DNA from: Candidatus Nitrosotalea okcheonensis
GTDB lineage: Archaea; Thermoproteota; Nitrososphaeria; Nitrososphaerales; Nitrosopumilaceae
NCBI RefSeq assembly: GCF_900177045.1
Contig: NZ_LT841358.1
Location: 327,073 to 391,072 of the forward strand
DNA: 64,000 nucleotides
Direction: 5' to 3'
Part shown: piece by piece, positions 1 to 64,000 of the stretch
How the letters are laid out: every line of letters begins with the position of its first letter
Position numbering within the stretch: the first letter of the stretch is position 1
The notes under the pieces: model-generated
Told to the model about the DNA's origin: nothing
Database searches by the model: none
What the model saw: the letters and a program-made list of their open reading frames with translations, nothing else
Translations under genes and position numbers: made by a program

Positions 1-34
1 TATAGATTTAATCTCTTACTGGTATCGAGCTTTA

Positions 35-922
35 TTGTACGAATCTAGCTTGCAGTATATTCGATGTGTCAAATGTGGATGGTCTTTGGAAATGGAGGTA
101 TTTGAAAAGAAAACCGAGATTGTGGAAGGATTACTTTCTTGCACATCTTGTACTGGTATATATCCCATAATCTTGTCAATCCCAATTCTAGTTGAAGATC
201 TTTCATCTTTTTTCTCTATTAGGACAAAACTTGGGGGCTATCTTTTACTTAATGTAAAAAATTCGAAAGTAAAATCCTTGATAAAAAAATCACTACAAAA
301 CATAAAAAAAGTTGGAGATGATACAACAGATTTAGAAAAGAACTGGACAAAAATTTACAAGAAAAGCAGATATTCGATATTTGAGAAAAAAATAAAAAAC
401 ATTGTCCAGAAACTACCAAAGTGTAGTCTTGTACTGGAACATGGTTGTTCTATTGGCACAATGTCTGATATTATGGCAAAACATCATGGCATTGTATTTG
501 GAATTGATAAATCCTTTTTTGCGTTGTTGGAAGCAAAGAAACACAAGGTAAAAAATATGGACTTTTTCCTAGCAGATTCTTTGTCAGGACCTTTTGGTTC
601 CATGAAATTTGATCTTGTTGTATCCCTGAATATTTTAGAACTGGTTGAACCATTGAAGTTTTTAAAAATTGTTGGGATTCAATCTAAGCGATTTTTACTC
701 TTGTCTGATCCTTATGATTATGATGGGAGAAAAAATTCTGTTAAAACTAGGCTAGATGAAAAAACACTGCGCGCAAATATACGACAGATGGGATTCAAGT
801 TAATTCTCGGTACTGGCAAGCCAAGTTTTATTTCGTGGAAATTAAGCGTAAATTCACGCCTTGAATTGATGTACAAAGTAGATCTAGTTCTTGCAGCTAT
901 CGAACAAACAAGGGTGAATTGA
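35..922 (+). CDS. Class I SAM-dependent methyltransferase with N-terminal zinc ribbon
   Basis: The first ~50 residues look like a Trm112-type zinc ribbon with cysteine pairs C11/C14 and C36/C39. After a lysine-rich linker comes a Rossmann methyltransferase fold: motif I is EHGCSIG at about 135-141, the acidic motif II follows in GIDKS at about 156-160, and a LADS motif lies near 180. Fusion of a Trm112-like ribbon to a methyltransferase is common for enzymes acting on lipids, quinones or macromolecules, and the substrate here cannot be read from sequence. The start is TTG; a TATA-like stretch (tagatttaat, ~3-12) lies the usual distance upstream, so a leaderless mRNA is likely. The gene is near the window edge, and an earlier start outside the window cannot be excluded. 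Confidence 0.75.
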   Translation: MYESSLQYIRCVKCGWSLEMEVFEKKTEIVEGLLSCTSCTGIYPIILSIPILVEDLSSFFSIRTKLGGYLLLNVKNSKVKSLIKKSLQNIKKVGDDTTDLEKNWTKIYKKSRYSIFEKKIKNIVQKLPKCSLVLEHGCSIGTMSDIMAKHHGIVFGIDKSFFALLEAKKHKVKNMDFFLADSLSGPFGSMKFDLVVSLNILELVEPLKFLKIVGIQSKRFLLLSDPYDYDGRKNSVKTRLDEKTLRANIRQMGFKLILGTGKPSFISWKLSVNSRLELMYKVDLVLAAIEQTRVN

Positions 923-1274
923 ACAAAAATGATTCATTGTTAATAATGATCAAAAATGGGTTTGTTGATTCTATAGGTTTTAACTCACTACAGTGTTAGT
1001 CTTCTGCATTGGCGGCAAGTGACTTTTTGAGAGCGAACATCTTGGATTTGAATTAGTATTCATGCACGTGTAGGACTGTCAATTGGTGAAATGTTTGGAG
1101 GAAAAACACCAAATGTTAATAATTTTACAAGGTGGGCTGATGAACATGTTGTATGTAATGGTTCACATTATGTGTATTTTGGACCCATTTCTTAATTGGT
1201 GTAAAAATATTCACCATACTCATCATCACAAATTCTTCGTTTCACTTAAATAATAATTAAAAAAAATGTGATCA
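923..1274. other. Intergenic region, possible decayed coding remnant
   Basis: This stretch holds no convincing gene. An open frame without a usable start runs from about 1052 to the TAA at 1193-1195 on the + strand; its translation (…GEMFGGKTPNVNNF…) has ordinary composition and may be the tail of a decayed gene. The promoter of the next gene lies at the end: cttaaataataa at about 1245-1256. Confidence 0.3.
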
Positions 1275-1967
1275 TTGAAAATTAATGCATTACTAGTTGT
1301 TACAATGTTGCTTACTAGTGCCATGATTATGCCTGTTGGTATGTCATACGCACAAAGTTATGGTGGTATGATGCAGTCATCTGGTAATCAAACTAGCATG
1401 AATCAGACTATGACAATGCATACTAACTCTACCAGCACAAATGCAACCATGATTATGCATGATAATGCAACTATAACCATGTCTACCAACACTACAAGTG
1501 CAATTATCACTCCGGTGACTAACTCTACAACTTCCCAGTCTAATTATACCAAGTCTGCTCAACAAATATCTGATTTTATCCACTCTGCAGTTGCAGACTT
1601 TAAACAACAGGGTGCTGAAACTCTTAAAGTTATACTGGACTGCCAGAATAGAGTTCAGGCTGCTGCTCCAGGAGATATCAATTCCATTAAACAAGATTGT
1701 TCAATACAACTTAATGCTATTACTGCAAAATATCAAGACGAGCGAACCCATTATCATGATTTGATAAAACAATACAGATCAAGCGTGATGGTTTTCTTGG
1801 CTGATGCACGGGGACTTTCTACAAGTCCGGCAGCACTTGATAATGCAATCACACATCTCGGCATGATGATGCATAATACCATGTCAAATAATACCGTGAC
1901 GGGTTATATGGCCACTAGGAACAATACACATTGTGTCAATCCGCCTGGCGGACCTGCAATCTGTTAA
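1275..1967 (+). CDS. Secreted Met/His/Asn/Thr-rich protein, unknown function
   Basis: A clear signal peptide (hydrophobic residues ~5-25, ending near SYAQ) is followed by a low-complexity segment (~30-95) full of Asn-X-Thr/Ser sequons and scattered Met and His (for example MTMHTN and MIMHDN). The C-terminal part (~95-230) is predicted helical and has four cysteines, two in DCQN/QDCS and two in the tail (HCVNPPGGPAIC). No known domain was recognised. The Met/His pattern could bind copper and the sequons suggest heavy glycosylation, but both are inferences. The start is TTG, chosen because the TATA-like cttaaataa lies about 26 bases upstream and because it gives an intact signal peptide. Confidence 0.65.
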   Translation: MKINALLVVTMLLTSAMIMPVGMSYAQSYGGMMQSSGNQTSMNQTMTMHTNSTSTNATMIMHDNATITMSTNTTSAIITPVTNSTTSQSNYTKSAQQISDFIHSAVADFKQQGAETLKVILDCQNRVQAAAPGDINSIKQDCSIQLNAITAKYQDERTHYHDLIKQYRSSVMVFLADARGLSTSPAALDNAITHLGMMMHNTMSNNTVTGYMATRNNTHCVNPPGGPAIC

Positions 1968-2024
1968 GTTCTTCTCTGACAACTCCACAAGATATTTTAC
2001 TAGTCCATAAATTTTACAAATAAA

Positions 2025-2945
2025 ATGAAATCGATAAATTTCACACTTCTTGCCGATGAATCACTTGCAAAGGATTTTGGGAAAAAAGGTACGGCTACTG
2101 ACATTACAATTTATGACAGAAAAGAATCTGGAGTTTTACGGACCTGGACTGTGCCAACCTCATTTCCAGACAAAATCCAATCATTGTTTCAGGCCATAAA
2201 CATGGGCGAGTATGTAATATTTCATGTAACAAAACTCGATAAATTTACAGGCGAGCAAATAATTGCACTTGATATGCTTGGTAAAAAACAAGGAATTCTT
2301 TCGCACTCTTTTGATGTTGACAAGAACATGCTGCTTTCAATGATAAAAGGAACAGTTGTAGAGCAATACAAATTGGTAGACACTGAAAACCTAAAAAAGG
2401 AAATTGATCTGCTGGAGCCGGTTTCAAAAGATGGTAATCCGCAAATTGTAATAGATCATTGTTTTGATGTCAAAGGTGTAGGTACAGTAATTCTTGGCAA
2501 AATAGCACAGGGCAAGATCAAAGTATATGATAACCTCAAACTGTTTCCAAAAGGAACAGACATTATGATAAAATCTATCCAAATGCACGATGATACTGTG
2601 GAAGATGCAGTTTCTCCTGCAAGAGTTGGCTTGGCAGTAAAAGGCGTAGTGACAGATGATGTTCAGAGAGGTGATGTACTTTGTATGCCGAACACAATGA
2701 TGATTTCCCAAGAAATTGAGGTTGATTACGTGCAAAATAAATTCTTTAAAGATAAAGTTTCTGAAAACCAAATGTTTCTTGTAAGTATTGGGTTGCAAAT
2801 ACGACCTGTCAAAATTGTCTCTCTGAATCCTATGAAACTGTTGCTTGGTAAATCTGCGGTATATGAAAAAGGAGACACGTGTGTTATTTTAAAACCTGAA
2901 TCTACCTCTATTCGCATTGTGGGTAGCGGGAAAATTACAAAATAG
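2025..2945 (+). CDS. EF-Tu/SelB-like protein with degenerate GTPase domain
   Basis: Residues ~145-235 form an EF-Tu domain-2-like β-barrel (VKGVGTVILGKIAQGKIKV… then …RGDVLCMP), and a domain-3-like barrel follows to the C-terminus, as in aSelB/EF1A-family factors. The N-terminal ~110 residues sit where the G domain should be but have no P-loop GxxxxGK[ST] and no NKxD motif. The phrase KKGTATDITIYDRK resembles a decayed switch region. The protein therefore probably cannot hydrolyse GTP and may act as a scaffold or regulator of translation. Such G-domain-less relatives occur in archaea, and their role is not known to me. It stands alone, with a TATA-like element at ~1991-2000 giving a near-leaderless ATG. 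Confidence 0.6.
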   Translation: MKSINFTLLADESLAKDFGKKGTATDITIYDRKESGVLRTWTVPTSFPDKIQSLFQAINMGEYVIFHVTKLDKFTGEQIIALDMLGKKQGILSHSFDVDKNMLLSMIKGTVVEQYKLVDTENLKKEIDLLEPVSKDGNPQIVIDHCFDVKGVGTVILGKIAQGKIKVYDNLKLFPKGTDIMIKSIQMHDDTVEDAVSPARVGLAVKGVVTDDVQRGDVLCMPNTMMISQEIEVDYVQNKFFKDKVSENQMFLVSIGLQIRPVKIVSLNPMKLLLGKSAVYEKGDTCVILKPESTSIRIVGSGKITK

Positions 2946-3015
2946 TTTTAAATTTTTTCTCATGATGTTTTTTAAATTCACTCAAATAGATCCATTTCAT
3001 AACACATTGTAAGAT

Positions 3016-3141
3016 TTGACTCATCTTGATACTGTTGCATTTACATCATGGTCTGTTCTTACTGCTGTGTGCATGATATCTATAGGTCTAATCTATAGAA
3101 GATTTACTAGAACTGGGAAAAATGAAACACGTCCATCTTGA
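3016..3141 (+). CDS. Possible 41-aa single-pass membrane protein
   Basis: This short frame starts with TTG and encodes one membrane helix (SWSVLTAVCMISIGLIYRR) followed by a positively charged, polar tail. TATA-like tttttaaattc lies at about 2968-2978, leaving a short leader. Small one-helix proteins of this shape are frequent in these archaea. The call rests only on composition and promoter position; it could equally be chance. Confidence 0.3.
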   Translation: MTHLDTVAFTSWSVLTAVCMISIGLIYRRFTRTGKNETRPS

Positions 3142-3246
3142 AAGACTAGCTGCTAAATCAACACCCGCAGACTTGAAAGTGTCTTGGTAACTAACATCTA
3201 TTTTTTATTGGAATAATGTCACCTGTTCAGCTAGATACATGTGATA

Positions 3247-3630
3247 TTATTTTCTCTCTTCCTTTGTTATCTTCCATTCTCCCTGTGAAAACCTAGAAGA
3301 TTCAAATTCGATCTGGCCTATAACTCTGTCACCTTTTTTTACTACTCCATACTCATTTTTTGCAATTTTTGCCAAAAATTTTCTTGTCTTGTAGCCTCCT
3401 TCTATGACTTTGATCTTAAAACGTTTACTTGCTCTCATTGTTATCTCTCTTGCAGCCTTTGGGTCTCCAATCAACGAAAACATTTCAAACGAACCAAAGT
3501 TTTTTGTTTGAATTTGACAATTGTATAACCTTGCCTCAAATTTCCAACCCATCTTCTTTGCTTCATCATTCATCCATTCTATTGCCTGTGTTCCATATCC
3601 TATCTCTACGCCAAAAGTTTCAGAATCCAT
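3247..3630 (-). CDS. Conserved-looking hypothetical protein, 127 aa
   Basis: A soluble α/β protein with no recognised family. The N-terminal half has GYGTQAIEWMNDEAKKMGW and a FEARLYNCQIQ strand; the C-terminal half is rich in Lys/Arg (ASKRFKIKVIEGGYKTRK, then VVKKGDRVIGQIEFESSR), which would suit nucleic-acid binding. It is transcribed away from the adjacent nre gene. A TATA-like element on the minus strand (gttatattcaac, about 3650-3660) places the ATG at the transcription start, supporting a real leaderless gene. Confidence 0.55.
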   Translation of the reverse strand: MDSETFGVEIGYGTQAIEWMNDEAKKMGWKFEARLYNCQIQTKNFGSFEMFSLIGDPKAAREITMRASKRFKIKVIEGGYKTRKFLAKIAKNEYGVVKKGDRVIGQIEFESSRFSQGEWKITKEERK

Positions 3631-3713
3631 TTGATCTAATCTTGATCTAGTTGAATATAACTTGAAATAACGATCTAAATAATATTATTAGCAAGAGTCC
3701 GTTACATGTTTAT

Positions 3714-4874
3714 GTGAAGCGTACTGCTACCGACATACGAAAAGCAATAGAATCAAACTGGAAAGAATATCTCTCGCGTTATGGCAACCTGTTTTCATCT
3801 AGTAATATTGCTGGTTCTACTCCGCCGTCTGTATTTGTTGGAGCATATGGTTATCCAAAAGTCTTGGTAGGTCCTATGCTACCTCCTGTTCATGGTGACA
3901 CAATGATCCTAGACTCTCCGGAAAAATGGACAGGAAAAAGTCTCGAGGATATAGTGAATTACAGGCTAAGCTTGGTTCGTGGCATAAAACCTGTAAAAAT
4001 AGATGATGTGGAGCAAAAATATATTGAAAACCTCCAAGAGATGTCCATGTCTGAACGATCAACTGACGCAGAATTGGAACTGGTAAAAAATGCGTCTCCT
4101 GTTGTCACAGTTGACCGGGATAGTCCAATTTTTGGACCAATTGGTGAGATAAAGTCTGCAAAATTTGCAAACTCGTCATCTGACAAAAACATACAGAGAA
4201 CATTTTATGACAAGGATCTCTTGGCACAGGATGCAATGGTGGAACTTTACAACAGAGGCATTGAAATTTCACGAATCCAAAAATGTTTTAGCATTGGAAT
4301 GTTTGGGAAAAACAGAAAGCTCGTACCAACCAGGTGGAGTATCACTGCAACAGATGATGTCATCTCAAAATCGCTCATAGAAAAAATAACTGAATATTCG
4401 ATATTGGATGTTTCCTTGGTATTTTCATACAATCACTTGGGTAATTTTTTTGCAGTTGTCATGTTTCCAAGTAGGTGGATGTTTGAAATGCAAGAGGCGT
4501 GGTATGATGAACATGGAAATGTAGGATTTGGCTCTGATTTTGAAGATATTGTAGGCATGACACATTATCCAGAAACTGCTGGGGCTCACTTTGCTTCAAG
4601 ACTTGCAGTGTCAGAATATCTTACAGAAAACAAAATTCAAGCAGCTGTCATGGTACTTCGTGAAATACGACCAGAATATGCAGTACCAGTGGGAGTGTGG
4701 CAAGTACGAGAAGGAATTCGTATGGCACTGAAACAAAAACCATTCGTTGTTTCCACTTTTCAAGAAGGACTAGATCTTGCTTGCAAGGGATTGAGCATTG
4801 GAAAAAAAGAATGGCTTGTACGCAGTAAACTGTATTTGGCCCAAAAACAAAAATCAATATCTGATTTTTTCTAG
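3714..4874 (+). CDS. nreA: NreA-family archaeal DNA repair protein
   Basis: Recognised from the Nre signature near the N-terminus (STPPSVFVGAYGYPKV, then GPMLPP) and the overall length of 386 residues, matching the DUF650/DUF651 family. The last eight residues, QKSISDFF, form a canonical PCNA-interacting (PIP) box, the known hallmark of archaeal NreA, which works in repair of DNA damage with the sliding clamp. I see no N-terminal zinc finger. The start is GTG, preceded by TATA-like aatattatta at 3681-3690. A second clamp-binding repair enzyme, DNA polymerase IV, is encoded 1.5 kb downstream on the other strand. Confidence 0.85.
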   Translation: MKRTATDIRKAIESNWKEYLSRYGNLFSSSNIAGSTPPSVFVGAYGYPKVLVGPMLPPVHGDTMILDSPEKWTGKSLEDIVNYRLSLVRGIKPVKIDDVEQKYIENLQEMSMSERSTDAELELVKNASPVVTVDRDSPIFGPIGEIKSAKFANSSSDKNIQRTFYDKDLLAQDAMVELYNRGIEISRIQKCFSIGMFGKNRKLVPTRWSITATDDVISKSLIEKITEYSILDVSLVFSYNHLGNFFAVVMFPSRWMFEMQEAWYDEHGNVGFGSDFEDIVGMTHYPETAGAHFASRLAVSEYLTENKIQAAVMVLREIRPEYAVPVGVWQVREGIRMALKQKPFVVSTFQEGLDLACKGLSIGKKEWLVRSKLYLAQKQKSISDFF

Positions 4875-4914
4875 TTGCTAGAGTTTTTATTTAACACACT
4901 TTGGACTTAATTTA

Positions 4915-5862
4915 TTGCAAAACAAAAGTATTATCTTTGCGATAGCAATACTTGCCTCTCCTGTGCTCTTTGCACTAGTAGTATTTCCAAACACATTCAG
5001 CCTTGGATGGAACCAAGGTAGGGGTGGCTTTCTTTTTGCAACGGCATTTATCGCAGCAGAGCTAATTGGTCTGAAATTGGAAATTCCAAAAAAACGTTTA
5101 TTGGCAGCAATTCCGCTTGCCATCATAGTAATAGTATATCTTACAGGTCTGGAATTTGGTTTGAAATCCTACTTGATATCTATCGCTCCAAGTTTCCATG
5201 TATTGCTAAAAGACTCTTGGACTTGGATGTGGGACTTTATTGTACTGGCTGCATTTTTTATGGTAAGCCTGACAATTCTATTTGGGAAAAGATGGATTCG
5301 AATATCTCCTGCAGGTCCAATATACACGGCAGGAACTGCAATTATTTTGTCACTTGATGCTTTTTTTCCATATGATACTCTGGGACCGCTACAGTATGTT
5401 GTACCATATCTTGTAAAACTTGATGTCTTTTTGATAAATCTATTTCACCTTGGTTTGGCTACTTCTCACAACAATGTAATGTTCCTTAATGGTATACATG
5501 GTCCATTTGCATTGCAGGTGTTTTGGCCGTCTGCAGGTGTGCACAGTATCATAATCTACTCACTTGTGATGATGGCATTTTTACTAAAGATGAATATTCC
5601 AAGAAATAGAAAAATCGTCTACTTTGTCCTAGGAGTAGTTGGAACAATAACTGTAAACGTAATCAGGATTTTGTCATTGTCGATTTTTGTCCTCAAGATA
5701 TCTACCAACGTGAACGAATTCGAGTCATTTCATGGCATTGCAGGCGAGATCATGTTTCTGCCATGGCTCTTCATATTTTTACTCATAGTTACATATGTGG
5801 AAACAAAGCGCATCAAAAAATTAGAGGCTGCAAAAAATGAACCAAATCAAAATAAACCATGA
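4915..5862 (+). CDS. Thaumarchaeal archaeosortase/exosortase family protein (Ser at nucleophile position)
   Basis: A polytopic membrane protein of 315 residues with about eight helices. The C-terminal core matches the exosortase/archaeosortase layout: WPSAGVHS (~204-211) where the catalytic Cys motif normally lies, NVIRIL with R251, and FHGIAGE with H273 as the third catalytic position. The nucleophile position is Ser206, not Cys. Archaeosortases process proteins carrying short C-terminal sorting tails; the thaumarchaeal tail type has the motif PEFG, and such a substrate is encoded at the end of this window. The TTG start is supported by TATA-like ttttatttaa about 26 bases upstream. The 3' end overlaps the next gene by 26 bases, implying translational coupling. 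Confidence 0.8.
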   Translation: MQNKSIIFAIAILASPVLFALVVFPNTFSLGWNQGRGGFLFATAFIAAELIGLKLEIPKKRLLAAIPLAIIVIVYLTGLEFGLKSYLISIAPSFHVLLKDSWTWMWDFIVLAAFFMVSLTILFGKRWIRISPAGPIYTAGTAIILSLDAFFPYDTLGPLQYVVPYLVKLDVFLINLFHLGLATSHNNVMFLNGIHGPFALQVFWPSAGVHSIIIYSLVMMAFLLKMNIPRNRKIVYFVLGVVGTITVNVIRILSLSIFVLKISTNVNEFESFHGIAGEIMFLPWLFIFLLIVTYVETKRIKKLEAAKNEPNQNKP

Positions 5863-6322
5863 TGTAGAAAACGGGACATATTACATCGAAGAAATTTTTG
5901 TGAATCTAAAAAACACTGAAATTCTCTTAAAAATATTTGAAACTAGAGAAAATCTGGATAATGTGTTTGAGAACATATCTGTTATTGTGAATGAAAAAAC
6001 GCATTATATGCATGTTCAAAATGATGATGCGTCAATAGTGATAGGAAGAAATCACCTTCGAAATTCTGAAAAAAAAATTCTATATCTTGACATAATCCAT
6101 GAATTGGTGCATGTAAAACAACAAAGACAGGGATTTGATCTTTATGACGAGTCGTACTCTTATGTTGACAGGCCTACTGAAATTGAAGCATATGAAATTG
6201 CAGTTGAAGAGGCAAGAAGACTGGGGATGAATGACAGCGAGATATTTGATTATCTACGTGTAGAATGGATATCAGATGATGAGCATAAAAGACTGGCTTC
6301 TCGGGTAGGTGTGTTGGTTTAA
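5837..6322 (+). CDS. Small HExxH metallopeptidase-like protein
   Basis: A 161-residue soluble protein with a zincin motif HELVH at 88-92 and a downstream acidic cluster (PTEIEAYE, ~113-120) that would supply the third zinc ligand, as in minimal ImmA/SprT-like peptidases. There is no signal peptide or membrane helix. It overlaps the archaeosortase gene by 26 bases in another frame, so the two are almost certainly co-expressed. A role in processing or quality control of sortase substrates is only inference. It converges on dinB with a 4-base overlap. Confidence 0.6.
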   Translation: MNQIKINHDVENGTYYIEEIFVNLKNTEILLKIFETRENLDNVFENISVIVNEKTHYMHVQNDDASIVIGRNHLRNSEKKILYLDIIHELVHVKQQRQGFDLYDESYSYVDRPTEIEAYEIAVEEARRLGMNDSEIFDYLRVEWISDDEHKRLASRVGVLV

Positions 6323-7413
6323 AAAAATCTTGTAATGTCTATCTGTCCGCTAATCCGTGAAAAATCTGAGACTCGTACTCCTAGTCGTCTCACAGGCAGT
6401 TTCTGGTCCTCGATTGATTCTCTTAGCAACTGAATCGCAGTTTTTTTCAACTCGTCCAAACTTGATGTTGGGTTTCTAAGGGTCCTTGATTTTGTCCTAT
6501 TTGACAGGTCTGACTGGACAAACTGAATTCCAACAGATCTAAAAAGTATGTTATCCCTTACTATGGTTTTATACAAATCATCACAAAGTTTTTCTAAATC
6601 GTTTGCAAGATACCCGAAATCCTTGGAATCTTGCTTTAATGTTACTATCCTGCTATACTGGATGGGGTCATGTCTTGGAGATACTGACTCTTCATCGATC
6701 CCACGTGCCGCATTGTAAATATATGATCCAATTTTTCTTCCAAATAATCCGTTTAGGGTAAAGACATCAACATTATGAAGTTGTGATATTGTCTCAAGAT
6801 TCATCTCAGAAAGTTTTTCTTCGGATTTTTTGCCTATTCCTGGGATTGTTCGTATTGGTAGTGGACCTAAAAATGATTCAATTTCCTGTGGCTCTATGAT
6901 GGTAAGACCATCTGGTTTCTTGTAGCCTGATGCAATCTTTGAAACAAGCTTGTTTGAAGATATTCCGATAGTGCTTGAAAGCTTTATTGTACTGCGTAAT
7001 GAATTCTTGAGTTGTTGTGCCAGATGTGCCGCATTTTTAAAATTATGGCTTGTTCTATTTGTAACATCCAGATATGCCTCGTCTCTTCCAACATACTCAA
7101 AAATATCGGCATGATTTCTTATGATGTTCATGGCATTTTCTGAAACCTCTGAATAATATTCAAAGTCAGTAGGCAAGAAAACAGACTCTGATATGTCTAC
7201 AAGTTTCTTTTTTGCAAACTTGATTGGCATCCCTGATTTGACTCCATATTCTCTAGCCAAATAGTTGGCAGTTGCAACTGCCCCACTATCTCCTCCACGG
7301 TCTGAATATACACATACAACTACAGGCTTTGTCTTTAGGTCTGGTCTGCGTATCTCTTCGCACTGGGCATAAAAGTAATCAAAGTCAATATGAAATACGA
7401 CTCTGTTATCCAC
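6319..7413 (-). CDS. dinB: DNA polymerase IV (Y-family, Dpo4/DinB)
   Basis: Y-family translesion polymerase. Catalytic acids are visible in VVFHIDFDYFYAQ (first Asp at residue 10) and GRDEAYLDV (D111, E112). The helix-hairpin-helix thumb contains IPGIGKKSEEKL, and the little-finger domain follows. The C-terminus QIDITRFF is a perfect PIP box for PCNA. The frame is open up to 7509, but I chose the GTG at 7413 because it gives the usual short N-terminus before the first catalytic strand; the ATG at 7509 would add 32 residues unlike the family and overlap the divergent gene. A TATA near 7485 would give it a leader of about 45 bases. Confidence 0.9.
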   Translation of the reverse strand: MDNRVVFHIDFDYFYAQCEEIRRPDLKTKPVVVCVYSDRGGDSGAVATANYLAREYGVKSGMPIKFAKKKLVDISESVFLPTDFEYYSEVSENAMNIIRNHADIFEYVGRDEAYLDVTNRTSHNFKNAAHLAQQLKNSLRSTIKLSSTIGISSNKLVSKIASGYKKPDGLTIIEPQEIESFLGPLPIRTIPGIGKKSEEKLSEMNLETISQLHNVDVFTLNGLFGRKIGSYIYNAARGIDEESVSPRHDPIQYSRIVTLKQDSKDFGYLANDLEKLCDDLYKTIVRDNILFRSVGIQFVQSDLSNRTKSRTLRNPTSSLDELKKTAIQLLRESIEDQKLPVRRLGVRVSDFSRISGQIDITRFF

Positions 7414-7509
7414 ACTGAATTTATGATTTGAAATCCTTATTACGTTATTGCTGATCTTCTCGTCCTTGTTATCAACATCATCTAAATATGCTGTATGGAT
7501 AAACCACAC

Positions 7510-7752
7510 ATGGATTATCCAATTATTGTAGAACCGGAGGGTGTCAAGATAAAATCTGAAAAAATGGAGGTTGACAAGATGTATTATTGCATATATCAGG
7601 AAAAAATATTGTTATTCTATAAAGAGCAAAATGAGATGCTCAATTGTTATGAAATTGAGGAAAAAGATATCGTTGAGGAAGTAAAGCAATCCAAATCTGA
7701 AGATATTGAAAAAATCTTGCAGACGTACATAGAAAAAAAGAATCTTGACTAG
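7510..7752 (+). CDS. Hypothetical acidic small protein, 80 aa
   Basis: A small charged protein with β-strand-like segments (IIVEPEGVKI, MYYCIYQEKILLFYK) and an acidic helical tail. No family was recognised. Two in-frame ATGs exist (7495 and 7510). The TATA-like tctaaatatg at 7481-7490 is centred 25 bases before 7510, so the second ATG is preferred as a leaderless start. It is divergent from dinB and may share its promoter region. Confidence 0.5.
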   Translation: MDYPIIVEPEGVKIKSEKMEVDKMYYCIYQEKILLFYKEQNEMLNCYEIEEKDIVEEVKQSKSEDIEKILQTYIEKKNLD

Positions 7753-7827
7753 AGCATATGTTCCTGATTAAGCAACATCGTTTTTTCTTTGCTAACTATT
7801 AAATAAAACACAACAAGAGTGGGTCTT

Positions 7828-8106
7828 GTGTCCAGACCGCCTAATATTGTATTTATTGGTAAAAAACCCATTTTGACATACCTTAATGCTACTCTCACCC
7901 TTCTTGCAAACGAGCCTACCGTGACCATAAAAGCAAGGGGCAGAAGCATGGTTACGGCAGTCGATGTATCACAGATGATAGTAAAAAGGATGAGTGCAAT
8001 GGGATACAGAGTAAGTGGAGTGAGGATCTTCTCTGAGAGGCTTGAATCAAATGATGGGAAAGAAAGAAACGTTTCAACCATAGAGGTAGACGTTTCAAAA
8101 AGTTAG
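7828..8106 (+). CDS. albA: Alba-family chromatin protein
   Basis: A DNA/RNA-binding chromatin protein of about 92 residues. It shows the Alba fold landmarks: NIVFIGKKP at the start (the conserved lysine pair), a central helix, the ARGRSMVTAVDVSQMIVKRM segment, and a β-hairpin ending in EVDV. GTG codons exist at 7819 and 7828. The second is chosen because the TATA element (attaaataaa, centre ~7802) lies 26 bases upstream and it gives the family-typical MSRPPN N-terminus. The next small membrane gene begins one base after the stop, so they form an operon. Confidence 0.92.
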   Translation: MSRPPNIVFIGKKPILTYLNATLTLLANEPTVTIKARGRSMVTAVDVSQMIVKRMSAMGYRVSGVRIFSERLESNDGKERNVSTIEVDVSKS

Positions 8107-8107
8107 A

Positions 8108-8347
8108 ATGCTAAATAGACAGCTAAAATGGATTGTGATTATAGTAACAGCTGGCTTGACCGTATCAGTTGTTTCTTATGTATTTGAATTATCACGTGTG
8201 TGCACTGTGCGTCAGTTAGGCATTGCAGAGGATATTATGCACTATGACAAGACAAAGGACCCACAACTCTGTGATATGTTGAATTCTAAGATCTCGCAAT
8301 TTAATGATGCATGCAAATCAAACATTGAGGAATTGGACTGTGGTTGA
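8108..8347 (+). CDS. Small single-pass membrane protein
   Basis: A 79-residue protein with one N-terminal membrane helix (WIVIIVTAGLTVSVVSYVF) and a short external domain carrying four cysteines (VCTVRQ, QLCDML, DACKSN, LDCG), which suggests a disulphide-stabilised extracytoplasmic loop. It directly follows alba and is probably cotranscribed. No homologous family is recognised. Confidence 0.55.
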   Translation: MLNRQLKWIVIIVTAGLTVSVVSYVFELSRVCTVRQLGIAEDIMHYDKTKDPQLCDMLNSKISQFNDACKSNIEELDCG

Positions 8348-8355
8348 TTCCTTTT

Positions 8356-8604
8356 CTAATATGCAAAAATTTTTGACAGTTCATTTAGATGATCTTTTAA
8401 AAAGTCCATAACTTCATCAGCACTATTTTTGTAAATAAACTCGTCTTTGTTGTCTATAGATATGTCAATACAGTATCTATTTGATGTCCTGTTTACAAAT
8501 ATGTATCTTGATTCGTTATCTATTCTTACACCCTCGTCAGAATCTAACACTCTTAGAACTTTCTCAAAATTCTCTCTTGTGATTGCTCTCTCTTGAAACA
8601 TCAT
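8356..8604 (-). CDS. Hypothetical protein downstream of PAC2 gene
   Basis: An 82-residue soluble protein (MMFQERAITRENFEKVLRV…), with alternating charged helices and strands and a C-terminal helix. The start overlaps the stop of the PAC2-family gene by 4 bases (ATGA type), so it is translationally coupled and probably functions with it. No family assignment is possible from the sequence. Confidence 0.55.
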   Translation of the reverse strand: MMFQERAITRENFEKVLRVLDSDEGVRIDNESRYIFVNRTSNRYCIDISIDNKDEFIYKNSADEVMDFLKDHLNELSKIFAY

Positions 8605-9317
8605 CCGTAAATTGCATCTCTGAATGGGCCTGCGTCTTGTTCTGTCTGTTTCAAGTTTTGTTCTATGCCTTCCGCTTCACTGAGCAATAACTTGAGGTTA
8701 CATGATGCTCCTGGGACAAGTTTTGTCATTGCCATGCAAATCTCAGCGCCTGCTCGAAAATCAGGCCCTGATTCTTTTGCCTTGCACAATAATACTATGA
8801 CATTGATTTTCGCTATGGAGCCTTCGTTTAATAAAATTCCTGGAATTCCTGGTATGGTTCCATTCTTTAATATTGGTATGTCCGCATCACGTAATTTTTT
8901 CTTTGCATCTTCAGTACTGCCAACCCCTATCACAACCGGTGTTTCATCATCGCTTTTGATTGCTGAACTACTTATGATGAAAGAACACTTGTGATCGCTT
9001 GCCCACTTTAGCATGACTCGTGCTACATCACGATGAATGGATTCGTGGGGAGTAAGGTATGATGAAAAGACTGCTACCTTGAGATCTTTGTTGACTAAAA
9101 TCCGGGCAGGAAAATTTGGTATCTCATCCCTTACAATGCTAATTGGCGGGAAAAGATCAGAGTCAAGTACACCCGCCAATTCAAATTGAGATGTTGTGTT
9201 GACAAGTGACTCTGTTGCAATGGCATTTGCTAAACCCGTGTATGGAAAACCATCTATGAAATAGCCTTCCTTTATATCAATTGAAATGATTTCTCTAATG
9301 TATACCTCGTTTCCCAT
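8601..9317 (-). CDS. PAC2-family protein (proteasome-assembly-chaperone-like)
   Basis: Matches the archaeal PAC2/DUF75 family: the N-terminal GYFIDGFPYTGLANAIA segment, the LDSDLFPPISIVRDEIPNFPAR region and the C-terminal GPDFRAGAEICMAM helix are characteristic. Relatives in eukaryotes (PAC2) assist 20S proteasome assembly; archaeal members are often near ATP-grasp or proteasome genes, and their exact role is unsettled. The length of 238 aa is normal. The ATG coincides with the predicted transcription start from the bidirectional TATA at 9339-9349. Confidence 0.8.
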   Translation of the reverse strand: MGNEVYIREIISIDIKEGYFIDGFPYTGLANAIATESLVNTTSQFELAGVLDSDLFPPISIVRDEIPNFPARILVNKDLKVAVFSSYLTPHESIHRDVARVMLKWASDHKCSFIISSSAIKSDDETPVVIGVGSTEDAKKKLRDADIPILKNGTIPGIPGILLNEGSIAKINVIVLLCKAKESGPDFRAGAEICMAMTKLVPGASCNLKLLLSEAEGIEQNLKQTEQDAGPFRDAIYG

Positions 9318-9338
9318 GATGTGATTATTGGATATGGC

Positions 9339-9349
9339 GTTTTAAATAT
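9339..9349. promoter_or_regulatory. Bidirectional TATA element
   Basis: The sequence gttttaaatat is nearly symmetric and lies midway between two divergent genes. It is centred about 26 bases upstream of the minus-strand ATG at 9317 (leaderless) and would give a + strand start near 9371, about 15 bases before the ATG at 9386. This argues against the earlier ATG at 9362 for the + strand gene. Confidence 0.5.
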
Positions 9350-9385
9350 GGATATCGTTTTATGTGCCCAAAACGGTTTATACTT

Positions 9386-9631
9386 ATGGAAACACTCTAC
9401 ATACTCATTAATTGTGATCTAGGTTCTGAAGTAGATATAATCAATGAGCTTGCAAAAATTTCAGAAGTAAAAGAGGTCAGAGGTACGTATGGGATCTATG
9501 ATATTTTTGTAAAACTACAGGCTGATTCAGGCTCTACACTGGAAGCCCTAATTACACACAAGATACGAAGACTCCCAAAAGTTCGTTCCACTGTGACATT
9601 GACTCCGATCCTTTCCCAGGGTGGGCGTTAA
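9386..9631 (+). CDS. Stand-alone Lrp/AsnC ligand-binding (RAM) domain protein
   Basis: An 81-residue protein made only of the RAM/ACT-like effector domain of Lrp regulators: β-strand (TLYILINCDLG), helix with EVDIINELAKI, then VKEVRGTYGIYDIFVKL and a second helix plus strand. There is no helix-turn-helix, so it probably modulates a partner regulator or senses amino acids on its own. An in-frame ATG at 9362 exists but lies upstream of the predicted transcript start. cysS begins 8 bases after the stop, so the pair is likely an operon. Confidence 0.8.
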   Translation: METLYILINCDLGSEVDIINELAKISEVKEVRGTYGIYDIFVKLQADSGSTLEALITHKIRRLPKVRSTVTLTPILSQGGR

Positions 9632-9639
9632 GTCAAAAA

Positions 9640-10821
9640 ATGCTCAAACTTTACAATTCTTTTTCTTTATCTAAAGAAGACTTTGTTCCGTTTGAAAAAA
9701 ATCTTGTAAAGATGTTCATTTGTGGTCCTACTGTATACGACTATACACATCTTGGGCACGCAAGAATTTTTTTAGTATATGATCTCCTGTGTAGGTGTCT
9801 GAATGATCAAGGATTCAAAACCGATGTTCTTGTGAACTTGACTGACATTAATCAAAATGTCTTTGATAAAGCAAAAGAAAATTTGACAACTTACAAAGAT
9901 GTGGCAAAGTTTTATGCATCTGCATTTGTAGTAACGCTGCAGTCACTTGGCATACAAAGTGTAAATAAACTTGCATATGTGTCTGATTATGTTTCAAGTA
10001 TGGAGGTGCAGATAAGAAAATTACTGCAAAAAAAGATTGCATATATGGCACATGGAAATGTATACCTTGATGTCTCCCAAGCACAAAACTATGGGAAGAT
10101 TTCACAGCAGACACGAGACCAGCTAAACCTACACAGATTGGATATTGGCCCTGGCAAGAAAAACCAAGAAGATGTCATGCTATGGAACTGTACTGACTAT
10201 TTTGATTTCTCATGGGAAAGTGAATTCGGAAAGGGTGTTCCATGGTGGCATATGCAAGATACTGCCGTTGCGGTAGAAAATTTTGGCGACAATTATGATA
10301 TTCATGGAGGTGCACGGGAATTGATATATCCGCATCATGAGGCACATCTGGCACAATACCAGCTTTTGTCCGGTTCAAAACAACCAGTCAAAGCATGGGT
10401 ACATGTGGGCCTTGTTTTATCTGGAGGGGAAAAGATGTCCAAATCTCTAGGAAATGTTGTTTGGGTACAGGACCTGATCAAAAAATATGACTCTGATCTT
10501 ATACGGCTGTATATTCTCTCAAAACATTATCGTGACGACATGAATTTTTCTGAAAATGATTTGGTGATGAACAAATCATTGCTTGACTTGATTCGCCTAA
10601 CTGCACTTCGAGTCTCAGATACCACACATGACACCATATCAAATCTGATACATGATTTTATGGAATCATTAAATGACGATCTTGATTCACCCACAGCTCT
10701 TGCAAAATTGGAAAAAATATGCATCAAAGTAAAAAATGGAAAGAGTATCACTCAAATTGATTTTAACCGCCTGTGTAAAGTACTTGGTATAAAATATGAT
10801 TCAACAAATCGAGTTCAATGA
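9640..10821 (+). CDS. cysS: Cysteinyl-tRNA synthetase, short divergent form
   Basis: Class I synthetase charging tRNA-Cys. The HIGH motif appears as HLGH in CGPTVYDYTHLGHAR (~28-43), and KMSKS is intact in GGEKMSKSLGN. At 393 residues it is shorter than the usual ~460. In bacterial CysRS four residues bind the zinc that selects cysteine; here the first Cys (ICGPT) and the PHHE region are kept, but the second Cys, normally in WHxECS, is Asp (WHMQDTA). The gene follows the Lrp-like domain gene by 8 bases and overlaps the downstream GNAT gene by 26 bases. Confidence 0.9.
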   Translation: MLKLYNSFSLSKEDFVPFEKNLVKMFICGPTVYDYTHLGHARIFLVYDLLCRCLNDQGFKTDVLVNLTDINQNVFDKAKENLTTYKDVAKFYASAFVVTLQSLGIQSVNKLAYVSDYVSSMEVQIRKLLQKKIAYMAHGNVYLDVSQAQNYGKISQQTRDQLNLHRLDIGPGKKNQEDVMLWNCTDYFDFSWESEFGKGVPWWHMQDTAVAVENFGDNYDIHGGARELIYPHHEAHLAQYQLLSGSKQPVKAWVHVGLVLSGGEKMSKSLGNVVWVQDLIKKYDSDLIRLYILSKHYRDDMNFSENDLVMNKSLLDLIRLTALRVSDTTHDTISNLIHDFMESLNDDLDSPTALAKLEKICIKVKNGKSITQIDFNRLCKVLGIKYDSTNRVQ

Positions 10822-11491
10822 CCTTGGCTTTACTGGATTATGGAGTAACGCCACAAAACTTGAATGCGGGACACTTTTTTTAAATCAAAACCTTGCAGAT
10901 GATGTTTTTTTTGATAAACTTGCTGGCATTACATGTACCAGTGAAGACATGATTGATGAATCAATAACATATTTTCAGAAGAACCACTCTGTACCATGTA
11001 TTTACTCATTGCAATATCCAGAGCTTGATTGCCTGCTTGAAAAAAAAGGATTTGTACGCTACGACATACAACACGTTCTCAAAAGAACACGGCCTTCAAA
11101 GAAAATAAATGCTATGAAAATCACACATGATGATATTGGTCTGTGGACCAGAATTTTTTGTGAGGCGTATGATTGCCTTGATTGGTCAAGCCAAGTGGCA
11201 TCTATACTAGAAAACACACTTGATTCTGTGGACTATGTGGTGGATGAATCTAGAGTCTCATGCATGGCTTTGTATGAAAAAAATTCTATCTTGGGATTGT
11301 ACTGTCTTGGCACTTTGCCATCTAAGAGATATCGTGGTGCTGCCACTTCCTTGATTGATTTTGCTTCGTACCATGCAGATTCCAAAAACCTGACCTTAAT
11401 TCTGGAAACATATGAAAAAGACAATCTCTTGGAGTTTTACGCAAAATTAGGGTTTGAGCAAGTCTATTACAAGACAGTCTACACTATTTGA
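10796..11491 (+). CDS. GNAT-family N-acetyltransferase
   Basis: The C-terminal half (~105-231) is a GNAT fold with the acetyl-CoA loop as LPSKRYRGAATSLIDFA (R/QxxGxG/A pattern) and the terminal LEFYAKLGFEQV strand-helix typical of the family. The N-terminal ~100 residues look like a decayed second GNAT repeat (…GFVRYDIQHVLKR…). Substrate unknown. Its start lies 26 bases inside cysS, so it is translationally coupled to the synthetase, and it converges on the deoxyhypusine synthase gene with an 8-base overlap. Confidence 0.8.
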   Translation: MIQQIEFNDLGFTGLWSNATKLECGTLFLNQNLADDVFFDKLAGITCTSEDMIDESITYFQKNHSVPCIYSLQYPELDCLLEKKGFVRYDIQHVLKRTRPSKKINAMKITHDDIGLWTRIFCEAYDCLDWSSQVASILENTLDSVDYVVDESRVSCMALYEKNSILGLYCLGTLPSKRYRGAATSLIDFASYHADSKNLTLILETYEKDNLLEFYAKLGFEQVYYKTVYTI

Positions 11492-12422
11492 GTTTGGTAA
11501 GCAGGGCAGAATAGAGAAATGGCAAGATTGTTGTGGCTTCTGCATGAATTGTAGTCTGCTTGGCATTCTTTGTAACCTTGCCCCATGATATTGCTTCTCT
11601 GACAAGTGCACCACTCAAACTTCCGTCAAACTCCTGAGCAGTTGTTATGTATACTGCATAGTCCAATCCGTCTCTGTACTGATTCCACCACAAGGTGTGA
11701 TGTTTTGATATTCCGCCACCTATCATTAATGCGCCTGATTTTTTTGCCTTGAATATTAATCCAGATAATAAATCTCCATCTGAGGTAACGTTTAATCTGA
11801 AATCATTATGACTTTGTGAAAACATCCAGATTTGGCTTCCAACTGCGCCATCCATTATTCCTGGAACAATCACTGGAATTTTATTTTTATTTGCCCAATA
11901 AAGGAATGAATCCTCTCCCAAATTCTCTCCTATCATCTTTGTCACATCATAAGTTGACATTTCTTTTTTGCCTTCATTGTAGGCCTTTTGCAGAAAAGAC
12001 TGCATTTTTTCTTCAATCAATGGTCCATAGCTTTTCAATGGAACCAAAACATTTCCCAATCGGTGGATCTCTTCCTCCAAAAGTTCACTGTCATCCATGG
12101 TAAATGATCCTTCCAAATAATCAGAATAATGCCTTGCAATATCGTGATCCAAAGCGCCACATGTGGTTATTACTATGTCACACATCTTGTTTTTTACCAT
12201 GTCAGTTATCACCCCTCTTAGGCCGGTTGAAACAATTGCCCCAACAAACGACATGAATTTTAAACAATCCTTGTCCTCAATCATGGCGGTCAGAATGTTG
12301 AGACCATCAACAAGATTTTTTGACTCAAATCCTCCTGACTTTGACATTTGATCAAATATTGAATCAATGGTGTCACCTTTTTTGATGCAAATATCTTTGA
12401 CTGGTTTGCCTGGTTCTATCAT
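11484..12422 (-). CDS. dys: Deoxyhypusine synthase
   Basis: Transfers a butylamine moiety from spermidine (or an archaeal equivalent substrate) to a lysine of aIF5A. Family blocks are clear: TTCGALDHDIAR at 86-97, GGGISKHH at 235-242 (spermidine-binding His pair), NAD-site strand DYAVYITTAQEFDGS, and the catalytic lysine in SWGK (K282). Length 312 is normal for archaeal enzymes. The minus-strand promoter ggctataaaatc (~12440-12451, + strand reading) gives a leaderless ATG. A second, diverged paralogue is encoded at 39.2 kb. Confidence 0.92.
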   Translation of the reverse strand: MIEPGKPVKDICIKKGDTIDSIFDQMSKSGGFESKNLVDGLNILTAMIEDKDCLKFMSFVGAIVSTGLRGVITDMVKNKMCDIVITTCGALDHDIARHYSDYLEGSFTMDDSELLEEEIHRLGNVLVPLKSYGPLIEEKMQSFLQKAYNEGKKEMSTYDVTKMIGENLGEDSFLYWANKNKIPVIVPGIMDGAVGSQIWMFSQSHNDFRLNVTSDGDLLSGLIFKAKKSGALMIGGGISKHHTLWWNQYRDGLDYAVYITTAQEFDGSLSGALVREAISWGKVTKNAKQTTIHAEATTILPFLYSALLTKLK

Positions 12423-12508
12423 GAAACATAAATTGGTTCCGGGCTATAAAATCCTCTGTTCTCGATCACAAGTAATTAATATGATGGATTATTTGGTATC
12501 TATCGAAG

Positions 12509-13576
12509 TTGGGTAAGAAAATAAAGATTGCAATAGCTGGTGTTGGTAATTGTGCTTCTGCAATTATTCAAGGTGGAAAATATTACACTCAAAATACTCA
12601 TGATACTATAGGTCTGACAGCTTTTAACATTGGGGGATATGAGCCAGGAGATATTGAAGTGGTGGCAGCATTTGATGTGGCAGATACCAAAGTAGGAAAA
12701 GATGTGTCTGAGGCAATCTATGCAAGACCCAACAATACGATTACCGTAGCAGAAGTGCCTCACATGGGTATAACTGTACAGAAAGGTCCTACTCTGGATG
12801 GAGTAGGTAGACATTTGAGCCGAATTGTCACTGTTTCTCAAGAGCCTGATGTTAACGTCAAAAAGGTTCTCCAAGATAGCGGAGCAGAAATGCTTGTAAA
12901 TTATCTACCTGTGGGAAGCACCAATGCGGTAAAACACTATGCCAGTCAAGCACTTGAGGCAGGAGTGGGATTTCTTAATGCAATTCCTGTGTTTATCGCA
13001 TCAGAGCCAAAATGGCAACAGGCGTTTGCTGACAAAAAGATCCCTCTTGCAGGTGACGATGTAATGAGTCAGCTTGGTGCCACGGTTGTTCACAAGACAC
13101 TTGTAAAACTCTTTGTAGACAGAGGTGTTCAGATTGATGGAACATATCAGCTAAACATTGGTGGTGATATGGATTTTTACAACATGCTTGATGAGGAAAG
13201 ACTTGAAGACAAGAGAATCAGCAAGACTAGCGCGGTCAAGGCAATGGCAGACTATGACATCCCAATGAGAATTGGTCCTAGTGATTATGTTGACTTTATT
13301 GATAATGAAAAGATCTGTTACATCAACTTGGAGGGGAAATATTTCGGAAAGATCCCAGTCAAGTTAGATCTCAAGCTAAAAGTAATTGATGCATACAATA
13401 GCGCAGGAATAATGATCGATGCAATTAGAGGACTAAAGATTGCGCTTGACAGAAAATTGTATGGGCCAATGACAAGCATATCGTCTTATTGCTTCAAACA
13501 TCCTCCAGTCCAGATGCCATATAATGAGGCAAAGAAGGCATTTGGAGAGTTTGTAGAAGGCAAGCGCAATAACTAA
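12509..13576 (+). CDS. ino1: L-myo-inositol-1-phosphate synthase
   Basis: Converts glucose-6-phosphate to inositol-1-phosphate, the head-group precursor for archaeal inositol phospholipids. The N-terminal NAD-binding motif is AGVGNCAS, with further signatures NYLPVGS, GDDVMSQLGATVVHKTL and LNIGGDMDFYNM. The 355-residue length matches the short archaeal/actinobacterial class. It starts with TTG; TATA-like taattaatatg lies at ~12472-12482. A CDP-alcohol phosphatidyltransferase that could use the product is encoded at 40.7 kb. Confidence 0.93.
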   Translation: MGKKIKIAIAGVGNCASAIIQGGKYYTQNTHDTIGLTAFNIGGYEPGDIEVVAAFDVADTKVGKDVSEAIYARPNNTITVAEVPHMGITVQKGPTLDGVGRHLSRIVTVSQEPDVNVKKVLQDSGAEMLVNYLPVGSTNAVKHYASQALEAGVGFLNAIPVFIASEPKWQQAFADKKIPLAGDDVMSQLGATVVHKTLVKLFVDRGVQIDGTYQLNIGGDMDFYNMLDEERLEDKRISKTSAVKAMADYDIPMRIGPSDYVDFIDNEKICYINLEGKYFGKIPVKLDLKLKVIDAYNSAGIMIDAIRGLKIALDRKLYGPMTSISSYCFKHPPVQMPYNEAKKAFGEFVEGKRNN

Positions 13577-13659
13577 GATCTCACATTATAATTTTTATTC
13601 AGCAGCTCAAGGAAACTTGTCAATAATCGGTTATCTCGGTTCAGGCATTATCGGATACA

Positions 13660-16600
13660 TTGGTCCATATACGTAAACTAGAGATATTTGGGTTCAAGTC
13701 ATTTGGATACAAAAACACACTAGTGAACTTTGAGCAAGGATTGGTTGCGATCTCTGGCGCAAATGGGTCTGGGAAAAGTAACATACTTGATGCCATCTCA
13801 TTTTCACTTGGGGAAAACTCGCCCAAAGTTATGAGAGTAGACAAACTTCGTTCATTATTGCACGATGTAGATAATGCAAAACATGGGGCCAAGATTGCAC
13901 GTGTAAGTTGTCACTTTGACAACTCTGATAGGAAGATTCCGGTAGACTCCAATACTGTGACAATTACTAGGGAAATGGATGAAAATGGCGAAAATATTTA
14001 TTATTTAAATCAAAAAAAGGTACTCCGAAACCATGTTCTAGACATACTTGAGGTAGCCAACTGTGGTATTCACAAGCTCAACATTGTCCAGCAGGGAACA
14101 ATCACTAGAATATCAGAGTTTAATGCAGAGGAAAGGCGAAAGATAATTGAGGATATAATTGGTCTTGCATACTTTGACGAAAAAAAGGTTGAATCACTAA
14201 AGCAACTTGATGAGGCAGACAGGCGACTGGAGATTGCGCTTGCCAGAATGGATGAGATAAAAAAGCGCATTGATGAGTTGGAACTTGAGAGAAACAACCA
14301 GCTCAGATTTGATATTCTTGACAGGGAACTAAAGCGATTCTACGCAATCCAGTCTTCTAATAAGCTAAGGGACATCGAGTCTAACAAAATCTCAAAAGAA
14401 AGAAACCTAAATGCCATCCAATCCGAGTCTAAAAAATTTGATGAGCAGCGTGGCCAGATTCGTGATGAAATAAAAAAACTTGAAGAAGAAAAACAAAAGT
14501 TCATGGATGAAGTAAATGTGTACAACCAGACAAAAGCAACAATTGATTCGGAAATTGCAGCGGCCATGCACCAATTTGAATCTGCAAACAGCAAACTTGC
14601 GACTAATGCAAGAAGACTATCACAAATAGATTCCAGGCTTCCTGAAATCCAGTCAGATCTTGCAACATTGAATGAAAAACGTTCCTTGTTGGAAAATCAA
14701 ATCGCTGAACTGAAAAATTCTATTGGTATCATCAATGAAACCCGAAAGTCTACAAATGCTGATCTTGCATCTGTTGACTCTGAAATAAGTCAAGTGTTAA
14801 AACAACAATCTCAGATTGCCACAAACAAATTACGAGTTGATGAAACTGTACAAAAACTCACAGATCAACTAAACGAAACAAAACTTGCATTGTCAAAGTT
14901 TGAGCAAGAGCGAGTAGACATTCAAAATAAGATGGAACAAAACTCATTGAAGATAAAATCAATACTTGACGAGAAGGAATACCTCTTAGATCTTGAAAGA
15001 AGACTGAGACGAGTAAGATCTGGGCATGAGTCCATGATCAATGATCTAAAATCAAGACTTGGGAACCTTCGTGAGAGACGAGTGAAAATAGAAAAAGATA
15101 TTGAGGAAACTGCGATAATTTTTGAAAAGGCAAGCAAAGCTGCCGCACAATATGAAGCAAAGATCAAAGTAGTAAAAGAAGTAATGCATGAAGATTACTC
15201 TATTGCAAAACTCAAAGAAGACTCTAGGAGGCTTGGAATTCAAGGCCTCGTATTTGAAATTTTGACGTGGGATAAACAATATGAAAGGCCATTGCTTGCA
15301 GTTGGCTCGGACTGGCTCAAGGGGTTGGTTGTAAATGATTTTGCAACATTGCTTGGGCTTGCTGAATTTGCACAAGAGAAAAAATTACCGAAGATACGAA
15401 TAATTCCACTAGATGCTATATCTGACACTAGAATATCTATCAACAAGGAGGGTGGGGTTCTTGGGGTCTTGTCTGAATTTGTACAATGCAACGAAAAATT
15501 TGAATCGCTAAAAAATTTTATCTTTGGAAATATTGTGCTGGTTGACTCTAAGAACAAGGCGTACGAGTTGTCTAAAAAAGGCTACAGAGCAGTGACAATT
15601 GATGGGCAGTTCTTTGAAGCAGATGCAAATGCTGTCGTAGTTGATGTAAACTCCAAGGTTTCCCATCTGACAAAAATTATTTTATTGAGTACATCAGTAG
15701 ACGGACTGGTACAATCACTTGAACTTTTGAGGAAGTTTATCCAAAACAAAAAGGGTCAACTAAAAAAACTTGAGAGAATTGCAGACAGTCTTGAAAATCG
15801 ATATAATTCTTCCGAGACTGGCTTGGCAAACGTTAGTCTTGACCTTACAAACATCAAGGCAAAACTAAAAAACTTGGGCATGTCAGAAGATCAACTGACC
15901 TCAAGAATTTCGCAATTGAGAAAAAGAGAGGAGAGCGTCTTACTCAACATGTCAAAACTGCAATCTTATGAATCATCATTGGATGAACGCATATCGTTGA
16001 CTCGAGAAAACTATGCCGATGAAGGCCAAGCAAGGGTAGCAAGTCTTTTATCGTCACTGAATGAAAAACGTACAAGCCTGCTGAGCTCACACAGTACTAT
16101 ATCTACCCAGTTTAGGGAGTTGACTGGAAACCTGACTAATCTGGGCAACGAAGAAAACTCATTCAAGGCCAATGTCAGGCTCTTGTCACAAGAACAGTCC
16201 TCGCTAAACCATGAAAAATATGACATTGAGGTCCAGTCAAGAACTCTTGTAAAAGAAAAAGAAAACGCAGAGGCCGTGCTTGTAACATTGAGAGAAAAAG
16301 AACAGCAATTGATTTCAACCTCTGGAACATCTGTATCAACACTAAAAGAATATGACTCTAATCTGAAGGGGCTGTATGAATCTGAAAGGACACTGAGCAA
16401 GGAAGTAAACAGCTTGGAAAGGCAGTCTGATTCCATATCTAGGGATGTTAGGGACTTGATGGAAAACGAGGAAAGAATTCGTAAAACTTTGCAATCATAT
16501 GGATATAGTACACTTTTGGAATCCTTTGATGTTGACAAGATTATTGTTGAACTGGAATCTGAAAAACGAAGTCTATCTGGTTCGCTTAATACTAGGGCTC

Positions 16601-17184
16601 CTGATGCATACGTTGAGATATCAAATGGCTATCGCTCCATGTCGTCACGAAAGAATGAACTTGAAGAAGAAAGAAATTCAATTGTGAAATTTATTGAAGA
16701 AATTGACAAAGGCAAACGCCAAACCTTTTTGGAATCGTACGATAAAGTAGACAAGGATATTCGTGAAATATTTAGCAAGATGACTGGAGGGAATGCATGG
16801 CTTGAAATTCAAAACGAGGATGACATCTTCTCGTCTGGAATATCATACCTTGTACAATTTCCAAACAAGCCAAAAAGAGAATCAACATCAATCAGTGGCG
16901 GAGAAAAAACACTTGCTGCAATCACATTTTTACTAGCACTTCAAAAACTAAAACCATCTCCATTTTATTTGCTTGATGAAGTTGACGCACATCTTGATGC
17001 ATTGAACACTGAAAGACTTGCTACCATACTTGAAGACCGGGCAAAGGGAAGTCAGATGATAATGGTGTCACTAAAAGACTCTGTAGTAAAAAAGGCAACT
17101 CTGATCTATGGTGTCTTTCCAAGAAATGGTGTTTCACATGTTGTTTCACATAGAATTTCCAATATATCAGAAGTGGCAAACTAG
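13660..17184 (+). CDS. smc: Chromosome segregation protein SMC
   Basis: A 1174-residue SMC ATPase. Walker A is GANGSGKS (33-40); long coiled coils flank a central hinge (~525-650); the ABC signature SISGGEK lies near 1077 and Walker B LLDEVDAHLD near 1104-1113. It organises and segregates the chromosome, normally with a ScpA kleisin, which is not adjacent here. The start is TTG, giving the canonical N-terminus MVHIRKLEIFGFKSF. The 3' end overlaps the convergent ABC ATPase gene by 4 bases. Confidence 0.97.
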   Translation: MVHIRKLEIFGFKSFGYKNTLVNFEQGLVAISGANGSGKSNILDAISFSLGENSPKVMRVDKLRSLLHDVDNAKHGAKIARVSCHFDNSDRKIPVDSNTVTITREMDENGENIYYLNQKKVLRNHVLDILEVANCGIHKLNIVQQGTITRISEFNAEERRKIIEDIIGLAYFDEKKVESLKQLDEADRRLEIALARMDEIKKRIDELELERNNQLRFDILDRELKRFYAIQSSNKLRDIESNKISKERNLNAIQSESKKFDEQRGQIRDEIKKLEEEKQKFMDEVNVYNQTKATIDSEIAAAMHQFESANSKLATNARRLSQIDSRLPEIQSDLATLNEKRSLLENQIAELKNSIGIINETRKSTNADLASVDSEISQVLKQQSQIATNKLRVDETVQKLTDQLNETKLALSKFEQERVDIQNKMEQNSLKIKSILDEKEYLLDLERRLRRVRSGHESMINDLKSRLGNLRERRVKIEKDIEETAIIFEKASKAAAQYEAKIKVVKEVMHEDYSIAKLKEDSRRLGIQGLVFEILTWDKQYERPLLAVGSDWLKGLVVNDFATLLGLAEFAQEKKLPKIRIIPLDAISDTRISINKEGGVLGVLSEFVQCNEKFESLKNFIFGNIVLVDSKNKAYELSKKGYRAVTIDGQFFEADANAVVVDVNSKVSHLTKIILLSTSVDGLVQSLELLRKFIQNKKGQLKKLERIADSLENRYNSSETGLANVSLDLTNIKAKLKNLGMSEDQLTSRISQLRKREESVLLNMSKLQSYESSLDERISLTRENYADEGQARVASLLSSLNEKRTSLLSSHSTISTQFRELTGNLTNLGNEENSFKANVRLLSQEQSSLNHEKYDIEVQSRTLVKEKENAEAVLVTLREKEQQLISTSGTSVSTLKEYDSNLKGLYESERTLSKEVNSLERQSDSISRDVRDLMENEERIRKTLQSYGYSTLLESFDVDKIIVELESEKRSLSGSLNTRAPDAYVEISNGYRSMSSRKNELEEERNSIVKFIEEIDKGKRQTFLESYDKVDKDIREIFSKMTGGNAWLEIQNEDDIFSSGISYLVQFPNKPKRESTSISGGEKTLAAITFLLALQKLKPSPFYLLDEVDAHLDALNTERLATILEDRAKGSQMIMVSLKDSVVKKATLIYGVFPRNGVSHVVSHRISNISEVAN

Positions 17185-18146
17185 TTTATCTTGACAAAAC
17201 ATGCCACTTGGCGTGTATCTGAAATTTTTTCAAGATTAGGTTCCTGTTTACATTTTTCTATTGCGTAAGGACACTTTGCCATGAACCTGCAACCTTGATA
17301 CGAATTGACCTCTGTAGACTCTATAATCCGTATCTTTCTATCCTTGTACAAATTGTCAGGATCTGGTTCTGAAACGGAATCTAAGAGTGCTTGAGTGTAT
17401 GGATGGCGTGGAGCAAATAGAACTTCATTGATTGGTCCTGTCTCAACAATTCTTCCGCGATATAAAATTGCAATTCTGTGACCGATGTATCTTGCAGTGG
17501 ACAGATCATGTGTTATGTAAAGAAAAGCAATACCATATTTTTCCTGTAATTCTTTTATGAGCTCAAGTATCCCAATTCTTACTGATACATCAAGCATAGA
17601 AACCGGTTCATCTGCTATGACAAGTTTTGGATTTGTTACAATGGCGCGAGCTATTGCAACTCTTTGACGTTGTCCTCCTGATAACATGTGTGGATATTTT
17701 GACGCAATGTCTTCTACTGGTTCTAGTTTCACCTGACTGAGTGCCTGCAATGCAATGAGGTTTCTTTCTTTCTTGTTCCCAACATTGTGAATTTCAAGAG
17801 ACTCTTTTACTATATCTAAAACCGTCATCCTTGGATTGATTGATGCATATGGGTCTTGGTGAACCATCTGGCAACCAAGCCTTATCTTTTTGAGACTATC
17901 TGCTTGATTTGTTATTTTTTGTCCGGCAAATGTTATGGTACCAGAATCTTGTTTTAACGCTCCAAGTATAATGCGCGCAATAGTGGTCTTGCCTGATCCT
18001 GATTCACCTGCAAGTACAAATGTCTCGGCATTTTTGATTGAAAATGAAATTCCATCTGCTACTCTAATTGTCTCTTTGTCAGTTCCTGTGAATCCTTTTT
18101 TGGTAAAGTATTTTGCCAAATCCTTGACTGAAAGGATCTCTTCCAT
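17181..18146 (-). CDS. Oligopeptide/dipeptide ABC transporter ATPase (DppF/OppF type)
   Basis: ATPase subunit of a peptide-type ABC importer. Walker A is AGESGSGKTT near 57-66, the signature is MLSGGQRQRVAIARA, Walker B is LVIADEPVSMLD, and the C-terminal Opp/Dpp extension with cysteines (GCRFMAKCPYAIEKC) is present, which in some homologues binds an Fe-S cluster or stabilises the tail. No permease or binding-protein gene is nearby. The partner ATPase lies upstream on the same strand but is separated by an opposing gene. The ATG coincides with the predicted transcript start. Confidence 0.9.
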   Translation of the reverse strand: MEEILSVKDLAKYFTKKGFTGTDKETIRVADGISFSIKNAETFVLAGESGSGKTTIARIILGALKQDSGTITFAGQKITNQADSLKKIRLGCQMVHQDPYASINPRMTVLDIVKESLEIHNVGNKKERNLIALQALSQVKLEPVEDIASKYPHMLSGGQRQRVAIARAIVTNPKLVIADEPVSMLDVSVRIGILELIKELQEKYGIAFLYITHDLSTARYIGHRIAILYRGRIVETGPINEVLFAPRHPYTQALLDSVSEPDPDNLYKDRKIRIIESTEVNSYQGCRFMAKCPYAIEKCKQEPNLEKISDTRQVACFVKIN

Positions 18147-18159
18147 TCACTTCCTAATA

Positions 18160-18203
18160 TGATCGCAAATATATCAAGCGATCAATAGGTCAAAACCTGA
18201 TCA
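18160..18203. promoter_or_regulatory. Palindromic operator spanning the dppF TATA box
   Basis: An exact inverted repeat TGATCGC (18160-18166) … GCGATCA (18178-18184) with an 11-base spacer encloses the TATA-like aaatatatc of the minus-strand ATPase promoter, centred 25 bases before that ATG. A further half-like element tgatca occurs at 18198-18203 on the other gene's side. This geometry suits a repressor that blocks TBP binding. Confidence 0.5.
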
Positions 18204-18242
18204 TCGCAAAGTTTTAAAAGGCATAAGATATGAGAGAAATTC

Positions 18243-19169
18243 GTGAAATCTCAGTTACTAGCACTTGTAATGATTACTGGTCTTTTGCTAAGTGCAGGTT
18301 CTGTCTACCTCAATCATGCAGTTTTCGCAGATGATCCTTGGTCAGATATTGCTGCCCGACAGCAAGTCGCAGAACAAAAAGCTATGGCAACATACATGAG
18401 CTACTACCAGTTTGCAAACATGGATGAATCCAAAAGAAACTGGTCTGGTCTTACCAGCGTTACCACTGATGAAACCAGCCGTGGAAGAAACATTGATGCA
18501 CAATCACAAGTTTCATTACAAAATGCAATTGCACAATTTGACAATATTCACGTTAGACAATTATCGGCCATTGACTCTACTGGTTATGCTGGATTGAACA
18601 GCACATCCACTAATACCCAGGGAAGGGATAGAAATGCCATGATTGACTCAGCCACATCTTCATCACTTGCACAAGCCCAAAATGTCATTGATCAGCTAGT
18701 CAAGATTAGACAAAACTATGCAGACTTTAAAGCCGGTCCAACAACTGATTCCATTGCAACTTATGATAGACAAGCCCAGATTACAAAGGGATTAGATGAT
18801 GGTGAGGCTCAAGCAGCAGCTTTGGTTAGCCAACTTGCAAAAACTGATAAAGTATATGTAGACTTGAGCCAATATGTAGACCCAAGCCAGTTCACTTACA
18901 AACCAAACTCTGTAACAAATGAACAAGGTGGTGCAACTTCACTATCTCCACAACAAGCATATTCATTAGCAAAGGCAGTGATGATATTCAACCAAATTCA
19001 TGACAAACACCTTGCATTGCTCAAGTCAAACTATTATGGTTTGAACAGCGTGACAACAAATGAAAACGGTGCAGATAGAAACGCTTTGTTGGCACAAGCA
19101 AAACAGGTCTCAATGGATAATGCACTTAGAATATACAACTCGTACTATAATGGTACAGGTCTCAAGTAA
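18243..19169 (+). CDS. Secreted protein with ~47-residue internal repeats
   Basis: A signal peptide (~5-29, cut near VFADDPW) precedes a helical protein of about 280 residues. A repeat unit of the type GLxSVTTxExxxxRN followed by an amphipathic helix recurs at about 66-103, 114-151, 219-253 and 264-301; spacing is 48 residues between the first pair and 46 between the last pair, each pair joined by an IH-x3-L linker. No known domain was recognised. The GTG start lies ~26 bases after TATA-like gttttaaaag (18210-18219). It is transcribed against, and between, two ABC-importer ATPase genes, so a substrate-capture or envelope role is possible but unproven. Confidence 0.7.
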   Translation: MKSQLLALVMITGLLLSAGSVYLNHAVFADDPWSDIAARQQVAEQKAMATYMSYYQFANMDESKRNWSGLTSVTTDETSRGRNIDAQSQVSLQNAIAQFDNIHVRQLSAIDSTGYAGLNSTSTNTQGRDRNAMIDSATSSSLAQAQNVIDQLVKIRQNYADFKAGPTTDSIATYDRQAQITKGLDDGEAQAAALVSQLAKTDKVYVDLSQYVDPSQFTYKPNSVTNEQGGATSLSPQQAYSLAKAVMIFNQIHDKHLALLKSNYYGLNSVTTNENGADRNALLAQAKQVSMDNALRIYNSYYNGTGLK

Positions 19170-19212
19170 AACCCAGAAAATTTTATAATTTAAAATTTCT
19201 TTATTGATTTTC

Positions 19213-20148
19213 TTATTCGTGTAACCAGCACATTACAAAGCCTGACACTGTTTTGATTTTAGGCGGATCTTTTTTACATTTTTCCATTGCCTGGGAACAT
19301 CTGTCATAAAACCTGCATCCTTCTGGAGGATTTACAAGACTTGGAGGATTACCTCTCAAGGGTATGATTTTTTCGGTCTTGTCTAGTTTTGGTATGGACT
19401 CTAGTAATGCAATTGTGTAGGGATGTTTTGGGTTTCTGTAAATATCCTGCATGTTACCAAATTCTACAATCTGTCCAGCATACATGATCCCGACTTTTTC
19501 TGCGATTTCTGAAATTATGCCCAAATCATGAGAGATCAACATGACCGACAACCCCTCTTTTTTGAGCTTTTTTAATAGAATCATTATCTGTGCCTGAACC
19601 AAGACATCCAGTGCAGTGGTAGGTTCGTCTGCAATCACCATTTTTGGTTTTAAAACAAGTGCCATGGCAATGATTACTCTTTGTTTCATTCCTCCGCTAA
19701 TCTCATGCGGATATTTGTCTAAAACCGAATGTGTCAGTCCAACCGACGATATTCCAGATTCAATTATCTGTTTGTAATTTCCTTCAAAGTTATGTTTTTT
19801 TAGAATTTCTTCGAATTGCTTCCTGATGGTAAATACAGGATCTAGGGAATTCATCGCACCTTGGAAAACCATTGATACATACTTCCACCTGATATTTTTT
19901 GTAAATTCAGCATCTGGCATTGACAGTATGGATTTGCCATCCAAAAGAATCTCACCTGATACACTGGCATTTTCCTGAAGAATTTTCATGATTGCAAGAC
20001 CAAGTGTACTCTTGCCACATCCACTCTCGCCCACTATGCCTATAGATTCATTTTCCTTGCATGAAAACGATACGTGATCTACTGCATGTATTTTCTTTTC
20101 TTGGTTTTGGTACTGTACCATGAGATCATTTACCGACAGGGTAACCAT
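19213..20148 (-). CDS. Oligopeptide/dipeptide ABC transporter ATPase (DppD/OppD type)
   Basis: The second ATPase of a peptide ABC importer: Walker A is GESGCGKSTLG, the signature is EISGGMKQRVIIAMALV, Walker B is MVIADEPTTALD, and it has the Opp/Dpp C-terminal extension (GCRFYDRCSQAMEKCKKDPP). The reading frame is open to 20301, but the ATG at 20148 begins the family-typical N-terminus (MVTLSVNDLMVQYQ), and the 51 residues before it look non-coding. With the DppF-type gene it would make the usual heterodimeric motor, yet an opposing gene now separates them. Confidence 0.9.
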   Translation of the reverse strand: MVTLSVNDLMVQYQNQEKKIHAVDHVSFSCKENESIGIVGESGCGKSTLGLAIMKILQENASVSGEILLDGKSILSMPDAEFTKNIRWKYVSMVFQGAMNSLDPVFTIRKQFEEILKKHNFEGNYKQIIESGISSVGLTHSVLDKYPHEISGGMKQRVIIAMALVLKPKMVIADEPTTALDVLVQAQIMILLKKLKKEGLSVMLISHDLGIISEIAEKVGIMYAGQIVEFGNMQDIYRNPKHPYTIALLESIPKLDKTEKIIPLRGNPPSLVNPPEGCRFYDRCSQAMEKCKKDPPKIKTVSGFVMCWLHE

Positions 20149-20411
20149 AGGTATTCTATAAGCGGGTAGTACATTTGAGTTTTGAATTACTATTTTGTTA
20201 CCTTTGGAGTAGTTGTACTGATTAGCATTATGTTTTGCCTCCAAACATATAACGTATGGAATATCAAGAAATAGAAATCTTTCAACCGATCTTATACACA
20301 AATAAGATCAATCGTCAATTAGACAGCACCGTATTTCGCATGATTTATCTTCTAGTTTTTGCAAGCAAAAAATCGATTTCCTTGAGAACCCCAATTTGTA
20401 ACTTTGATGCT
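20149..20411. other. Divergent intergenic region between dppD and the NusA-like gene
   Basis: About 260 bases separate the two divergent genes. It is AT-rich, and open frames across it look like uninformative extensions. I see no clear operator or small gene; tgatttatct near 20341 is the best TATA-like candidate for the + strand gene and would give a leader of about 40 bases. Confidence 0.3.
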
Positions 20412-20891
20412 ATGAATGGCATACTGTGCCCTCAATGTGAATCAAAACTAGATCAAGGTATATTGACCAAGGCAGATGTGGACGCATCAATAAAACTGGT
20501 GAAACTCTCCCAAAAAATACATCCAATAGACAAGTTTACACTAATCTCGTGCAGGGAATCTCATGGGAATTATGTTCTGTATCTTGGCAGCCCTGATATA
20601 ATGACAATTAGGCAGAGTCGGGAGCTTTATGGGATACTTCAAGGGGAATTTAATGGAAAGATTTGGCTTGTGCATAAAGACTCGGACGACAAAAAACTCA
20701 TTGAAGACATGTTTTTCCCAATCAAAATACTTGGTATAAATCAGGTCTGGGCCCCGGGAGGCTTGCAAAAGACAAAGGTCATTGTATCCGGGAAAAAGAC
20801 ATCACGTTTTCCAATGGATGTTGACAAGGTAATTGCAATAGTACACGATCTTCGAAAGATAGAACTAGTAGTGGAATTTGAAAGAAAGTAA
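20412..20891 (+). CDS. nusA: NusA-like KH-domain transcription elongation factor
   Basis: A 159-residue protein with an N-terminal CPQC zinc-knuckle half and a C-terminal NusA-type KH domain (GGLQKTKVIVSGKKTSRFPMDVDKV). Archaeal NusA-like proteins consist mainly of such KH domains and bind RNA during transcription, though this one has extra N-terminal sequence. The frame is open back to 20256, but the first 52 residues are hydrophobic, low in charge and unlike the family; the ATG at 20412 gives MNGILCPQC. The downstream aspS start lies at or within a few bases of its stop. Confidence 0.7.
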   Translation: MNGILCPQCESKLDQGILTKADVDASIKLVKLSQKIHPIDKFTLISCRESHGNYVLYLGSPDIMTIRQSRELYGILQGEFNGKIWLVHKDSDDKKLIEDMFFPIKILGINQVWAPGGLQKTKVIVSGKKTSRFPMDVDKVIAIVHDLRKIELVVEFERK

Positions 20892-20901
20892 AGATGATTT
20901 G

Positions 20902-22191
20902 ATGGACATAAAAAAAACTCATGATATTGGTACACTCAGTCCTTCGATGAAGGGACAAAAAGTTGTGGTTGGAGGATGGGTGGAAGACTTGAGAGAATTG
21001 GGTAAACTGACCTTTCTTACTTTGAGGGATGTAACCGGGGTATCGCAGATTGTAGTTGCAGGCACAGAAAATTTGCAGCAGGTAAAAGACCTGACAAGAC
21101 AAAGCGTAGTACAGATAACTGGAGCGGTACAAGAATCTAAAGCGCGAGATTTTGCATATGAAATAAAAGCTGAAAAAGTTGAGATTTTATCAAGGGCAAT
21201 CCATCCATTACCAATAGACCCATTGGGTAGGCTGGAAAGTGGAATAGATAACAGACTCAATGCAAGAGCACTTGATCTTCGCAATCAAAAGACCGCATCA
21301 ATATTTAAGATACGGCACAATACTCTTCTTTGCATCCGTAAAGTGTTAACTGATCGAGGATTTCTTGAGGTGAATACTCCGAAAATTATTGGCAGTGCAA
21401 GCGAAGGTGGAGCGAATTTATTTTCTCTAAAGTATTTTGACAAACAGGCATATCTTGCACAGAGTCCACAACTATACAAGGAGCAACTGACACTAGGTCT
21501 TGAAAGAATATTTGAAATTTCGTCATTTTACAGGGCAGAAAAATCTCATACTGTAAGACACTTGACTGAATTCACAAGCGTAGACATTGAATCTGCATTT
21601 ATGGATTATACTGATGTCATGGAGATTTTAGAGCAGTTGATAGTCTCTGTCTTTGAACACGTGGAAAAGACATGCATTCAAGAGCAAAAGAATTTGGGTA
21701 TAGAAATTCGAAAACCAAAAACACCATTTGACAGGGTGACATACAGGCAAGCCATTGAAGAGCTTGGGAAACAGGGACTGGCTCTTTCATTTGGGGATGA
21801 TTTGCTTGATTCGCATCTGAGAAAACTCGGTGAGATTCATCCTGGATTTTACTTTTTGACTGAATGGCCACTCAAACTAAAGCCATTTTACATACATGAA
21901 AAAGAAGACGACATTGAGGTTTCAAAATCATTTGATCTACAATACGGTTATCTTGAATTGTCATCTGGTGGTAGGAGGCTTCATGATCCTGTCAAGATAA
22001 AAGCACGATTGCTGGAGCAAGGACTGGATCCAGTACAATTTGAGGACCATTTGCGCGCATTTGACTGGGGAATGCCGCCTCATTCAGGATGGGGACTGGG
22101 ACTGGATAGGCTGATGACAGTATTGACACAAATTGACAATGTGAGGGAAGTAGTCTTGTATCCTCGTGACCCAGAACGGTTATTTCCATAA
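20902..22191 (+). CDS. aspS: Aspartyl-tRNA synthetase, archaeal type
   Basis: A class II synthetase with an N-terminal OB-fold anticodon domain (VVVGGWVEDLRELGKL) followed directly by the catalytic core. Motif 2 is FEISSFYRAEKSHTVRHLTEF and motif 3 is GWGLGLDRL, both intact. Length (~429 aa) fits the archaeal AspRS, which in many archaea is non-discriminating and also charges tRNA-Asn; that property cannot be decided here. A TTG at 20878 overlaps the preceding gene, but the ATG at 20902 gives the normal N-terminus. Confidence 0.93.
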   Translation: MDIKKTHDIGTLSPSMKGQKVVVGGWVEDLRELGKLTFLTLRDVTGVSQIVVAGTENLQQVKDLTRQSVVQITGAVQESKARDFAYEIKAEKVEILSRAIHPLPIDPLGRLESGIDNRLNARALDLRNQKTASIFKIRHNTLLCIRKVLTDRGFLEVNTPKIIGSASEGGANLFSLKYFDKQAYLAQSPQLYKEQLTLGLERIFEISSFYRAEKSHTVRHLTEFTSVDIESAFMDYTDVMEILEQLIVSVFEHVEKTCIQEQKNLGIEIRKPKTPFDRVTYRQAIEELGKQGLALSFGDDLLDSHLRKLGEIHPGFYFLTEWPLKLKPFYIHEKEDDIEVSKSFDLQYGYLELSSGGRRLHDPVKIKARLLEQGLDPVQFEDHLRAFDWGMPPHSGWGLGLDRLMTVLTQIDNVREVVLYPRDPERLFP

Positions 22192-22224
22192 AAAGATAAA
22201 TTTTGATCAAATTCTAGATAACTT

Positions 22225-22566
22225 GTGCGACGGTGTGATTTTTGCGGATCTGAGTTTGGGGATAGAACATGTTACTTTTGTGACAAGCACTGTTGCACTT
22301 CATGCATGACAGATGATAGGACTAGATGCAAGCGTTGCTATATTGCAAAAAGAAAACTTGGTTGGAGAATTTTCAAGAAAAACAAAGTCTTGCTTGGGTT
22401 TATTGCATTTGTTTGGGCCTATACTGTATTTCCAGTTCCTTTGATAAAGGGGATTGATCCAACTTTTTACTGGATTTCATTCGGGGTTGCAATAATGATA
22501 ATGATTCCAATTAGTCTTGCAATGTTCTTTTGGTCAAGAGAGCCGCCTGTGTCTGACCTCAAATGA
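22225..22566 (+). CDS. Zinc-finger membrane protein
   Basis: The N-terminal ~45 residues contain repeated CxxC knuckles (CDFCGSEF, CYFCDKHCC, SCM, CKRC) resembling a treble-clef or B-box-like double zinc site. Two membrane helices follow (KVLLGFIAFVWAYTVFPVPL and ISFGVAIMIMIPISLAMFFW). Function unknown; a membrane-anchored zinc ribbon could recruit a protein partner. It starts with GTG, about 26 bases after TATA-like cataaaaagataaa (22188-22200). It converges on leuB with an 8-base overlap. Confidence 0.65.
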   Translation: MRRCDFCGSEFGDRTCYFCDKHCCTSCMTDDRTRCKRCYIAKRKLGWRIFKKNKVLLGFIAFVWAYTVFPVPLIKGIDPTFYWISFGVAIMIMIPISLAMFFWSREPPVSDLK

Positions 22567-23575
22567 TACGCGATATCACGTTTTGTGTAAATTCTTTTGT
22601 GCTCTTGTTTCCGCCAATGTCTCTAGTCTTTATTCCATCTTTGACAATACCGTAAACTGCATCCTCGATTTTTTTTGCAACATCCTGGCATGACTTGTCA
22701 CTATTTTTTATCCCAAGCCACTCAAACATCATCTTTGCAGACAAAATAAATGATGATGGGTTTGCTACCTGTTTTCCTGCAATGTCAAAGGCTGCCCCAT
22801 GTACAGGCTCAAACAATGCAAATCTATCTCCAATATTTGCAGCTGGGGCCATTCCAAGTCCGCCCACAACTTGCGATGCTTCATCTGATAATATGTCACC
22901 AAACAAATTTGTGGTTACAATAACATCAAAGGACTCTGGCTGTCTTATTAGATTCATGGCACAGGCATCTACATACATGTGCTCAAATGTAATTTTTGGA
23001 TATCTCTTTGCTACCTGCTCACATGTCTTTGCAAATAATCCATCTGTTTTTCGCATTACATTTGACTTGTGTACACAAGTGACTTTTCTTTTTCCATCTC
23101 GCTGCTCAGATGTAGCAAATGCATGTCTTGCAATTCTCTCAGATGCATTCTTTGATATTGAGCGTAATGCAATGATGGTCTCGCCCACTTCAAACTCCAT
23201 GCCAGTGTATAGATCCTCTGTGTTTTCTCTTACTATTACCATGTCAATATTTTCCTTCAATGCTGGCATGTTTGGATAAGACTTGGCAGGCCTGATGTTT
23301 GCATAAAGGTCTAACAATCTCCGCAATACTACAATGACATCTGCTGCACTCTCTCCAACTGGGGCCTTGAGACATGCATCTGATTTTTTTATCTGCTCTA
23401 CTGTTTCGTCTGGTAATGCCTTTCCTGTTTTTTTGAGTGCTGCATCGCCTGCTTGTAGTTTTGTAACCTCGACTTTGACTCCAAGATTGTCATTTATAAC
23501 GTCTAGTACATCTATTACTGATTCTGATAATTCCGGGCCTATTCCATCACCCGTAATGAGTGCTATTTTGTACAT
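22559..23575 (-). CDS. leuB: 3-Isopropylmalate dehydrogenase
   Basis: A β-decarboxylating dehydrogenase of the IPMDH/ICDH family, 338 aa. The catalytic block TTNLFGDILSDEASQV, the arginine motif VVLRRLLDLYANIRP and the NAD-type EPVHGAAFDIAGK (Asp, hence NAD rather than NADP) are seen. The sequence alone could also suit homoisocitrate or isocitrate dehydrogenase, but its position directly after leuA (leuA stop at 23576, this start at 23575) makes leucine synthesis the likely role. It is the last gene of the ilvB-ilvN-leuA-leuB operon. Confidence 0.85.
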   Translation of the reverse strand: MYKIALITGDGIGPELSESVIDVLDVINDNLGVKVEVTKLQAGDAALKKTGKALPDETVEQIKKSDACLKAPVGESAADVIVVLRRLLDLYANIRPAKSYPNMPALKENIDMVIVRENTEDLYTGMEFEVGETIIALRSISKNASERIARHAFATSEQRDGKRKVTCVHKSNVMRKTDGLFAKTCEQVAKRYPKITFEHMYVDACAMNLIRQPESFDVIVTTNLFGDILSDEASQVVGGLGMAPAANIGDRFALFEPVHGAAFDIAGKQVANPSSFILSAKMMFEWLGIKNSDKSCQDVAKKIEDAVYGIVKDGIKTRDIGGNKSTKEFTQNVISRII

Positions 23576-25099
23576 TTACTGTCCCAGATTTTTTTGCTTG
23601 AGTATTTTTTTGAGCATGATTCTGTTTATTCCGTCTATCATGGCCTGTACACTTGTGATAACAATGTCTTCTCCCACTGATTTTGCTGAAGCTTGGTTGC
23701 CATATGGATCTTCTACCTTGATTGTAACTTCACACAAGGCCTCTGAACCTCCTGAGATTGAATCCAGCTTGTAATCCTTTATTCTCACTTTGGATATTTC
23801 CCCCGTAATTTTTTGTATTGCATTAATTGATGCATCCACTGGACCTACACCATAATCCGTACTGATAAAGTCCTTACCTTCTATGTTTAGTTTGACAAAG
23901 GCATACGGCATGTTTCCAATCCCTGTTGATACTGAAAAGCCAATCAAGTGAACAAGTCTCTTCAACCCTGGTTGTTGCATGACTTCGCCTGTAATTCCAA
24001 GAAGCTCGACATCCGTTACATGTTTTCCCAGATCTCCTAGTTTCTTGACTCTTTCCAATATTTCATGGGTCTGCTCCTTTGAGGGCTGGATGCCATATTC
24101 CTCAAGCATTGCCGCAATTCCATGCGCTCCTGCATGTTTTCCTACTTGGAACCATCTGGTTCTGCCGACTAGTTCCGGACTGATTGGCTCGTATGTCAAT
24201 GGGTTGCTTAGGACGCCATGGGTGTGAATTCCAGATTCGTGACCAAATGCATTTTCTCCCACAATTGCCTTGTTTGGCTGGACCTGTATTCCAACTGTTT
24301 TTGAAATATATCGTGATGTCTCATAGAGAAGTTTGGTGTTGATGTTTGTTTCATATTTTTTATCAAACTGTAAGCATTGCAACCCCATGACGAGTTCTTC
24401 CAACGATGCATTTCCAGCTCGCTCCCCAATTCCATTTACTGTAACATGTGCGCATTGTGCGCCTGCTTGTATTGCAGATATTGCGTTTGCTACCGCTAGT
24501 CCAAAATCATTGTGACAATGAACACTTACGGGTAAATGTGTGGCATCAATAGTATCCTTTGTAATGGCCGCAATATATTGTGGGGTGGAATATCCTACGG
24601 TATCTGGAATGTCTAGCCTGTCAGCACCTGCATCTGTCACTGCCTTGAATACTTTTTTTAGAAATTCCCTTTCTGTTCGCGTAGCATCCTCTGCTGAAAA
24701 TTCAACCTTCAAGCCAAGTGACTTGGCATATTGTACGGCATCGACTGCTTTTGCTAGCGCCTGTTCTCTTGTTAGTTTTAGTTTGTACTGGAGATGTATG
24801 TCTGATGTTGCGATGAATGTGTGGATATAATCCAAACCTACTGCAACAGCTGCATCGATATCCTTTCTTTCTGTTCTTGCCAGCCCACAAATCTCTGCCT
24901 TTAGTCCCGTACTCGTAATTGATTTGATTGCTAACCTTTCACCATCTGATATGATTGGAAATCCTGCCTCGATTGCATCAACACCTAGTTCATCTAGCTT
25001 TTGCGCTATTGCAAGTTTTTGATCAGGAGTCAAGGCCACGCCCGGAGTCTGTTCTCCATCTCTTAATGTAGTGTCAAAAATTCTAATCTTCATTTGCAT
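23576..25099 (-). CDS. leuA: 2-Isopropylmalate synthase
   Basis: Condenses 2-ketoisovalerate with acetyl-CoA. HMGL-type TIM barrel signatures are present: FDTTLRDGEQTPG near the N-terminus, SVHCHNDFGLAVAN metal-binding histidines, and GERAGNASLEE. The C-terminal ~120 residues form the LeuA regulatory dimer domain. Length 507 is normal for LeuA. Citramalate synthase is an alternative within the family, but operon context with ilvBN and leuB favours LeuA. Its start overlaps the end of ilvN by 17 bases. Confidence 0.9.
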   Translation of the reverse strand: MQMKIRIFDTTLRDGEQTPGVALTPDQKLAIAQKLDELGVDAIEAGFPIISDGERLAIKSITSTGLKAEICGLARTERKDIDAAVAVGLDYIHTFIATSDIHLQYKLKLTREQALAKAVDAVQYAKSLGLKVEFSAEDATRTEREFLKKVFKAVTDAGADRLDIPDTVGYSTPQYIAAITKDTIDATHLPVSVHCHNDFGLAVANAISAIQAGAQCAHVTVNGIGERAGNASLEELVMGLQCLQFDKKYETNINTKLLYETSRYISKTVGIQVQPNKAIVGENAFGHESGIHTHGVLSNPLTYEPISPELVGRTRWFQVGKHAGAHGIAAMLEEYGIQPSKEQTHEILERVKKLGDLGKHVTDVELLGITGEVMQQPGLKRLVHLIGFSVSTGIGNMPYAFVKLNIEGKDFISTDYGVGPVDASINAIQKITGEISKVRIKDYKLDSISGGSEALCEVTIKVEDPYGNQASAKSVGEDIVITSVQAMIDGINRIMLKKILKQKNLGQ

Positions 25100-25574
25100 G
25101 TCCTCTTGCCAGTGCGCATATTCCAGTTCGTGCCATTTCTAAAATCCCATATCCTTTTACAAGATCTTCTAAAGCATTAATTCTATCGGGGGTAGCAGTA
25201 ATCTCTATTATGATTGAAGACTTTCTTACATCATGTACATCACACTTGAAAGCATTTGCAAGGTCTGTTATCTCTTTGATGTCTGTTGGCTTTGACACTT
25301 TTAGTTTCATCATGACAAGCTCTCGGTATATGCTTTTTTTCTCCTCTAATACTTTTACTTCTAATGTATCAATTAATTTGTCTAACTGCTTTACTATTTG
25401 ACTGAGTTGTTTTTCATCTGCTTCTGTAGTGATTGTCATTCTTGACACTTCAGGATTCTCAGTTATGCCTACTGATATGCTGTCTATGTTATAGTTCCTT
25501 GATCTAAACAAGTTTGTAATCTTGAACAATACTCCCGGTTTGTTTTCAACTAGAACTGAAATTATTGACCACAT
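25083..25574 (-). CDS. ilvN: Acetolactate synthase regulatory (small) subunit
   Basis: An N-terminal ACT domain (SVLVENKPGVLFKITNLFRSRNYNIDSISVG) and a C-terminal ALS-ss domain, 163 aa in all, as in IlvN/IlvH. It confers valine feedback control on the catalytic subunit encoded 9 bases upstream. It overlaps leuA by 17 bases, so the three genes are translationally linked. Confidence 0.93.
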   Translation of the reverse strand: MWSIISVLVENKPGVLFKITNLFRSRNYNIDSISVGITENPEVSRMTITTEADEKQLSQIVKQLDKLIDTLEVKVLEEKKSIYRELVMMKLKVSKPTDIKEITDLANAFKCDVHDVRKSSIIIEITATPDRINALEDLVKGYGILEMARTGICALARGHANED

Positions 25575-25583
25575 AATATCTCA

Positions 25584-27272
25584 CTATGATGGTAAGATCA
25601 TGTCCTTGAGAGATGTTCCTGGAGCAACAAATGGTAGCACATCTTCCTGCGGGTCAATTGGTACGTCTATGACAGTTGCAACATTGCTCTTCAAGGCTGT
25701 CTGGACCGCTTTTCCAATTTCATCAATTGTCTGGGCTCGTATTCCATGTGCTCCGTATGCTTCTGCTACCTTGACATAATCTGGACAATTCTTTAGATCT
25801 ACTCCAATCATTCTCCTGTCGTAAAATGTTCTCTGCCACTGGGCTACCATTCCGAGTGTAAAGTTATTTAGCAAAAGCACTATGACCGGCAAGTCCTCTA
25901 GCACTGATACTGCAAGTGAATTCTCTGTCATGTTAAAACTTCCTTCTCCTGCTATGTCAAGTACTGGGACATCTGGTTTTGCTGCCTTGGCACCTATTGC
26001 TGCTGGGAATCCCCAACCCATTGTTCCAAGACCTGTAGAGCTGAAAAACGTTCCTGGCTGTATTACGTCAAAGAACAACGAGGCCCACATTTGGTGTTGT
26101 CCAACTTCGGTAGTTACAATTGACTGTGCAGGTAACACCTCTCTTAATTTTTTGAGAACTTTGGATGCTGCTAATGGGTGTGGATGAATTTTGAGGTTTT
26201 CTCTATAGTATTCCTTTGTCTCCTTTACTCTTTTCCCCCACGCACTTTCTCCGTTGCGTTTGATTGCTTTTTGGATTAGCATTTTTACCATGATTCTAAG
26301 TGATGTCTTTACGTCTCCTACCACGGCTACATTTGTGGTCTGGTTCTTTCCTATCTCTGCAGGGTCTACATCCATATGTATGATTTTCAAGTTTCTCTCA
26401 AACTCTTCAAATGTACCAACAGACCTGTCAGAAAATCTCGAACCGCATGCAAGAACACAGTCAGCCTCTGTCATCATTTTGTTTGCTTCTGCATGACCGT
26501 GCATTCCTATTGGTCCAAGTGAGAGAGGATGATTTTCTGGAAATGATCCTTTTCCTTTGAATGTAGTTACAACTGGTATCATGAGTAATTCTGCGATTGA
26601 CTGGAGTTCTGCAAACGCGCTTGATATTATTACTCCGCCGCCTGCAAGAATTATCGGTCTTTCTGCAGATAGTAGCATATCTGTTGCTCTCTCAATTGCT
26701 GTTATGTCTGGGTCAACCCATGGATGGTATCCTCTAATTTTTACCTCGGAAGGAAAATGAATCTCTGCTTCGTTTTGTTGTACGTCCTTTGGAATGTCTA
26801 TCAATACAGGACCAGGTCTTCCTGTTGATGCAATGTAAAATGCTTTTTTTACTACCTCTGGAATCTCTGTTGGACTCATTGGCTGGAATGCATATTTTAC
26901 TATGGGGTTTGTGATCCCGATGATGTCACTTTCTTGAAATGCATCACGTCCTATCATCTTTGAAGGAACTTGACCAGTAATTGCAATCATTGGTGCCGAG
27001 TCTGCTTGGGCTGTTGCAATTCCTGTAACAATGTTTGTTGCACCTGGCCCTGATGTTGCAAAACATACTCCAGGCCTTCGGCTCACTCTGCCAAAACCAT
27101 CTGCCATGTGTGAGGCAGACTGTTCATGTCTTACTAACACGTGACGAATGTTGCTCTTGTAAAGCTCATCATAAATTGGCAAGTTTGCACCTCCCGGTAA
27201 CCCAAAGGCTATTTCCACACCTTCTTTTTCCAAAGCGATCATCAAAGACCTAGCACCTGATATTTTTTCCAT
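25584..27272 (-). CDS. ilvB: Acetolactate synthase catalytic (large) subunit
   Basis: A ThDP-dependent enzyme making acetolactate or acetohydroxybutyrate. The three-domain architecture is clear: the N-terminal Pyr domain with HEQSASHMADGFGR (glutamate that activates ThDP), the central FAD-binding domain, and the C-terminal PP domain. The ThDP-Mg motif reads GEGSF…LLLNN, with Glu where GDG is usual. First gene of the branched-chain operon. It has an SD-like GGAG about 10 bases before the ATG and a long structured leader, unlike most genes here, which are leaderless. Confidence 0.95.
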   Translation of the reverse strand: MEKISGARSLMIALEKEGVEIAFGLPGGANLPIYDELYKSNIRHVLVRHEQSASHMADGFGRVSRRPGVCFATSGPGATNIVTGIATAQADSAPMIAITGQVPSKMIGRDAFQESDIIGITNPIVKYAFQPMSPTEIPEVVKKAFYIASTGRPGPVLIDIPKDVQQNEAEIHFPSEVKIRGYHPWVDPDITAIERATDMLLSAERPIILAGGGVIISSAFAELQSIAELLMIPVVTTFKGKGSFPENHPLSLGPIGMHGHAEANKMMTEADCVLACGSRFSDRSVGTFEEFERNLKIIHMDVDPAEIGKNQTTNVAVVGDVKTSLRIMVKMLIQKAIKRNGESAWGKRVKETKEYYRENLKIHPHPLAASKVLKKLREVLPAQSIVTTEVGQHQMWASLFFDVIQPGTFFSSTGLGTMGWGFPAAIGAKAAKPDVPVLDIAGEGSFNMTENSLAVSVLEDLPVIVLLLNNFTLGMVAQWQRTFYDRRMIGVDLKNCPDYVKVAEAYGAHGIRAQTIDEIGKAVQTALKSNVATVIDVPIDPQEDVLPFVAPGTSLKDMILPS

Positions 27273-27290
27273 AATTTTCTATCTCCGAAA

Positions 27291-27350
27291 ATTGCTGTAT
27301 CTTACAGCACAATCTCGACTAGCAACAAAATACTTGAAATGCTTGTCGAG
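27291..27350 (-). promoter_or_regulatory. Two-hairpin leader upstream of ilvB
   Basis: Two inverted repeats lie in the 5' leader of the minus-strand ilvB operon. The outer one pairs 27314-27324 with 27340-27350 (11 bp, one mismatch, core CTCGAC/GTCGAG, 15-base loop). The inner one pairs 27293-27299 with 27303-27309 (TGCTGTA/TACAGCA, 3-base loop) and can extend with one bulge to ATTG/CAAT. The inner stem ends shortly before the SD-like GGAG and start codon, so it could gate translation. Confidence 0.5.
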
Positions 27351-27356
27351 TCTATT

Positions 27357-27666
27357 TCTACCATACCTATCTGTAATTTTTCTCTCTAAAATTGTTAATA
27401 AGCATTTTGTCTAAAAGTCTTAATATATTACCGCTTGGCTAGGCACGTTTAGGCACAATTTTGGGGTTATGGTCAAAAACTCAGATTAAAATCTGGTTGC
27501 TAGATTTTTGCGAAATGTTTCATAGCAGGCACGAAATGAAATCCTTGTGAAACATTTTCAGATTTTAATAATTTTTTCAGTACAACCTTTGAATTAGGAA
27601 GTTCAAATTTGCTGATTCTGTAGATTTTGTCATAAAGTTCTAAAACGGGAAAACAAGAAGGATTAT
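27357..27666. other. Intergenic region between ilvB leader and small membrane gene
   Basis: Apart from the promoter elements listed, there is a 6-bp hairpin cagatt-aa-aatctg at 27482-27495 and generally AT-rich sequence. No additional gene is supported. A weak TATA-like element near 27635-27645 would serve the downstream + strand gene. Confidence 0.3.
27421..27456. promoter_or_regulatory. TATA element and tandem TAGGCAC repeats before ilvB
   Basis: The near-palindromic TATA-like taatatatta (27421-27430) could drive ilvB on the minus strand with a leader of about 125 bases. Just upstream in that direction are two identical 7-mers TAGGCAC at 27440-27446 and 27450-27456, ten bases apart (one helical turn), a spacing expected for a dimeric activator. 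A second TATA-like ttattaa near 27393-27399 is an alternative. Confidence 0.4.
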
Positions 27667-27924
27667 GTGAAACTAAATTACAAAGTATTAATCATTTTAC
27701 TTGGAATTTGTTTTGGTAGTTTAGGTTTTGCAATTATAATTTCAAGTCTTGAAAGTATGATGCTTCCTCCTAACGGTAATGACATGATGCCATTGTCGAT
27801 AGTAAGTTACATGGGTTCAAATGTGAATCCATTACTTGCCTATGTTTTTTTTATAACTTTGATTATTGTTATAATTTATTCCGCATTTATCTTTAGACAA
27901 AAGATAATGCGAATACTTTCATAA
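27667..27924 (+). CDS. Small two-helix membrane protein
   Basis: An 85-residue protein with two membrane helices (VLIILLGICFGSLGFAIIIS and LLAYVFFITLIIVIIYSAFIF) joined by a Met/Asn-rich loop (MMLPPNGNDMMP). It starts with GTG. No family is recognised. It opens the accessory AT-rich region that runs to about 31.4 kb. Confidence 0.5.
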   Translation: MKLNYKVLIILLGICFGSLGFAIIISSLESMMLPPNGNDMMPLSIVSYMGSNVNPLLAYVFFITLIIVIIYSAFIFRQKIMRILS

Positions 27925-28036
27925 CTCAAAGGTAAGAGAATCATTACAACTTCAAACTTTGTACTGTAGATTTTGCACTAGTTGTAAAAAGGTATGTTTA
28001 GAGTTTTCATTTTCTAATCCTTATCTTCCATTTGAT

Positions 28037-29073
28037 TCAGGATCCAACATTTGTTGCCGTAGTTGTAACTATCTCACAGCCTACCTCGGTATAGTTATGT
28101 TCAATTTCGACTGGTTTTAGATTGATTACTACAAATCCATATGAACCATTTTCACACTCATGTTTTCCAACGTTAGAAGGCAAGTAGAGATGTACAGTAG
28201 CAGAAGATTGGTGAGTCTCACCATTTGATGCATAACTATAATCACTATATGTCCATCCTTTCATGGACCAATCCCTTATTTTTGGCTCATTTAGTATGTC
28301 ATAGAAAACAAGGTTTGCTTGTGTTTGGTTTCCATCTTTTAAAAGTAGATTATCTAATGGATTTTCTGACCATCCTCTGAGTACAAGTTTTGGTACAGTA
28401 TCAGGATTTACACATGCTGGCTGATGTCCTTGTTTTTTTATTGCAAGTATGAATCCCTCCTTGCATGCTATGTTTTGTGTGACAACACCTGACTTGAATT
28501 GTTGTAGTGGAGTCAGTTTATCAAATGCAAATGGAGGTCCTCCGTGTAGAGGCTGAATATTTGTATTATTATCCAATATTGTAAACAAGAACGATTTTGA
28601 AATGGTTTGATCAATGTTAGACTGGTTAGAGTCAGTTTGATTTTTTATTTTATATGGAAACGTTACAGTAACATTTACAGTTCCAGATTGGGTTGCAGTA
28701 TAAGTGAAAAAAAGACCGGACTAGTTCCAGTGTATTTTTTACCAGAATCTAATCTTTCTTCATGACCAACATAACTGCAAGTTATTCCATCTTTAGCAGT
28801 AACTGCAACCTTGACATGATTATCAAATGATACAGTGAAGAACGGTCCCTGACAATCTTTACTTATCATATCACTTACAAATATTGGAAATGTAGAATTG
28901 TTGACAAGTGTTGCTGTGATGGTAAATGTATCTCCAACTTTTACAGCATATGGTTGTACCGATATATTCTGAATTGATATGCCATTTACGTCATCTGCGT
29001 GAGCTTGTGGCACTAGAAACCCTAGAAAAACAACCGTGGCAAGTGTAAGAAACAAGAGGTATGCAGATTTCAT
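28037..29073 (-). pseudogene. Frameshifted secreted protein gene
   Basis: Two minus-strand frames (start-proximal 28675-29073, distal 28037-28588 plus the stretch between) read as one ~345-residue protein if one base is added in the seven-A run at 28707-28713. The first frame gives a signal peptide (ending near QAHADD) and a β-sandwich-like domain up to TGTSPVFF; the shifted frame continues without a stop as FTYTATQSGTVNVTVTFPYK through to the VGCEIV tail at 28037. The homopolymer suggests a slippage mutation, sequencing error or, less likely, programmed frameshifting. Function unknown; the first domain resembles extracellular Ig-like folds. Confidence 0.7.
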
Positions 29074-29320
29074 ATTTTACATGTACTGTACGCATATAGT
29101 TTAAAAAAGTGGTGCAGAATTCTTCTAGATTAAAAAGGGCGGATTGAACCAGATATTATTTCATAACGGATCATAAAATTGAGTCTTACAAGTTCCGGCA
29201 CAATATTGTTCTATCTTTGATGTGATGAGTAGTGTTAGGGCTGAATATCTTCCATTTTGGTTGAAGTTGGACTTTGTAAGTTCAATGTATGTAGAGTTTT
29301 TTATTTTTTAATCTTGAATT

Positions 29321-29566
29321 CTATTTTATCAGCTCATTATGATAATCCAAAGTAAATTCATCCCTTGTTATTCCACAATCATCAATAATTTGTTTGGTCA
29401 AACCAGTTACTAATTCATCATTTTTAGCTGGGACAGATGTGAATCTATTTGAATTATAATTTCGTAATGAAACATGACTTCCTTTTTGATGAGATATTTG
29501 GAATCCTTTCTTGTTGACAAGGTATTTTATCATAGCATTACCAGAAACTCGAGGAAGTTTACTCAC
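29321..29566 (-). CDS. hicA: HicA-type toxin (mRNA interferase family)
   Basis: An 81-residue HicA/YcfA-like protein: LPRVSGNAMIKYLVNKKGF followed by the catalytic-histidine motif QKGSHVSL and a short tail. HicA toxins cut mRNA until neutralised by HicB. It starts with GTG and overlaps the upstream hicB by 8 bases. The order antitoxin-toxin is the less common HicBA arrangement. Confidence 0.85.
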   Translation of the reverse strand: MSKLPRVSGNAMIKYLVNKKGFQISHQKGSHVSLRNYNSNRFTSVPAKNDELVTGLTKQIIDDCGITRDEFTLDYHNELIK

Positions 29567-29786
29567 TGTATTTGCGAATAAATTTAAGACTATAACCTTT
29601 GTCTTTACCTAGATCTTCTACCATCAATTCGATTGCTTCTTTTATGTTATCTTTTGCTTTGGCTTCTGTCTTTCCCTCCGCATTAGCATGAAGTTCGTTG
29701 CATCTTGCAAATATCATACCATCTTCATCTTTATCTAAAATTACTTGGTATGTCTTTTTAGATACTGTAGATGTAGAGTGTTGCAT
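29559..29786 (-). CDS. hicB: HicB-type antitoxin
   Basis: A 75-residue HicB-like partial RNase H fold (YQVILDKDEDGMIFARCNELHANAEGKTEAKAKDNIKEAI). It has no separate DNA-binding domain of the usual ribbon-helix-helix kind visible. The frame opens at 29801, but the ATG at 29786 lies 26-29 bases downstream of the TATA-like ttttatag (~29811-29818) and gives a cleaner N-terminus. Confidence 0.83.
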   Translation of the reverse strand: MQHSTSTVSKKTYQVILDKDEDGMIFARCNELHANAEGKTEAKAKDNIKEAIELMVEDLGKDKGYSLKFIRKYSE

Positions 29787-29860
29787 ACAGGACAATATCA
29801 ATACGATCTATAAAAAGAATAAGACATTAAAATAAGATAACTTGTATTTCTAGATAAAAA

Positions 29861-30268
29861 TCAAGACGGAACTATAACTTTTGGATCCATCCAAAATATT
29901 TCCCAGATGTGGCCATCCAGGTCTTCAAAACTTCGTCCATACATGAAACCGTGGTCATGCGGCTCACTTGCCTCTTTTGCGCCCGTATCAAGAGCATTTT
30001 TTATCATTTTATCTACATTCTCCTTGCTTTCTGAAGATAACGCTACAAGAACCTCGGTGTTCAGTTTGGCGTTGACAATCTCTTTTTTTGTAAACGTTTT
30101 AAAAAATGGTTCCACAAGCAGCATGGCATAATTTTCTTCGCTGATAACCATGCACGCAGCGTTCTTGTCAGTGAATTGAGCATTAAAAGTAAAGCCAAGT
30201 TTTGCAAAAAACTCTTTAGATTTTTCTAGATCTTTTACAGGCAGATTGACAAAGACTTTGGTTCCCAT
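29861..30268 (-). CDS. VOC/glyoxalase-like protein
   Basis: A vicinal-oxygen-chelate fold protein of about 135 residues: two βαβββ modules (KVFVNLPVKDLEKSKEFFAKLGF…, and …KEASEPHDHGFMYGRSFEDLDGHIWEIFW). The C-terminal LDGHIWEIFW is the typical second-module motif. Many such proteins bind metals or mediate resistance; a substrate cannot be assigned. The frame extends to 30289, but the ATG at 30268 fits the TATA-like cttataac (~30288-30296) as a leaderless start. Confidence 0.8.
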   Translation of the reverse strand: MGTKVFVNLPVKDLEKSKEFFAKLGFTFNAQFTDKNAACMVISEENYAMLLVEPFFKTFTKKEIVNAKLNTEVLVALSSESKENVDKMIKNALDTGAKEASEPHDHGFMYGRSFEDLDGHIWEIFWMDPKVIVPS

Positions 30269-30328
30269 ATCTTTGATATAAAATTGCAAGTTATAAGTTT
30301 GTATAAAAACAAATCTGCAACCGTTAAG

Positions 30329-30342
30329 TTAGGCTTGTTCAA
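30329..30342. promoter_or_regulatory. Operator-like half site near doxX
   Basis: TTAGGCTTGTTCAA matches the reverse complement of the palindrome found before the wHTH gene at 59664-59677 in 11 of 14 positions, including TTAGGCTTG exactly. It lies at the predicted transcription start of doxX (TATA-like gtataaaaac at 30301-30310). Confidence 0.25.
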
Positions 30343-30351
30343 AAAACATCC

Positions 30352-30768
30352 ATGCTAGGTGCAGAAATAAGCCAAAGCAAGTTTCACGATGTATCCCATT
30401 TCGGGCTACGGCTTGCAATAGGCTCAATCTTTATTGCAGGTGGTCTTATCAAGTTTGATCCAAGCTTTGCAACATACCTACCGCAGATGGGCCTTCCTGC
30501 AAACATGCAGTATCTTTTTGCATTGCAGGAATTCATTCCAGGGATTTTGATAATAGCAGGCGTACTGACAAGAATCTCTGCATCAGTTCTCTCGCTTGTC
30601 ATGCTTGGCGTAATATTTTATGTGGACAAGGCGTCAAAATTCATAGGCCCTGACGGTGTCGAGCTTCCAGTAATACTTTTTGCAGTATCCATCGTAATCA
30701 TAACAGTTGGTCCTGGAAGAATTTCTATATCACATGCAATTAAAAAAATCCCACGTTTTCTACAGTGA
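30352..30768 (+). CDS. DoxX-family membrane protein
   Basis: A four-helix membrane protein of 138 residues with the DoxX-like opening (LRLAIGSIFIAGGLIKF) and the GxxxxxP helix pattern (FALQEFIPGILIIAGVLTRISA). DoxX relatives are linked to quinone or thiosulphate redox chemistry and to sulphur/oxidative stress responses; the precise role is unknown. It is divergent from the VOC gene with a short shared promoter region. Confidence 0.75.
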   Translation: MLGAEISQSKFHDVSHFGLRLAIGSIFIAGGLIKFDPSFATYLPQMGLPANMQYLFALQEFIPGILIIAGVLTRISASVLSLVMLGVIFYVDKASKFIGPDGVELPVILFAVSIVIITVGPGRISISHAIKKIPRFLQ

Positions 30769-31233
30769 GACAAGTGAAAAAATTTCTGTTGTTTATTGTT
30801 CCGATTCTATTATGTCAGTAGATTTTGCAATTGCTTCTTAAATTGATATGTGTTATCTTCAAATAGTTTACACTTTCTTTAAATGGTTTTTCATGATTCA
30901 AATGAAATTATAATACTAGTAGATAAAATCAACTCCAATATCCTATACGATATATACGAATGCTTGGGCAACATAATTAGAAGTTTTCATTTGAATTATC
31001 AAAATCATTTGAATCATTTAGTGAACGGTATAAAGTGTGTAAATCATTTGAAGCAGATAAATTTAACATTATCATTTTTTAGAAAATAAAATTATTTCAA
31101 GGGTATAAACTCCTAAATTATTTATAAACAATTTTCATTACTTTTAATAGCGTTTTGATATAAAATATTCATTATAAATAAAATTTAGATCAATTTATTT
31201 TTTTTAAAATACTAGTACTTTGTAGATGATGTA
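30769..31233. other. Very AT-rich intergenic region
   Basis: This is the most AT-rich part of the window. It contains scattered copies of aaTCATTTGAa (around 30988-31053) and several TATA-like stretches. A 68-codon frame at 30883-31089 has composition expected of random AT-rich DNA. I see nothing else that can be supported. Confidence 0.35.
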
Positions 31234-31386
31234 ATGCCACAAAAAACTTCATCTGTAATTCGAGAAGAAATCATTAATAAATATATTGTTGGCAAAAAGT
31301 GCCTAAAATCAACAAAACAAGGGTTTGCCAGAGATACAATGTTTGGTCTAGGCATGATATTTAGCATAACATGTCATAAGACTTAA
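31234..31386 (+). CDS. Short ORF resembling an HTH N-terminus (possible remnant)
   Basis: A 50-codon frame beginning MPQKTSSVIREEIINKYIVGKK, which resembles the first helices of HTH domains found at the start of thaumarchaeal mobile-element proteins, then degenerates into a hydrophobic tail. TATA-like tttttaaaat (31201-31210) is centred 26-28 bases upstream of the ATG. It could be a decayed transposon gene or a real small protein. Confidence 0.35.
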   Translation: MPQKTSSVIREEIINKYIVGKKCLKSTKQGFARDTMFGLGMIFSITCHKT

Positions 31387-31393
31387 ACTAGAT

Positions 31394-31819
31394 TTGTCTC
31401 AAGCAATACCGATTTTGAGCGACAAGGAAGAAATTGTTGATATTGTAATGACGTTTTTTAATGCAGGAAAAACAAAGAACGTTGCACCATTAGGTGTAAT
31501 CCAACTCGATGATCCTAGGTTTTCTGCATATAGCGACGTACCGCCTTTTGATCTAAAGGACTTTGCCACAACCTCTGCACTTGAGCAGCTACGGTTTGTC
31601 AGTATCTCTGATTATGATTTTGAATTAAAAAACATGAGGGTGGATATATTTGAAAACTTTGCAGTGGCAACTTTTACTGTAAGACAAACAGGTATGGTTG
31701 TAGACAATTATAGTTTCAGAGGACAACACATGACGATGGAGAGCAGAGCAACCTTTGTCATGGTAAAATATGCCAAGTGGAAAATAGTGCACCTGCATTT
31801 GACAAAAATCTCTGATTAG
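31394..31819 (+). CDS. NTF2-like/SnoaL-fold protein
   Basis: A 141-residue protein with a cone-like α+β NTF2 fold, as in DUF4440/SnoaL-like proteins: N-terminal helix (KEEIVDIVMTFFNAG), then β-strands (FAVATFTVRQTGMV, ESRATFVMVKYAKWKIVHLHLT) including the terminal WKIVHLH strand. Ligand unknown. It starts with TTG and converges tightly on the LsrF-like gene (3 bases between the stops). Confidence 0.65.
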   Translation: MSQAIPILSDKEEIVDIVMTFFNAGKTKNVAPLGVIQLDDPRFSAYSDVPPFDLKDFATTSALEQLRFVSISDYDFELKNMRVDIFENFAVATFTVRQTGMVVDNYSFRGQHMTMESRATFVMVKYAKWKIVHLHLTKISD

Positions 31820-31822
31820 GTA

Positions 31823-32659
31823 CTACTTTTTTGGCTTGGTCTTCTTGGCAGGCTCGCTTTTCTGTGCAGGCTCAGCTTTTATTTTTTTGAAAATTTCATG
31901 GGCCTCTTTGGCGGTGACTCTCTGATGAACTATGGCCCGTACTGCCTTTATCATTGCTACTGGATGATCGTTTTGCCAAATGTTTCGACCCATGTCCACA
32001 CCTGATGCGCCTGCCTGTAATGCATCATATGTCAGATTGAATACGTCCATCTCTGTTGCAAGTTTTGGGCCGCCTGCAATTATTACCGGTACTGGACATG
32101 ATGTTACAACTTTTTCAAAGTTTTCACAATAGTATGTCTTGACTAGATGTGCGCCAAACTCTGCAGCCATCCTGCATGCAAGTGACAAGTATCTCGCATC
32201 CCTTTTTTCTAGTTCTTTTCCTACTGCTGTAACTGCAAGTACTGGTATTCCATATTCTTCTCCCTCATTAACCAGATTGCCAAGACTGACAAGTGATTCG
32301 TGCTCATGTGCTGCCCCTACAAATATTGACATTGCAAGGGCTGTGGCATTTAGTCTGATTGCCTCTTTTACAGACGTAGTAATTTTTTCATTTGAGAGGT
32401 CTTTTCCAATGATGCTTGCACCTCCTGATACTCGAAGTACAACTGGTACTGGAAAGTTTGCATCAACGGATGTTCTTAAAACTCCTCGTGTAAGCATGAG
32501 AGAATCTGCATATGGCAATAGTGGGGCAATTGTTTTTTTTGGCACTTCGAGCTTTTCTGTTGGCCCAAGGAAATAGCCGTGATCGACTGCAAGCATTACG
32601 CCCCGTTTGTTTTGCGGTTTGATTATTTTTGCAAGTCTGTTCTTGAGTCCCCAGTCCAT
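31823..32659 (-). CDS. LsrF/DhnA-family class I aldolase-like protein
   Basis: A class I aldolase-type TIM barrel, strikingly like E. coli LsrF: shared stretches include MLAVDHGYFLGPT, LTRGVLRTSV, SGVDMGRNIWQNDHPVAM, and the Schiff-base lysine in LVKTYY. LsrF is a thiolase acting on phospho-AI-2 breakdown product, but archaeal relatives include fructose-bisphosphate aldolase and the 2-amino-3,7-dideoxyheptulosonate synthase of the alternative aromatic pathway, so the substrate is open. A Lys/Pro/Ala-rich tail (~260-278) is extra. It is 22 bases downstream of, and probably cotranscribed with, the zinc dehydrogenase. Confidence 0.75.
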   Translation of the reverse strand: MDWGLKNRLAKIIKPQNKRGVMLAVDHGYFLGPTEKLEVPKKTIAPLLPYADSLMLTRGVLRTSVDANFPVPVVLRVSGGASIIGKDLSNEKITTSVKEAIRLNATALAMSIFVGAAHEHESLVSLGNLVNEGEEYGIPVLAVTAVGKELEKRDARYLSLACRMAAEFGAHLVKTYYCENFEKVVTSCPVPVIIAGGPKLATEMDVFNLTYDALQAGASGVDMGRNIWQNDHPVAMIKAVRAIVHQRVTAKEAHEIFKKIKAEPAQKSEPAKKTKPKK

Positions 32660-32681
32660 ATCTTCTTCGAAAAAATTTGCC

Positions 32682-33728
32682 TTAGTTAAGCGTTTCTGAA
32701 TTTGTAATTATTATTTTCATGGAGTCATTTACCTGGTGGGCATAATCCAAAGCTTTTGCGGAATCTGCAAGATCAAACTTGTGAGTGATTAATTTTTGTA
32801 CATTGATTGTTCCTTGTGATATCAACCTGAATGCCTCGTTTGTGTCGTTTTCAGAAGCTGCGTAACTTGGTGTGATTGTAATCTCTTTTGAATATACCTT
32901 GCTCATCTCAAGTGACATCTTGACATCTTTTGTCGGTACTCCAAACAACACCACTGTTCCTCCTTTTCTTACAAAATCAATTGCCTGTGAAATTGCATTT
33001 ATGTTTCCAGTCGAAACCATTGCAATGTCAACTCCACGGTTGTGTGTCTTTGAAAGAATTTTTTGATGTGCCTCTGGGTCGTCTGATCTTATTGATTCTG
33101 TTATGCCAAATTTTTTGGCAAACTCCAGCCTAAAATCATTAATGTCTAGGCAGAATATGTCTTGAATTCCATATGCTTTGCTTAGCATCAGGTGCATCAA
33201 GCCAGTTGGACCTGCACCTAAAATTGCAATCGAGTCACCTTTCTTGAATTTTATCTTGTTCCATGCCCTGACACAGCATGCAAGTGGTTCAATCATTGAT
33301 GCTGATTCAAAACTTACATGATCTGGCAGTTTTATTACCCCGCCGTGAGATACATTCCATTCTGGAACGATAAACTCTTCTGCAAGCCCACATGGTAAGA
33401 GATTTGTCTCAGAATATTTTTGGCACATGGTCTCATTACCATGTGTACAGTAGTGGCATGAATGACATGGAACATGGTGGTGTGCAAAGACCCTGTCACC
33501 ATTTTTGAAATTTGTTACACCGTCACCTATGGCAGAGACTATTCCTGAAGGCTCGTGACCAAGTCTCATGGAAGGCTGGCTGTATTTGCCATAGATCTTT
33601 TCTAGGTCGGAACCACACACCCCACAGGCTTTCATGGAAACTAGGATCTCGCCCTTGCTAACATGTGGTCTTTCTACATTTTTTATCTGTACATCTGATG
33701 ACCCTGAAACATATGCTACCTTCATCAT
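32682..33728 (-). CDS. Zinc-dependent medium-chain alcohol/polyol dehydrogenase
   Basis: An MDR family oxidoreductase of 348 aa. The catalytic zinc site is in CGVCGSDLEKIYG and GHEPSG; the structural zinc loop is CHSCHYCTHGNETMC; the Rossmann motif is ILGAGPTGLMHL with a downstream acidic residue (CLDIN) favouring NAD. It resembles threonine and sorbitol dehydrogenases. Substrate unknown. Pairing with the LsrF-like aldolase suggests a two-step route on a sugar-like or dione substrate. Confidence 0.85.
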   Translation of the reverse strand: MMKVAYVSGSSDVQIKNVERPHVSKGEILVSMKACGVCGSDLEKIYGKYSQPSMRLGHEPSGIVSAIGDGVTNFKNGDRVFAHHHVPCHSCHYCTHGNETMCQKYSETNLLPCGLAEEFIVPEWNVSHGGVIKLPDHVSFESASMIEPLACCVRAWNKIKFKKGDSIAILGAGPTGLMHLMLSKAYGIQDIFCLDINDFRLEFAKKFGITESIRSDDPEAHQKILSKTHNRGVDIAMVSTGNINAISQAIDFVRKGGTVVLFGVPTKDVKMSLEMSKVYSKEITITPSYAASENDTNEAFRLISQGTINVQKLITHKFDLADSAKALDYAHQVNDSMKIIITNSETLN

Positions 33729-33869
33729 TTCAATGAAATGGAAATGGCGTTTTATCTTTTCCGCAATCTATTCTGGGTACGTCTTACTTGAAAAACAGGA
33801 AATTCGATATAAGGAAATTTCATCTCTTTATGATGTCAATTAAATAGAACTTGTTTCTGAGACAGCAAC

Positions 33870-34400
33870 ATGGATTTGTGGCGCGACATTGAGACTGGCT
33901 CCAATGTACCATCTGTGATAAATGTCATCGTGGAAATTCCAAAAGGTTCTCAAAATAAATACGAATATGATAAAAAGAGAGGTGTCATAAAACTTGACCG
34001 AGTTTTGTTTTCACCGTTTTTCTATCCTGGAGAATATGGTATAATCCCACAGACATTTGCAGAAGACGGTGATCCAATGGATGCCCTTGTACTTGTTACC
34101 AATCCAACTTATCCAGGTGTCCTAATAGAGGCACGTCCAATTGGGATGCTCAAAATGAAAGATGGCGGTGAAATGGACAACAAGATCTTGTGTGTCGCAA
34201 AAGATGATGTTAGATTTGACAATCTAAAGGACATTACCGGTCTTGACAAACACTATCTCAAAGAGATCGGGCACTTTTTTGAAGTGTACAAGCAACTTGA
34301 AGGAAAAAAAGTAGAGATACTTGGATGGGAAAATGCAGCAAATGCAAAGAAAGAAGTGCTTGCTGGAATAAAACTATACCAAAAGACCTTCAAAAAGTAA
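33870..34400 (+). CDS. ppa: Inorganic pyrophosphatase
   Basis: A family I soluble pyrophosphatase, 176 aa. Catalytic signatures are KYEYDKKRGVIKLDR, the DGDPMDALVL metal-binding motif and the KxxxHYxxE-like DKHYLKEIGHFFEVYK. It drives biosynthesis by removing PPi. The ATG is 26 bases after TATA-like attaaatag (~33839-33847), a leaderless start. Confidence 0.95.
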   Translation: MDLWRDIETGSNVPSVINVIVEIPKGSQNKYEYDKKRGVIKLDRVLFSPFFYPGEYGIIPQTFAEDGDPMDALVLVTNPTYPGVLIEARPIGMLKMKDGGEMDNKILCVAKDDVRFDNLKDITGLDKHYLKEIGHFFEVYKQLEGKKVEILGWENAANAKKEVLAGIKLYQKTFKK

Positions 34401-34471
34401 CTCTCTGTTAGTTCTCTGATAAAAGAATTAAAACAAAAATGGTATTAACCAGTAATTGGAGATGAGGTATC

Positions 34472-34930
34472 ATGAATGAAGGTGATATTGCTCCGGATTT
34501 TGAACTTGAAGCAAATGATGGCAGCTTGGTAAAGCTAGGCTCTTTTCAGGGAAAGAAAAATGTTGTTCTGTGTTTTTACCCAAAGAACCACTTGTTTGCG
34601 TGTCCATCAAAAAGAGTGTTCCAGATGGCAGAGGCAACAATTGCGGCATATCAAAAGATAAAAGAGCAAGATGCTGAACTCTTTGCAATATCCATTGATA
34701 CGGTACAAGACCAAAAAAAGTTTGTCGAGGAATATGGTGTACCATATCGTCATCTCAGTGATACTGCCAAAGCCACTTGCAAGGCTTATGCGGGACTAAA
34801 CATTGCAGGACTTGCAAAGCGTTCTACCTTTATCATTGACAAGAATGGACGAGTTTCAAAAATTTTCAGAGATGTCAGTCCAGAAAAACATGGCCATGAA
34901 ATAATTTCGTCATTGCAGAACTTGAAATAA
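34472..34930 (+). CDS. Peroxiredoxin (PrxQ/Bcp-like) with altered active-site motif
   Basis: A thioredoxin-fold peroxiredoxin, 152 aa, starting MNEGDIAPDFELEANDGS as in PrxQ/AhpC-TSA proteins. The expected PxxxTxxC motif reads PKNHLFAC: the proline (38) and peroxidatic cysteine (C44) are kept, but the conserved Thr is Leu41. A second cysteine (C103, in TCKAYAG) could resolve the sulphenate. It likely reduces peroxides. An SD-like gagg lies about 10 bases before the ATG. Confidence 0.85.
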   Translation: MNEGDIAPDFELEANDGSLVKLGSFQGKKNVVLCFYPKNHLFACPSKRVFQMAEATIAAYQKIKEQDAELFAISIDTVQDQKKFVEEYGVPYRHLSDTAKATCKAYAGLNIAGLAKRSTFIIDKNGRVSKIFRDVSPEKHGHEIISSLQNLK

Positions 34931-34984
34931 TTCCATTTTTGTAAATTCAATATATTTTTAAAGATGTGAGTTAAGACTTGACTT

Positions 34985-35536
34985 GTGCTAGATCTAGTAG
35001 CAAAGAAAATTTTCCTTACCAAAGGCAAGGGTGTTCATGCTGACAGGCTGACAAGTTTTGAGTATGCATTACGAGATGCAGGAATTGCAGGAACAAACTT
35101 GGTTTTAATCTCTAGCATATTTCCACCTGGTTGCAAGGTGATTCCAAAATCAGAAGGCCTGAAATTGATAAGACCTGGTAGCGTGACTTTTGCGATATAT
35201 TCTAGACAGGAAAGTAATGAGCCTCACAGGCTTATGGCTGCATCTGTTGGAATCGCCGAGCCAAAAGACAATACCAAATACGGCTATCTTTCAGAATATG
35301 TCTCCTTTGGAGAGACTGAAAAAGAAGCAGGTGACTATGCCGAAGACATTGCAGCACAAATGCTTGCATCATCACTTGGAATATCATTTGACGTAAACAA
35401 GAGCTGGGATGAGAAAAGACAACAGTGGAAGATATCGGGACAGATTTACAAAACTAGAAACATAACACAGAGTGCCGTGGGAGATGCAAAAGGTAACTGG
35501 ACTACGGTATTTACAGCAGCGGTGCTGATTCTCTAA
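34985..35536 (+). CDS. pdaD: Pyruvoyl-dependent arginine decarboxylase
   Basis: Makes agmatine from arginine, the first step of archaeal polyamine synthesis. The proenzyme self-cleaves at a Ser-Ser pair, here S43-S44 within NLVLISSIFPPGC, creating the pyruvoyl cofactor. Other signatures are SNEPHRLMAASVGIAEP and YLSEYVSFG. The 183-residue length is typical. It starts with GTG. Deoxyhypusine synthase and its paralogue elsewhere in the window belong to the same metabolic area. Confidence 0.93.
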   Translation: MLDLVAKKIFLTKGKGVHADRLTSFEYALRDAGIAGTNLVLISSIFPPGCKVIPKSEGLKLIRPGSVTFAIYSRQESNEPHRLMAASVGIAEPKDNTKYGYLSEYVSFGETEKEAGDYAEDIAAQMLASSLGISFDVNKSWDEKRQQWKISGQIYKTRNITQSAVGDAKGNWTTVFTAAVLIL

Positions 35537-35540
35537 ATTT

Positions 35541-36722
35541 TTATCTTCGTTTCATGAATAAATATACTGCAGCTCCGCCTGCTGCTACTATGCCAATCAA
35601 GGCGTAAATGGAATAATCTGTAGGATTTGAAATTGGTGGTGGTGTTGATGTGGTGTTGCCCTGTCCTGATGTGGTTGGAATGCTATTGCCCAGAGTCAAT
35701 GAAGCTTGGCCATCTGTGACCGATGTAGTTTTTCCAAATAGGTATATTGCAGAAATCTGCTGTCCGTAAGACGGGTCTATGATCCAGCCTGCCTGAGTCA
35801 GGTCAGATGGAAATTTTTGACCATTTTTGATTGTAGTTGGTGCCAAATCTCCACCATGGTTAGTTACTGCAGTAGTCTTGTTTGATATTACTGTGACATC
35901 AAGTATTGAATTCAATGGGAAGAATCCAACGCTAAAGTAGCTTGATCTTTCAAGGCTACTGATACCTAATAATTCAAGTGGCTTGATTGTAGTAATCTGT
36001 GTCTTGATTGGGATTTGCTTAGAAACTTGGAGCTGATAAAGTAGAGCATTTTGTGATGGCGTGATTGCAAATGTTACTGTAGAGTTGGAGTCTTGAGCCA
36101 TTGTTTGTGCAGCATTAAAAAATCCTCCATCATCACGAATCTGTTTTGGTATCAAGATAGCAGACAGTCCATCAAATAGATATGAAGAATCTTGTCTTGA
36201 CATTGTATATACTACAGATATCGTCCTATTTCCGGATATGACACCTGATGTGCCAAGGGCACCATTTAGCTGTCCTTTTGGATTTATGTACACGTTGTTA
36301 AATCGTGCATCTGTTGCAAATGCCTTGTTTATGTGATCAATGAGGCCGTCTCCGACTTGTCGTGCTTCTGTCTGAATAGTTGTAATGTTATAGCTTTCAA
36401 TAAGTGATGGTGAAATGATGTTGACCAGGATGCACCCCTGATCTTGAACACCTATGACACAGCTTTTGTCATTTGTTATGACAACTGATGTTACATTGGC
36501 AGAGTTCTGTATGCTCTGACTAAGGTCTGCTGGTACTCGCATCTCTACTGGGCTTGTTGATGCCAATGTGATAAATGCCGTAGTCTTATTCTGTACTTTT
36601 TCATCAACTAGTATGTGTGCTGTTTCACGATATGATGCAAGCTGTGGTTGCTGTGCGTACGCTGAAACAAATGAAGTCATTAATAGTGCAAAAATTATAG
36701 ACAAGGCAAAAAGGTTTTTCAA
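35541..36722 (-). CDS. Surface-anchored secreted protein, unknown function
   Basis: A signal peptide (~1-23, ending VSAYAQ) and a large extracytoplasmic domain rich in β-strands with several Asn-X-Thr sequons, then a Thr/Pro-rich linker (TTSTPPPISNPT) and a C-terminal membrane helix with basic stop (YALIGIVAAGGAAVYLFMKRR). The tail resembles archaeal sorting or anchoring tails but lacks the PEFG motif. No domain family was recognised. It converges on pdaD with 4 bases between them. Confidence 0.65.
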   Translation of the reverse strand: MKNLFALSIIFALLMTSFVSAYAQQPQLASYRETAHILVDEKVQNKTTAFITLASTSPVEMRVPADLSQSIQNSANVTSVVITNDKSCVIGVQDQGCILVNIISPSLIESYNITTIQTEARQVGDGLIDHINKAFATDARFNNVYINPKGQLNGALGTSGVISGNRTISVVYTMSRQDSSYLFDGLSAILIPKQIRDDGGFFNAAQTMAQDSNSTVTFAITPSQNALLYQLQVSKQIPIKTQITTIKPLELLGISSLERSSYFSVGFFPLNSILDVTVISNKTTAVTNHGGDLAPTTIKNGQKFPSDLTQAGWIIDPSYGQQISAIYLFGKTTSVTDGQASLTLGNSIPTTSGQGNTTSTPPPISNPTDYSIYALIGIVAAGGAAVYLFMKRR

Positions 36723-36753
36723 TTAAAGAAATTTTTGAAATCTAACTATTAAG

Positions 36754-36909
36754 TTATTCTCTCAATTTTTCTATCTTTACAGCAAATCTCTGGAATGGTT
36801 CCTCCTTAAAGTGGTTCTTGCATACTAGCATGGTCTGCTGTGGATCAGGCCCGCAATCATACGTTATCAAGTACTCTGGTTCTTTATTACAGCATCTTGT
36901 GTATTTCAC
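36754..36909 (-). CDS. Small zinc-binding protein, 51 aa
   Basis: A short protein with cysteines CCNKEPEY, YDCGPDP and VCKNHF that would form a zinc site (C6/C7, C19, C30, H33). The start is GTG, with an in-frame stop two codons upstream, and the TATA-like attttatttt of the minus strand is centred ~26 bases before it, giving a leaderless mRNA. Tiny Cys-rich proteins of this kind (with a YDCGPDPQQTM core) appear widespread in ammonia-oxidising archaea from memory; the function is unknown. Confidence 0.65.
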   Translation of the reverse strand: MKYTRCCNKEPEYLITYDCGPDPQQTMLVCKNHFKEEPFQRFAVKIEKLRE

Positions 36910-36962
36910 TTGTCAGGTAATGGTTATCATAAAATAAAATAGTTCTCGATCTAATCTCTAGG

Positions 36963-37053
36963 TTTAAATTATAATGTACATGTAATGTCACTGACATCGG
37001 TTCAAACCGTAGGGGAACATTGCCTGGCAGTTGGGGGCGCTTGACTGCCAGGC
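36963..37053 (+). ncRNA. Candidate structured RNA with GC-rich hairpin
   Basis: A TATA-like tttaaatta (about 36963-36971) predicts a + strand transcript starting near 36994. It would contain a small hairpin cgg-ttcaaa-ccg (~36998-37009) and then a perfect 10-bp stem pairing 37022-37031 (GCCTGGCAGT) with 37044-37053 (ACTGCCAGGC) over a 12-base G-rich loop. GC content is far above the surrounding AT-rich sequence, as for structured RNAs in AT-rich genomes. It ends 3 bases from the pepF stop on the other strand, so a 3'-UTR hairpin of pepF is the alternative. Confidence 0.45.
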
Positions 37054-37056
37054 GCT

Positions 37057-38838
37057 TTAATTAATTACTTTACCAAGTCTTTCTGTTTGATTTTTGATGT
37101 ATTCAAAACCCTCTTGCCAGAAACTCTCTGATGTGATGTCGATTCCATGCTCCTTGAGCAGATCTTCTGGTTTTTTGGAGCCGCCTGCTGCCAAGATGCC
37201 GATATATGTGGAAGCAAATGATCTTCCTTCCTTTCTATATCTCTGGTATAGGGATAACGATAACAGGTTACCAAAAGAGTAGGAATAGCAATAGAATGGA
37301 GAATGGTAAAAATGTGGAATACATGTCCATTCTATTCCAAAGTCTGGTGTTACATCCACCGAGTTTCCAAACTGGTCCTTTAACGTCTTCGTGTATTCTG
37401 ACGTGATATCTTGAACCATGGCACCATTGCCAATTTTTTCATGTGCTGCTATCTCAAAGAGTGTAAAGTATGCTTGCCGTCCTACTGTTGCATACAGATC
37501 ATTCATGTGCTCTGTCAGTAGGGATTGTTGCTCATTGTCTGGGATCTGATCGAGAATTTTGTTGAATAGTAGCATCTCAGAAAAAGTAGATGCTGTTTCA
37601 GCAAGCGGTAATGGAGCCTCTGCGATGAATATTGACTTTCCTGATGCTGCAATGCTATGTATGGCATGTCCAAGTTCATGGGCCAAAGTGAACACGTCGT
37701 TGGTTCTTCCCTTAAAGTTTACCAATACATATGGCGTTATTTTTGGAGATATGGTACTACAAAATGCACCGCTTCTTTTTCCCGGTCTTATGGTGGAATC
37801 TACATGTCTCTGGACAAACACTCTTTTTGCATACTCACTTAGCCGTGGACTGAAATCATCCAGTGTATCCAAGACAAGTTTTACTGCCTTGTCATAGCTG
37901 TATTTTTTTTCTTCTCTTTTCTTGGTTGGTGCATAAATGTCATAGCGACGAAGTTTTTTCATATTCATGATGCGTGCCTTTAGTAAAAAGAATTTACGAA
38001 ATACGTCCGAGTTTTTCTTGCAGACTGAAAGAAGAGCATCAACTGTCTTGTCGTCTGTATCGTTTCCAATATTTCTGACTGATATTGGGGATGAATACCC
38101 GCGTATATGGATGCATTCATCTTTCCAGTTTGAAACTATGTTTTGATATATCTCTCCCAACACGCCTTTATTTTTGTCAAACTCTGATAGTAATGCCTTG
38201 TATGCAATCTCTCTTGTTTTTGACCTGGGGTTTCTAATTAGGACTGATAGTTCCTCTCTGTTGTATTTTTTTGTCTTCCCATCTATTTTTACCTCAAAAA
38301 CAAATGCATTAGTTATCTTGTCATAAATTTTGACAAGAGCGGAATGGCCTGTGACATCCAGAGTATTGATTATTCTCTCTTCTGGCTCTGTAAGGGAATA
38401 TTTTGCAAGTAATCTCTTGTATCTTAAAAATTCATATAGTTCTCCTGACGCCCTCATCAATCTTTGGGCGTTTTTCTCATCAAGTTGTTTCTTCCACCAC
38501 TGGTCAAAAAACAGGGTTTGGTTTTCCAACTGTGCACCTAATTTTCGCATCCTTGAAACCAATGATGTGGCCTTGTCTGATTGGGTATCTGATGAATATT
38601 CTAGTGATGCATAGCCTGAAACTCTGCCGAATTGTTCTGTGATTTCCTCTAGGGTATGAAGCATGGCAAGGAATTTTTTCTCAGGTATTGTGGACTTGAG
38701 TATTTTCTTGTTCTTTTCAAAGTTTTTGACATCTCTTTGGATTGCTTCAAGTCGTTTAGTAAACTGTGGCGATTCTGGATCCTTTACAAGTTCGCTTAGA
38801 TCCCATTTTTCTTCTCGAAAAAGTTGCATCTGGTTCAA
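37057..38838 (-). CDS. pepF: Oligoendopeptidase F (M3 family metallopeptidase)
   Basis: A 593-residue zinc oligopeptidase of family M3. The HExxH motif is in TLAHELGHAIHS, with the downstream glutamate in AETASTFSEM. The large helical domain and length match PepF. It degrades short peptides in the cytoplasm and could act on imported peptides, given the Dpp-like ATPases in this window. M1 (38838) and M4 are both plausible starts. A strong hairpin follows the stop after 3 bases. Confidence 0.93.
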   Translation of the reverse strand: MNQMQLFREEKWDLSELVKDPESPQFTKRLEAIQRDVKNFEKNKKILKSTIPEKKFLAMLHTLEEITEQFGRVSGYASLEYSSDTQSDKATSLVSRMRKLGAQLENQTLFFDQWWKKQLDEKNAQRLMRASGELYEFLRYKRLLAKYSLTEPEERIINTLDVTGHSALVKIYDKITNAFVFEVKIDGKTKKYNREELSVLIRNPRSKTREIAYKALLSEFDKNKGVLGEIYQNIVSNWKDECIHIRGYSSPISVRNIGNDTDDKTVDALLSVCKKNSDVFRKFFLLKARIMNMKKLRRYDIYAPTKKREEKKYSYDKAVKLVLDTLDDFSPRLSEYAKRVFVQRHVDSTIRPGKRSGAFCSTISPKITPYVLVNFKGRTNDVFTLAHELGHAIHSIAASGKSIFIAEAPLPLAETASTFSEMLLFNKILDQIPDNEQQSLLTEHMNDLYATVGRQAYFTLFEIAAHEKIGNGAMVQDITSEYTKTLKDQFGNSVDVTPDFGIEWTCIPHFYHSPFYCYSYSFGNLLSLSLYQRYRKEGRSFASTYIGILAAGGSKKPEDLLKEHGIDITSESFWQEGFEYIKNQTERLGKVIN

Positions 38839-38992
38839 ACTCGTATTTCTTCTTAAAATACTATGTGGAAAGTATCCTGATTTTACAATGATATTGCATC
38901 AGTTGGTCTGACAGTTTTTTAAAATTTGTATGTCATTATCAAGTGTACAAATCATGCACACGTCTTAAATATTAAAAATGCATAATAATGAC

Positions 38993-39112
38993 ATGAGCAT
39001 GACAGCATGGCATTGTTACAGATGTAATCTGACCTTCAAAGAAAAGTCACATGTTGTTATGCACAAAGAAATTTCAAGACATGACGCAAGGCAAGTAGAA
39101 ATTCCCCAATAG
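38993..39112 (+). CDS. Small C2H2-type zinc finger protein, 39 aa
   Basis: A single zinc finger of the form CYRCNLTFKEKSHVVMHKEISRH: two cysteines three residues apart and two histidines in the helix. It has little else, so it is probably a protein- or DNA-docking module. Three ATGs are in frame; the one at 38993 is preferred because TATA-like cttaaatatt (38964-38973) is centred 25 bases upstream. Confidence 0.6.
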   Translation: MSMTAWHCYRCNLTFKEKSHVVMHKEISRHDARQVEIPQ

Positions 39113-39209
39113 AGTTTCTACTTTTTATTTTTTGTCTCAAAATACAAACATGTCATTGTGGGCAAATTCTTGCAAGTATTTAATTACCCCAAAAATGAGT
39201 TAGTCGTTC

Positions 39210-40274
39210 GTGGATCATCATAATTTTAAGGGCAAAGACATTCCGCATTTGAGGATAAAACCCAATATGGGCATCGATGATCTAGTGGAAATTTTTGCAA
39301 GTACTGGCTATAATGCAAGACAACTTGGGGATGCCGCAAAATTATACTGTAAAATGATTGAAGATGATGCAACAATATGTCTTACAATTGCTGGCGCGAT
39401 GACCCCTGTTGGTTTTGGGGGGCTATTCAAGTCGTTGATAGAGCGTGGTTTTGTTGACTGGATTATTTCAACTGGCGCAAATGTGTATCATGAGGATCAT
39501 TTTGCATGGAATTTACCTGTAAAACAAGGACACTTTGAGGTGGATGACATGATACTATATGAAAAAGACATAGTCAGAATCCGTGATGTATACATCAAAG
39601 GAGAGGAAACACTCAAGGCAGAAGATAGCATTGTCCAAAAAATGTTTGCAAAAGATCTGCTTGACAAGTCATTTACTACTGCAGAATTCTGTAATGCCAT
39701 GGGAAAATACTCTAAACAGCATTCTAAAAATCCAGAACGCAGCTTTGTCGTAACTGCATACGATTATGATGTTCCTGTCTATGTCTCAACATTGAAGGAC
39801 TCTTCACTTGCACTAGACTTGGCGCCATTAAGACTTGAAAACAAAATGTATAATCTTGACTTTGTACGCGAGATAATAGAGCAAGCTGCAATATTGTACA
39901 ATTCCAAGAAATCCGGAATTTTGGAGTTGGGTGGAGGTGTTCCAAAAAATACTGCACAACAAACCGGTCCGTTGTTAGATCAGATACTTGGCCTAGGTCA
40001 TGGTGGTCAAAATTACATTATCCAAATCACTGATGCACGACCAGACACTGGTGGCCTCTCTGGTGCAACATTGCAGGAGGGAAAAAGTTGGGGTAAGGTA
40101 AAAGATGCGCATGAAGATGTCATAATGGTATACACTGATGCAACTATCGCATTTCCAATACTTTGTCTTTATGCATTAAGCAATGAAAAACCAAGAAAAC
40201 CAAAGAGACTTTACAAGAAACTAAACCAGTATTATGAAGGCTTGAGCAAGGCATATTTTAACAAAAAACACTAG
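39210..40274 (+). CDS. Deoxyhypusine synthase-like protein (paralogue)
   Basis: A DHS-superfamily protein of 354 aa. The catalytic lysine motif is kept (KSWGKV, K296) and so is the glycine-rich GGGVPK, but the spermidine-contacting KHH is replaced by KNT, and TTCGALDHDIAR by TGANVYHEDHF. This pattern matches DHS-like proteins in bacteria and archaea, some of which make or rearrange polyamines such as homospermidine. It starts with GTG, 26 bases after TATA-like tatttaattac. A canonical DHS is encoded at 11.5 kb. Confidence 0.85.
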   Translation: MDHHNFKGKDIPHLRIKPNMGIDDLVEIFASTGYNARQLGDAAKLYCKMIEDDATICLTIAGAMTPVGFGGLFKSLIERGFVDWIISTGANVYHEDHFAWNLPVKQGHFEVDDMILYEKDIVRIRDVYIKGEETLKAEDSIVQKMFAKDLLDKSFTTAEFCNAMGKYSKQHSKNPERSFVVTAYDYDVPVYVSTLKDSSLALDLAPLRLENKMYNLDFVREIIEQAAILYNSKKSGILELGGGVPKNTAQQTGPLLDQILGLGHGGQNYIIQITDARPDTGGLSGATLQEGKSWGKVKDAHEDVIMVYTDATIAFPILCLYALSNEKPRKPKRLYKKLNQYYEGLSKAYFNKKH

Positions 40275-40354
40275 ATGCAAAATAGATAATCACAATTCTT
40301 TGTGTAAACTGGATATGTACTGAAAATAAAATCCATAAGGTGATGGTTGATTAT

Positions 40355-40567
40355 CTAGAATCTGCTGAATCGTGCTTTTTCTGTATCCCTGTCTTCCTTT
40401 GTTGCTTTTTTCCACTCTTTATAGTGCTCCTTGCAAAGGATTGCCTTTTTCAAACCGTGTGGAATGCCCACTCCAGTTCCGTCCACCTTTGAGGCAGTAA
40501 GCGAACGAACTCCATCATTGTCACATCCTGTGACGCTGCATTTTGCACCTTTTGATATGAGGCCCAT
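40355..40567 (-). CDS. Small zinc-binding protein
   Basis: A ~70-residue basic protein with a CSVTGCDNDG knuckle and a C-terminal ILCKEHYKEWKK motif (two Cys plus Cys-x2-His), a plausible single zinc site. The frame opens at 40585, but the ATG at 40567 gives MGLISKGAKCSV and sits ~24 bases after a TATA-like ctattatat (~40584-40592). Possibly a translation- or RNA-associated factor, as for many archaeal zinc mini-proteins, but this is inference. Confidence 0.6.
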   Translation of the reverse strand: MGLISKGAKCSVTGCDNDGVRSLTASKVDGTGVGIPHGLKKAILCKEHYKEWKKATKEDRDTEKARFSRF

Positions 40568-40687
40568 GAGAGTTCTAAAACGCACTATTATATCAGATTT
40601 TTTGATATTTTGTTAAAATTGTAAGAAATCTTGTCAAACATGCCCTTAGGTATATGATATAAATTATTAGGCGTGTGGCTGATATAG

Positions 40688-41260
40688 ATGCTTAACAACT
40701 TGAGAGAAGGTCTAAAACCTGCTCTACAAAACATTGGTAAAGTTTTTGCTTCAACAGGCCTGTCTGCAAATTTCTGGACAGCGGTAGGACTATGTTTTGC
40801 ATTTGCATCAGCAATAGTTTACGCTATTCATCTGGAGTATTCTTTTGTCTTGGGGGGAATTTTGTTACTTGTTTCGGGGTTTTTTGACATTGTTGATGGC
40901 CAAGTTGCACGCATTACTGGAAAGACATCTAAAAAGGGTGCATTCCTTGATTCTGTCTTTGATAAAATTGCAGAAGTTGCAATATTTCTCGGAATTTTAA
41001 TTGGAGGATATTCACAAGGTTATCTTGTACTGCTGGCAATAGGTCTCTCTCTACTTGTTAGCTACACTAGGGCAAGAGCTGAATCTCTTGGAGTTCAACT
41101 TCAAGGTATAGGCATAGGTGAGCGCGCCGAAAGATTACTCGTGATTGCAATAATTGGAATGATCAACTTTCTAAATTATGCCGTAGTAATTGTTGTAATA
41201 ATTGCAGCAATTACATTTGTTCAGAGAATAATGGCAACAGCTAGAGCAATAAAAGATTAG
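40688..41260 (+). CDS. CDP-alcohol phosphatidyltransferase (probable archaetidylinositol phosphate synthase)
   Basis: A polytopic membrane enzyme, 190 aa, with the complete CDP-alcohol phosphatidyltransferase signature DIVDGQVARITGKTSKKGAFLDSVFDKIAEV (D-x2-D-G-x2-A-R-x8-G-x3-D-x3-D, written here with its key residues only). It would transfer a head group onto CDP-archaeol; inositol-1-phosphate is likely because ino1 is in this window. Other head groups cannot be excluded. The ATG is 26 bases after TATA-like gatataaattatt. Confidence 0.8.
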   Translation: MLNNLREGLKPALQNIGKVFASTGLSANFWTAVGLCFAFASAIVYAIHLEYSFVLGGILLLVSGFFDIVDGQVARITGKTSKKGAFLDSVFDKIAEVAIFLGILIGGYSQGYLVLLAIGLSLLVSYTRARAESLGVQLQGIGIGERAERLLVIAIIGMINFLNYAVVIVVIIAAITFVQRIMATARAIKD

Positions 41261-41261
41261 A

Positions 41262-41549
41262 CTATCGGAGTCTGCCAGTCTGACGTCTTGAATCAGCTGA
41301 TCTAATTTTTAGAATCCCAAAGTGTATTGCACATGATATGCAGTACCATTTGAGTACAGTTGGTGCTGCAATGTATGCACCTTGAGCCCTTAATTCTTTT
41401 GCCAATGTGTGCTCTACTAGATTTAATCGCGATGTTACTTTCTTTGCCTTGTCTCGTGGAACTGTTGCGCCACAGTTTGTACACTGGATACGATCGGAGG
41501 AACCCTTGCCTCCCTTCTTTCTTCCACGACTAGCACGCTTTAGTGGCAT
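41262..41549 (-). CDS. rps26e: Ribosomal protein S26e
   Basis: A small-subunit ribosomal protein shared with eukaryotes and found in only some archaea. Zinc ligands are in CTNCGATVPRDKAKK and YCISCAIHFGI. The basic N-terminus (MPLKRASRGRKKGGKGSS) and length of 95 aa are typical. It converges on the lipid synthase with one base between them. Confidence 0.92.
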   Translation of the reverse strand: MPLKRASRGRKKGGKGSSDRIQCTNCGATVPRDKAKKVTSRLNLVEHTLAKELRAQGAYIAAPTVLKWYCISCAIHFGILKIRSADSRRQTGRLR

Positions 41550-41732
41550 GTTTTACCTGTATAGAGCCTCTTTATAATGATATTTGACGGTCAGGTTTTA
41601 TTGAATTTCTAATCCTGACTGGACAAATTCCATCCCCTTTACCATTCTTCCAAAATTGGGATGTGATGAATTTATGAAATATGCTGTTTTCACCTGTTAA
41701 AATTTAAATTTCATATAATTTTAGATTGAGGC

Positions 41733-41837
41733 ATGCGTGGCCTCTGTCATGTATGCCTGAGCTCTAATGTTGATATCGTAATAGTAAAAGGCAAAATAAT
41801 CTGCCAATCCTGTCTACGTAGTAAGAAAAAGGACTAA
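41733..41837 (+). CDS. Zinc-ribbon mini-protein, 34 aa
   Basis: A very short frame with two CxxC knuckles (LCHVCLSS and ICQSCLRS) around a β-hairpin and a basic tail. TATA-like aatttaaatt (41701-41710) is centred 27 bases upstream of the ATG, so a leaderless mRNA is likely. It lies 26 bases upstream of the PfkB gene and may be cotranscribed with it. Confidence 0.6.
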   Translation: MRGLCHVCLSSNVDIVIVKGKIICQSCLRSKKKD

Positions 41838-41863
41838 ATGGAAAGATATCAGCATCAAATCAA

Positions 41864-42739
41864 ATGAAGGTTGCAGTATTTTCACATTGTACAGTGGATG
41901 AGATATATCAAAATGACGCGATGGTTGAGACTGCTGGAGGCCCTGCGTGCTATTGTGGCCTGACTGCAAAAAACATGAAGTTTGAAATCGATCTTCATAC
42001 CAAAGTGGGTACAGATTTTGCATTCAAATCCGTGCTTGAAAAAAAAGGAATTTTCCTTTCACAGAATTCCATGTCCGAAACACCGACCACCAGATTTATG
42101 TTGAAAATATTTGGAACCGAGCGTGATCTCTATCTTAAAACAAAATGTGATCCAATTCAATCAATAAAGTCTGATGCAGATGGTGCAATTGTAAGTCCTG
42201 TCTTTGACGAAGTATCGGAAGATACATTGGACGAAATAAAAGAAAACTTTGACTTTACATTACTTGATCCACAGGGATATCTGCGTCGGATGGCAAGTGA
42301 CAACAAAATCTTTTTTGAAAAAACACTGCTTGACCTATCACACATAACTGCAATCAAGGCAGATCCTGATGAAGCATTTTATCTTACTGGGCTGAAAGAA
42401 AAAGAAGCAATGCTTGCATTGCAAAAAAAAGGCGTCAAGCAGGTGCTTTACACTGACAAGCAAAATATTACAATGCTTGTAAAGGACAGGATGTATCACT
42501 TGAAAATTCCAAATATGGCAATAGGTGACACTACGGGTGTTGGAGACATTTTCTGTGCATCTTTTACCTGTTCATATTTGAAAGAAAATGATCCTATCTG
42601 GGCAATCTGTTTTGCAGTTGGTGCCGCACAAGCAGCACTTGAGACACATGCTACAGGTCTTGACAAGGTTCCGGCCGGGGGTGATACTGAGAGAAATGCG
42701 GCATATCTTTACAACCTGATGCAATTTTCAAGTGTCTAA
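41864..42739 (+). CDS. PfkB-family carbohydrate kinase
   Basis: A ribokinase-like fold of 291 aa. The PfkB signature 2 is DTTGVGDIFCASF with the catalytic Asp in GVGD, and the N-terminal part has the GGPACYCGLTAKN substrate-binding glycines. Relatives phosphorylate ribose, nucleosides, inositol or fructose-6-phosphate; substrate cannot be inferred. It follows the 34-aa zinc-ribbon gene, and the NAD kinase gene follows 30 bases after its stop. Confidence 0.8.
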   Translation: MKVAVFSHCTVDEIYQNDAMVETAGGPACYCGLTAKNMKFEIDLHTKVGTDFAFKSVLEKKGIFLSQNSMSETPTTRFMLKIFGTERDLYLKTKCDPIQSIKSDADGAIVSPVFDEVSEDTLDEIKENFDFTLLDPQGYLRRMASDNKIFFEKTLLDLSHITAIKADPDEAFYLTGLKEKEAMLALQKKGVKQVLYTDKQNITMLVKDRMYHLKIPNMAIGDTTGVGDIFCASFTCSYLKENDPIWAICFAVGAAQAALETHATGLDKVPAGGDTERNAAYLYNLMQFSSV

Positions 42740-42769
42740 GCTTTTATTGTGTGAGAGATGAATTAAAGC

Positions 42770-43762
42770 GTGAAGGTTGCAATCTATAGTCAAGACCAAG
42801 AACAAGCTGTAAAATCCATAAAACTTTCACTTGAAAGTCATGGCATCGAGTCTGTGAATGTTGGAAAAAAACCCCTTGGAAAAGACATTGACTATGTAAT
42901 AGTAACTGGTGGAGACCGTGGAGTTAGAAAATATTTTCATCACGTTATAGACTCTACAATTCCAGTTCTTGGAATAAACGAGTATGAATCTAGTGGATTT
43001 TTAGCCCAGACCGATCTCAAACAATTTCCAACATATCTCAACAGATTAAAAAAAGGCGATTTTTCAATTGAGGCCTTACCAAGGGTCGGTGTAAAAATTG
43101 ACGGAAAACAAATCTATCCTGCACTAAATGATGTTGCAATATTTTCCTCAAAGAGTGCTACGCTGGTAGAGCACGTACTGCGAATAAATGGAGAAGAGCT
43201 GTGGCATGACAGCAGTGATGGTCTTATAGTATCCACTCCGATTGGTTCTTCTGCGTATGCAATGTCTGCAGGTGGTCCTACAATATATCAAAACTCAAAG
43301 GTTTTTTGCATTGTATCAGTAAATTCACTTGACATCACAAGACGCCCACTCATAGTTCCAGAGGATGCATTCATCGAGATCGATGATATATCATCTAGTC
43401 TCCGATGTGAAGTTGTAATTGATGGAAAGGACAGATTCAAAGTTGACAAGATCGTAGTCTGTACCAAGTTTCCATTACCTGCAAGCGTAATACGCATGAA
43501 AAAAGATTCTACTACAGTTTCTGCTCTTGCTAAAAAAGTAAAACTTGCAGACGAGCTTTTGAACATGCCTCCAAGCTCCAAGTTGTTACTCAAAACTCTC
43601 GAATACGAGGGTTCTCTTACTCAAAAAGAGCTGGCAGAAAAGACGCTGCTTCCAGACCGGACTGTCCGGTTGGCACTAAGCCATTTGCTTGAAAAGGGCT
43701 ATGTGAAAAGAAGAGTCTCACTTCGCGACACCAGGCAGAGAATATATGAAATTCCAAAATAG
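42770..43762 (+). CDS. nadK: NAD kinase fused to a C-terminal winged helix
   Basis: NAD kinase core (residues ~1-245) with the nucleotide motif VIVTGGDRGV at ~44-52 (normally GGDGT), the NE/ND motif at ALND (120-121) and the conserved DGLIVSTPIGSSAYAMSAGGP block at 150-170. Residues ~266-328 form a MarR/ArsR-like winged helix (LTQKELAEKTLLPDRTVRLALSHLLEKGYVKRR, quoted only as location). Phosphorylation of NAD to NADP is the likely role; the DNA-binding domain implies autoregulation or a transcription function. It starts with GTG after TATA-like gcttttattg. Confidence 0.85.
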   Translation: MKVAIYSQDQEQAVKSIKLSLESHGIESVNVGKKPLGKDIDYVIVTGGDRGVRKYFHHVIDSTIPVLGINEYESSGFLAQTDLKQFPTYLNRLKKGDFSIEALPRVGVKIDGKQIYPALNDVAIFSSKSATLVEHVLRINGEELWHDSSDGLIVSTPIGSSAYAMSAGGPTIYQNSKVFCIVSVNSLDITRRPLIVPEDAFIEIDDISSSLRCEVVIDGKDRFKVDKIVVCTKFPLPASVIRMKKDSTTVSALAKKVKLADELLNMPPSSKLLLKTLEYEGSLTQKELAEKTLLPDRTVRLALSHLLEKGYVKRRVSLRDTRQRIYEIPK

Positions 43763-43765
43763 GTT

Positions 43766-45382
43766 CTAGGCATTAGATGATGCTCTTATGAATGCCTCAA
43801 ATGACTCTTCAGGATATCCTGGTCTACTGCTAAATTCCGGATGATATTGTACCCCTAGGTAGAATTTATGGTTTGGAATCTCTAATACCTCCATACGTTT
43901 TTTGTTATCACTATGCCCTGAAAACTTCATGCCTTTTGAAGAGAACAGATCCAAATATTTCTGGTTGAACTCAAACCTATGCCGGTGTCTTTTGTGAATC
44001 TTTGTGGATTTGTAGAGTCTGAATGCCATGGTGTTGTCTTCAACCGTAATCTCATGCGACCCTAGACGCAGTGAGCCACCCATGTTTTCCACTGATTTTT
44101 GTTCTGGTAAGAGGTCAATTACAGGATTTTCTGTACTTGGGGCAATCTCTGTAGAGTTTGCGTTTGTCAGTCCACATACATATCTTCCAAACGCCACGGC
44201 AGCAAGCTGAAAACCAAAACAGATTCCAAGATATGGTATATTTTTCTCTCTTGCATAGTTTGCAGTACTGACTATGCCTTCTACACCTCTGTCCCCGAAC
44301 CCTCCAGGAACAATTATTCCACTATATGCCGCAAGTTTATTCAAATCCCCGTCCAACTCTTCAGAATCAATCCAATCTATGATTACATTTTTTCCAATTT
44401 TGGCACCGGCGTGTTGCAGTGCATGGTTTACACTCACATAACTGTCTGCAAGCTTGACATATTTTCCAACCATTGCAATTCGTACTGATTCTTTTGCGTT
44501 TTGAAATGAATTTATGATTGCATTCCACTTGTCCCAGTTTGCTGAAGTGTTGACCAGTCCAACCTTGCCAAATTTTTTGAACATGACATCGATTATGCCT
44601 TGATCGTACAACATCTGAGGCACCAAAAGAATAGACTTTGCATCATGACATGAAAACACGTCCCGTTCTGAAACATTTGAAAATAACGAAATCTTTTTTC
44701 TTGCAGCCATTTCAAGAGGTCTGGTACATCTGACTGCCAACAAATCTGGCTGAATACCTATTCTTCGTAGTTCCTGTACACTGTGTTGTGTTGGCTTGGT
44801 CTTTTGTTCTCCTACCACATCAAGAGATGGGGCAAGTGTAACATGGACAAAAATTACATTCTCCGACCCTTCTTCTAACCTCATCTGTCTCAAGGCTTCA
44901 AGAAACGGAAGACTTTCAATATCTCCCACTGTTCCGCCACACTCTATTACAAGCATGTCAAGATTCTCACTTTTTACTATCTTTCTTATTCTGTCCTTGA
45001 TTGCATCTGTAACATGCGGTATGATCTGAACACAAGCTCCCAAATATTCTCCGCGTCTTTCCGCATCTATTACACTGGAATAAATCTGAGCCGTAGTAAT
45101 ATTGTGAGTCTTTAACATGTTTTGGTTCAAAAATCTTTCATAGTTTCCAATATCCATGTCGCATTCTCCTCCATCTTCAGTAACATAGACCTCGCCATGA
45201 GCAATGGGATTCATGGTACCTGCATCATAGTTCAGATATGGATCAAATTTTACACACGAGACCTTTTGATTAGAAAGCTGAAGTAGCTTTGCAATGGATG
45301 ATGAAACAACGCCTTTTCCAAGGCCGGACATGACTCCGCCTGTCACAAAAATGTATTTTGTAGATTCTGTCTGCATATCCAT
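43766..45382 (-). CDS. pyrG: CTP synthase
   Basis: A glutamine-dependent CTP synthase, 538 aa. The N-terminal amidoligase domain starts [18 protein letters not shown] with the P-loop, and the C-terminal GATase has [10 protein letters not shown] (nucleophile Cys) and GVQYHPEF. It converts UTP to CTP. It lies 25 bases downstream of trpA and may be read through from the trp operon. Two ATGs exist near the start (45382 and 45376). Confidence 0.95.
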
Positions 45383-45407
45383 GATGGATTTGAGGTCCTT
45401 TTATTTC

Positions 45408-46214
45408 TTATTCTGTGATTGTAGCTTTCTTTAGACTTGATGTAAACTGTCCAATTTTACTTTCGATCTTTTCTGAAGGTGTGCTTTCCATCAGCCTTAG
45501 AAATGCACTTCCCACAATTATCGCATCCGCTCCAGATTTTATTATGAATCTTGCCTGATCTGGGTTACTGACACCGAATCCAACTCCTAATGGAATTTTT
45601 CCACCTAGTATCTTTTTGGTATTTTTGATGGCATGTGTTGTATAGTTTTGAAATTGTTGCTGACCTCCAGTGGTTCCAAATACTGATACAAGATATAGAA
45701 AACCTGATGAAGAATCTGAAATTTTTTTGATCCTGCCTGGAGCAGTGTTTGGAGAGATCAAAAATATGGAGTCCATGTTATTTTTCTTGGCTGCTTGCAG
45801 AAAATCTTTGGATTCGTCAATTGACATGTCCGGTAGTATCAATCCGTCAATTCCTGCCTTTTTTACAGTAGATATGAACTTGTCATAACCATGTCTGTAC
45901 AGGATGTTTGTATATGTCATCAAAATTAGCGGAAGGTCTGTCTCCATACGAATCTTCTTTACTAGTAGAAGAAATTTGTCAAGATTCATGCCTTTTTGTA
46001 ATGCCTGAAAACCTGCATTCTGGATTACCGGTCCATCTGCCAAGGGGTCTGAAAATGGCATTCCAAGTTCTATGATATCTGCGCCGCCTTTTGCAAGCCC
46101 TCTGACTGCTGAAATCGTATCCCTTTCACTTGGAAATCCTGCCATGATATATGCTATCAGGGCTTTTTGGTGCTTTGACCTGAGGTCCTGAAATTTACTT
46201 TTTATTCTTGACAT
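45408..46214 (-). CDS. trpA: Tryptophan synthase α subunit
   Basis: A TIM-barrel indole-releasing enzyme of 268 aa. Signatures are [25 protein letters not shown] (containing catalytic Glu and Asp) and GFGVSNPDQ. It is the last gene of trpEGDCBA; its start overlaps trpB by 20 bases, a tight coupling suiting an αβ complex. Confidence 0.95.
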
Positions 46215-47397
46215 TTTTACTCAAATATCTCCCAACTTCTTCAACGTCCTTGTCTCCTCTGCCTGATAATGTTACAACAATGCTTTCACTTTTTGGCATG
46301 TTTCTTGCAACTTTTAGGGCATATGCAATTGCATGTGCCGATTCTAATGCTGGTATAATTCCTTCATGTTTTGAAAGCAAGAGGAATGCCTCTACTGCCT
46401 CCTTGTCATTTACCGCATCGTACTTGACTCTCCTTGCATCTTTTAGATACGAATGCTCTGGACCTACTCCTGGATAGTCCAATCCTGCGGATACGCTATG
46501 TGTCTCACTAATTTGTCCCTCGTCGTCTTGTAAAAGATATGTCAACATACCGTGAAGAATTCCTTTTGACCCACCTACCAAAGTTGCAGAGTGGTGACCA
46601 CTTTTGATTCCTTCTCCACCAGCTTCTACGCCGAACATCTTGGTATCTTCATCAATTAATGGATAAAATGTTCCAATTGCATTAGACCCTCCGCCTACAC
46701 ATGCCACTACAGAGTCTGGAGATTTTTTTTCGAGTTTTTTCATCTGGACAAGAATTTCATTTCCTATGACAGATTGAAAGTCTCTTACCATAACTGGGTA
46801 TGGATGTGGTCCTACTGCAGATCCTAAAAGATAGTATGTTGATTTTACATTTGTAATCCAATCTCGTATGGCTTCATTGATTGCATCCTTCAATGTCTGG
46901 GTTCCTTCTTTGACTGGATGTACCTTTGAGCCAAGTAAGTTCATTCTAAATACATTTAGTTTTTGTCTCTGGGTGTCCTTGTAACCCATGTATACCTCAC
47001 CATTCATTCCAAGGACAGAACATGCCATGGCAGTTGCAACTCCATGTTGTCCAGCGCCTGTTTCTGCAATGATTCTCTGTTTTTTCATCCTCTTTGCAAG
47101 AAGGCCCTGGCCTAGAGTGTTGTTTATCTTGTGAGCACCTCCGTGCAACAAGTCTTCTCTTTTAAGATAGATTTTTGCACCGCCAGCAAATTTTGTCAAA
47201 TTTTTGGCCAAGTATAGTGGTGTAGGTCTTCCTGCATACTGGGTTAGATAATATTGTAATTCTTTCTTAAATTCTACATCATCTTTGTATTTTAGATATG
47301 CTTGCTCTAATTCTTCTACTGCGGGAACTAGAGTTTCAGGAATATATCTTCCTCCAAACTCTCCAAACTTGCCATTCTTGGGATATTTGAGTTTCAT
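46195..47397 (-). CDS. trpB: Tryptophan synthase β subunit
   Basis: A PLP enzyme condensing indole with serine, 400 aa. The PLP lysine is in [10 protein letters not shown], with further blocks [13 protein letters not shown] and [12 protein letters not shown]. It is the TrpB1 type that pairs with TrpA. It overlaps trpC by 4 bases (ATGA junction) and trpA by 20. Confidence 0.96.
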
Positions 47398-48167
47398 ATT
47401 GCTGACACCAACTCTGATACTAGTCCCTTGATATCTTTACTCTTCATTATGCTACTGCCTACCAAGAAAGCATCTGCACCGCATCTGTCAAGAAACTTGA
47501 TGTCTTTTGGAGACTCAACCCCACTCTCTGATATCACAATTCTTTTCTCATCTCTGTCGTGTAGTATTGATTTGGTAGTGTCAAGGTCAATCTCAAGAGT
47601 GTCCAGGTTGCGATTGTTTATGCCAAGTATGTCTGCATGTGTTTTCGTAGATTCTGTAAATTCTTTTTTTGTATGGGATTCAAGCAATACCAGCAGGTTC
47701 TTTTTGTGAGCATATGACACAAAGTCATCAATGTCTTTTGCAAATTTCTTGTCAAATATTGCCTGTATCAAAAGAATAACATCTGCACCTAGTTTTTCGG
47801 CAGCATCGATTTGTATCTTGTCAACCACGATATCCTTCATCAGTAATGGAATATTGATTTTTTTCCTAATCTTTGTAAAATAATCTGGTGAACCATTAAA
47901 CAAATATGGCTGTGTCAGAACTGACAATCCCACTGCACCACCCTCTACCATTTGGGTTGCAATAAAGACTGGATCTGATACATCTCGTATGTTGCCAAGT
48001 GACGGTGATGAAAATTTTACTTCTGTAATCAATGAAGCATGCTTGTTGTTTTTGATCTGATTGACTAGATTTTGTTTCGACTTGGGAGTCTTGTAGTTGA
48101 TTTTGTATGTCCCATCACTTATTGCCTTTTGTGAATTCTTGGCAAGTTTTTCTAGCATGTCTTTCAT
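47394..48167 (-). CDS. trpC: Indole-3-glycerol-phosphate synthase
   Basis: A TIM-barrel synthase, 257 aa, with the family blocks [42 protein letters not shown] and SESGV. Catalytic lysines are in VKFSSPS and LMKD. It overlaps trpD and trpB by 4 bases at each end. No trpF domain is fused to it. Confidence 0.93.
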
Positions 48168-49210
48168 TTTTTCTCAAAAGCCTCCAACTTTGTAACATCA
48201 CCGCAATGTTTCACAAAGTCTTTGAAGAGATTGTATGCATTGCCATTTTTAATTGATTGGAGCGAAATCTGCAACGCTTCATCAAATTTTTCTGAGAATC
48301 CTCCTACAATCAATCCTGCTGCGGCATTGAGTGCAGTTATCTCAATCATTGTTTTCTTGGCAGTTCCATTAAGGACTGTAACAAAGGCGTTTATCGCCTC
48401 TTCTTTTGTAGACACTTGGAAATCTGAAAGTTTGGCCTTGTTCAAGCCAAGTTCCGCAGGGTCCAGTACAGAGCTAGTGACCTCGCCCTTGTTTAGTTGA
48501 TAAATGTAATTTTTGGATGATGTAGATAATTCATCAAGACCGTCTTCTGAAATTACCGTCATCACGCTTACAGATCCTCTTGACTCTAAAAGGGATATGA
48601 CACGATTGAGATATTCTTTTGAATATACTCCCACAAGTTGATGCTTTACTTGGGCTGGATTGCACAAGGGACCAAGCAAATTAAATGCAGTTCTCCTGTC
48701 AAGGCGTTTTCTCGCATCAGCGACGTTTCTCATGGCAGGGTGGAACTGAGGGGCAAACATGAAGCCAATCCCAAATCTTTCAATTATTTCTTGAACTTGG
48801 TTTGGTTTCATGTTGAGATCATATCCAAAATATTCGAAAATGTCCGCACTTCCACTTATGCCGGAGACTGATCGGTTCCCATGTTTTGCAACTACTATTC
48901 CTGATGCAGCAATGACAAATGATGCGGTCGTTGAAATGTTGAATGTGTGCATTCTGTCTCCACCAGTTCCGCAGACATCTATGATTTTTTGATTTATCCT
49001 TGGGTGTATGTGTATTGCATTTTGCTGCATCTTGTCAAGCATTGCACCAAGCTCTTGATCAGTCTCTCCCTTTTCGGTCAGCGCTTCAAGAAAACTTAGA
49101 GTCTTGTCAACAGAGACTTTTCCAGCCAATATGTCATCCATGATTTGAGACATTTCGTCATGGCTGAGGTTTTTGTTCAAAGACATTTTGGCGATATATT
49201 CTGTGATCAT
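48164..49210 (-). CDS. trpD: Anthranilate phosphoribosyltransferase
   Basis: The PRPP-dependent TrpD, 348 aa, with DVCGTGGDRMHTFNIST (PRPP-binding glycines), KHGNRSVS and the metal-binding region EDGLDELS. It overlaps trpG and trpC by 4 bases. Confidence 0.94.
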   Translation of the reverse strand: MITEYIAKMSLNKNLSHDEMSQIMDDILAGKVSVDKTLSFLEALTEKGETDQELGAMLDKMQQNAIHIHPRINQKIIDVCGTGGDRMHTFNISTTASFVIAASGIVVAKHGNRSVSGISGSADIFEYFGYDLNMKPNQVQEIIERFGIGFMFAPQFHPAMRNVADARKRLDRRTAFNLLGPLCNPAQVKHQLVGVYSKEYLNRVISLLESRGSVSVMTVISEDGLDELSTSSKNYIYQLNKGEVTSSVLDPAELGLNKAKLSDFQVSTKEEAINAFVTVLNGTAKKTMIEITALNAAAGLIVGGFSEKFDEALQISLQSIKNGNAYNLFKDFVKHCGDVTKLEAFEKK

Positions 49211-49794
49211 TTTTGCACCAATTTGATAAAGTTGCTTAGGATCTTCTTGCCCTCGTCAGTCATTATTGATTCGGGATGGAACTGGACTCCTTCTATTAGG
49301 TATTTTTTGTGACTTATTGCCATTACTTCATTGTCGTCTTGCGCAATGGCAGTTACCTGAAGATCATCTGGAATCACTGTCTTGTCTCCTACCAGTGAAT
49401 GGTATCGAGTTGCCCGAAATGGATTTTGTACCCCCTCAAAGAGTGGAGACTTGGTATGCTCTACTGGGCTTGTCTTTCCATGTCTTACATTTCCTGCATT
49501 GACTACTTTGCCACCAAACGCATGTATGATTCCCTGATGGCCAAGACATACCCCAAGTATTGGTTTTATAGGTCCAAGTTCCTTTATCACTTTGGTGCAT
49601 ATGCCAAAATATTTCTCATCTTCTGGTGTTCCAGGTCCGGGAGAAATTATTATTGCATCATAGTTTCCTTTCTTGATGTCCTCTATTGTTATCTTGTCAT
49701 TTCTTATTACATCCGACTCTACGTTTAGCTCGCCTAGCAACTGAGCAATGTTATACACAAATGAATCATAATTGTCAATTATCAAAAATTTCAT
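49207..49794 (-). CDS. trpG: Anthranilate synthase glutaminase subunit
   Basis: A class I glutamine amidotransferase, ~195 aa, with nucleophile C83 in GVCLGHQGI and the histidine in GVQFHPESI. The frame is open back to 49854, but the ATG at 49794 gives the family N-terminus [12 protein letters not shown] and overlaps the trpE stop in an ATGA junction. Confidence 0.95.
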   Translation of the reverse strand: MKFLIIDNYDSFVYNIAQLLGELNVESDVIRNDKITIEDIKKGNYDAIIISPGPGTPEDEKYFGICTKVIKELGPIKPILGVCLGHQGIIHAFGGKVVNAGNVRHGKTSPVEHTKSPLFEGVQNPFRATRYHSLVGDKTVIPDDLQVTAIAQDDNEVMAISHKKYLIEGVQFHPESIMTDEGKKILSNFIKLVQK

Positions 49795-51146
49795 CTTGTT
49801 GCCTCCTTGAGGGCTGTTATCATTGCATTTGCCTTGTGCTCTGTCTCCATCCATTCATTTTGTGGTACCGAGTCTGTCACTATGCCTGCTCCTGCTTGTA
49901 TGAAACCCTTCGAGCCGTTCATGAAGATGCTTCTTATTCCAATTGCAAAATCACAACAACCGTTAAATGAAAAATATCCAACTGCCCCTGCATAAGGTCC
50001 TCTTGCATCAGGTTCGAGCTCATCAATTATCTCCATTGCTCGTATCTTTGGTGCGCCAGAGACTGTTCCTGCGGGAAAGACTGCCTTAATGGCATCATAC
50101 ATGTCATATTTTTTATCCAAAGTTCCAACTACATGAGTCACAATATGTTGGACATGGCTGAATTTTTTTACAGCCATCAGTTCTTTGACATGTACTGAAC
50201 CATATCTGCACACTCTACCAATGTCATTTCTGCCAAGGTCCACTAGCATGGTATGCTCTGCAAGCTCTTTTTCATCGTGCAGCATTTCATTTTTCAGCTC
50301 TTCGTTTCTTTTCTCATCGCTTGTAATTGGTCTTGTACCTGCAATAGGGAATGTCTCAACTTGGTTTCCTGTAATGCGCAATAACATTTCTGGACTAGAA
50401 CCAATTATTGTTCTCTTTCCTAGTTTCATGTGGTAAAGATATGGTGATGGGTTTATCTGGCGCAGAATCTTGTATACTTTGAGATAATCTCCGTCCACAT
50501 AGAAATTAAATTTTCTTGAAAGCACTACTTGAAAAATGTCTCCAGTCTGAATGTATTTTTTTGCCTGTGTTATCATTTCTGTAAACTTGTCCTGATTCAA
50601 ATTTTCCGAAATTTCTGAAACTGAAAACTTACCACAGTCTACACTAGCGTATGATATTTTTTCAATTCTATTTTTATCATAATAAAAATAAAATGATCTT
50701 TTTTCTTTGTTGTCGTAAAGTATGCCGTCTGTATAGATTCCAAACTCCATCAATGGTTCGTCAGAATCCTTGTGGGAATCTGGAATGTTTTCCCATAATC
50801 TGATTGCATCATAGTTGATAATTCCAACTGCCCCTCCAACGTACCTGTATTTCTGATCAGGTACCTGGTATACCAGCTTCTTAATCTCAGACAAAGGATC
50901 ACTTGTATGAATAGTCATAGAGCCACCATTTTTGTAATGGAGTACAACTTTGTCAAAATATCCCTTGATTATCACTGATGGGTCAAAACCAATCAGTGAT
51001 GTCTCTGCCAACTCTTCTGGTCCTGTGAGGGATTCAAAGAAGAAAGAATGCTCGAATTGATGTGATATGTTGTTGTATAAATCAAATTGAGAGCCAGTAT
51101 AGTCTAGGGGTATTATCTTAAGGCTTGAATGCCCAAATGTGGCCAC
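49791..51146 (-). CDS. trpE: Anthranilate synthase component I
   Basis: The chorismate-utilising subunit of about 452 aa. Signatures are [20 protein letters not shown] and [25 protein letters not shown] codons at 51161 and 51146 are in frame. The TATA-like ttttaaatag (51171-51180) predicts a transcript start at about 51149, so 51146 ([11 protein letters not shown]…) is preferred as a leaderless start. It is the first gene of trpEGDCBA. Confidence 0.93.
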
Positions 51147-51170
51147 CCATGAAAGGTTCACTCTACATCT

Positions 51171-51235
51171 CTATTTAAAATTAAGCCGTGCGCAAGATTA
51201 CATATATTACGGTATGGTACGGTACCTTTATATGC
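51171..51235. promoter_or_regulatory. Divergent promoter with GGTAY repeats between trpE and a small gene
   Basis: The minus-strand TATA for trpE is ttttaaatag at 51171-51180. The + strand TATA tttatat at ~51227-51233 is ~26 bases before the ATG at 51256. Between them three GGTAY steps run in tandem (ggtat-ggtac-ggtacc, 51211-51226), ending in the palindrome GGTACC that abuts the + strand TATA. Confidence 0.4.
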
Positions 51236-51255
51236 GATCGAGCGTATAATTATTC

Positions 51256-51471
51256 ATGTCTCAGATCTTAATTCCTGACTTTGGCAGTAGTAAATCATTA
51301 TTGTTCCAGGACCTGTATTTTATACGAAGAAAATCCCCGGTCCACACAACTGTGGCAGAAGCTGTGTGTACTGTTTGTCAAAAGGGCCTGGATGATGGAA
51401 TGTCTGTTACTGCAAAGAAAATAGGTCAGAACCTGAGGCTTTTTTGTCAATACCATATTCCTCAAGAATGA
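51256..51471 (+). CDS. Small Cys-rich protein, 71 aa
   Basis: A soluble mini-protein with CTVCQKGLDD and FCQYH, i.e. C-x2-C plus C-x2-H, a likely zinc site. The N-terminus is strand-rich (ILIPDFGSSKSLLF). Function unknown. It is leaderless by TATA spacing and divergent from trpE, so it may share regulation with the tryptophan operon. Confidence 0.6.
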   Translation: MSQILIPDFGSSKSLLFQDLYFIRRKSPVHTTVAEAVCTVCQKGLDDGMSVTAKKIGQNLRLFCQYHIPQE

Positions 51472-51490
51472 TTTTTCGAAATCTGTAATT

Positions 51491-53167
51491 TCACCAGATT
51501 GGCCTCGTTATTGCACCCTCTGCTGCAGAGGATACCAGTGATGCAAATTTTGCAAGAGCGCCAGTCTCGTAATTTGGTTTTCTTGGTCTCCATTCTTTTC
51601 TTCGTTGCACAAGTTCATTTTCTGAAACAATCATGTCTATGGTATTTTTCTCAAGGTTGATGACAATTTCATCCCCATCTTTTACAAGAGCAATATTTCC
51701 TCCTACTGCTGCCTCTGGAGCAACATGACCTATCATGAATCCTCTTGTTGCACCTGAAAACCTTCCATCTGTTATCAATGCAACTTTTTCACCCAAATTT
51801 TGTCCAACCAAAGCAGCAGTTACTCCTAGCATTTCTCGCATTCCAGGTCCTCCCTTTGGACCTTCATATCTTATTATGACAACATCTTGTTCTTTTATCT
51901 GTCGTTTGGATATTGCATCAAATGCATCCTCTTCCCTGTCAAAGACTTTGGCCTTGCCTCTGAATTCTTTTGTATGAACGCCTGCAATTTTTACTACTGC
52001 TCCATCTGGAGCCAGTGAGCCTCTAAGTATTGTAAGAGTTCCAACCTCGTGAATTGGGAACTCGATTGACTTTAACACCTTCTGGCTTGCATCAAATGGT
52101 ATCTGCATTGAATCAAGATTCTGTTTGACTGTTTTGCCTGTTACAGTGATGGCATTCTCGTGGATGAGATTTTTCTTTTGCAAACTTTTCATTAGCAATG
52201 GGATTCCACCTATCTTGTCAAGATCAAGCATGACATATGTTCCTCCAGGTCTCATGTCTGCAATGTGTGGTGTCTTTTTTCTGATTCTTTCAAAATCATC
52301 CAATGTGAGTTTTACCCCTATCTCACGAGATAATGCAAGCAAGTGCAATACTGCATTTGTAGACCCACCTATGGCGTTGGCCACTACAATGGCGTTCTCA
52401 AATGCTTCAAATGTAAAAATATCTTTTGGCCTAATTCCTGTTTCAAGTAAATTCATTACAGCCTTGCCACTTTCGTATATCATTTTTTCTCTTCTTGGAT
52501 CCTCTGCTGGTGGGGATGCATTTCCTGGAAGAGCTATTCCAATTGCCTCACTAATTGAGGCCATTGTGTTTGCTGTATACATTCCCCCACATGAGCCTGA
52601 ATTGGGACATGCTACATTTTCTAAGTTTTTCAAAGCTTCTAATGTTAGATTTCCTGCATCGTATGCTCCTACTGCTTCATAGACGTCCTGGACTGTAACC
52701 TGTTTTCCTTCAAAAACTCCCGGCATGATTGTACCACCGTATGCAAAGACTGATGGTAGGTTAAGACGAGCCATTCCCATCATTGTACCTGGAAGGCTTT
52801 TATCACAACCCGCAATTCCAACCAATCCGTCATACTGATGTGCTCTAACCATTAATTCAATTGAATCTGCAATAATTTCCCTGCTAACAAGAGATGACTT
52901 CATACCTTCATGGCCCATTGCAATACCATCACTTACTGCAATTGTGGAAAATTCTCTGGGCGTACCTCCGGCAGATTCTACTCCTGCCTTTGCATGAGTT
53001 GCCAATCTTCCAAGATGGATGTTGCATGGGGTTGCCTCATTTCCGCTGTGGGATACGCCGATGAATGGTTTTCCTAAATCATTGTCGTCTAAACCCATTG
53101 CCTTGTACATAGCTCTGTGTGGTGCTCTCGAGGGACCATCGACTACGTTTCTGCTAGATATCTCCAT
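51491..53167 (-). CDS. ilvD: Dihydroxyacid dehydratase
   Basis: An Fe-S dehydratase for valine/isoleucine synthesis, 558 aa. Cluster-binding cysteines are in GCDKSLPGT and [16 protein letters not shown], and the C-terminal [16 protein letters not shown] is typical of the family. The frame opens at 53176, but the ATG at 53167 is ~28 bases after the TATA-like tattttatac. It is far from the ilvBN-leuAB operon, which would supply its substrate pathway. Confidence 0.95.
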
Positions 53168-53211
53168 AATCATCACTATATTTTGTGCCCTATTTTATAC
53201 ATACTAGATAA

Positions 53212-53235
53212 GGTCCTGTCGGGTTATCAAGACCT
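53212..53235. repeat. Left terminal inverted repeat
   Basis: Left end of the tnpB element, beginning GGTCCTGTCGGG. It also contains a weak internal stem (GGTC…GACC). Confidence 0.8.
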
Positions 53236-53294
53236 GCCATAAATAATTAATACTGACTTTACAATATTTCATCGATAAACAAGGAGATGGCATA

Positions 53295-54461
53295 ATGACC
53301 ATAAAATCAGTAAAGCAGATTCACACATTTCCTGATGAAATCCAGTCCATGATGGAAACATTCAAGGACATGGTAAATTATTGCATAAGAATAGGGATAT
53401 CTGAAAACATATCAAACCTGAATAAATTCTCGCCATTGCACTACAAGGATTTGTCCCAATTCAATATACAGTCCTACTACAAACTTACTGCCATGTCTCA
53501 GGCAATGGGCAGGCTAGCACAGAGGAAAAAAGACATGAAAAAAGGAAGAATAGTAAAATCTCCATACATCTCAAAACCATATCTGGTCTCATGCTATGGT
53601 TTTAAAATAACAGGCATGTTACTCTCATTTCCAATGTACCATGGTGACAAGTTCTTGGTCAAACTAAATGAGTACACCATGTCACAACTGGAAAATGCAG
53701 AACCAAGGTCATTTGTGATAACACCTGATTCAGTATCAATCTCAGTAAGAAAACAAGTAGAGCAAATCATTCCAGAAAACGTGATTGGGATAGACAGGAA
53801 CCTCAGAAACATCACAATATCAACTCCAAATCAAACTGTAATGTACAAGACTAGCAAGTTATTATCGATAAAGGAAAACACATCTCACGTGATATCATCT
53901 TTTAAAAGATTTGACGTAAGAAAAAAGAAATATTTCCAGAAAAGATTGGGTAACAGGCGTGCAAGACGTATACAGCAGCATCTGCACAAGATATCAAAGG
54001 ATATCATATCCAGGGCGGTACAATCAAAGTCAATGATAGTATTAGAAGATATCAAGTGCATCAGAAAATTATACAGAAAAGGAAACGGTCAGGGAACAAA
54101 ATACAGAAGGAAATTAAACTCATGGTCGTTCTATGAACTGCAAAGACAGATACAATACAAGGCAGAATGGGAAGGAATTCCTGTTGGATTCATAGATCCT
54201 AAACGCACAAGCCAACTCTGTCCAGTATGCGGAGGCAAACTCCAAGAGGACAGGTTTCACAGACGAAAATTGTTGTGCATTAATTGTAAGAGATCAATAG
54301 ACAGGGATGTAGTTGCATCCATGAACATATCTTACAAGGGGTGGAGTAGGTTTTGCCATCCTAGAGGGCTTTTAGTTGAAGCGGTGAACGGGAATCTGGA
54401 AAACTTTCGGCCAGTAATCCTGCAAGTAGATGGAAGCAAGTTGGTTGAGACTCGAAAATGA
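53295..54461 (+). CDS. tnpB: TnpB RNA-guided nuclease (IS1341/IS605 type)
   Basis: A 388-residue TnpB, ancestor of Cas12. RuvC acids are D167 in VIGIDRN, E251 in IVLEDIK and D338 in SIDRDVVASMNI; a zinc ribbon lies between (C309, C312, C328, C331). All key residues are intact, so it is probably active. The DRDVVAS motif differs from the usual D-x-NAA. The gene has an SD-like aaggag 8 bases before the ATG and a TATA-like element (~53240-53250) giving a leader, unlike neighbouring leaderless host genes. There is no tnpA. The 3' end abuts the right inverted repeat. Confidence 0.9.
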   Translation: MTIKSVKQIHTFPDEIQSMMETFKDMVNYCIRIGISENISNLNKFSPLHYKDLSQFNIQSYYKLTAMSQAMGRLAQRKKDMKKGRIVKSPYISKPYLVSCYGFKITGMLLSFPMYHGDKFLVKLNEYTMSQLENAEPRSFVITPDSVSISVRKQVEQIIPENVIGIDRNLRNITISTPNQTVMYKTSKLLSIKENTSHVISSFKRFDVRKKKYFQKRLGNRRARRIQQHLHKISKDIISRAVQSKSMIVLEDIKCIRKLYRKGNGQGTKYRRKLNSWSFYELQRQIQYKAEWEGIPVGFIDPKRTSQLCPVCGGKLQEDRFHRRKLLCINCKRSIDRDVVASMNISYKGWSRFCHPRGLLVEAVNGNLENFRPVILQVDGSKLVETRK

Positions 54462-54464
54462 TCA

Positions 54465-54488
54465 AGGTCTCGATAATCCGACAGAACC
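54465..54488. repeat. Right terminal inverted repeat
   Basis: Right end of the tnpB element, starting 3 bases after the tnpB stop. In TnpB systems the guide RNA usually comes from the 3' end of the gene and ends at the element boundary. Confidence 0.8.
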
Positions 54489-54664
54489 CTAGATAATGTC
54501 ATAAATGAGATCACAATCTAGACTTGTTAATCTGTATGCCATTGCTTGAAAAAACGATCAATCGTAGGAAAACATTTCCCATTTTCTATGAATAAATTGA
54601 ACTCAAGAGTCGACAAGTGTGAATTCTACTGAGTTTTTAATAATTAGAATATTAGATTTCTGAT

Positions 54665-55873
54665 ATGAGTAAACACGGGTTATATCTTGCAGTGCTATCA
54701 TCTGTAATTGTCATATCTACTGGATTAATTCCTGCTTATGCAGAAGTAACTTCCCTCAAAACAAATGCCTTGTTTTACAAAGGCGGTAGCACAATTTACT
54801 TTTCTGGCACTGTGTTGAATACTGATCCTCCTAATGTAACTATACTAGTCTTTGATCCAACTGGCAAATTTATTTTACTTGCATCAGGGAATGCCGATAA
54901 TAACCATCAATTTCAGATAGCGGTAGATACCAGCGCCTCGACTAACCAGCACAAATTTTCACTCAAGGGAACATACAACGCAACTGCCTTTATTGCAAAC
55001 AAGGTAGATGGGAAAACTGTGAATTTTGTATTCTCCCCAGATGGTTCACCCATGATTCCTTCTCAACCTACATCTTTGACTGCATCAGTTGTCTCTTCGA
55101 CAGAAATTGATCTCAGTTGGACTGCCCCTGCAAACTCTGGGGGCACACAATCTCCTGGATATAAAATTGGGCGTTCTACTGATGGCGGTTCAACTTGGTC
55201 TACATCAGTTACCTCCATTTCCTCTACGACATTTGCAGATGTTGGTCTTACCCCGAACACGACGTACATGTACAGAGTGTATGCCGTAAACCAAGCTGGA
55301 CCAAGTATTCCATCTAATGTTATATCTGCTGTTACTTTGCAGACTCCTGGTCAAACTGTAACTCGAGGTACTACAAATGCCACAACTAACACATCTTCTT
55401 CTCTTGCTGAACTACTCCAACAAAGATTGGCTGACGCACAAAGATTGCAAGAATTACTTCATGGTGGTAATCCTGGCTCGGCAAATCCACCTGGCCGAGT
55501 TCAAACCCTTTATCTAAATGAAACCATGGCCGTAAATGATGCATCTTCAAGTCTGGGGGTGCAAAAACCTACAAACGTATCAGGAAATAATCCGACCCAA
55601 AGTAGTATGAATTTTGATGCCCGTCTTGCAGTATATCCTGTAATCTCTCTTGTGGGTGTTGGCATAGTTGTTTACATACTGTATCTTAGGAGGAAACGAA
55701 AACCATTGGGCAATACTGTCGTGGAAACGAAAGACACTGTTGTATCGCCTGATGTCTCATCTGATCAAAAAGATGGCGACCATGCCATGATGATTCTCAA
55801 AAACAGGCTAGCAAAAGGAGAGATAACTGTGGATGAGTTTAAAGCACTAAAAGATGAACTCTCCGAGCCTTAA
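54665..55873 (+). CDS. Secreted FN3-domain protein with TM anchor and cytoplasmic SHOCT tail
   Basis: A signal peptide (~1-26), an N-terminal β-sandwich (~30-130) with sequons, a fibronectin type III domain (~137-224: SQPTSLTASVVSSTEIDLSW … TYMYRVYAVNQAGPS), a Gln/Leu-rich helical region, a membrane helix (~329-348) with YLRRKRK stop-transfer, and a C-terminal SHOCT-like helical hairpin (LKNRLAKGEITVDEFKALK, ~374-397). The architecture crosses the membrane, suggesting a surface receptor or adhesion protein that oligomerises inside. ATG after TATA-like gtttttaataatt. Confidence 0.8.
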   Translation: MSKHGLYLAVLSSVIVISTGLIPAYAEVTSLKTNALFYKGGSTIYFSGTVLNTDPPNVTILVFDPTGKFILLASGNADNNHQFQIAVDTSASTNQHKFSLKGTYNATAFIANKVDGKTVNFVFSPDGSPMIPSQPTSLTASVVSSTEIDLSWTAPANSGGTQSPGYKIGRSTDGGSTWSTSVTSISSTTFADVGLTPNTTYMYRVYAVNQAGPSIPSNVISAVTLQTPGQTVTRGTTNATTNTSSSLAELLQQRLADAQRLQELLHGGNPGSANPPGRVQTLYLNETMAVNDASSSLGVQKPTNVSGNNPTQSSMNFDARLAVYPVISLVGVGIVVYILYLRRKRKPLGNTVVETKDTVVSPDVSSDQKDGDHAMMILKNRLAKGEITVDEFKALKDELSEP

Positions 55874-56472
55874 GTGATCAACTGGAATCCGTCTAGTCGT
55901 GCTAACTGTGCATTGATTTGTGTATCATTCTCATTGCCATATGATATCAACATTCTGTCCTGATCTTTGAAGACATAATTTCTCAGATCCGGAACTTCAT
56001 GGTGGTTGATGTAGAACTTTAATGTATAATTGGCATTTGTACAAAATGCTCGCTTGTCAGGGAATGTGAAACACTTGTCATCTAATCCTATATGTAGAGA
56101 ATCAAATAGAAACCCCATTGTTACATTGGTTGCCATCATGTGGATTGTTTCACCGTTTCCTTTCTGGAAACTGATGTATGGACTTTTTATCTGGTAAGCT
56201 GCGGATGAGTAGTCAAACTGTTGACCATAAATCATTGTCAAAATTCCTGCATGGATGTGATACTTGCCAAGTGGGCCTGCGCCCGGTGGCTCTCCACTTG
56301 GTGTTACAGTTGATGATAACACGTAAAAATTGTAACTTGAAATTCCAAGTACTGCTATAATGCCTGCTAGTATACCAATGGCTATTGCCTTGTTCTTAAA
56401 TTGGGTCTTTTGTCGTTTTTGGTAAAAAGTCTCTCGTTCCTGAACTCGCTCTTCTCTATCTTTTTTTCCCAT
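55870..56472 (-). CDS. Membrane-anchored extracytoplasmic protein with His motifs
   Basis: A basic cytoplasmic N-terminus (KKDREERVQERETFYQKR), one membrane helix (AIAIGILAGIIAVLGISSYNF) and an extracytoplasmic domain with KYHIHAGIL, ETIHMMATNVTMGFLF, CFTFPDKRAFCTN and INHHEV. The conserved-looking His residues and disulphide pair suggest metal or ligand binding; no family is recognised. The ATG at 56472 is preferred over 56484. It converges on the FN3 gene with a 4-base overlap. Confidence 0.65.
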   Translation of the reverse strand: MGKKDREERVQERETFYQKRQKTQFKNKAIAIGILAGIIAVLGISSYNFYVLSSTVTPSGEPPGAGPLGKYHIHAGILTMIYGQQFDYSSAAYQIKSPYISFQKGNGETIHMMATNVTMGFLFDSLHIGLDDKCFTFPDKRAFCTNANYTLKFYINHHEVPDLRNYVFKDQDRMLISYGNENDTQINAQLARLDGFQLIT

Positions 56473-56573
56473 TTGACGATCCAAGTCAAAATTTTACCCT
56501 AAATAACAGTATCTGAGATGGCCAAATGTGATCTTGAAGGTGAGTATAAATAAAATATGTGTCAGGGAAAGAC

Positions 56574-56987
56574 ATGGATTGTCTTTTCTGCGACATTATA
56601 AATCGAAAACAAGATGCCTATGTAATATTTGAAGATGACACGCATATTGCAATCATGGACAAGTACCCGATACAAAAAGGCCACTCGTTAGTGATGCCAA
56701 AGGCACATCATGAAAAGATAACTGATATGGATGGTGATGACGTTGGCAAATTGTTTTCAAACATTCCAATTATAGCACGTGGAATAACTGCTGTGACAGG
56801 TGCGGATGGATTTAACATTGGCCAAAACAATGGAAGGTCTGCAAATCAAATAATCCCACACGTGCATGTACACATTATTCCACGATATGGCCATATAGGA
56901 AACTCTTGGGCAAAAAGAATGATTACCAATGACAATGATCTTGGAGAGTTGGCCAAAAAGATCAGAAATAATATAAAATCATGCTAG
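56574..56987 (+). CDS. HIT-family nucleotide hydrolase
   Basis: A histidine-triad protein of about 137 aa. The catalytic motif HVHVHIIPR is intact and an N-terminal CLFCDII zinc knuckle is present. HIT proteins cleave nucleoside phosphoramidates or AMP-lysine adducts. A GTG at 56559 is in frame, but the ATG at 56574 lies 26 bases after TATA-like agtataaataaaa and is preferred. Confidence 0.92.
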   Translation: MDCLFCDIINRKQDAYVIFEDDTHIAIMDKYPIQKGHSLVMPKAHHEKITDMDGDDVGKLFSNIPIIARGITAVTGADGFNIGQNNGRSANQIIPHVHVHIIPRYGHIGNSWAKRMITNDNDLGELAKKIRNNIKSC

Positions 56988-57296
56988 TTCTGTAACGATG
57001 GAATCCATGTCTGATTTTGTCAGACCGACATGTTTTCTAGCATCTCTTCGTGAAATTATTTTTCCATCTTGAAATACAATCATTGTGGGTACTGCTTGTA
57101 TGTTGAATCTATCCCAGAGTGGATTCTCATCTTCGTCAATAATTGAGCCTACCTTGTTTGCAGTCCCAATCTTTGCAGCCTCGAATGTTGGTTTGAAATT
57201 GCTACAGTATGGACACCATGTTGCATAGAAAAGAACAACCACCTTCTTGCTACCAAGGATCTTGGAATCGAATTCTTCTAGAGTTACATGTTCCAT
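56979..57296 (-). CDS. trx: Thioredoxin
   Basis: A single thioredoxin domain, 105 aa, with the redox motif WCPYC in YATWCPYCSNFKP and the cis-proline in VPTMIVFQDGK. CPYC is the glutaredoxin-like variant, seen in archaeal thioredoxin-like proteins. It converges on the HIT gene with a 9-base overlap. Confidence 0.9.
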   Translation of the reverse strand: MEHVTLEEFDSKILGSKKVVVLFYATWCPYCSNFKPTFEAAKIGTANKVGSIIDEDENPLWDRFNIQAVPTMIVFQDGKIISRRDARKHVGLTKSDMDSIVTELA

Positions 57297-57341
57297 GATG
57301 TGAATAATGTTTTAAATTATTTAGAGATATGTTTTGATAAA

Positions 57342-58616
57342 TCATTGGTTTGGATTGTATCTCAAAAATGCTCCAACTTTGCCTATGCTTGAAAGCATTG
57401 CACCATATTCTGTTGCACCTGTAATGACTTCGACCTTTGCACCTGTTTGACCTGCAATCAAATCCAGATAATCTACAATATCTCGTTCGGTTGATTCCAA
57501 GTCCATGCTTTTGCAGCTAGGGCATGGTTGACTCAGTAGTTCCTGTAGTCTTGGAATTACTTTTGGGCGGTCTAGTATCTCACTTTGTACATGTTGGCAT
57601 CTCCTACAAGTGATATCGATTTTTCTTAAATTTGTATCATCGGTAATCAATATTGTGGATACCACATTTCTTTTTACTAGATCAATAATTTCATTAAGAC
57701 CGTAAGTTGCAAGGCCTCTTGAAAAATGTATGTCATTGAACAACTTGTCTACAAGTTTCTTTTCTTCCACCATTCTATAATCCGTAAGAACCTCTTGCGC
57801 TTTGGCAAATGCCTCGCGTACCCCTTCTGAACCTGCATAAGAGCAATCAAGTGTTGCAAGGATGTTGTTCTGAAGCCTGTACTCTAGATAGTTTTCTTTG
57901 ATAAAGTTCTCCTTTGTTGGTCCCGGACCTGAAACTATGATGCCTTTTACGGGATAAATATCTATGAAATATTCGCGCGTTGTGTGTGCAACTCTGTTAT
58001 AATATTCATTGAGCTCCATCTCTCGCAGTCTCTCAAATCTTCTTGCAGACTGGCCTCCTTGTCTGTGCTTTCCCGCTACTCCTGATGAAGTCTCTGATAA
58101 TACGTCTAGCTTGTCACCACGCAACAATCCCCACCCTGCATCCTTTGCATCAATTGCCAAAAAACCAATCATGTTGTCGTCTTTTAGCATGTCCTTGAGT
58201 ATGTCTACGTGAAAATGATCATCGCATCTGTACAGAAATGTCTGTAATTCCTTTGGAGGTTCAATCTCAAACAACTTTATCACTTCGCTTCCGATTGGGC
58301 CTCCTCCCTGTGGTGGTAGTGCACCGCAAAACATGACGAGTCCCTTTTCAGGCGATGTCTTGTACAGCTTCAGTCTCTGAATTACTCTTGATAGCGCATC
58401 TACAACATGTGTTCTTGTAAGATCAGACTTGATGTTGTCTGCAGTTCCCTGTTCTTCCCGAAGATTGTTTATGACTTCATGTAGTGCCTTTTTTGGAGGA
58501 ACATAAAGCGAGATTAATTCTGTTCCTCGTCCTGAATGGTCTGACAAGTCTTCGAGCATCTTTCGTAACTTGTATAGTTTTACAGAATCTTGTTTTTCTA
58601 TCTTGGGCTTGACCAT
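57342..58616 (-). CDS. prf1: Peptide chain release factor aRF1
   Basis: The archaeal class I release factor, 424 aa, related to eRF1. The stop-codon-reading NIKS lies at 61-64, the catalytic GGQ at 187-189 in RQGGQSARRFER, and domain 3 contains the zinc-like CRRC…CPSC pattern. It ends translation at all stop codons. The dsbA-like gene lies directly upstream on the same strand (13 bases). Confidence 0.96.
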   Translation of the reverse strand: MVKPKIEKQDSVKLYKLRKMLEDLSDHSGRGTELISLYVPPKKALHEVINNLREEQGTADNIKSDLTRTHVVDALSRVIQRLKLYKTSPEKGLVMFCGALPPQGGGPIGSEVIKLFEIEPPKELQTFLYRCDDHFHVDILKDMLKDDNMIGFLAIDAKDAGWGLLRGDKLDVLSETSSGVAGKHRQGGQSARRFERLREMELNEYYNRVAHTTREYFIDIYPVKGIIVSGPGPTKENFIKENYLEYRLQNNILATLDCSYAGSEGVREAFAKAQEVLTDYRMVEEKKLVDKLFNDIHFSRGLATYGLNEIIDLVKRNVVSTILITDDTNLRKIDITCRRCQHVQSEILDRPKVIPRLQELLSQPCPSCKSMDLESTERDIVDYLDLIAGQTGAKVEVITGATEYGAMLSSIGKVGAFLRYNPNQ

Positions 58617-58629
58617 TATTCAACTACCT

Positions 58630-59286
58630 TTAGCTATTTTGAAATTTATCTATGACTTGTTGGAATTGTGATAATGGTTGTGCACCTACTATCTTTGTAA
58701 TTTGTTTGCCGCTAAATATGATAAATGATGGAGTGCCATCTATGCCAATATTTTCACCAAACTTTTGATTGTCTAACACTTTTTGCTTGTATGTATTGTT
58801 TGATAGGCATTTATCAAACTTGTCTAAATCTAGGCCAACTGTTGTGGCAAACATGTCCAACGACTTTTGGTTCACCCACCCGGTCTTTTCTCCAGCCCAG
58901 TTGTTGTACAACTCGTCGTGATATTGCCAATACTTGTCTTGGTCTCCTGCGCAGTATGCTGCTTCTGCTGCCCAGACTGAATCAGGTCCGTTGAGTGGAA
59001 AGTCTCTGAAAACAAAGTTGACCTTGCCGGTGTCAACATATTGTTGTAGCAATGCGGCTTTTGTGTTTTGGTGAAACAGGTGACAGTATGTACACTGATA
59101 ATCTCCAAATTCGACTATTGTTACCTTTGCATTAGGATCCCCTAGTATCGGTGATCCGTTTTGCATAATCATTTGCGGAGTTAATTCATTAGACTTGTTT
59201 TCATGGGGAGTTGTCATGTAGTATACTGCAGCTATGGTAATTATTATTGGAATGACAACGAAATAGTACCTTTTCACTTTTTTCAA
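58630..59286 (-). CDS. Membrane-anchored DsbA-like thiol oxidoreductase
   Basis: An N-terminal signal anchor (YYFVVIPIIITIAAVYYM) and a DsbA/thioredoxin fold with CTYC in DYQCTYCHLFHQ and the cis-Pro segment GTPSFIIF. 218 aa. It would act outside the membrane, oxidising or isomerising disulphides of exported proteins, including the Cys-containing surface proteins of this region. Probably cotranscribed with aRF1. Confidence 0.88.
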   Translation of the reverse strand: MKKVKRYYFVVIPIIITIAAVYYMTTPHENKSNELTPQMIMQNGSPILGDPNAKVTIVEFGDYQCTYCHLFHQNTKAALLQQYVDTGKVNFVFRDFPLNGPDSVWAAEAAYCAGDQDKYWQYHDELYNNWAGEKTGWVNQKSLDMFATTVGLDLDKFDKCLSNNTYKQKVLDNQKFGENIGIDGTPSFIIFSGKQITKIVGAQPLSQFQQVIDKFQNS

Positions 59287-59322
59287 TGAATTTTCTTTGA
59301 ATATTAACTATTTGACCAAGTC

Positions 59323-59652
59323 TTAATTGGGACTAAGTATTATGGTTGGTTCCGGTTTTCTTATGCTTATCTCTGCTCTGCTTATTCTGCTCTTGTATAC
59401 CTTGAATTTTTTTCCACTCTCTGACAATGACCACCTGTCTACTTTTACAAGTGTCAACTCTTCCAAGTCTGAAATCTTTTTGTAAACTGAGCTGAGTGGA
59501 ATTCTGTATTTTTCTGATAATTCCAAGGCAGTCATTCCTTCCCTGATGATTGAAAATAATATTGATCTTGACTGGGCATCAGCCAGCGCTTCAAGAATTT
59601 TTTGGTTTACATCATATTTTTTGAGTTGTGCTAATGACACTTTCTTTTTCAA
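59323..59652 (-). CDS. Winged-helix transcriptional regulator beside ZIP transporter
   Basis: A 109-residue protein with an ArsR-like winged helix (EALADAQSRSILFSIIREGMTALELSEKYRIPLSSVYKKISDLEELTLV; recognition helix near SSVYKKI). There is no obvious metal-binding His/Cys set, so the effector may not be metal. It starts with TTG. TATA-like gtttaaatag on the minus strand is about 26 bases upstream, making the mRNA leaderless, and a palindrome lies between TATA and start, consistent with autorepression. Confidence 0.8.
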   Translation of the reverse strand: MKKKVSLAQLKKYDVNQKILEALADAQSRSILFSIIREGMTALELSEKYRIPLSSVYKKISDLEELTLVKVDRWSLSESGKKFKVYKSRISRAEISIRKPEPTIILSPN

Positions 59653-59663
59653 TATTTTTTGAA

Positions 59664-59677
59664 TTAGGCAAGCCTAA
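59664..59677. promoter_or_regulatory. Palindromic operator at the wHTH gene
   Basis: TTAGGCAAGCCTAA is a perfect 6+2+6 palindrome located between the minus-strand TATA (~59679-59687) and the transcript start of the wHTH gene. Half sites TTAGG/CCTAA resemble DtxR/IdeR-type metal-regulator boxes. Confidence 0.6.
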
Positions 59678-59736
59678 CTATTTAAACGACGCGAGTTATT
59701 CTAAGAACTTGGAACAGGTCTGTAATTTAAATAAAG

Positions 59737-59750
59737 TTAGCTGGTCCTAA
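59737..59750. promoter_or_regulatory. Second operator at the ZIP promoter
   Basis: TTAGCTGGTCCTAA has the same TTAG-N6-CTAA frame and 14-base length as the upstream operator; the flanking bases extend it to GTTAG…CTAAC. It sits between the ZIP TATA (tttaaata, 59726-59733) and its leaderless ATG. Confidence 0.55.
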
Positions 59751-59758
59751 CTTAATCA

Positions 59759-60607
59759 ATGATTGATTACTGGCAACTTTTGTTGCTTGGGGCAATAGCC
59801 GGTTTTACGATATTTCTTGGACTTCCTGTTGCAGCGTTGCAGAATCTCAGTCACAAAAGGAAAGGATTCCTTAATGCATTTGCGCTTGGAATCTTGATAT
59901 TTCTAATAATAGATGTCTTTAGCCATGGATGGGATACTGCGTCAACAGCTGCAACCAATGCCGCTTCTGGAAAAGGCTCAATTGAAAATGCGGTAATTGA
60001 TCTTGCTGCACTATTTGGAGGCATAGCAATAGGTCTGCTAGGACTGATACTTTATGAGACAAAATTCATGACAAAAAGTTTTCCACAGATATTGTCGCTT
60101 GACAACATCAAGGAAGGTGATGACCATCTTCGTAGATTATTTCACGAAGCAAATGCATACAAGCTTGCAATGATGATTGCAGTAGGGATTGGAGCACATA
60201 ATTTTAGTGAAGGTTTAGCAATTGGGCAATCGTATGTAGCAGGAGAAATAGGTCTTGCGATCATATTGATAATAGGATTTGGGGCGCATAATACTACTGA
60301 AGGATTTGGCATAGCAGGTCCGCTTACAGGAATATTGAAAAAACCTAACGCAAAGTTCTTAGCCAAAGTGGGATTGATTGGTGGAGGACCTACATTTGTT
60401 GGTACAATGCTTGGCAGTTTGTGGGTGTCTGATGTCGCATACATTCTATTTTTATCGATGGCAGGAGGCGCACTTATCTATGTGTCAATGTTGATGTATA
60501 ACTCCGGACGAAGACAAACCACAAACAACGTATTGATGGTAGGAATCTTTGTCGGTTTATGTGCTGGTTTTATTACTGATCTAATTGTGACACTTGGTGG
60601 AGCATAG
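59759..60607 (+). CDS. ZIP-family metal transporter
   Basis: An eight-helix ZIP transporter, 282 aa. The metal path motifs are AHNFSEGLAIG (TM4) and AHNTTEGFGI (TM5). ZIP proteins import zinc, iron or manganese. A short variable loop between TM3 and TM4 (DNIKEGDDHLRRLFHEA) replaces the His-rich loop seen in many ZIPs. ATG is leaderless. It is divergent from the wHTH gene with matching operators in the 106-base gap, so expression is likely metal-controlled. Confidence 0.9.
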   Translation: MIDYWQLLLLGAIAGFTIFLGLPVAALQNLSHKRKGFLNAFALGILIFLIIDVFSHGWDTASTAATNAASGKGSIENAVIDLAALFGGIAIGLLGLILYETKFMTKSFPQILSLDNIKEGDDHLRRLFHEANAYKLAMMIAVGIGAHNFSEGLAIGQSYVAGEIGLAIILIIGFGAHNTTEGFGIAGPLTGILKKPNAKFLAKVGLIGGGPTFVGTMLGSLWVSDVAYILFLSMAGGALIYVSMLMYNSGRRQTTNNVLMVGIFVGLCAGFITDLIVTLGGA

Positions 60608-60639
60608 AATTCACAATGTCATACCTTGTCACTGTATCA

Positions 60640-61665
60640 TCATGTAACTATCTTTGATAGGTTGTTTTTGCTCGCAGCATTTTTAATTTCACGAGCTATT
60701 CTTCTTCCCATGCTCATAGGCTCGTCATAAATTAATGATGAATAGGGAGAACCGTCCACATAGAGATTTGTCCCAGCAACTATTCTTGCTGAGAACTCAA
60801 ACGTAGTGAATTTACCGTCTGCATCGTATACGCCCTCGAGACAAAAAGGTCCTGACATGCCTGGGGCAACAAGCCTCCTTGCCGCTTCAACAAACCTTTC
60901 TCCCATGGAATAAACATCCTCAAGCAACGATTCACGTAGTACTAGTGGACTGTTGCCTACTACGTTAAATGATGGAATCAAATCAACATCAATTTGCTCC
61001 TGCGCCGGAATTCTTCCCAGGCCGTCAATATCTGATTCGTATCTTCTATCGACTCCGAAAAATTCCAATTCTTCTTTTAATTCAGAGTAAAAATACTGTA
61101 AATACGCAGAAACTCCTAACGCATATTCTTGCAAGTACAGATCTTGGTCGCCCTTGATTATGCCTTCTCTTACAAGCTTGTCTCGTTTTTTTATGTACTC
61201 TTCTTCATTTGTTGCAAGAAAATATCCCTTGCCGCCTGCAGCGCCATGTCTTTTTGCAATTGTCAACCCGCTGATGTCTTTTGGGCCCTGTAAAGATCTT
61301 GGAATCTTTAATCTTGATTCTATCATGAGTTTTTCTTTCATGTTTCTGTCGGACTCCCATCTGAGAATCCACTTGTTTCCAAAGATTGGTGTCTTGATGG
61401 ACTCTATTTCAGATGAACTCATCTGAGCGATTAATGTACCATGAGGTATGATCACTGCATTATTTTCATTGAGCATTCCAGAGCATTTCTGGTCCAATAC
61501 CTCTCTGAAAGAATCTACAAGTATGAACTCGTCTATGAACTGAAATCTACGGTAAAGTCTTTCACGTTTTTTTTCACAAACAAGTATTGTCTTAAAGCCC
61601 TCATCTTTTGCTCCCTTGAGCACCTGAAGAGCACAATGAGAGCCAAGAGTAGCAATGGAATTCAT
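60640..61665 (-). CDS. purP: PurP, FAICAR synthetase
   Basis: An ATP-grasp formate-dependent ligase converting AICAR to FAICAR in archaeal purine synthesis, 341 aa. Signatures: IATLGSHCALQVLKGAK at the N-terminus, IAKRHGAAGGKGYFLA ATP-grasp loop, and FEFSARIVAGTNLYVDGSPYS. It replaces the bacterial folate-dependent PurH step. It follows the 71-aa gene 23 bases upstream, and they probably form an operon. Confidence 0.93.
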   Translation of the reverse strand: MNSIATLGSHCALQVLKGAKDEGFKTILVCEKKRERLYRRFQFIDEFILVDSFREVLDQKCSGMLNENNAVIIPHGTLIAQMSSSEIESIKTPIFGNKWILRWESDRNMKEKLMIESRLKIPRSLQGPKDISGLTIAKRHGAAGGKGYFLATNEEEYIKKRDKLVREGIIKGDQDLYLQEYALGVSAYLQYFYSELKEELEFFGVDRRYESDIDGLGRIPAQEQIDVDLIPSFNVVGNSPLVLRESLLEDVYSMGERFVEAARRLVAPGMSGPFCLEGVYDADGKFTTFEFSARIVAGTNLYVDGSPYSSLIYDEPMSMGRRIAREIKNAASKNNLSKIVT

Positions 61666-61688
61666 TATATCTCATCTATTTTTGGGGT

Positions 61689-61904
61689 TTATGAAAGTTC
61701 CATAGGTCTACTTGCGATAAAAGTAAAAACATCATCGATCAAATCTATGGAAAGTTCTGACTTGAATTCTGGAGGAATGTTTTTCATCAAAAAGTCTATG
61801 ACTGACTGATTCTGGGAAATTTTTCCTTCCTCAATCATTTCTGAATAAAGTGAGATCAGGTGTGATGTGATTACTATTGTTTCTTCACGGCTTGAGAGTG
61901 TCAT
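61689..61904 (-). CDS. Hypothetical acidic helical protein, 71 aa
   Basis: A small all-helical protein (IVITSHLISLYSEMIEEGKISQNQSVIDFLMKNIPPEF…) with acidic character and no known family. It precedes purP on the same strand by 23 bases. Confidence 0.5.
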   Translation of the reverse strand: MTLSSREETIVITSHLISLYSEMIEEGKISQNQSVIDFLMKNIPPEFKSELSIDLIDDVFTFIASRPMELS

Positions 61905-61965
61905 GTTAGTAAATTGTTTTCTTTTTTATTTAGACGTTTGCAGATTGTTTTTACATGCTTGGTTG

Positions 61966-63030
61966 TTACCTGATCTTTTTTATCATGTCTGTTCGCAGCT
62001 GGCCGCAGGCTGCCGAGATCTCTGCCCCTTTTTCAACGCGTACTGTGCAATTTACGTCTCCATTGCGAAGCACTTGTTGGAATGCTAATACTTTTTTTCT
62101 ATCTGGACGTTGGAATCCTCCGGCAGTTGGATTCATTGGGATGAGATTTACATGCGCACCATTACCTTTCAAGATGCATGCAAGTTCTGATGCTAATTTG
62201 ATAGAGTCATTGATGCCCTCAATTAATGCATATTCAAAAGTGACGCGCCGTCCAGTTTTTTTGAAATAACGTTTTGCAGCTGCAATCAAATCTCCGACCG
62301 AGTTAGGTCCTGCCGTAGGTACAAGTTTTCTACGTAATTCATCATTTGGGGCATGAAGTGAAATTGCAAGTTTGACTTGAAGATCTTCATCTGCAAGACG
62401 GTCTATTCCAGGTATTATGCCGACCGTGGAAATAGTAATACTTCGTTGTCCTAGACCAAATGCACGAGGGTGTGTCAGCAATCTAACAGCTCTGATAGTT
62501 TCGTCATAATTTGCAAGCGGCTCACCCATTCCCATGAACACTAGGTTGGTAACATGTTCTCCTCTCTGACTAAGAATGTCTGAAAAATGGAGTACTTGGG
62601 AAACAATATTTTCAGCTTTTAGATTTTTTTCAAAACCCATTTGACCTGTTGCACAAAACACGCAACCCATTGGGCAGCCAACTTGGGTTGAGACACAGAC
62701 TGTTGACCTTGGATGAGTTTTGTCTTGTGATGGGCTGTATTGCATGAGAACTGTTTCAACAAGTGCATTATCATCAAATTTGAGCAGTATCTTTGTGGTA
62801 TGACCATCTTTGCTGATAACTCGATTAACTTCATTTTCAGGACCTATCATATATCCATCTTTTACAAGTGCATCTCGCATAGACGATGGGATTTGATGTA
62901 AATCTGACACTTTTTTTGGAGATTCATGGTACAATGCTTGAAGCAACTGCTGTGATCTGTATCGTGGTTGACCAAGTTCTGTGACAAGAACATCCATCTC
63001 TTCTGGTAGTACTCGATATAGATCAGCCAT
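61966..63030 (-). CDS. rlmN: RlmN-like radical SAM rRNA/tRNA methyltransferase
   Basis: A 354-residue RlmN/Cfr-family enzyme that methylates adenosine C2 in 23S rRNA and tRNA. The radical-SAM cysteines are C119, C123 and C126 (GCPMGCVFCATGQMGF), and the dual-Cys catalytic pair is probably C112 and C342 (near AACGQL). The enzyme is mainly bacterial, and its presence in an archaeon points to ancient transfer. Length is normal. Confidence 0.92.
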   Translation of the reverse strand: MADLYRVLPEEMDVLVTELGQPRYRSQQLLQALYHESPKKVSDLHQIPSSMRDALVKDGYMIGPENEVNRVISKDGHTTKILLKFDDNALVETVLMQYSPSQDKTHPRSTVCVSTQVGCPMGCVFCATGQMGFEKNLKAENIVSQVLHFSDILSQRGEHVTNLVFMGMGEPLANYDETIRAVRLLTHPRAFGLGQRSITISTVGIIPGIDRLADEDLQVKLAISLHAPNDELRRKLVPTAGPNSVGDLIAAAKRYFKKTGRRVTFEYALIEGINDSIKLASELACILKGNGAHVNLIPMNPTAGGFQRPDRKKVLAFQQVLRNGDVNCTVRVEKGAEISAACGQLRTDMIKKIR

Positions 63031-63156
63031 CTGGATATCTTTTTTCTATGTTCTTGTGAAAATATGACTCTTGTGTAATTTACAACCAATCTGATATTTT
63101 TCAAGTATGTGTAATTCGTTTTACGCGCTGGCAGAGACAGCTTGAGACAATATCTA

Positions 63157-63987
63157 CTATTGCTGAGGATTAAAACTAGACTTGTCCACTAATTTTGTAG
63201 CAAATAAAATCACAATCATTGAAATCCACAAAACAACCATTGTAATCGGGCCAAATTCTGGAATTGCAGCCTTTTGCGACATGTCTATGATTGAATGTAG
63301 TGTAGAGTTGGAATCTGTTAGTGTATTGCCTATGATCACTTGCCCTGTCATCCAAGGATGTATGGTACAAAAATAATTGTAAGTTCCTGCGTTTGAAAAT
63401 GTAAATTCAAATGTCTTTCCAGACTGGATGGTTCCACTGTCAAACAACGAACCAACACTGCAGCCTTTCACCTGCACTGTTTTTTCTACTGAGAATGTGC
63501 TATGACCAATTCCTTCCAATACTACGACTTCGAACGACTTTGTCACAGGAGATACATATGCTTCATAAACCAGTCGCCTTACGTCTGCATTGGTGTTTTC
63601 TTCTGCATATGGTTGAATCTGTGCAAGCTTTGCATATGTTGTATCAGTAAGTGATGTGTGTATCATTACGATAGGATCCACCTGCCGCGTGTCGGTAGCC
63701 ACTTGAATTGTCACATGTGGTCCGTTACATAGGTTGTTTACACTTGTTATTGTGTGAGTTGTAAAATCAGAGTTCTTCCAAGTTACTGTTGTTCCAACTG
63801 GAACATCTAGCGGGTTTGGAGAAAAACAGTCATGTGTACTGACACATGCAGATCTTACACTAGTACCTGACCCTGCTTGGATGTCCACCTCCGATGCGGA
63901 CTGTCCAAATGCTTGTGTGGCAGAAATTCCAAATGTTGCAATACATAATGCAATTACACTAAAATTGATGGCAGAAAAGTAGTTCAA
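63157..63987 (-). CDS. Plastocyanin-like copper protein with PEFG-type sorting tail
   Basis: A secreted protein of 276 aa with signal peptide (~8-28). The blue-copper ligands are split: H78 in TTHTITS, then a ~95-residue insertion, then C207, H210 and M213 in YNYFCTIHPWMTG. The C-terminus has AIPEFGPITMVVLWIS (PEFG at 243-246) followed by a hydrophobic helix and short basic tail, matching the PEFG-CTERM signal processed by thaumarchaeal archaeosortase, one of which is encoded at 4.9 kb. It probably carries electrons on the cell surface. TTG start near the window edge. Confidence 0.8.
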   Translation of the reverse strand: MNYFSAINFSVIALCIATFGISATQAFGQSASEVDIQAGSGTSVRSACVSTHDCFSPNPLDVPVGTTVTWKNSDFTTHTITSVNNLCNGPHVTIQVATDTRQVDPIVMIHTSLTDTTYAKLAQIQPYAEENTNADVRRLVYEAYVSPVTKSFEVVVLEGIGHSTFSVEKTVQVKGCSVGSLFDSGTIQSGKTFEFTFSNAGTYNYFCTIHPWMTGQVIIGNTLTDSNSTLHSIIDMSQKAAIPEFGPITMVVLWISMIVILFATKLVDKSSFNPQQ

Positions 63988-64000
63988 TTCATGATTTATT

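Follow-up and report, generated by a model that had tools for sequence, protein, structure and literature searches.

What controls expression of the branched-chain biosynthesis operon in this window, the 64,000-nucleotide stretch of Candidatus Nitrosotalea okcheonensis DNA that we analyzed? On the minus strand of this ammonia-oxidizing archaeon, ilvB, whose product opens branched-chain amino acid synthesis, comes first, followed by ilvN, leuA, and a leuB-like gene, which scored just below the cutoff of the archaeal LEU3 model in an NCBIfam search (Table 1). The initial annotation had described an 11-bp stem with one mismatch and a 7-bp stem upstream of ilvB, as well as two TAGGCAC copies one helical turn apart, and had proposed a novel RNA switch combined with an activator site. 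We found both stems, here called P1 and H2, and both repeats. We also found that this annotation overlooked the central feature of the leader, which is an open reading frame (ORF) within the hairpins.

Table 1. Position of the operon genes, leader elements, and promoter elements in the window
Feature	Position	Strand	Basis or detail
ilvB, acetolactate synthase large subunit	25584..27272	-	NCBIfam TIGR00118 over cutoff
ilvN, acetolactate synthase small subunit	25083..25574	-	NCBIfam NF008864 and TIGR00119 over cutoff
leuA, 2-isopropylmalate synthase	23576..25099	-	NCBIfam NF002085 and NF002086 over cutoff
leuB-like isopropylmalate dehydrogenase	22559..23575	-	Operon position; TIGR02088, 408.0 bits versus cutoff of 409.8
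Shine-Dalgarno (SD) GGAG of ilvB	27283..27286	-	Sequence; begins six nt past H2
P3, AU-rich 7-bp stem, SD in loop	27273..27293	-	27287-27293 with 27273-27279; not kept in all relatives
Alternative SD-hiding pairing	27285..27318	-	27313-27318 (P1 3′ arm) with 27285-27290; excludes P1; minimum-energy fold
H2 hairpin, holds leader stop codon	27293..27309	-	27303-27309 with 27293-27299; ends 6 nt before SD
P1 hairpin, inside leader ORF	27314..27350	-	27340-27350 with 27314-27324, one A-A mismatch; fold; covariation
Leader ORF, 20 codons, MVEIDSTSISSILLLVEIVL then stop	27302..27364	-	ATG 27364-27362, TAA 27304-27302; translation; conserved orthologous ORF
TATA-like box TTATTAA	27395..27401	-	Predicted transcription start about 27372
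Second TATA-like stretch TAATATATTAAG	27420..27431	-	Within 25-nt tandem duplication of promoter region; common to four relatives
Tandem TAGGCAC repeats, possible operator	27440..27456	+	27440-27446 and 27450-27456; 10 bp apart

The leader ORF reads ATG GTA GAA ATA GAC TCG ACA AGC ATT TCA AGT ATT TTG TTG CTA GTC GAG ATT GTG CTG TAA, and its stop codon lies 29 nt before the ilvB start. Codons 12 to 16 encode Ile-Leu-Leu-Leu-Val and codons 18 to 20 encode Ile-Val-Leu, so that Ile, Leu, and Val fill eight of the final nine positions. Both hairpins overlap the ORF: P1 lies within it, the Leu-Leu-Val-Glu codons falling on the 3′ arm, and H2 contains the stop codon.

We scored each leader by the number of Ile, Leu, and Val codons among the nine before the stop and used dinucleotide shuffles as the null, 300 of them setting a floor of P = 0.0033. 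This floor was reached by 30 of 30 Nitrosotalea leaders; such P values for one genus are not independent and are optimistic because the sequences are related, and the real evidence is the spread over genera. The Nitrosotalea leaders averaged 7.5 such codons, versus 1.55 in the shuffles. The window's ilvB leader, with a score of 8, ranked highest among the 68 ORF starts in the window, the next being 6. None of 85 other Nitrosotalea starts scored above 6, and all 60 ilvB genes taken from other organisms scored below 6. Ile, Leu, and Val were much denser in the last nine codons than in the earlier leader codons, where their share (0.247) was that of the window's genes (0.240). They also accounted for 95% of hydrophobic residues in these nine positions, with Phe, Ala, and Met nearly absent. 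Thus, residue identity, and not hydrophobicity, is kept. The pN/pS ratio of the ORF within the genus was 0.76, and another frame gave 0.64, which is no clear coding signature. This is probably explained by the RNA structure that the ORF also carries.

Leaders were collected from targeted regions upstream of ilvB. In an alignment with four relatives, a block of about 110 nt up to ilvB was conserved and the sequence beyond it had diverged. Across Nitrosotalea as well, the last ~110 nt before ilvB were nearly identical, with divergence further upstream, and the leader ORF was intact and in the same place in all 30 genomes. We found leaders rich in Ile, Leu, and Val in 16 of the 17 Nitrosopumilaceae genera sampled (one or more leaders per genus at P ≤ 0.05). 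Outside Nitrosotalea, the leaders of this family were very different in sequence and alike at their ends, which read GLLLLVDLVL, AVLLPVELVL, GILLLVDLKL, or SIVLLVVLVL before the stop. Leaders at P ≤ 0.05 also occurred elsewhere in the class Nitrososphaeria, in no fewer than four further families (f4, f6, f7, and f9). Examples from other families of the class are MSTFEIVVNGPEYTICLLDVGILSIILIL, MRSTMSERVSASSSSVALIVLLIVV, MDKRLSLTRLLNIDVLVVPLLVLLL, and MNPSGTMNVRVLSVPVLLVIQLLQ, each followed by a stop. The f4, f6, f7, and f9 leaders differ from one another in sequence, but all lie before ilvB and end in a stretch rich in Ile, Leu, and Val. Such an ORF was also found in family f23, which belongs to the same phylum and lies outside the class.

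The leader was weak in family f3. It was absent from all four leaders of family f8 and from 5 of 14 leaders of genus g15 (L156, L157, L158, L166, and L168), and the four methanogen ilvB loci that we read had no such leader. Within Nitrosotalea, we found no cognate leader peptide at ilvC, ilvD, trpE, or hisG; ilvC and ilvD have a TATA-like box near the start codon. Most leader peptides had 16 to 27 residues, and they always lay directly before ilvB. Leader stop and ilvB were about 29 nt apart in Nitrosotalea, about 55 nt in Nitrosopumilus, and about 15 to 60 nt class-wide. In genus g29 of f4, the leader stop overlaps the ilvB SD.

Some leaders carried further elements. In one f9 locus (L237), just before ilvB, a GC hairpin and TTTTTT lie between the branched-chain leader and the SD; from its sequence, this archaeal arrangement resembles the terminator attenuators of bacteria. 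In the space between leader stop and ilvB, Nitrosopumilus-type loci (L124 to L129, L144 to L147, and L155 to L167) have a conserved AU hairpin and ATGGAG. The ATG of this motif opens a second mini-ORF (MEKNLVN or MEIDLIE, then stop), ending on the ilvB start, in several genera; in other Nitrosopumilus-type genera, the ATG is in frame with ilvB.

The promoter also has a fixed relation to the ORF. A recognizable TATA-like box was found in 75 leaders, and in 70 of them its center lay 29.5 to 35.5 nt upstream of the leader ATG; this spacing was fixed relative to the leader ATG, not to ilvB. The usual spacing from TATA box to transcription start in archaea is about 26 nt. Because of these two distances, the ORF is predicted to begin 3 to 9 nt into the mRNA and to be nearly leaderless. 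The predicted start also lies upstream of both hairpins, as the RNA control proposed in the initial annotation needed. We noted that the ilvB promoter contains a 25-nt tandem duplication (81%; 27404-27425 and 27380-27400) that creates two TATA-like boxes, of which only the downstream one is present in all relatives. Between this promoter and a small plus-strand ORF at 27667 lies a long imperfect hairpin (27485-27569; 11-bp and 10-bp stems; z of -2.5), part of which L087 retains with compensating changes.

We found that the hairpins are present in orthologues across the genus in a comparative leader alignment. P1 arms paired better with partners from their own genome than with arms swapped between genomes (-14.3 versus -12.4 kcal/mol; permutation P = 0.0002), as with CUCGACAAGCA/UGCUAGUCGAG in the window and CAACUAGC/GCUAGUUG in genus g20. 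H2 covaried only weakly (P = 0.06 for the genus group; adding three genera gave 0.007). P3 averaged 2.5 expected pairs over 37 leaders, versus 5.4 in the window. Nitrosopumilus-type leaders lack P1 and have an alternative stem, P0, which joins the leader start to sequence after the stop. P0 covaried in these leaders (P = 0.0002), with GAGCACA/UGUGCUC, GACCACA/UGUGGUC, and GGAUACA/UGUGUCC as pairs, and gave no signal in the other leader group (P = 0.87). The stems thus differ between lineages while the codon run stays, and therefore RNA structure has been replaced and the codon run kept. Comparison establishes the P1 stem and the leader ORF, along with the codon makeup of that ORF and its fixed place between the promoter and ilvB.

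The fold of the window's leader was moderately better than that of shuffles (z of -2.05; 5 of 200 shuffles were equally good). The segment from stop codon to SD gave a z of -3.6 on its own, and its minimum-energy fold is the SD-hiding pairing, for which we detected no covariation (P = 0.78). An Rfam search of the window returned no match to a known riboswitch or leader family at curated score. In the window, no U tract follows H2; U runs there reach four at most. A classical antiterminator, in which the 5′ arm of P1 would pair with the 5′ arm of H2, appeared plausible by eye and hardly formed in constrained folding.

We modeled folding with a ribosome placed at each leader codon. A ribosome on codons 13 to 20 removed P1 in the model and, from codons 15 to 16 on, also removed H2. 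In the window's clade, SD accessibility was predicted to be higher with the ribosome on Ile, Leu, and Val codons than on early codons by 0.375, compared with 0.078 in shuffled leaders; for the window itself, the predicted gain was 0.62. In this clade, the SD opens in the model because the 3′ arm of P1 otherwise pairs with UUUCGG at the SD. The same model gave no such gain in the sister clade (0.048 versus 0.026 in shuffled leaders). Since the effect is missing there and the pairing does not covary, we regard SD sequestration by the P1 3′ arm as a weak submodel.

We found an upstream short ORF with a run of end-product codons (30/30 Nitrosotalea leaders and 16/17 genera), together with RNA stems whose conservation is indicated by P1 covariation and which, in the masking model, a ribosome stalled on the leader would open. 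On this sequence evidence, the leader probably senses charged Ile, Leu, and Val tRNA and acts as a leader-peptide (ribosome-mediated) attenuator of ilvBN-leuAB. We infer that the leader is translated, that ribosomes stall in it, in which direction the operon responds, and that the effect falls on the start of translation and not on transcription. According to this model, transcription would start a few bases 5′ of the 20-codon ORF, and ribosomes would enter almost leaderlessly. When charged branched-chain tRNA is scarce, the ribosome would slow at codons 12 to 16 and 18 to 20. Halted there, it would sit on the P1 3′ arm, and at codon 15 or beyond it would mask the H2 5′ arm as well. This would leave the ilvB start region open and raise ilvBN-leuAB expression. 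With ample amino acids, the ribosome would finish and leave, the hairpins would refold beside the SD, and expression would fall. Freeing of the ilvB start region upon stalling is, in our view, the likeliest route, with about an even chance of being correct; a transcriptional effect is the alternative.

Could the RNA act without the peptide? In a ligand-binding RNA switch, P1 and H2 would form an aptamer and the ORF would be fortuitous. Consistently with this, both hairpins are conserved in the genus, P1 covaries, and nucleotide conservation in the P1 arms exceeds what the peptide requires. However, there is no Rfam family match, other genera have P0 instead of P1 and yet keep the ORF, and an aptamer leaves unexplained why an open frame ends in Ile, Leu, and Val in at least 16 genera. 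The ORF is shared across genera and the stems differ, and therefore we favor ribosome-mediated attenuation over a ligand-binding RNA switch, which we consider quite improbable. Thus, the initial annotation was right to see a conserved RNA-based control element at ilvB, but the leader ORF points to a different kind of element from the one it proposed. If the ORF is translated, it might merely feed ribosomes to ilvB by termination and reinitiation (translational coupling), with no amino acid sensing. The 29 nt from leader stop to ilvB in the window and the overlap with the SD in g29 are in keeping with coupling, and reinitiation at leader peptides has been proposed for bacteria (PMC4833913). Coupling does not explain the near-exclusive use of Ile, Leu, and Val in the last nine residues, and the stop-to-start distance varies across the class (about 15 to 60 nt); we judge coupling unlikely. 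A small hydrophobic membrane peptide with its own function would account for a conserved hydrophobic C-terminal end. It is very improbable given that the hydrophobic residues are almost all Ile, Leu, and Val, that acidic residues break the run, and that the peptides, mostly of 16 to 27 residues, always lie directly before ilvB.

The tandem TAGGCAC repeat raises the question of whether control is transcriptional, with the repeat as operator and the leader hairpins secondary. The tandem has a single match in the whole genome. Together with the second TATA-like stretch, it is kept in five related Nitrosotalea genomes (L082, L083, L087, L090, and L094) despite diverged flanks. One copy of TTAGGCAC is also found upstream of ilvC in the window's own genome (L293) and in that of one Nitrosotalea relative. 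In contrast, most Nitrosotalea genomes lack the tandem upstream of ilvB, only a small subgroup having it, and all have the leader. The word TAGGCAC is also not enriched in the window, with 3 found versus 4.1 expected. Control chiefly by this operator is therefore improbable. The activator site proposed in the initial annotation is putative, the repeat being common to five close relatives only. The repeat may be an operator of local importance, and an operator and leader control could coexist.

Amino-acid-sensing leader peptides are textbook bacterial regulation, and many archaeal ribosomes start on leaderless mRNA. In Escherichia coli, the ilvGMEDA and leuABCD attenuators use three alternative pairings and an intrinsic terminator. 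Like these, the leader described here has an Ile/Leu/Val run in a short leader peptide and hairpins inside and after the leader ORF; unlike them, its antiterminator analogue hardly forms in our model. With no terminator, the window leader falls outside the transcription-terminator subtype of attenuators. In codon content and position, it resembles the Corynebacterium ilvB-II motif, or ilvBNC leader, for which ribosome-mediated attenuation has been proposed: there too, an ORF with many branched-chain codons lies immediately upstream of ilvB and overlaps hairpins (PMC10272879, PMC1262725). That leader is bacterial and has a candidate terminator hairpin with poly-U, whereas the one here is archaeal, has no poly-U after H2, and begins near the predicted mRNA 5′ end. 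The ilvB-OMG and ilvB (Leptospira) motifs are likewise structured RNAs upstream of ilvB, in which an upstream ORF rich in branched-chain residues was recognized later; they are reported from bacterial lineages (PMC10272879), and our Rfam search detected no relation to them. In ermC-type translational attenuation, a ribosome stalled on a leader peptide also alters downstream SD access (PMC10219788). There, the signal is an antibiotic acting on the ribosome; here, it would be tRNA charging, and our modeling supports SD release weakly.

We found no report of an archaeal leader-peptide attenuator in the literature searched, subscription journals being mostly outside its reach. One tool paper, in its available part, mentions archaea in a general sentence on upstream ORFs and gives no example (PMC10219788). 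The best reading of the sequences is that attenuation by a leader peptide, a bacterial kind of control, is found here in an archaeal host. On balance, we lean toward the view that leader-peptide attenuation of branched-chain synthesis is ancestral and class-wide in Nitrososphaeria, including the marine ammonia oxidizers, with near-leaderless ORFs, stems replaced several times, and the Ile/Leu/Val run kept. If the attenuator is confirmed, archaea would be shown to govern biosynthesis through the reading of a leader ORF, and this in a group among the most abundant microbes of sea and soil. The locus would then also make it easy to test how archaeal ribosomes relay a signal to the next gene.

Elsewhere in the window, a palindromic GGTACCGTACCATACCGTAAT (51206-51226, minus strand) lies upstream of trpE and is conserved before trpE in Nitrosotalea genomes; from its sequence, it is likely a repressor operator. 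The trpE start is seemingly a GTG close to a TATA-like box. A short conserved ORF of a different kind lies within the 180 nt upstream of ilvB in other families of Thermoproteota (L255 to L259, L261 to L263, L267, L274 to L276, L279 to L283, and L286). Its peptides begin MRDRHLN or MRDIRVRRNRYLH or read MKRDQALQVH, MRDGTLQV, MSGGTLQVH, or MVRDNPRQLGLL up to the stop. This mini-ORF often has its own SD and a small hairpin, with no Rfam match in the loci tested, and may be another type of ilvB leader or an arrest peptide. Therefore, leader peptides at ilvB may be widespread in the phylum.
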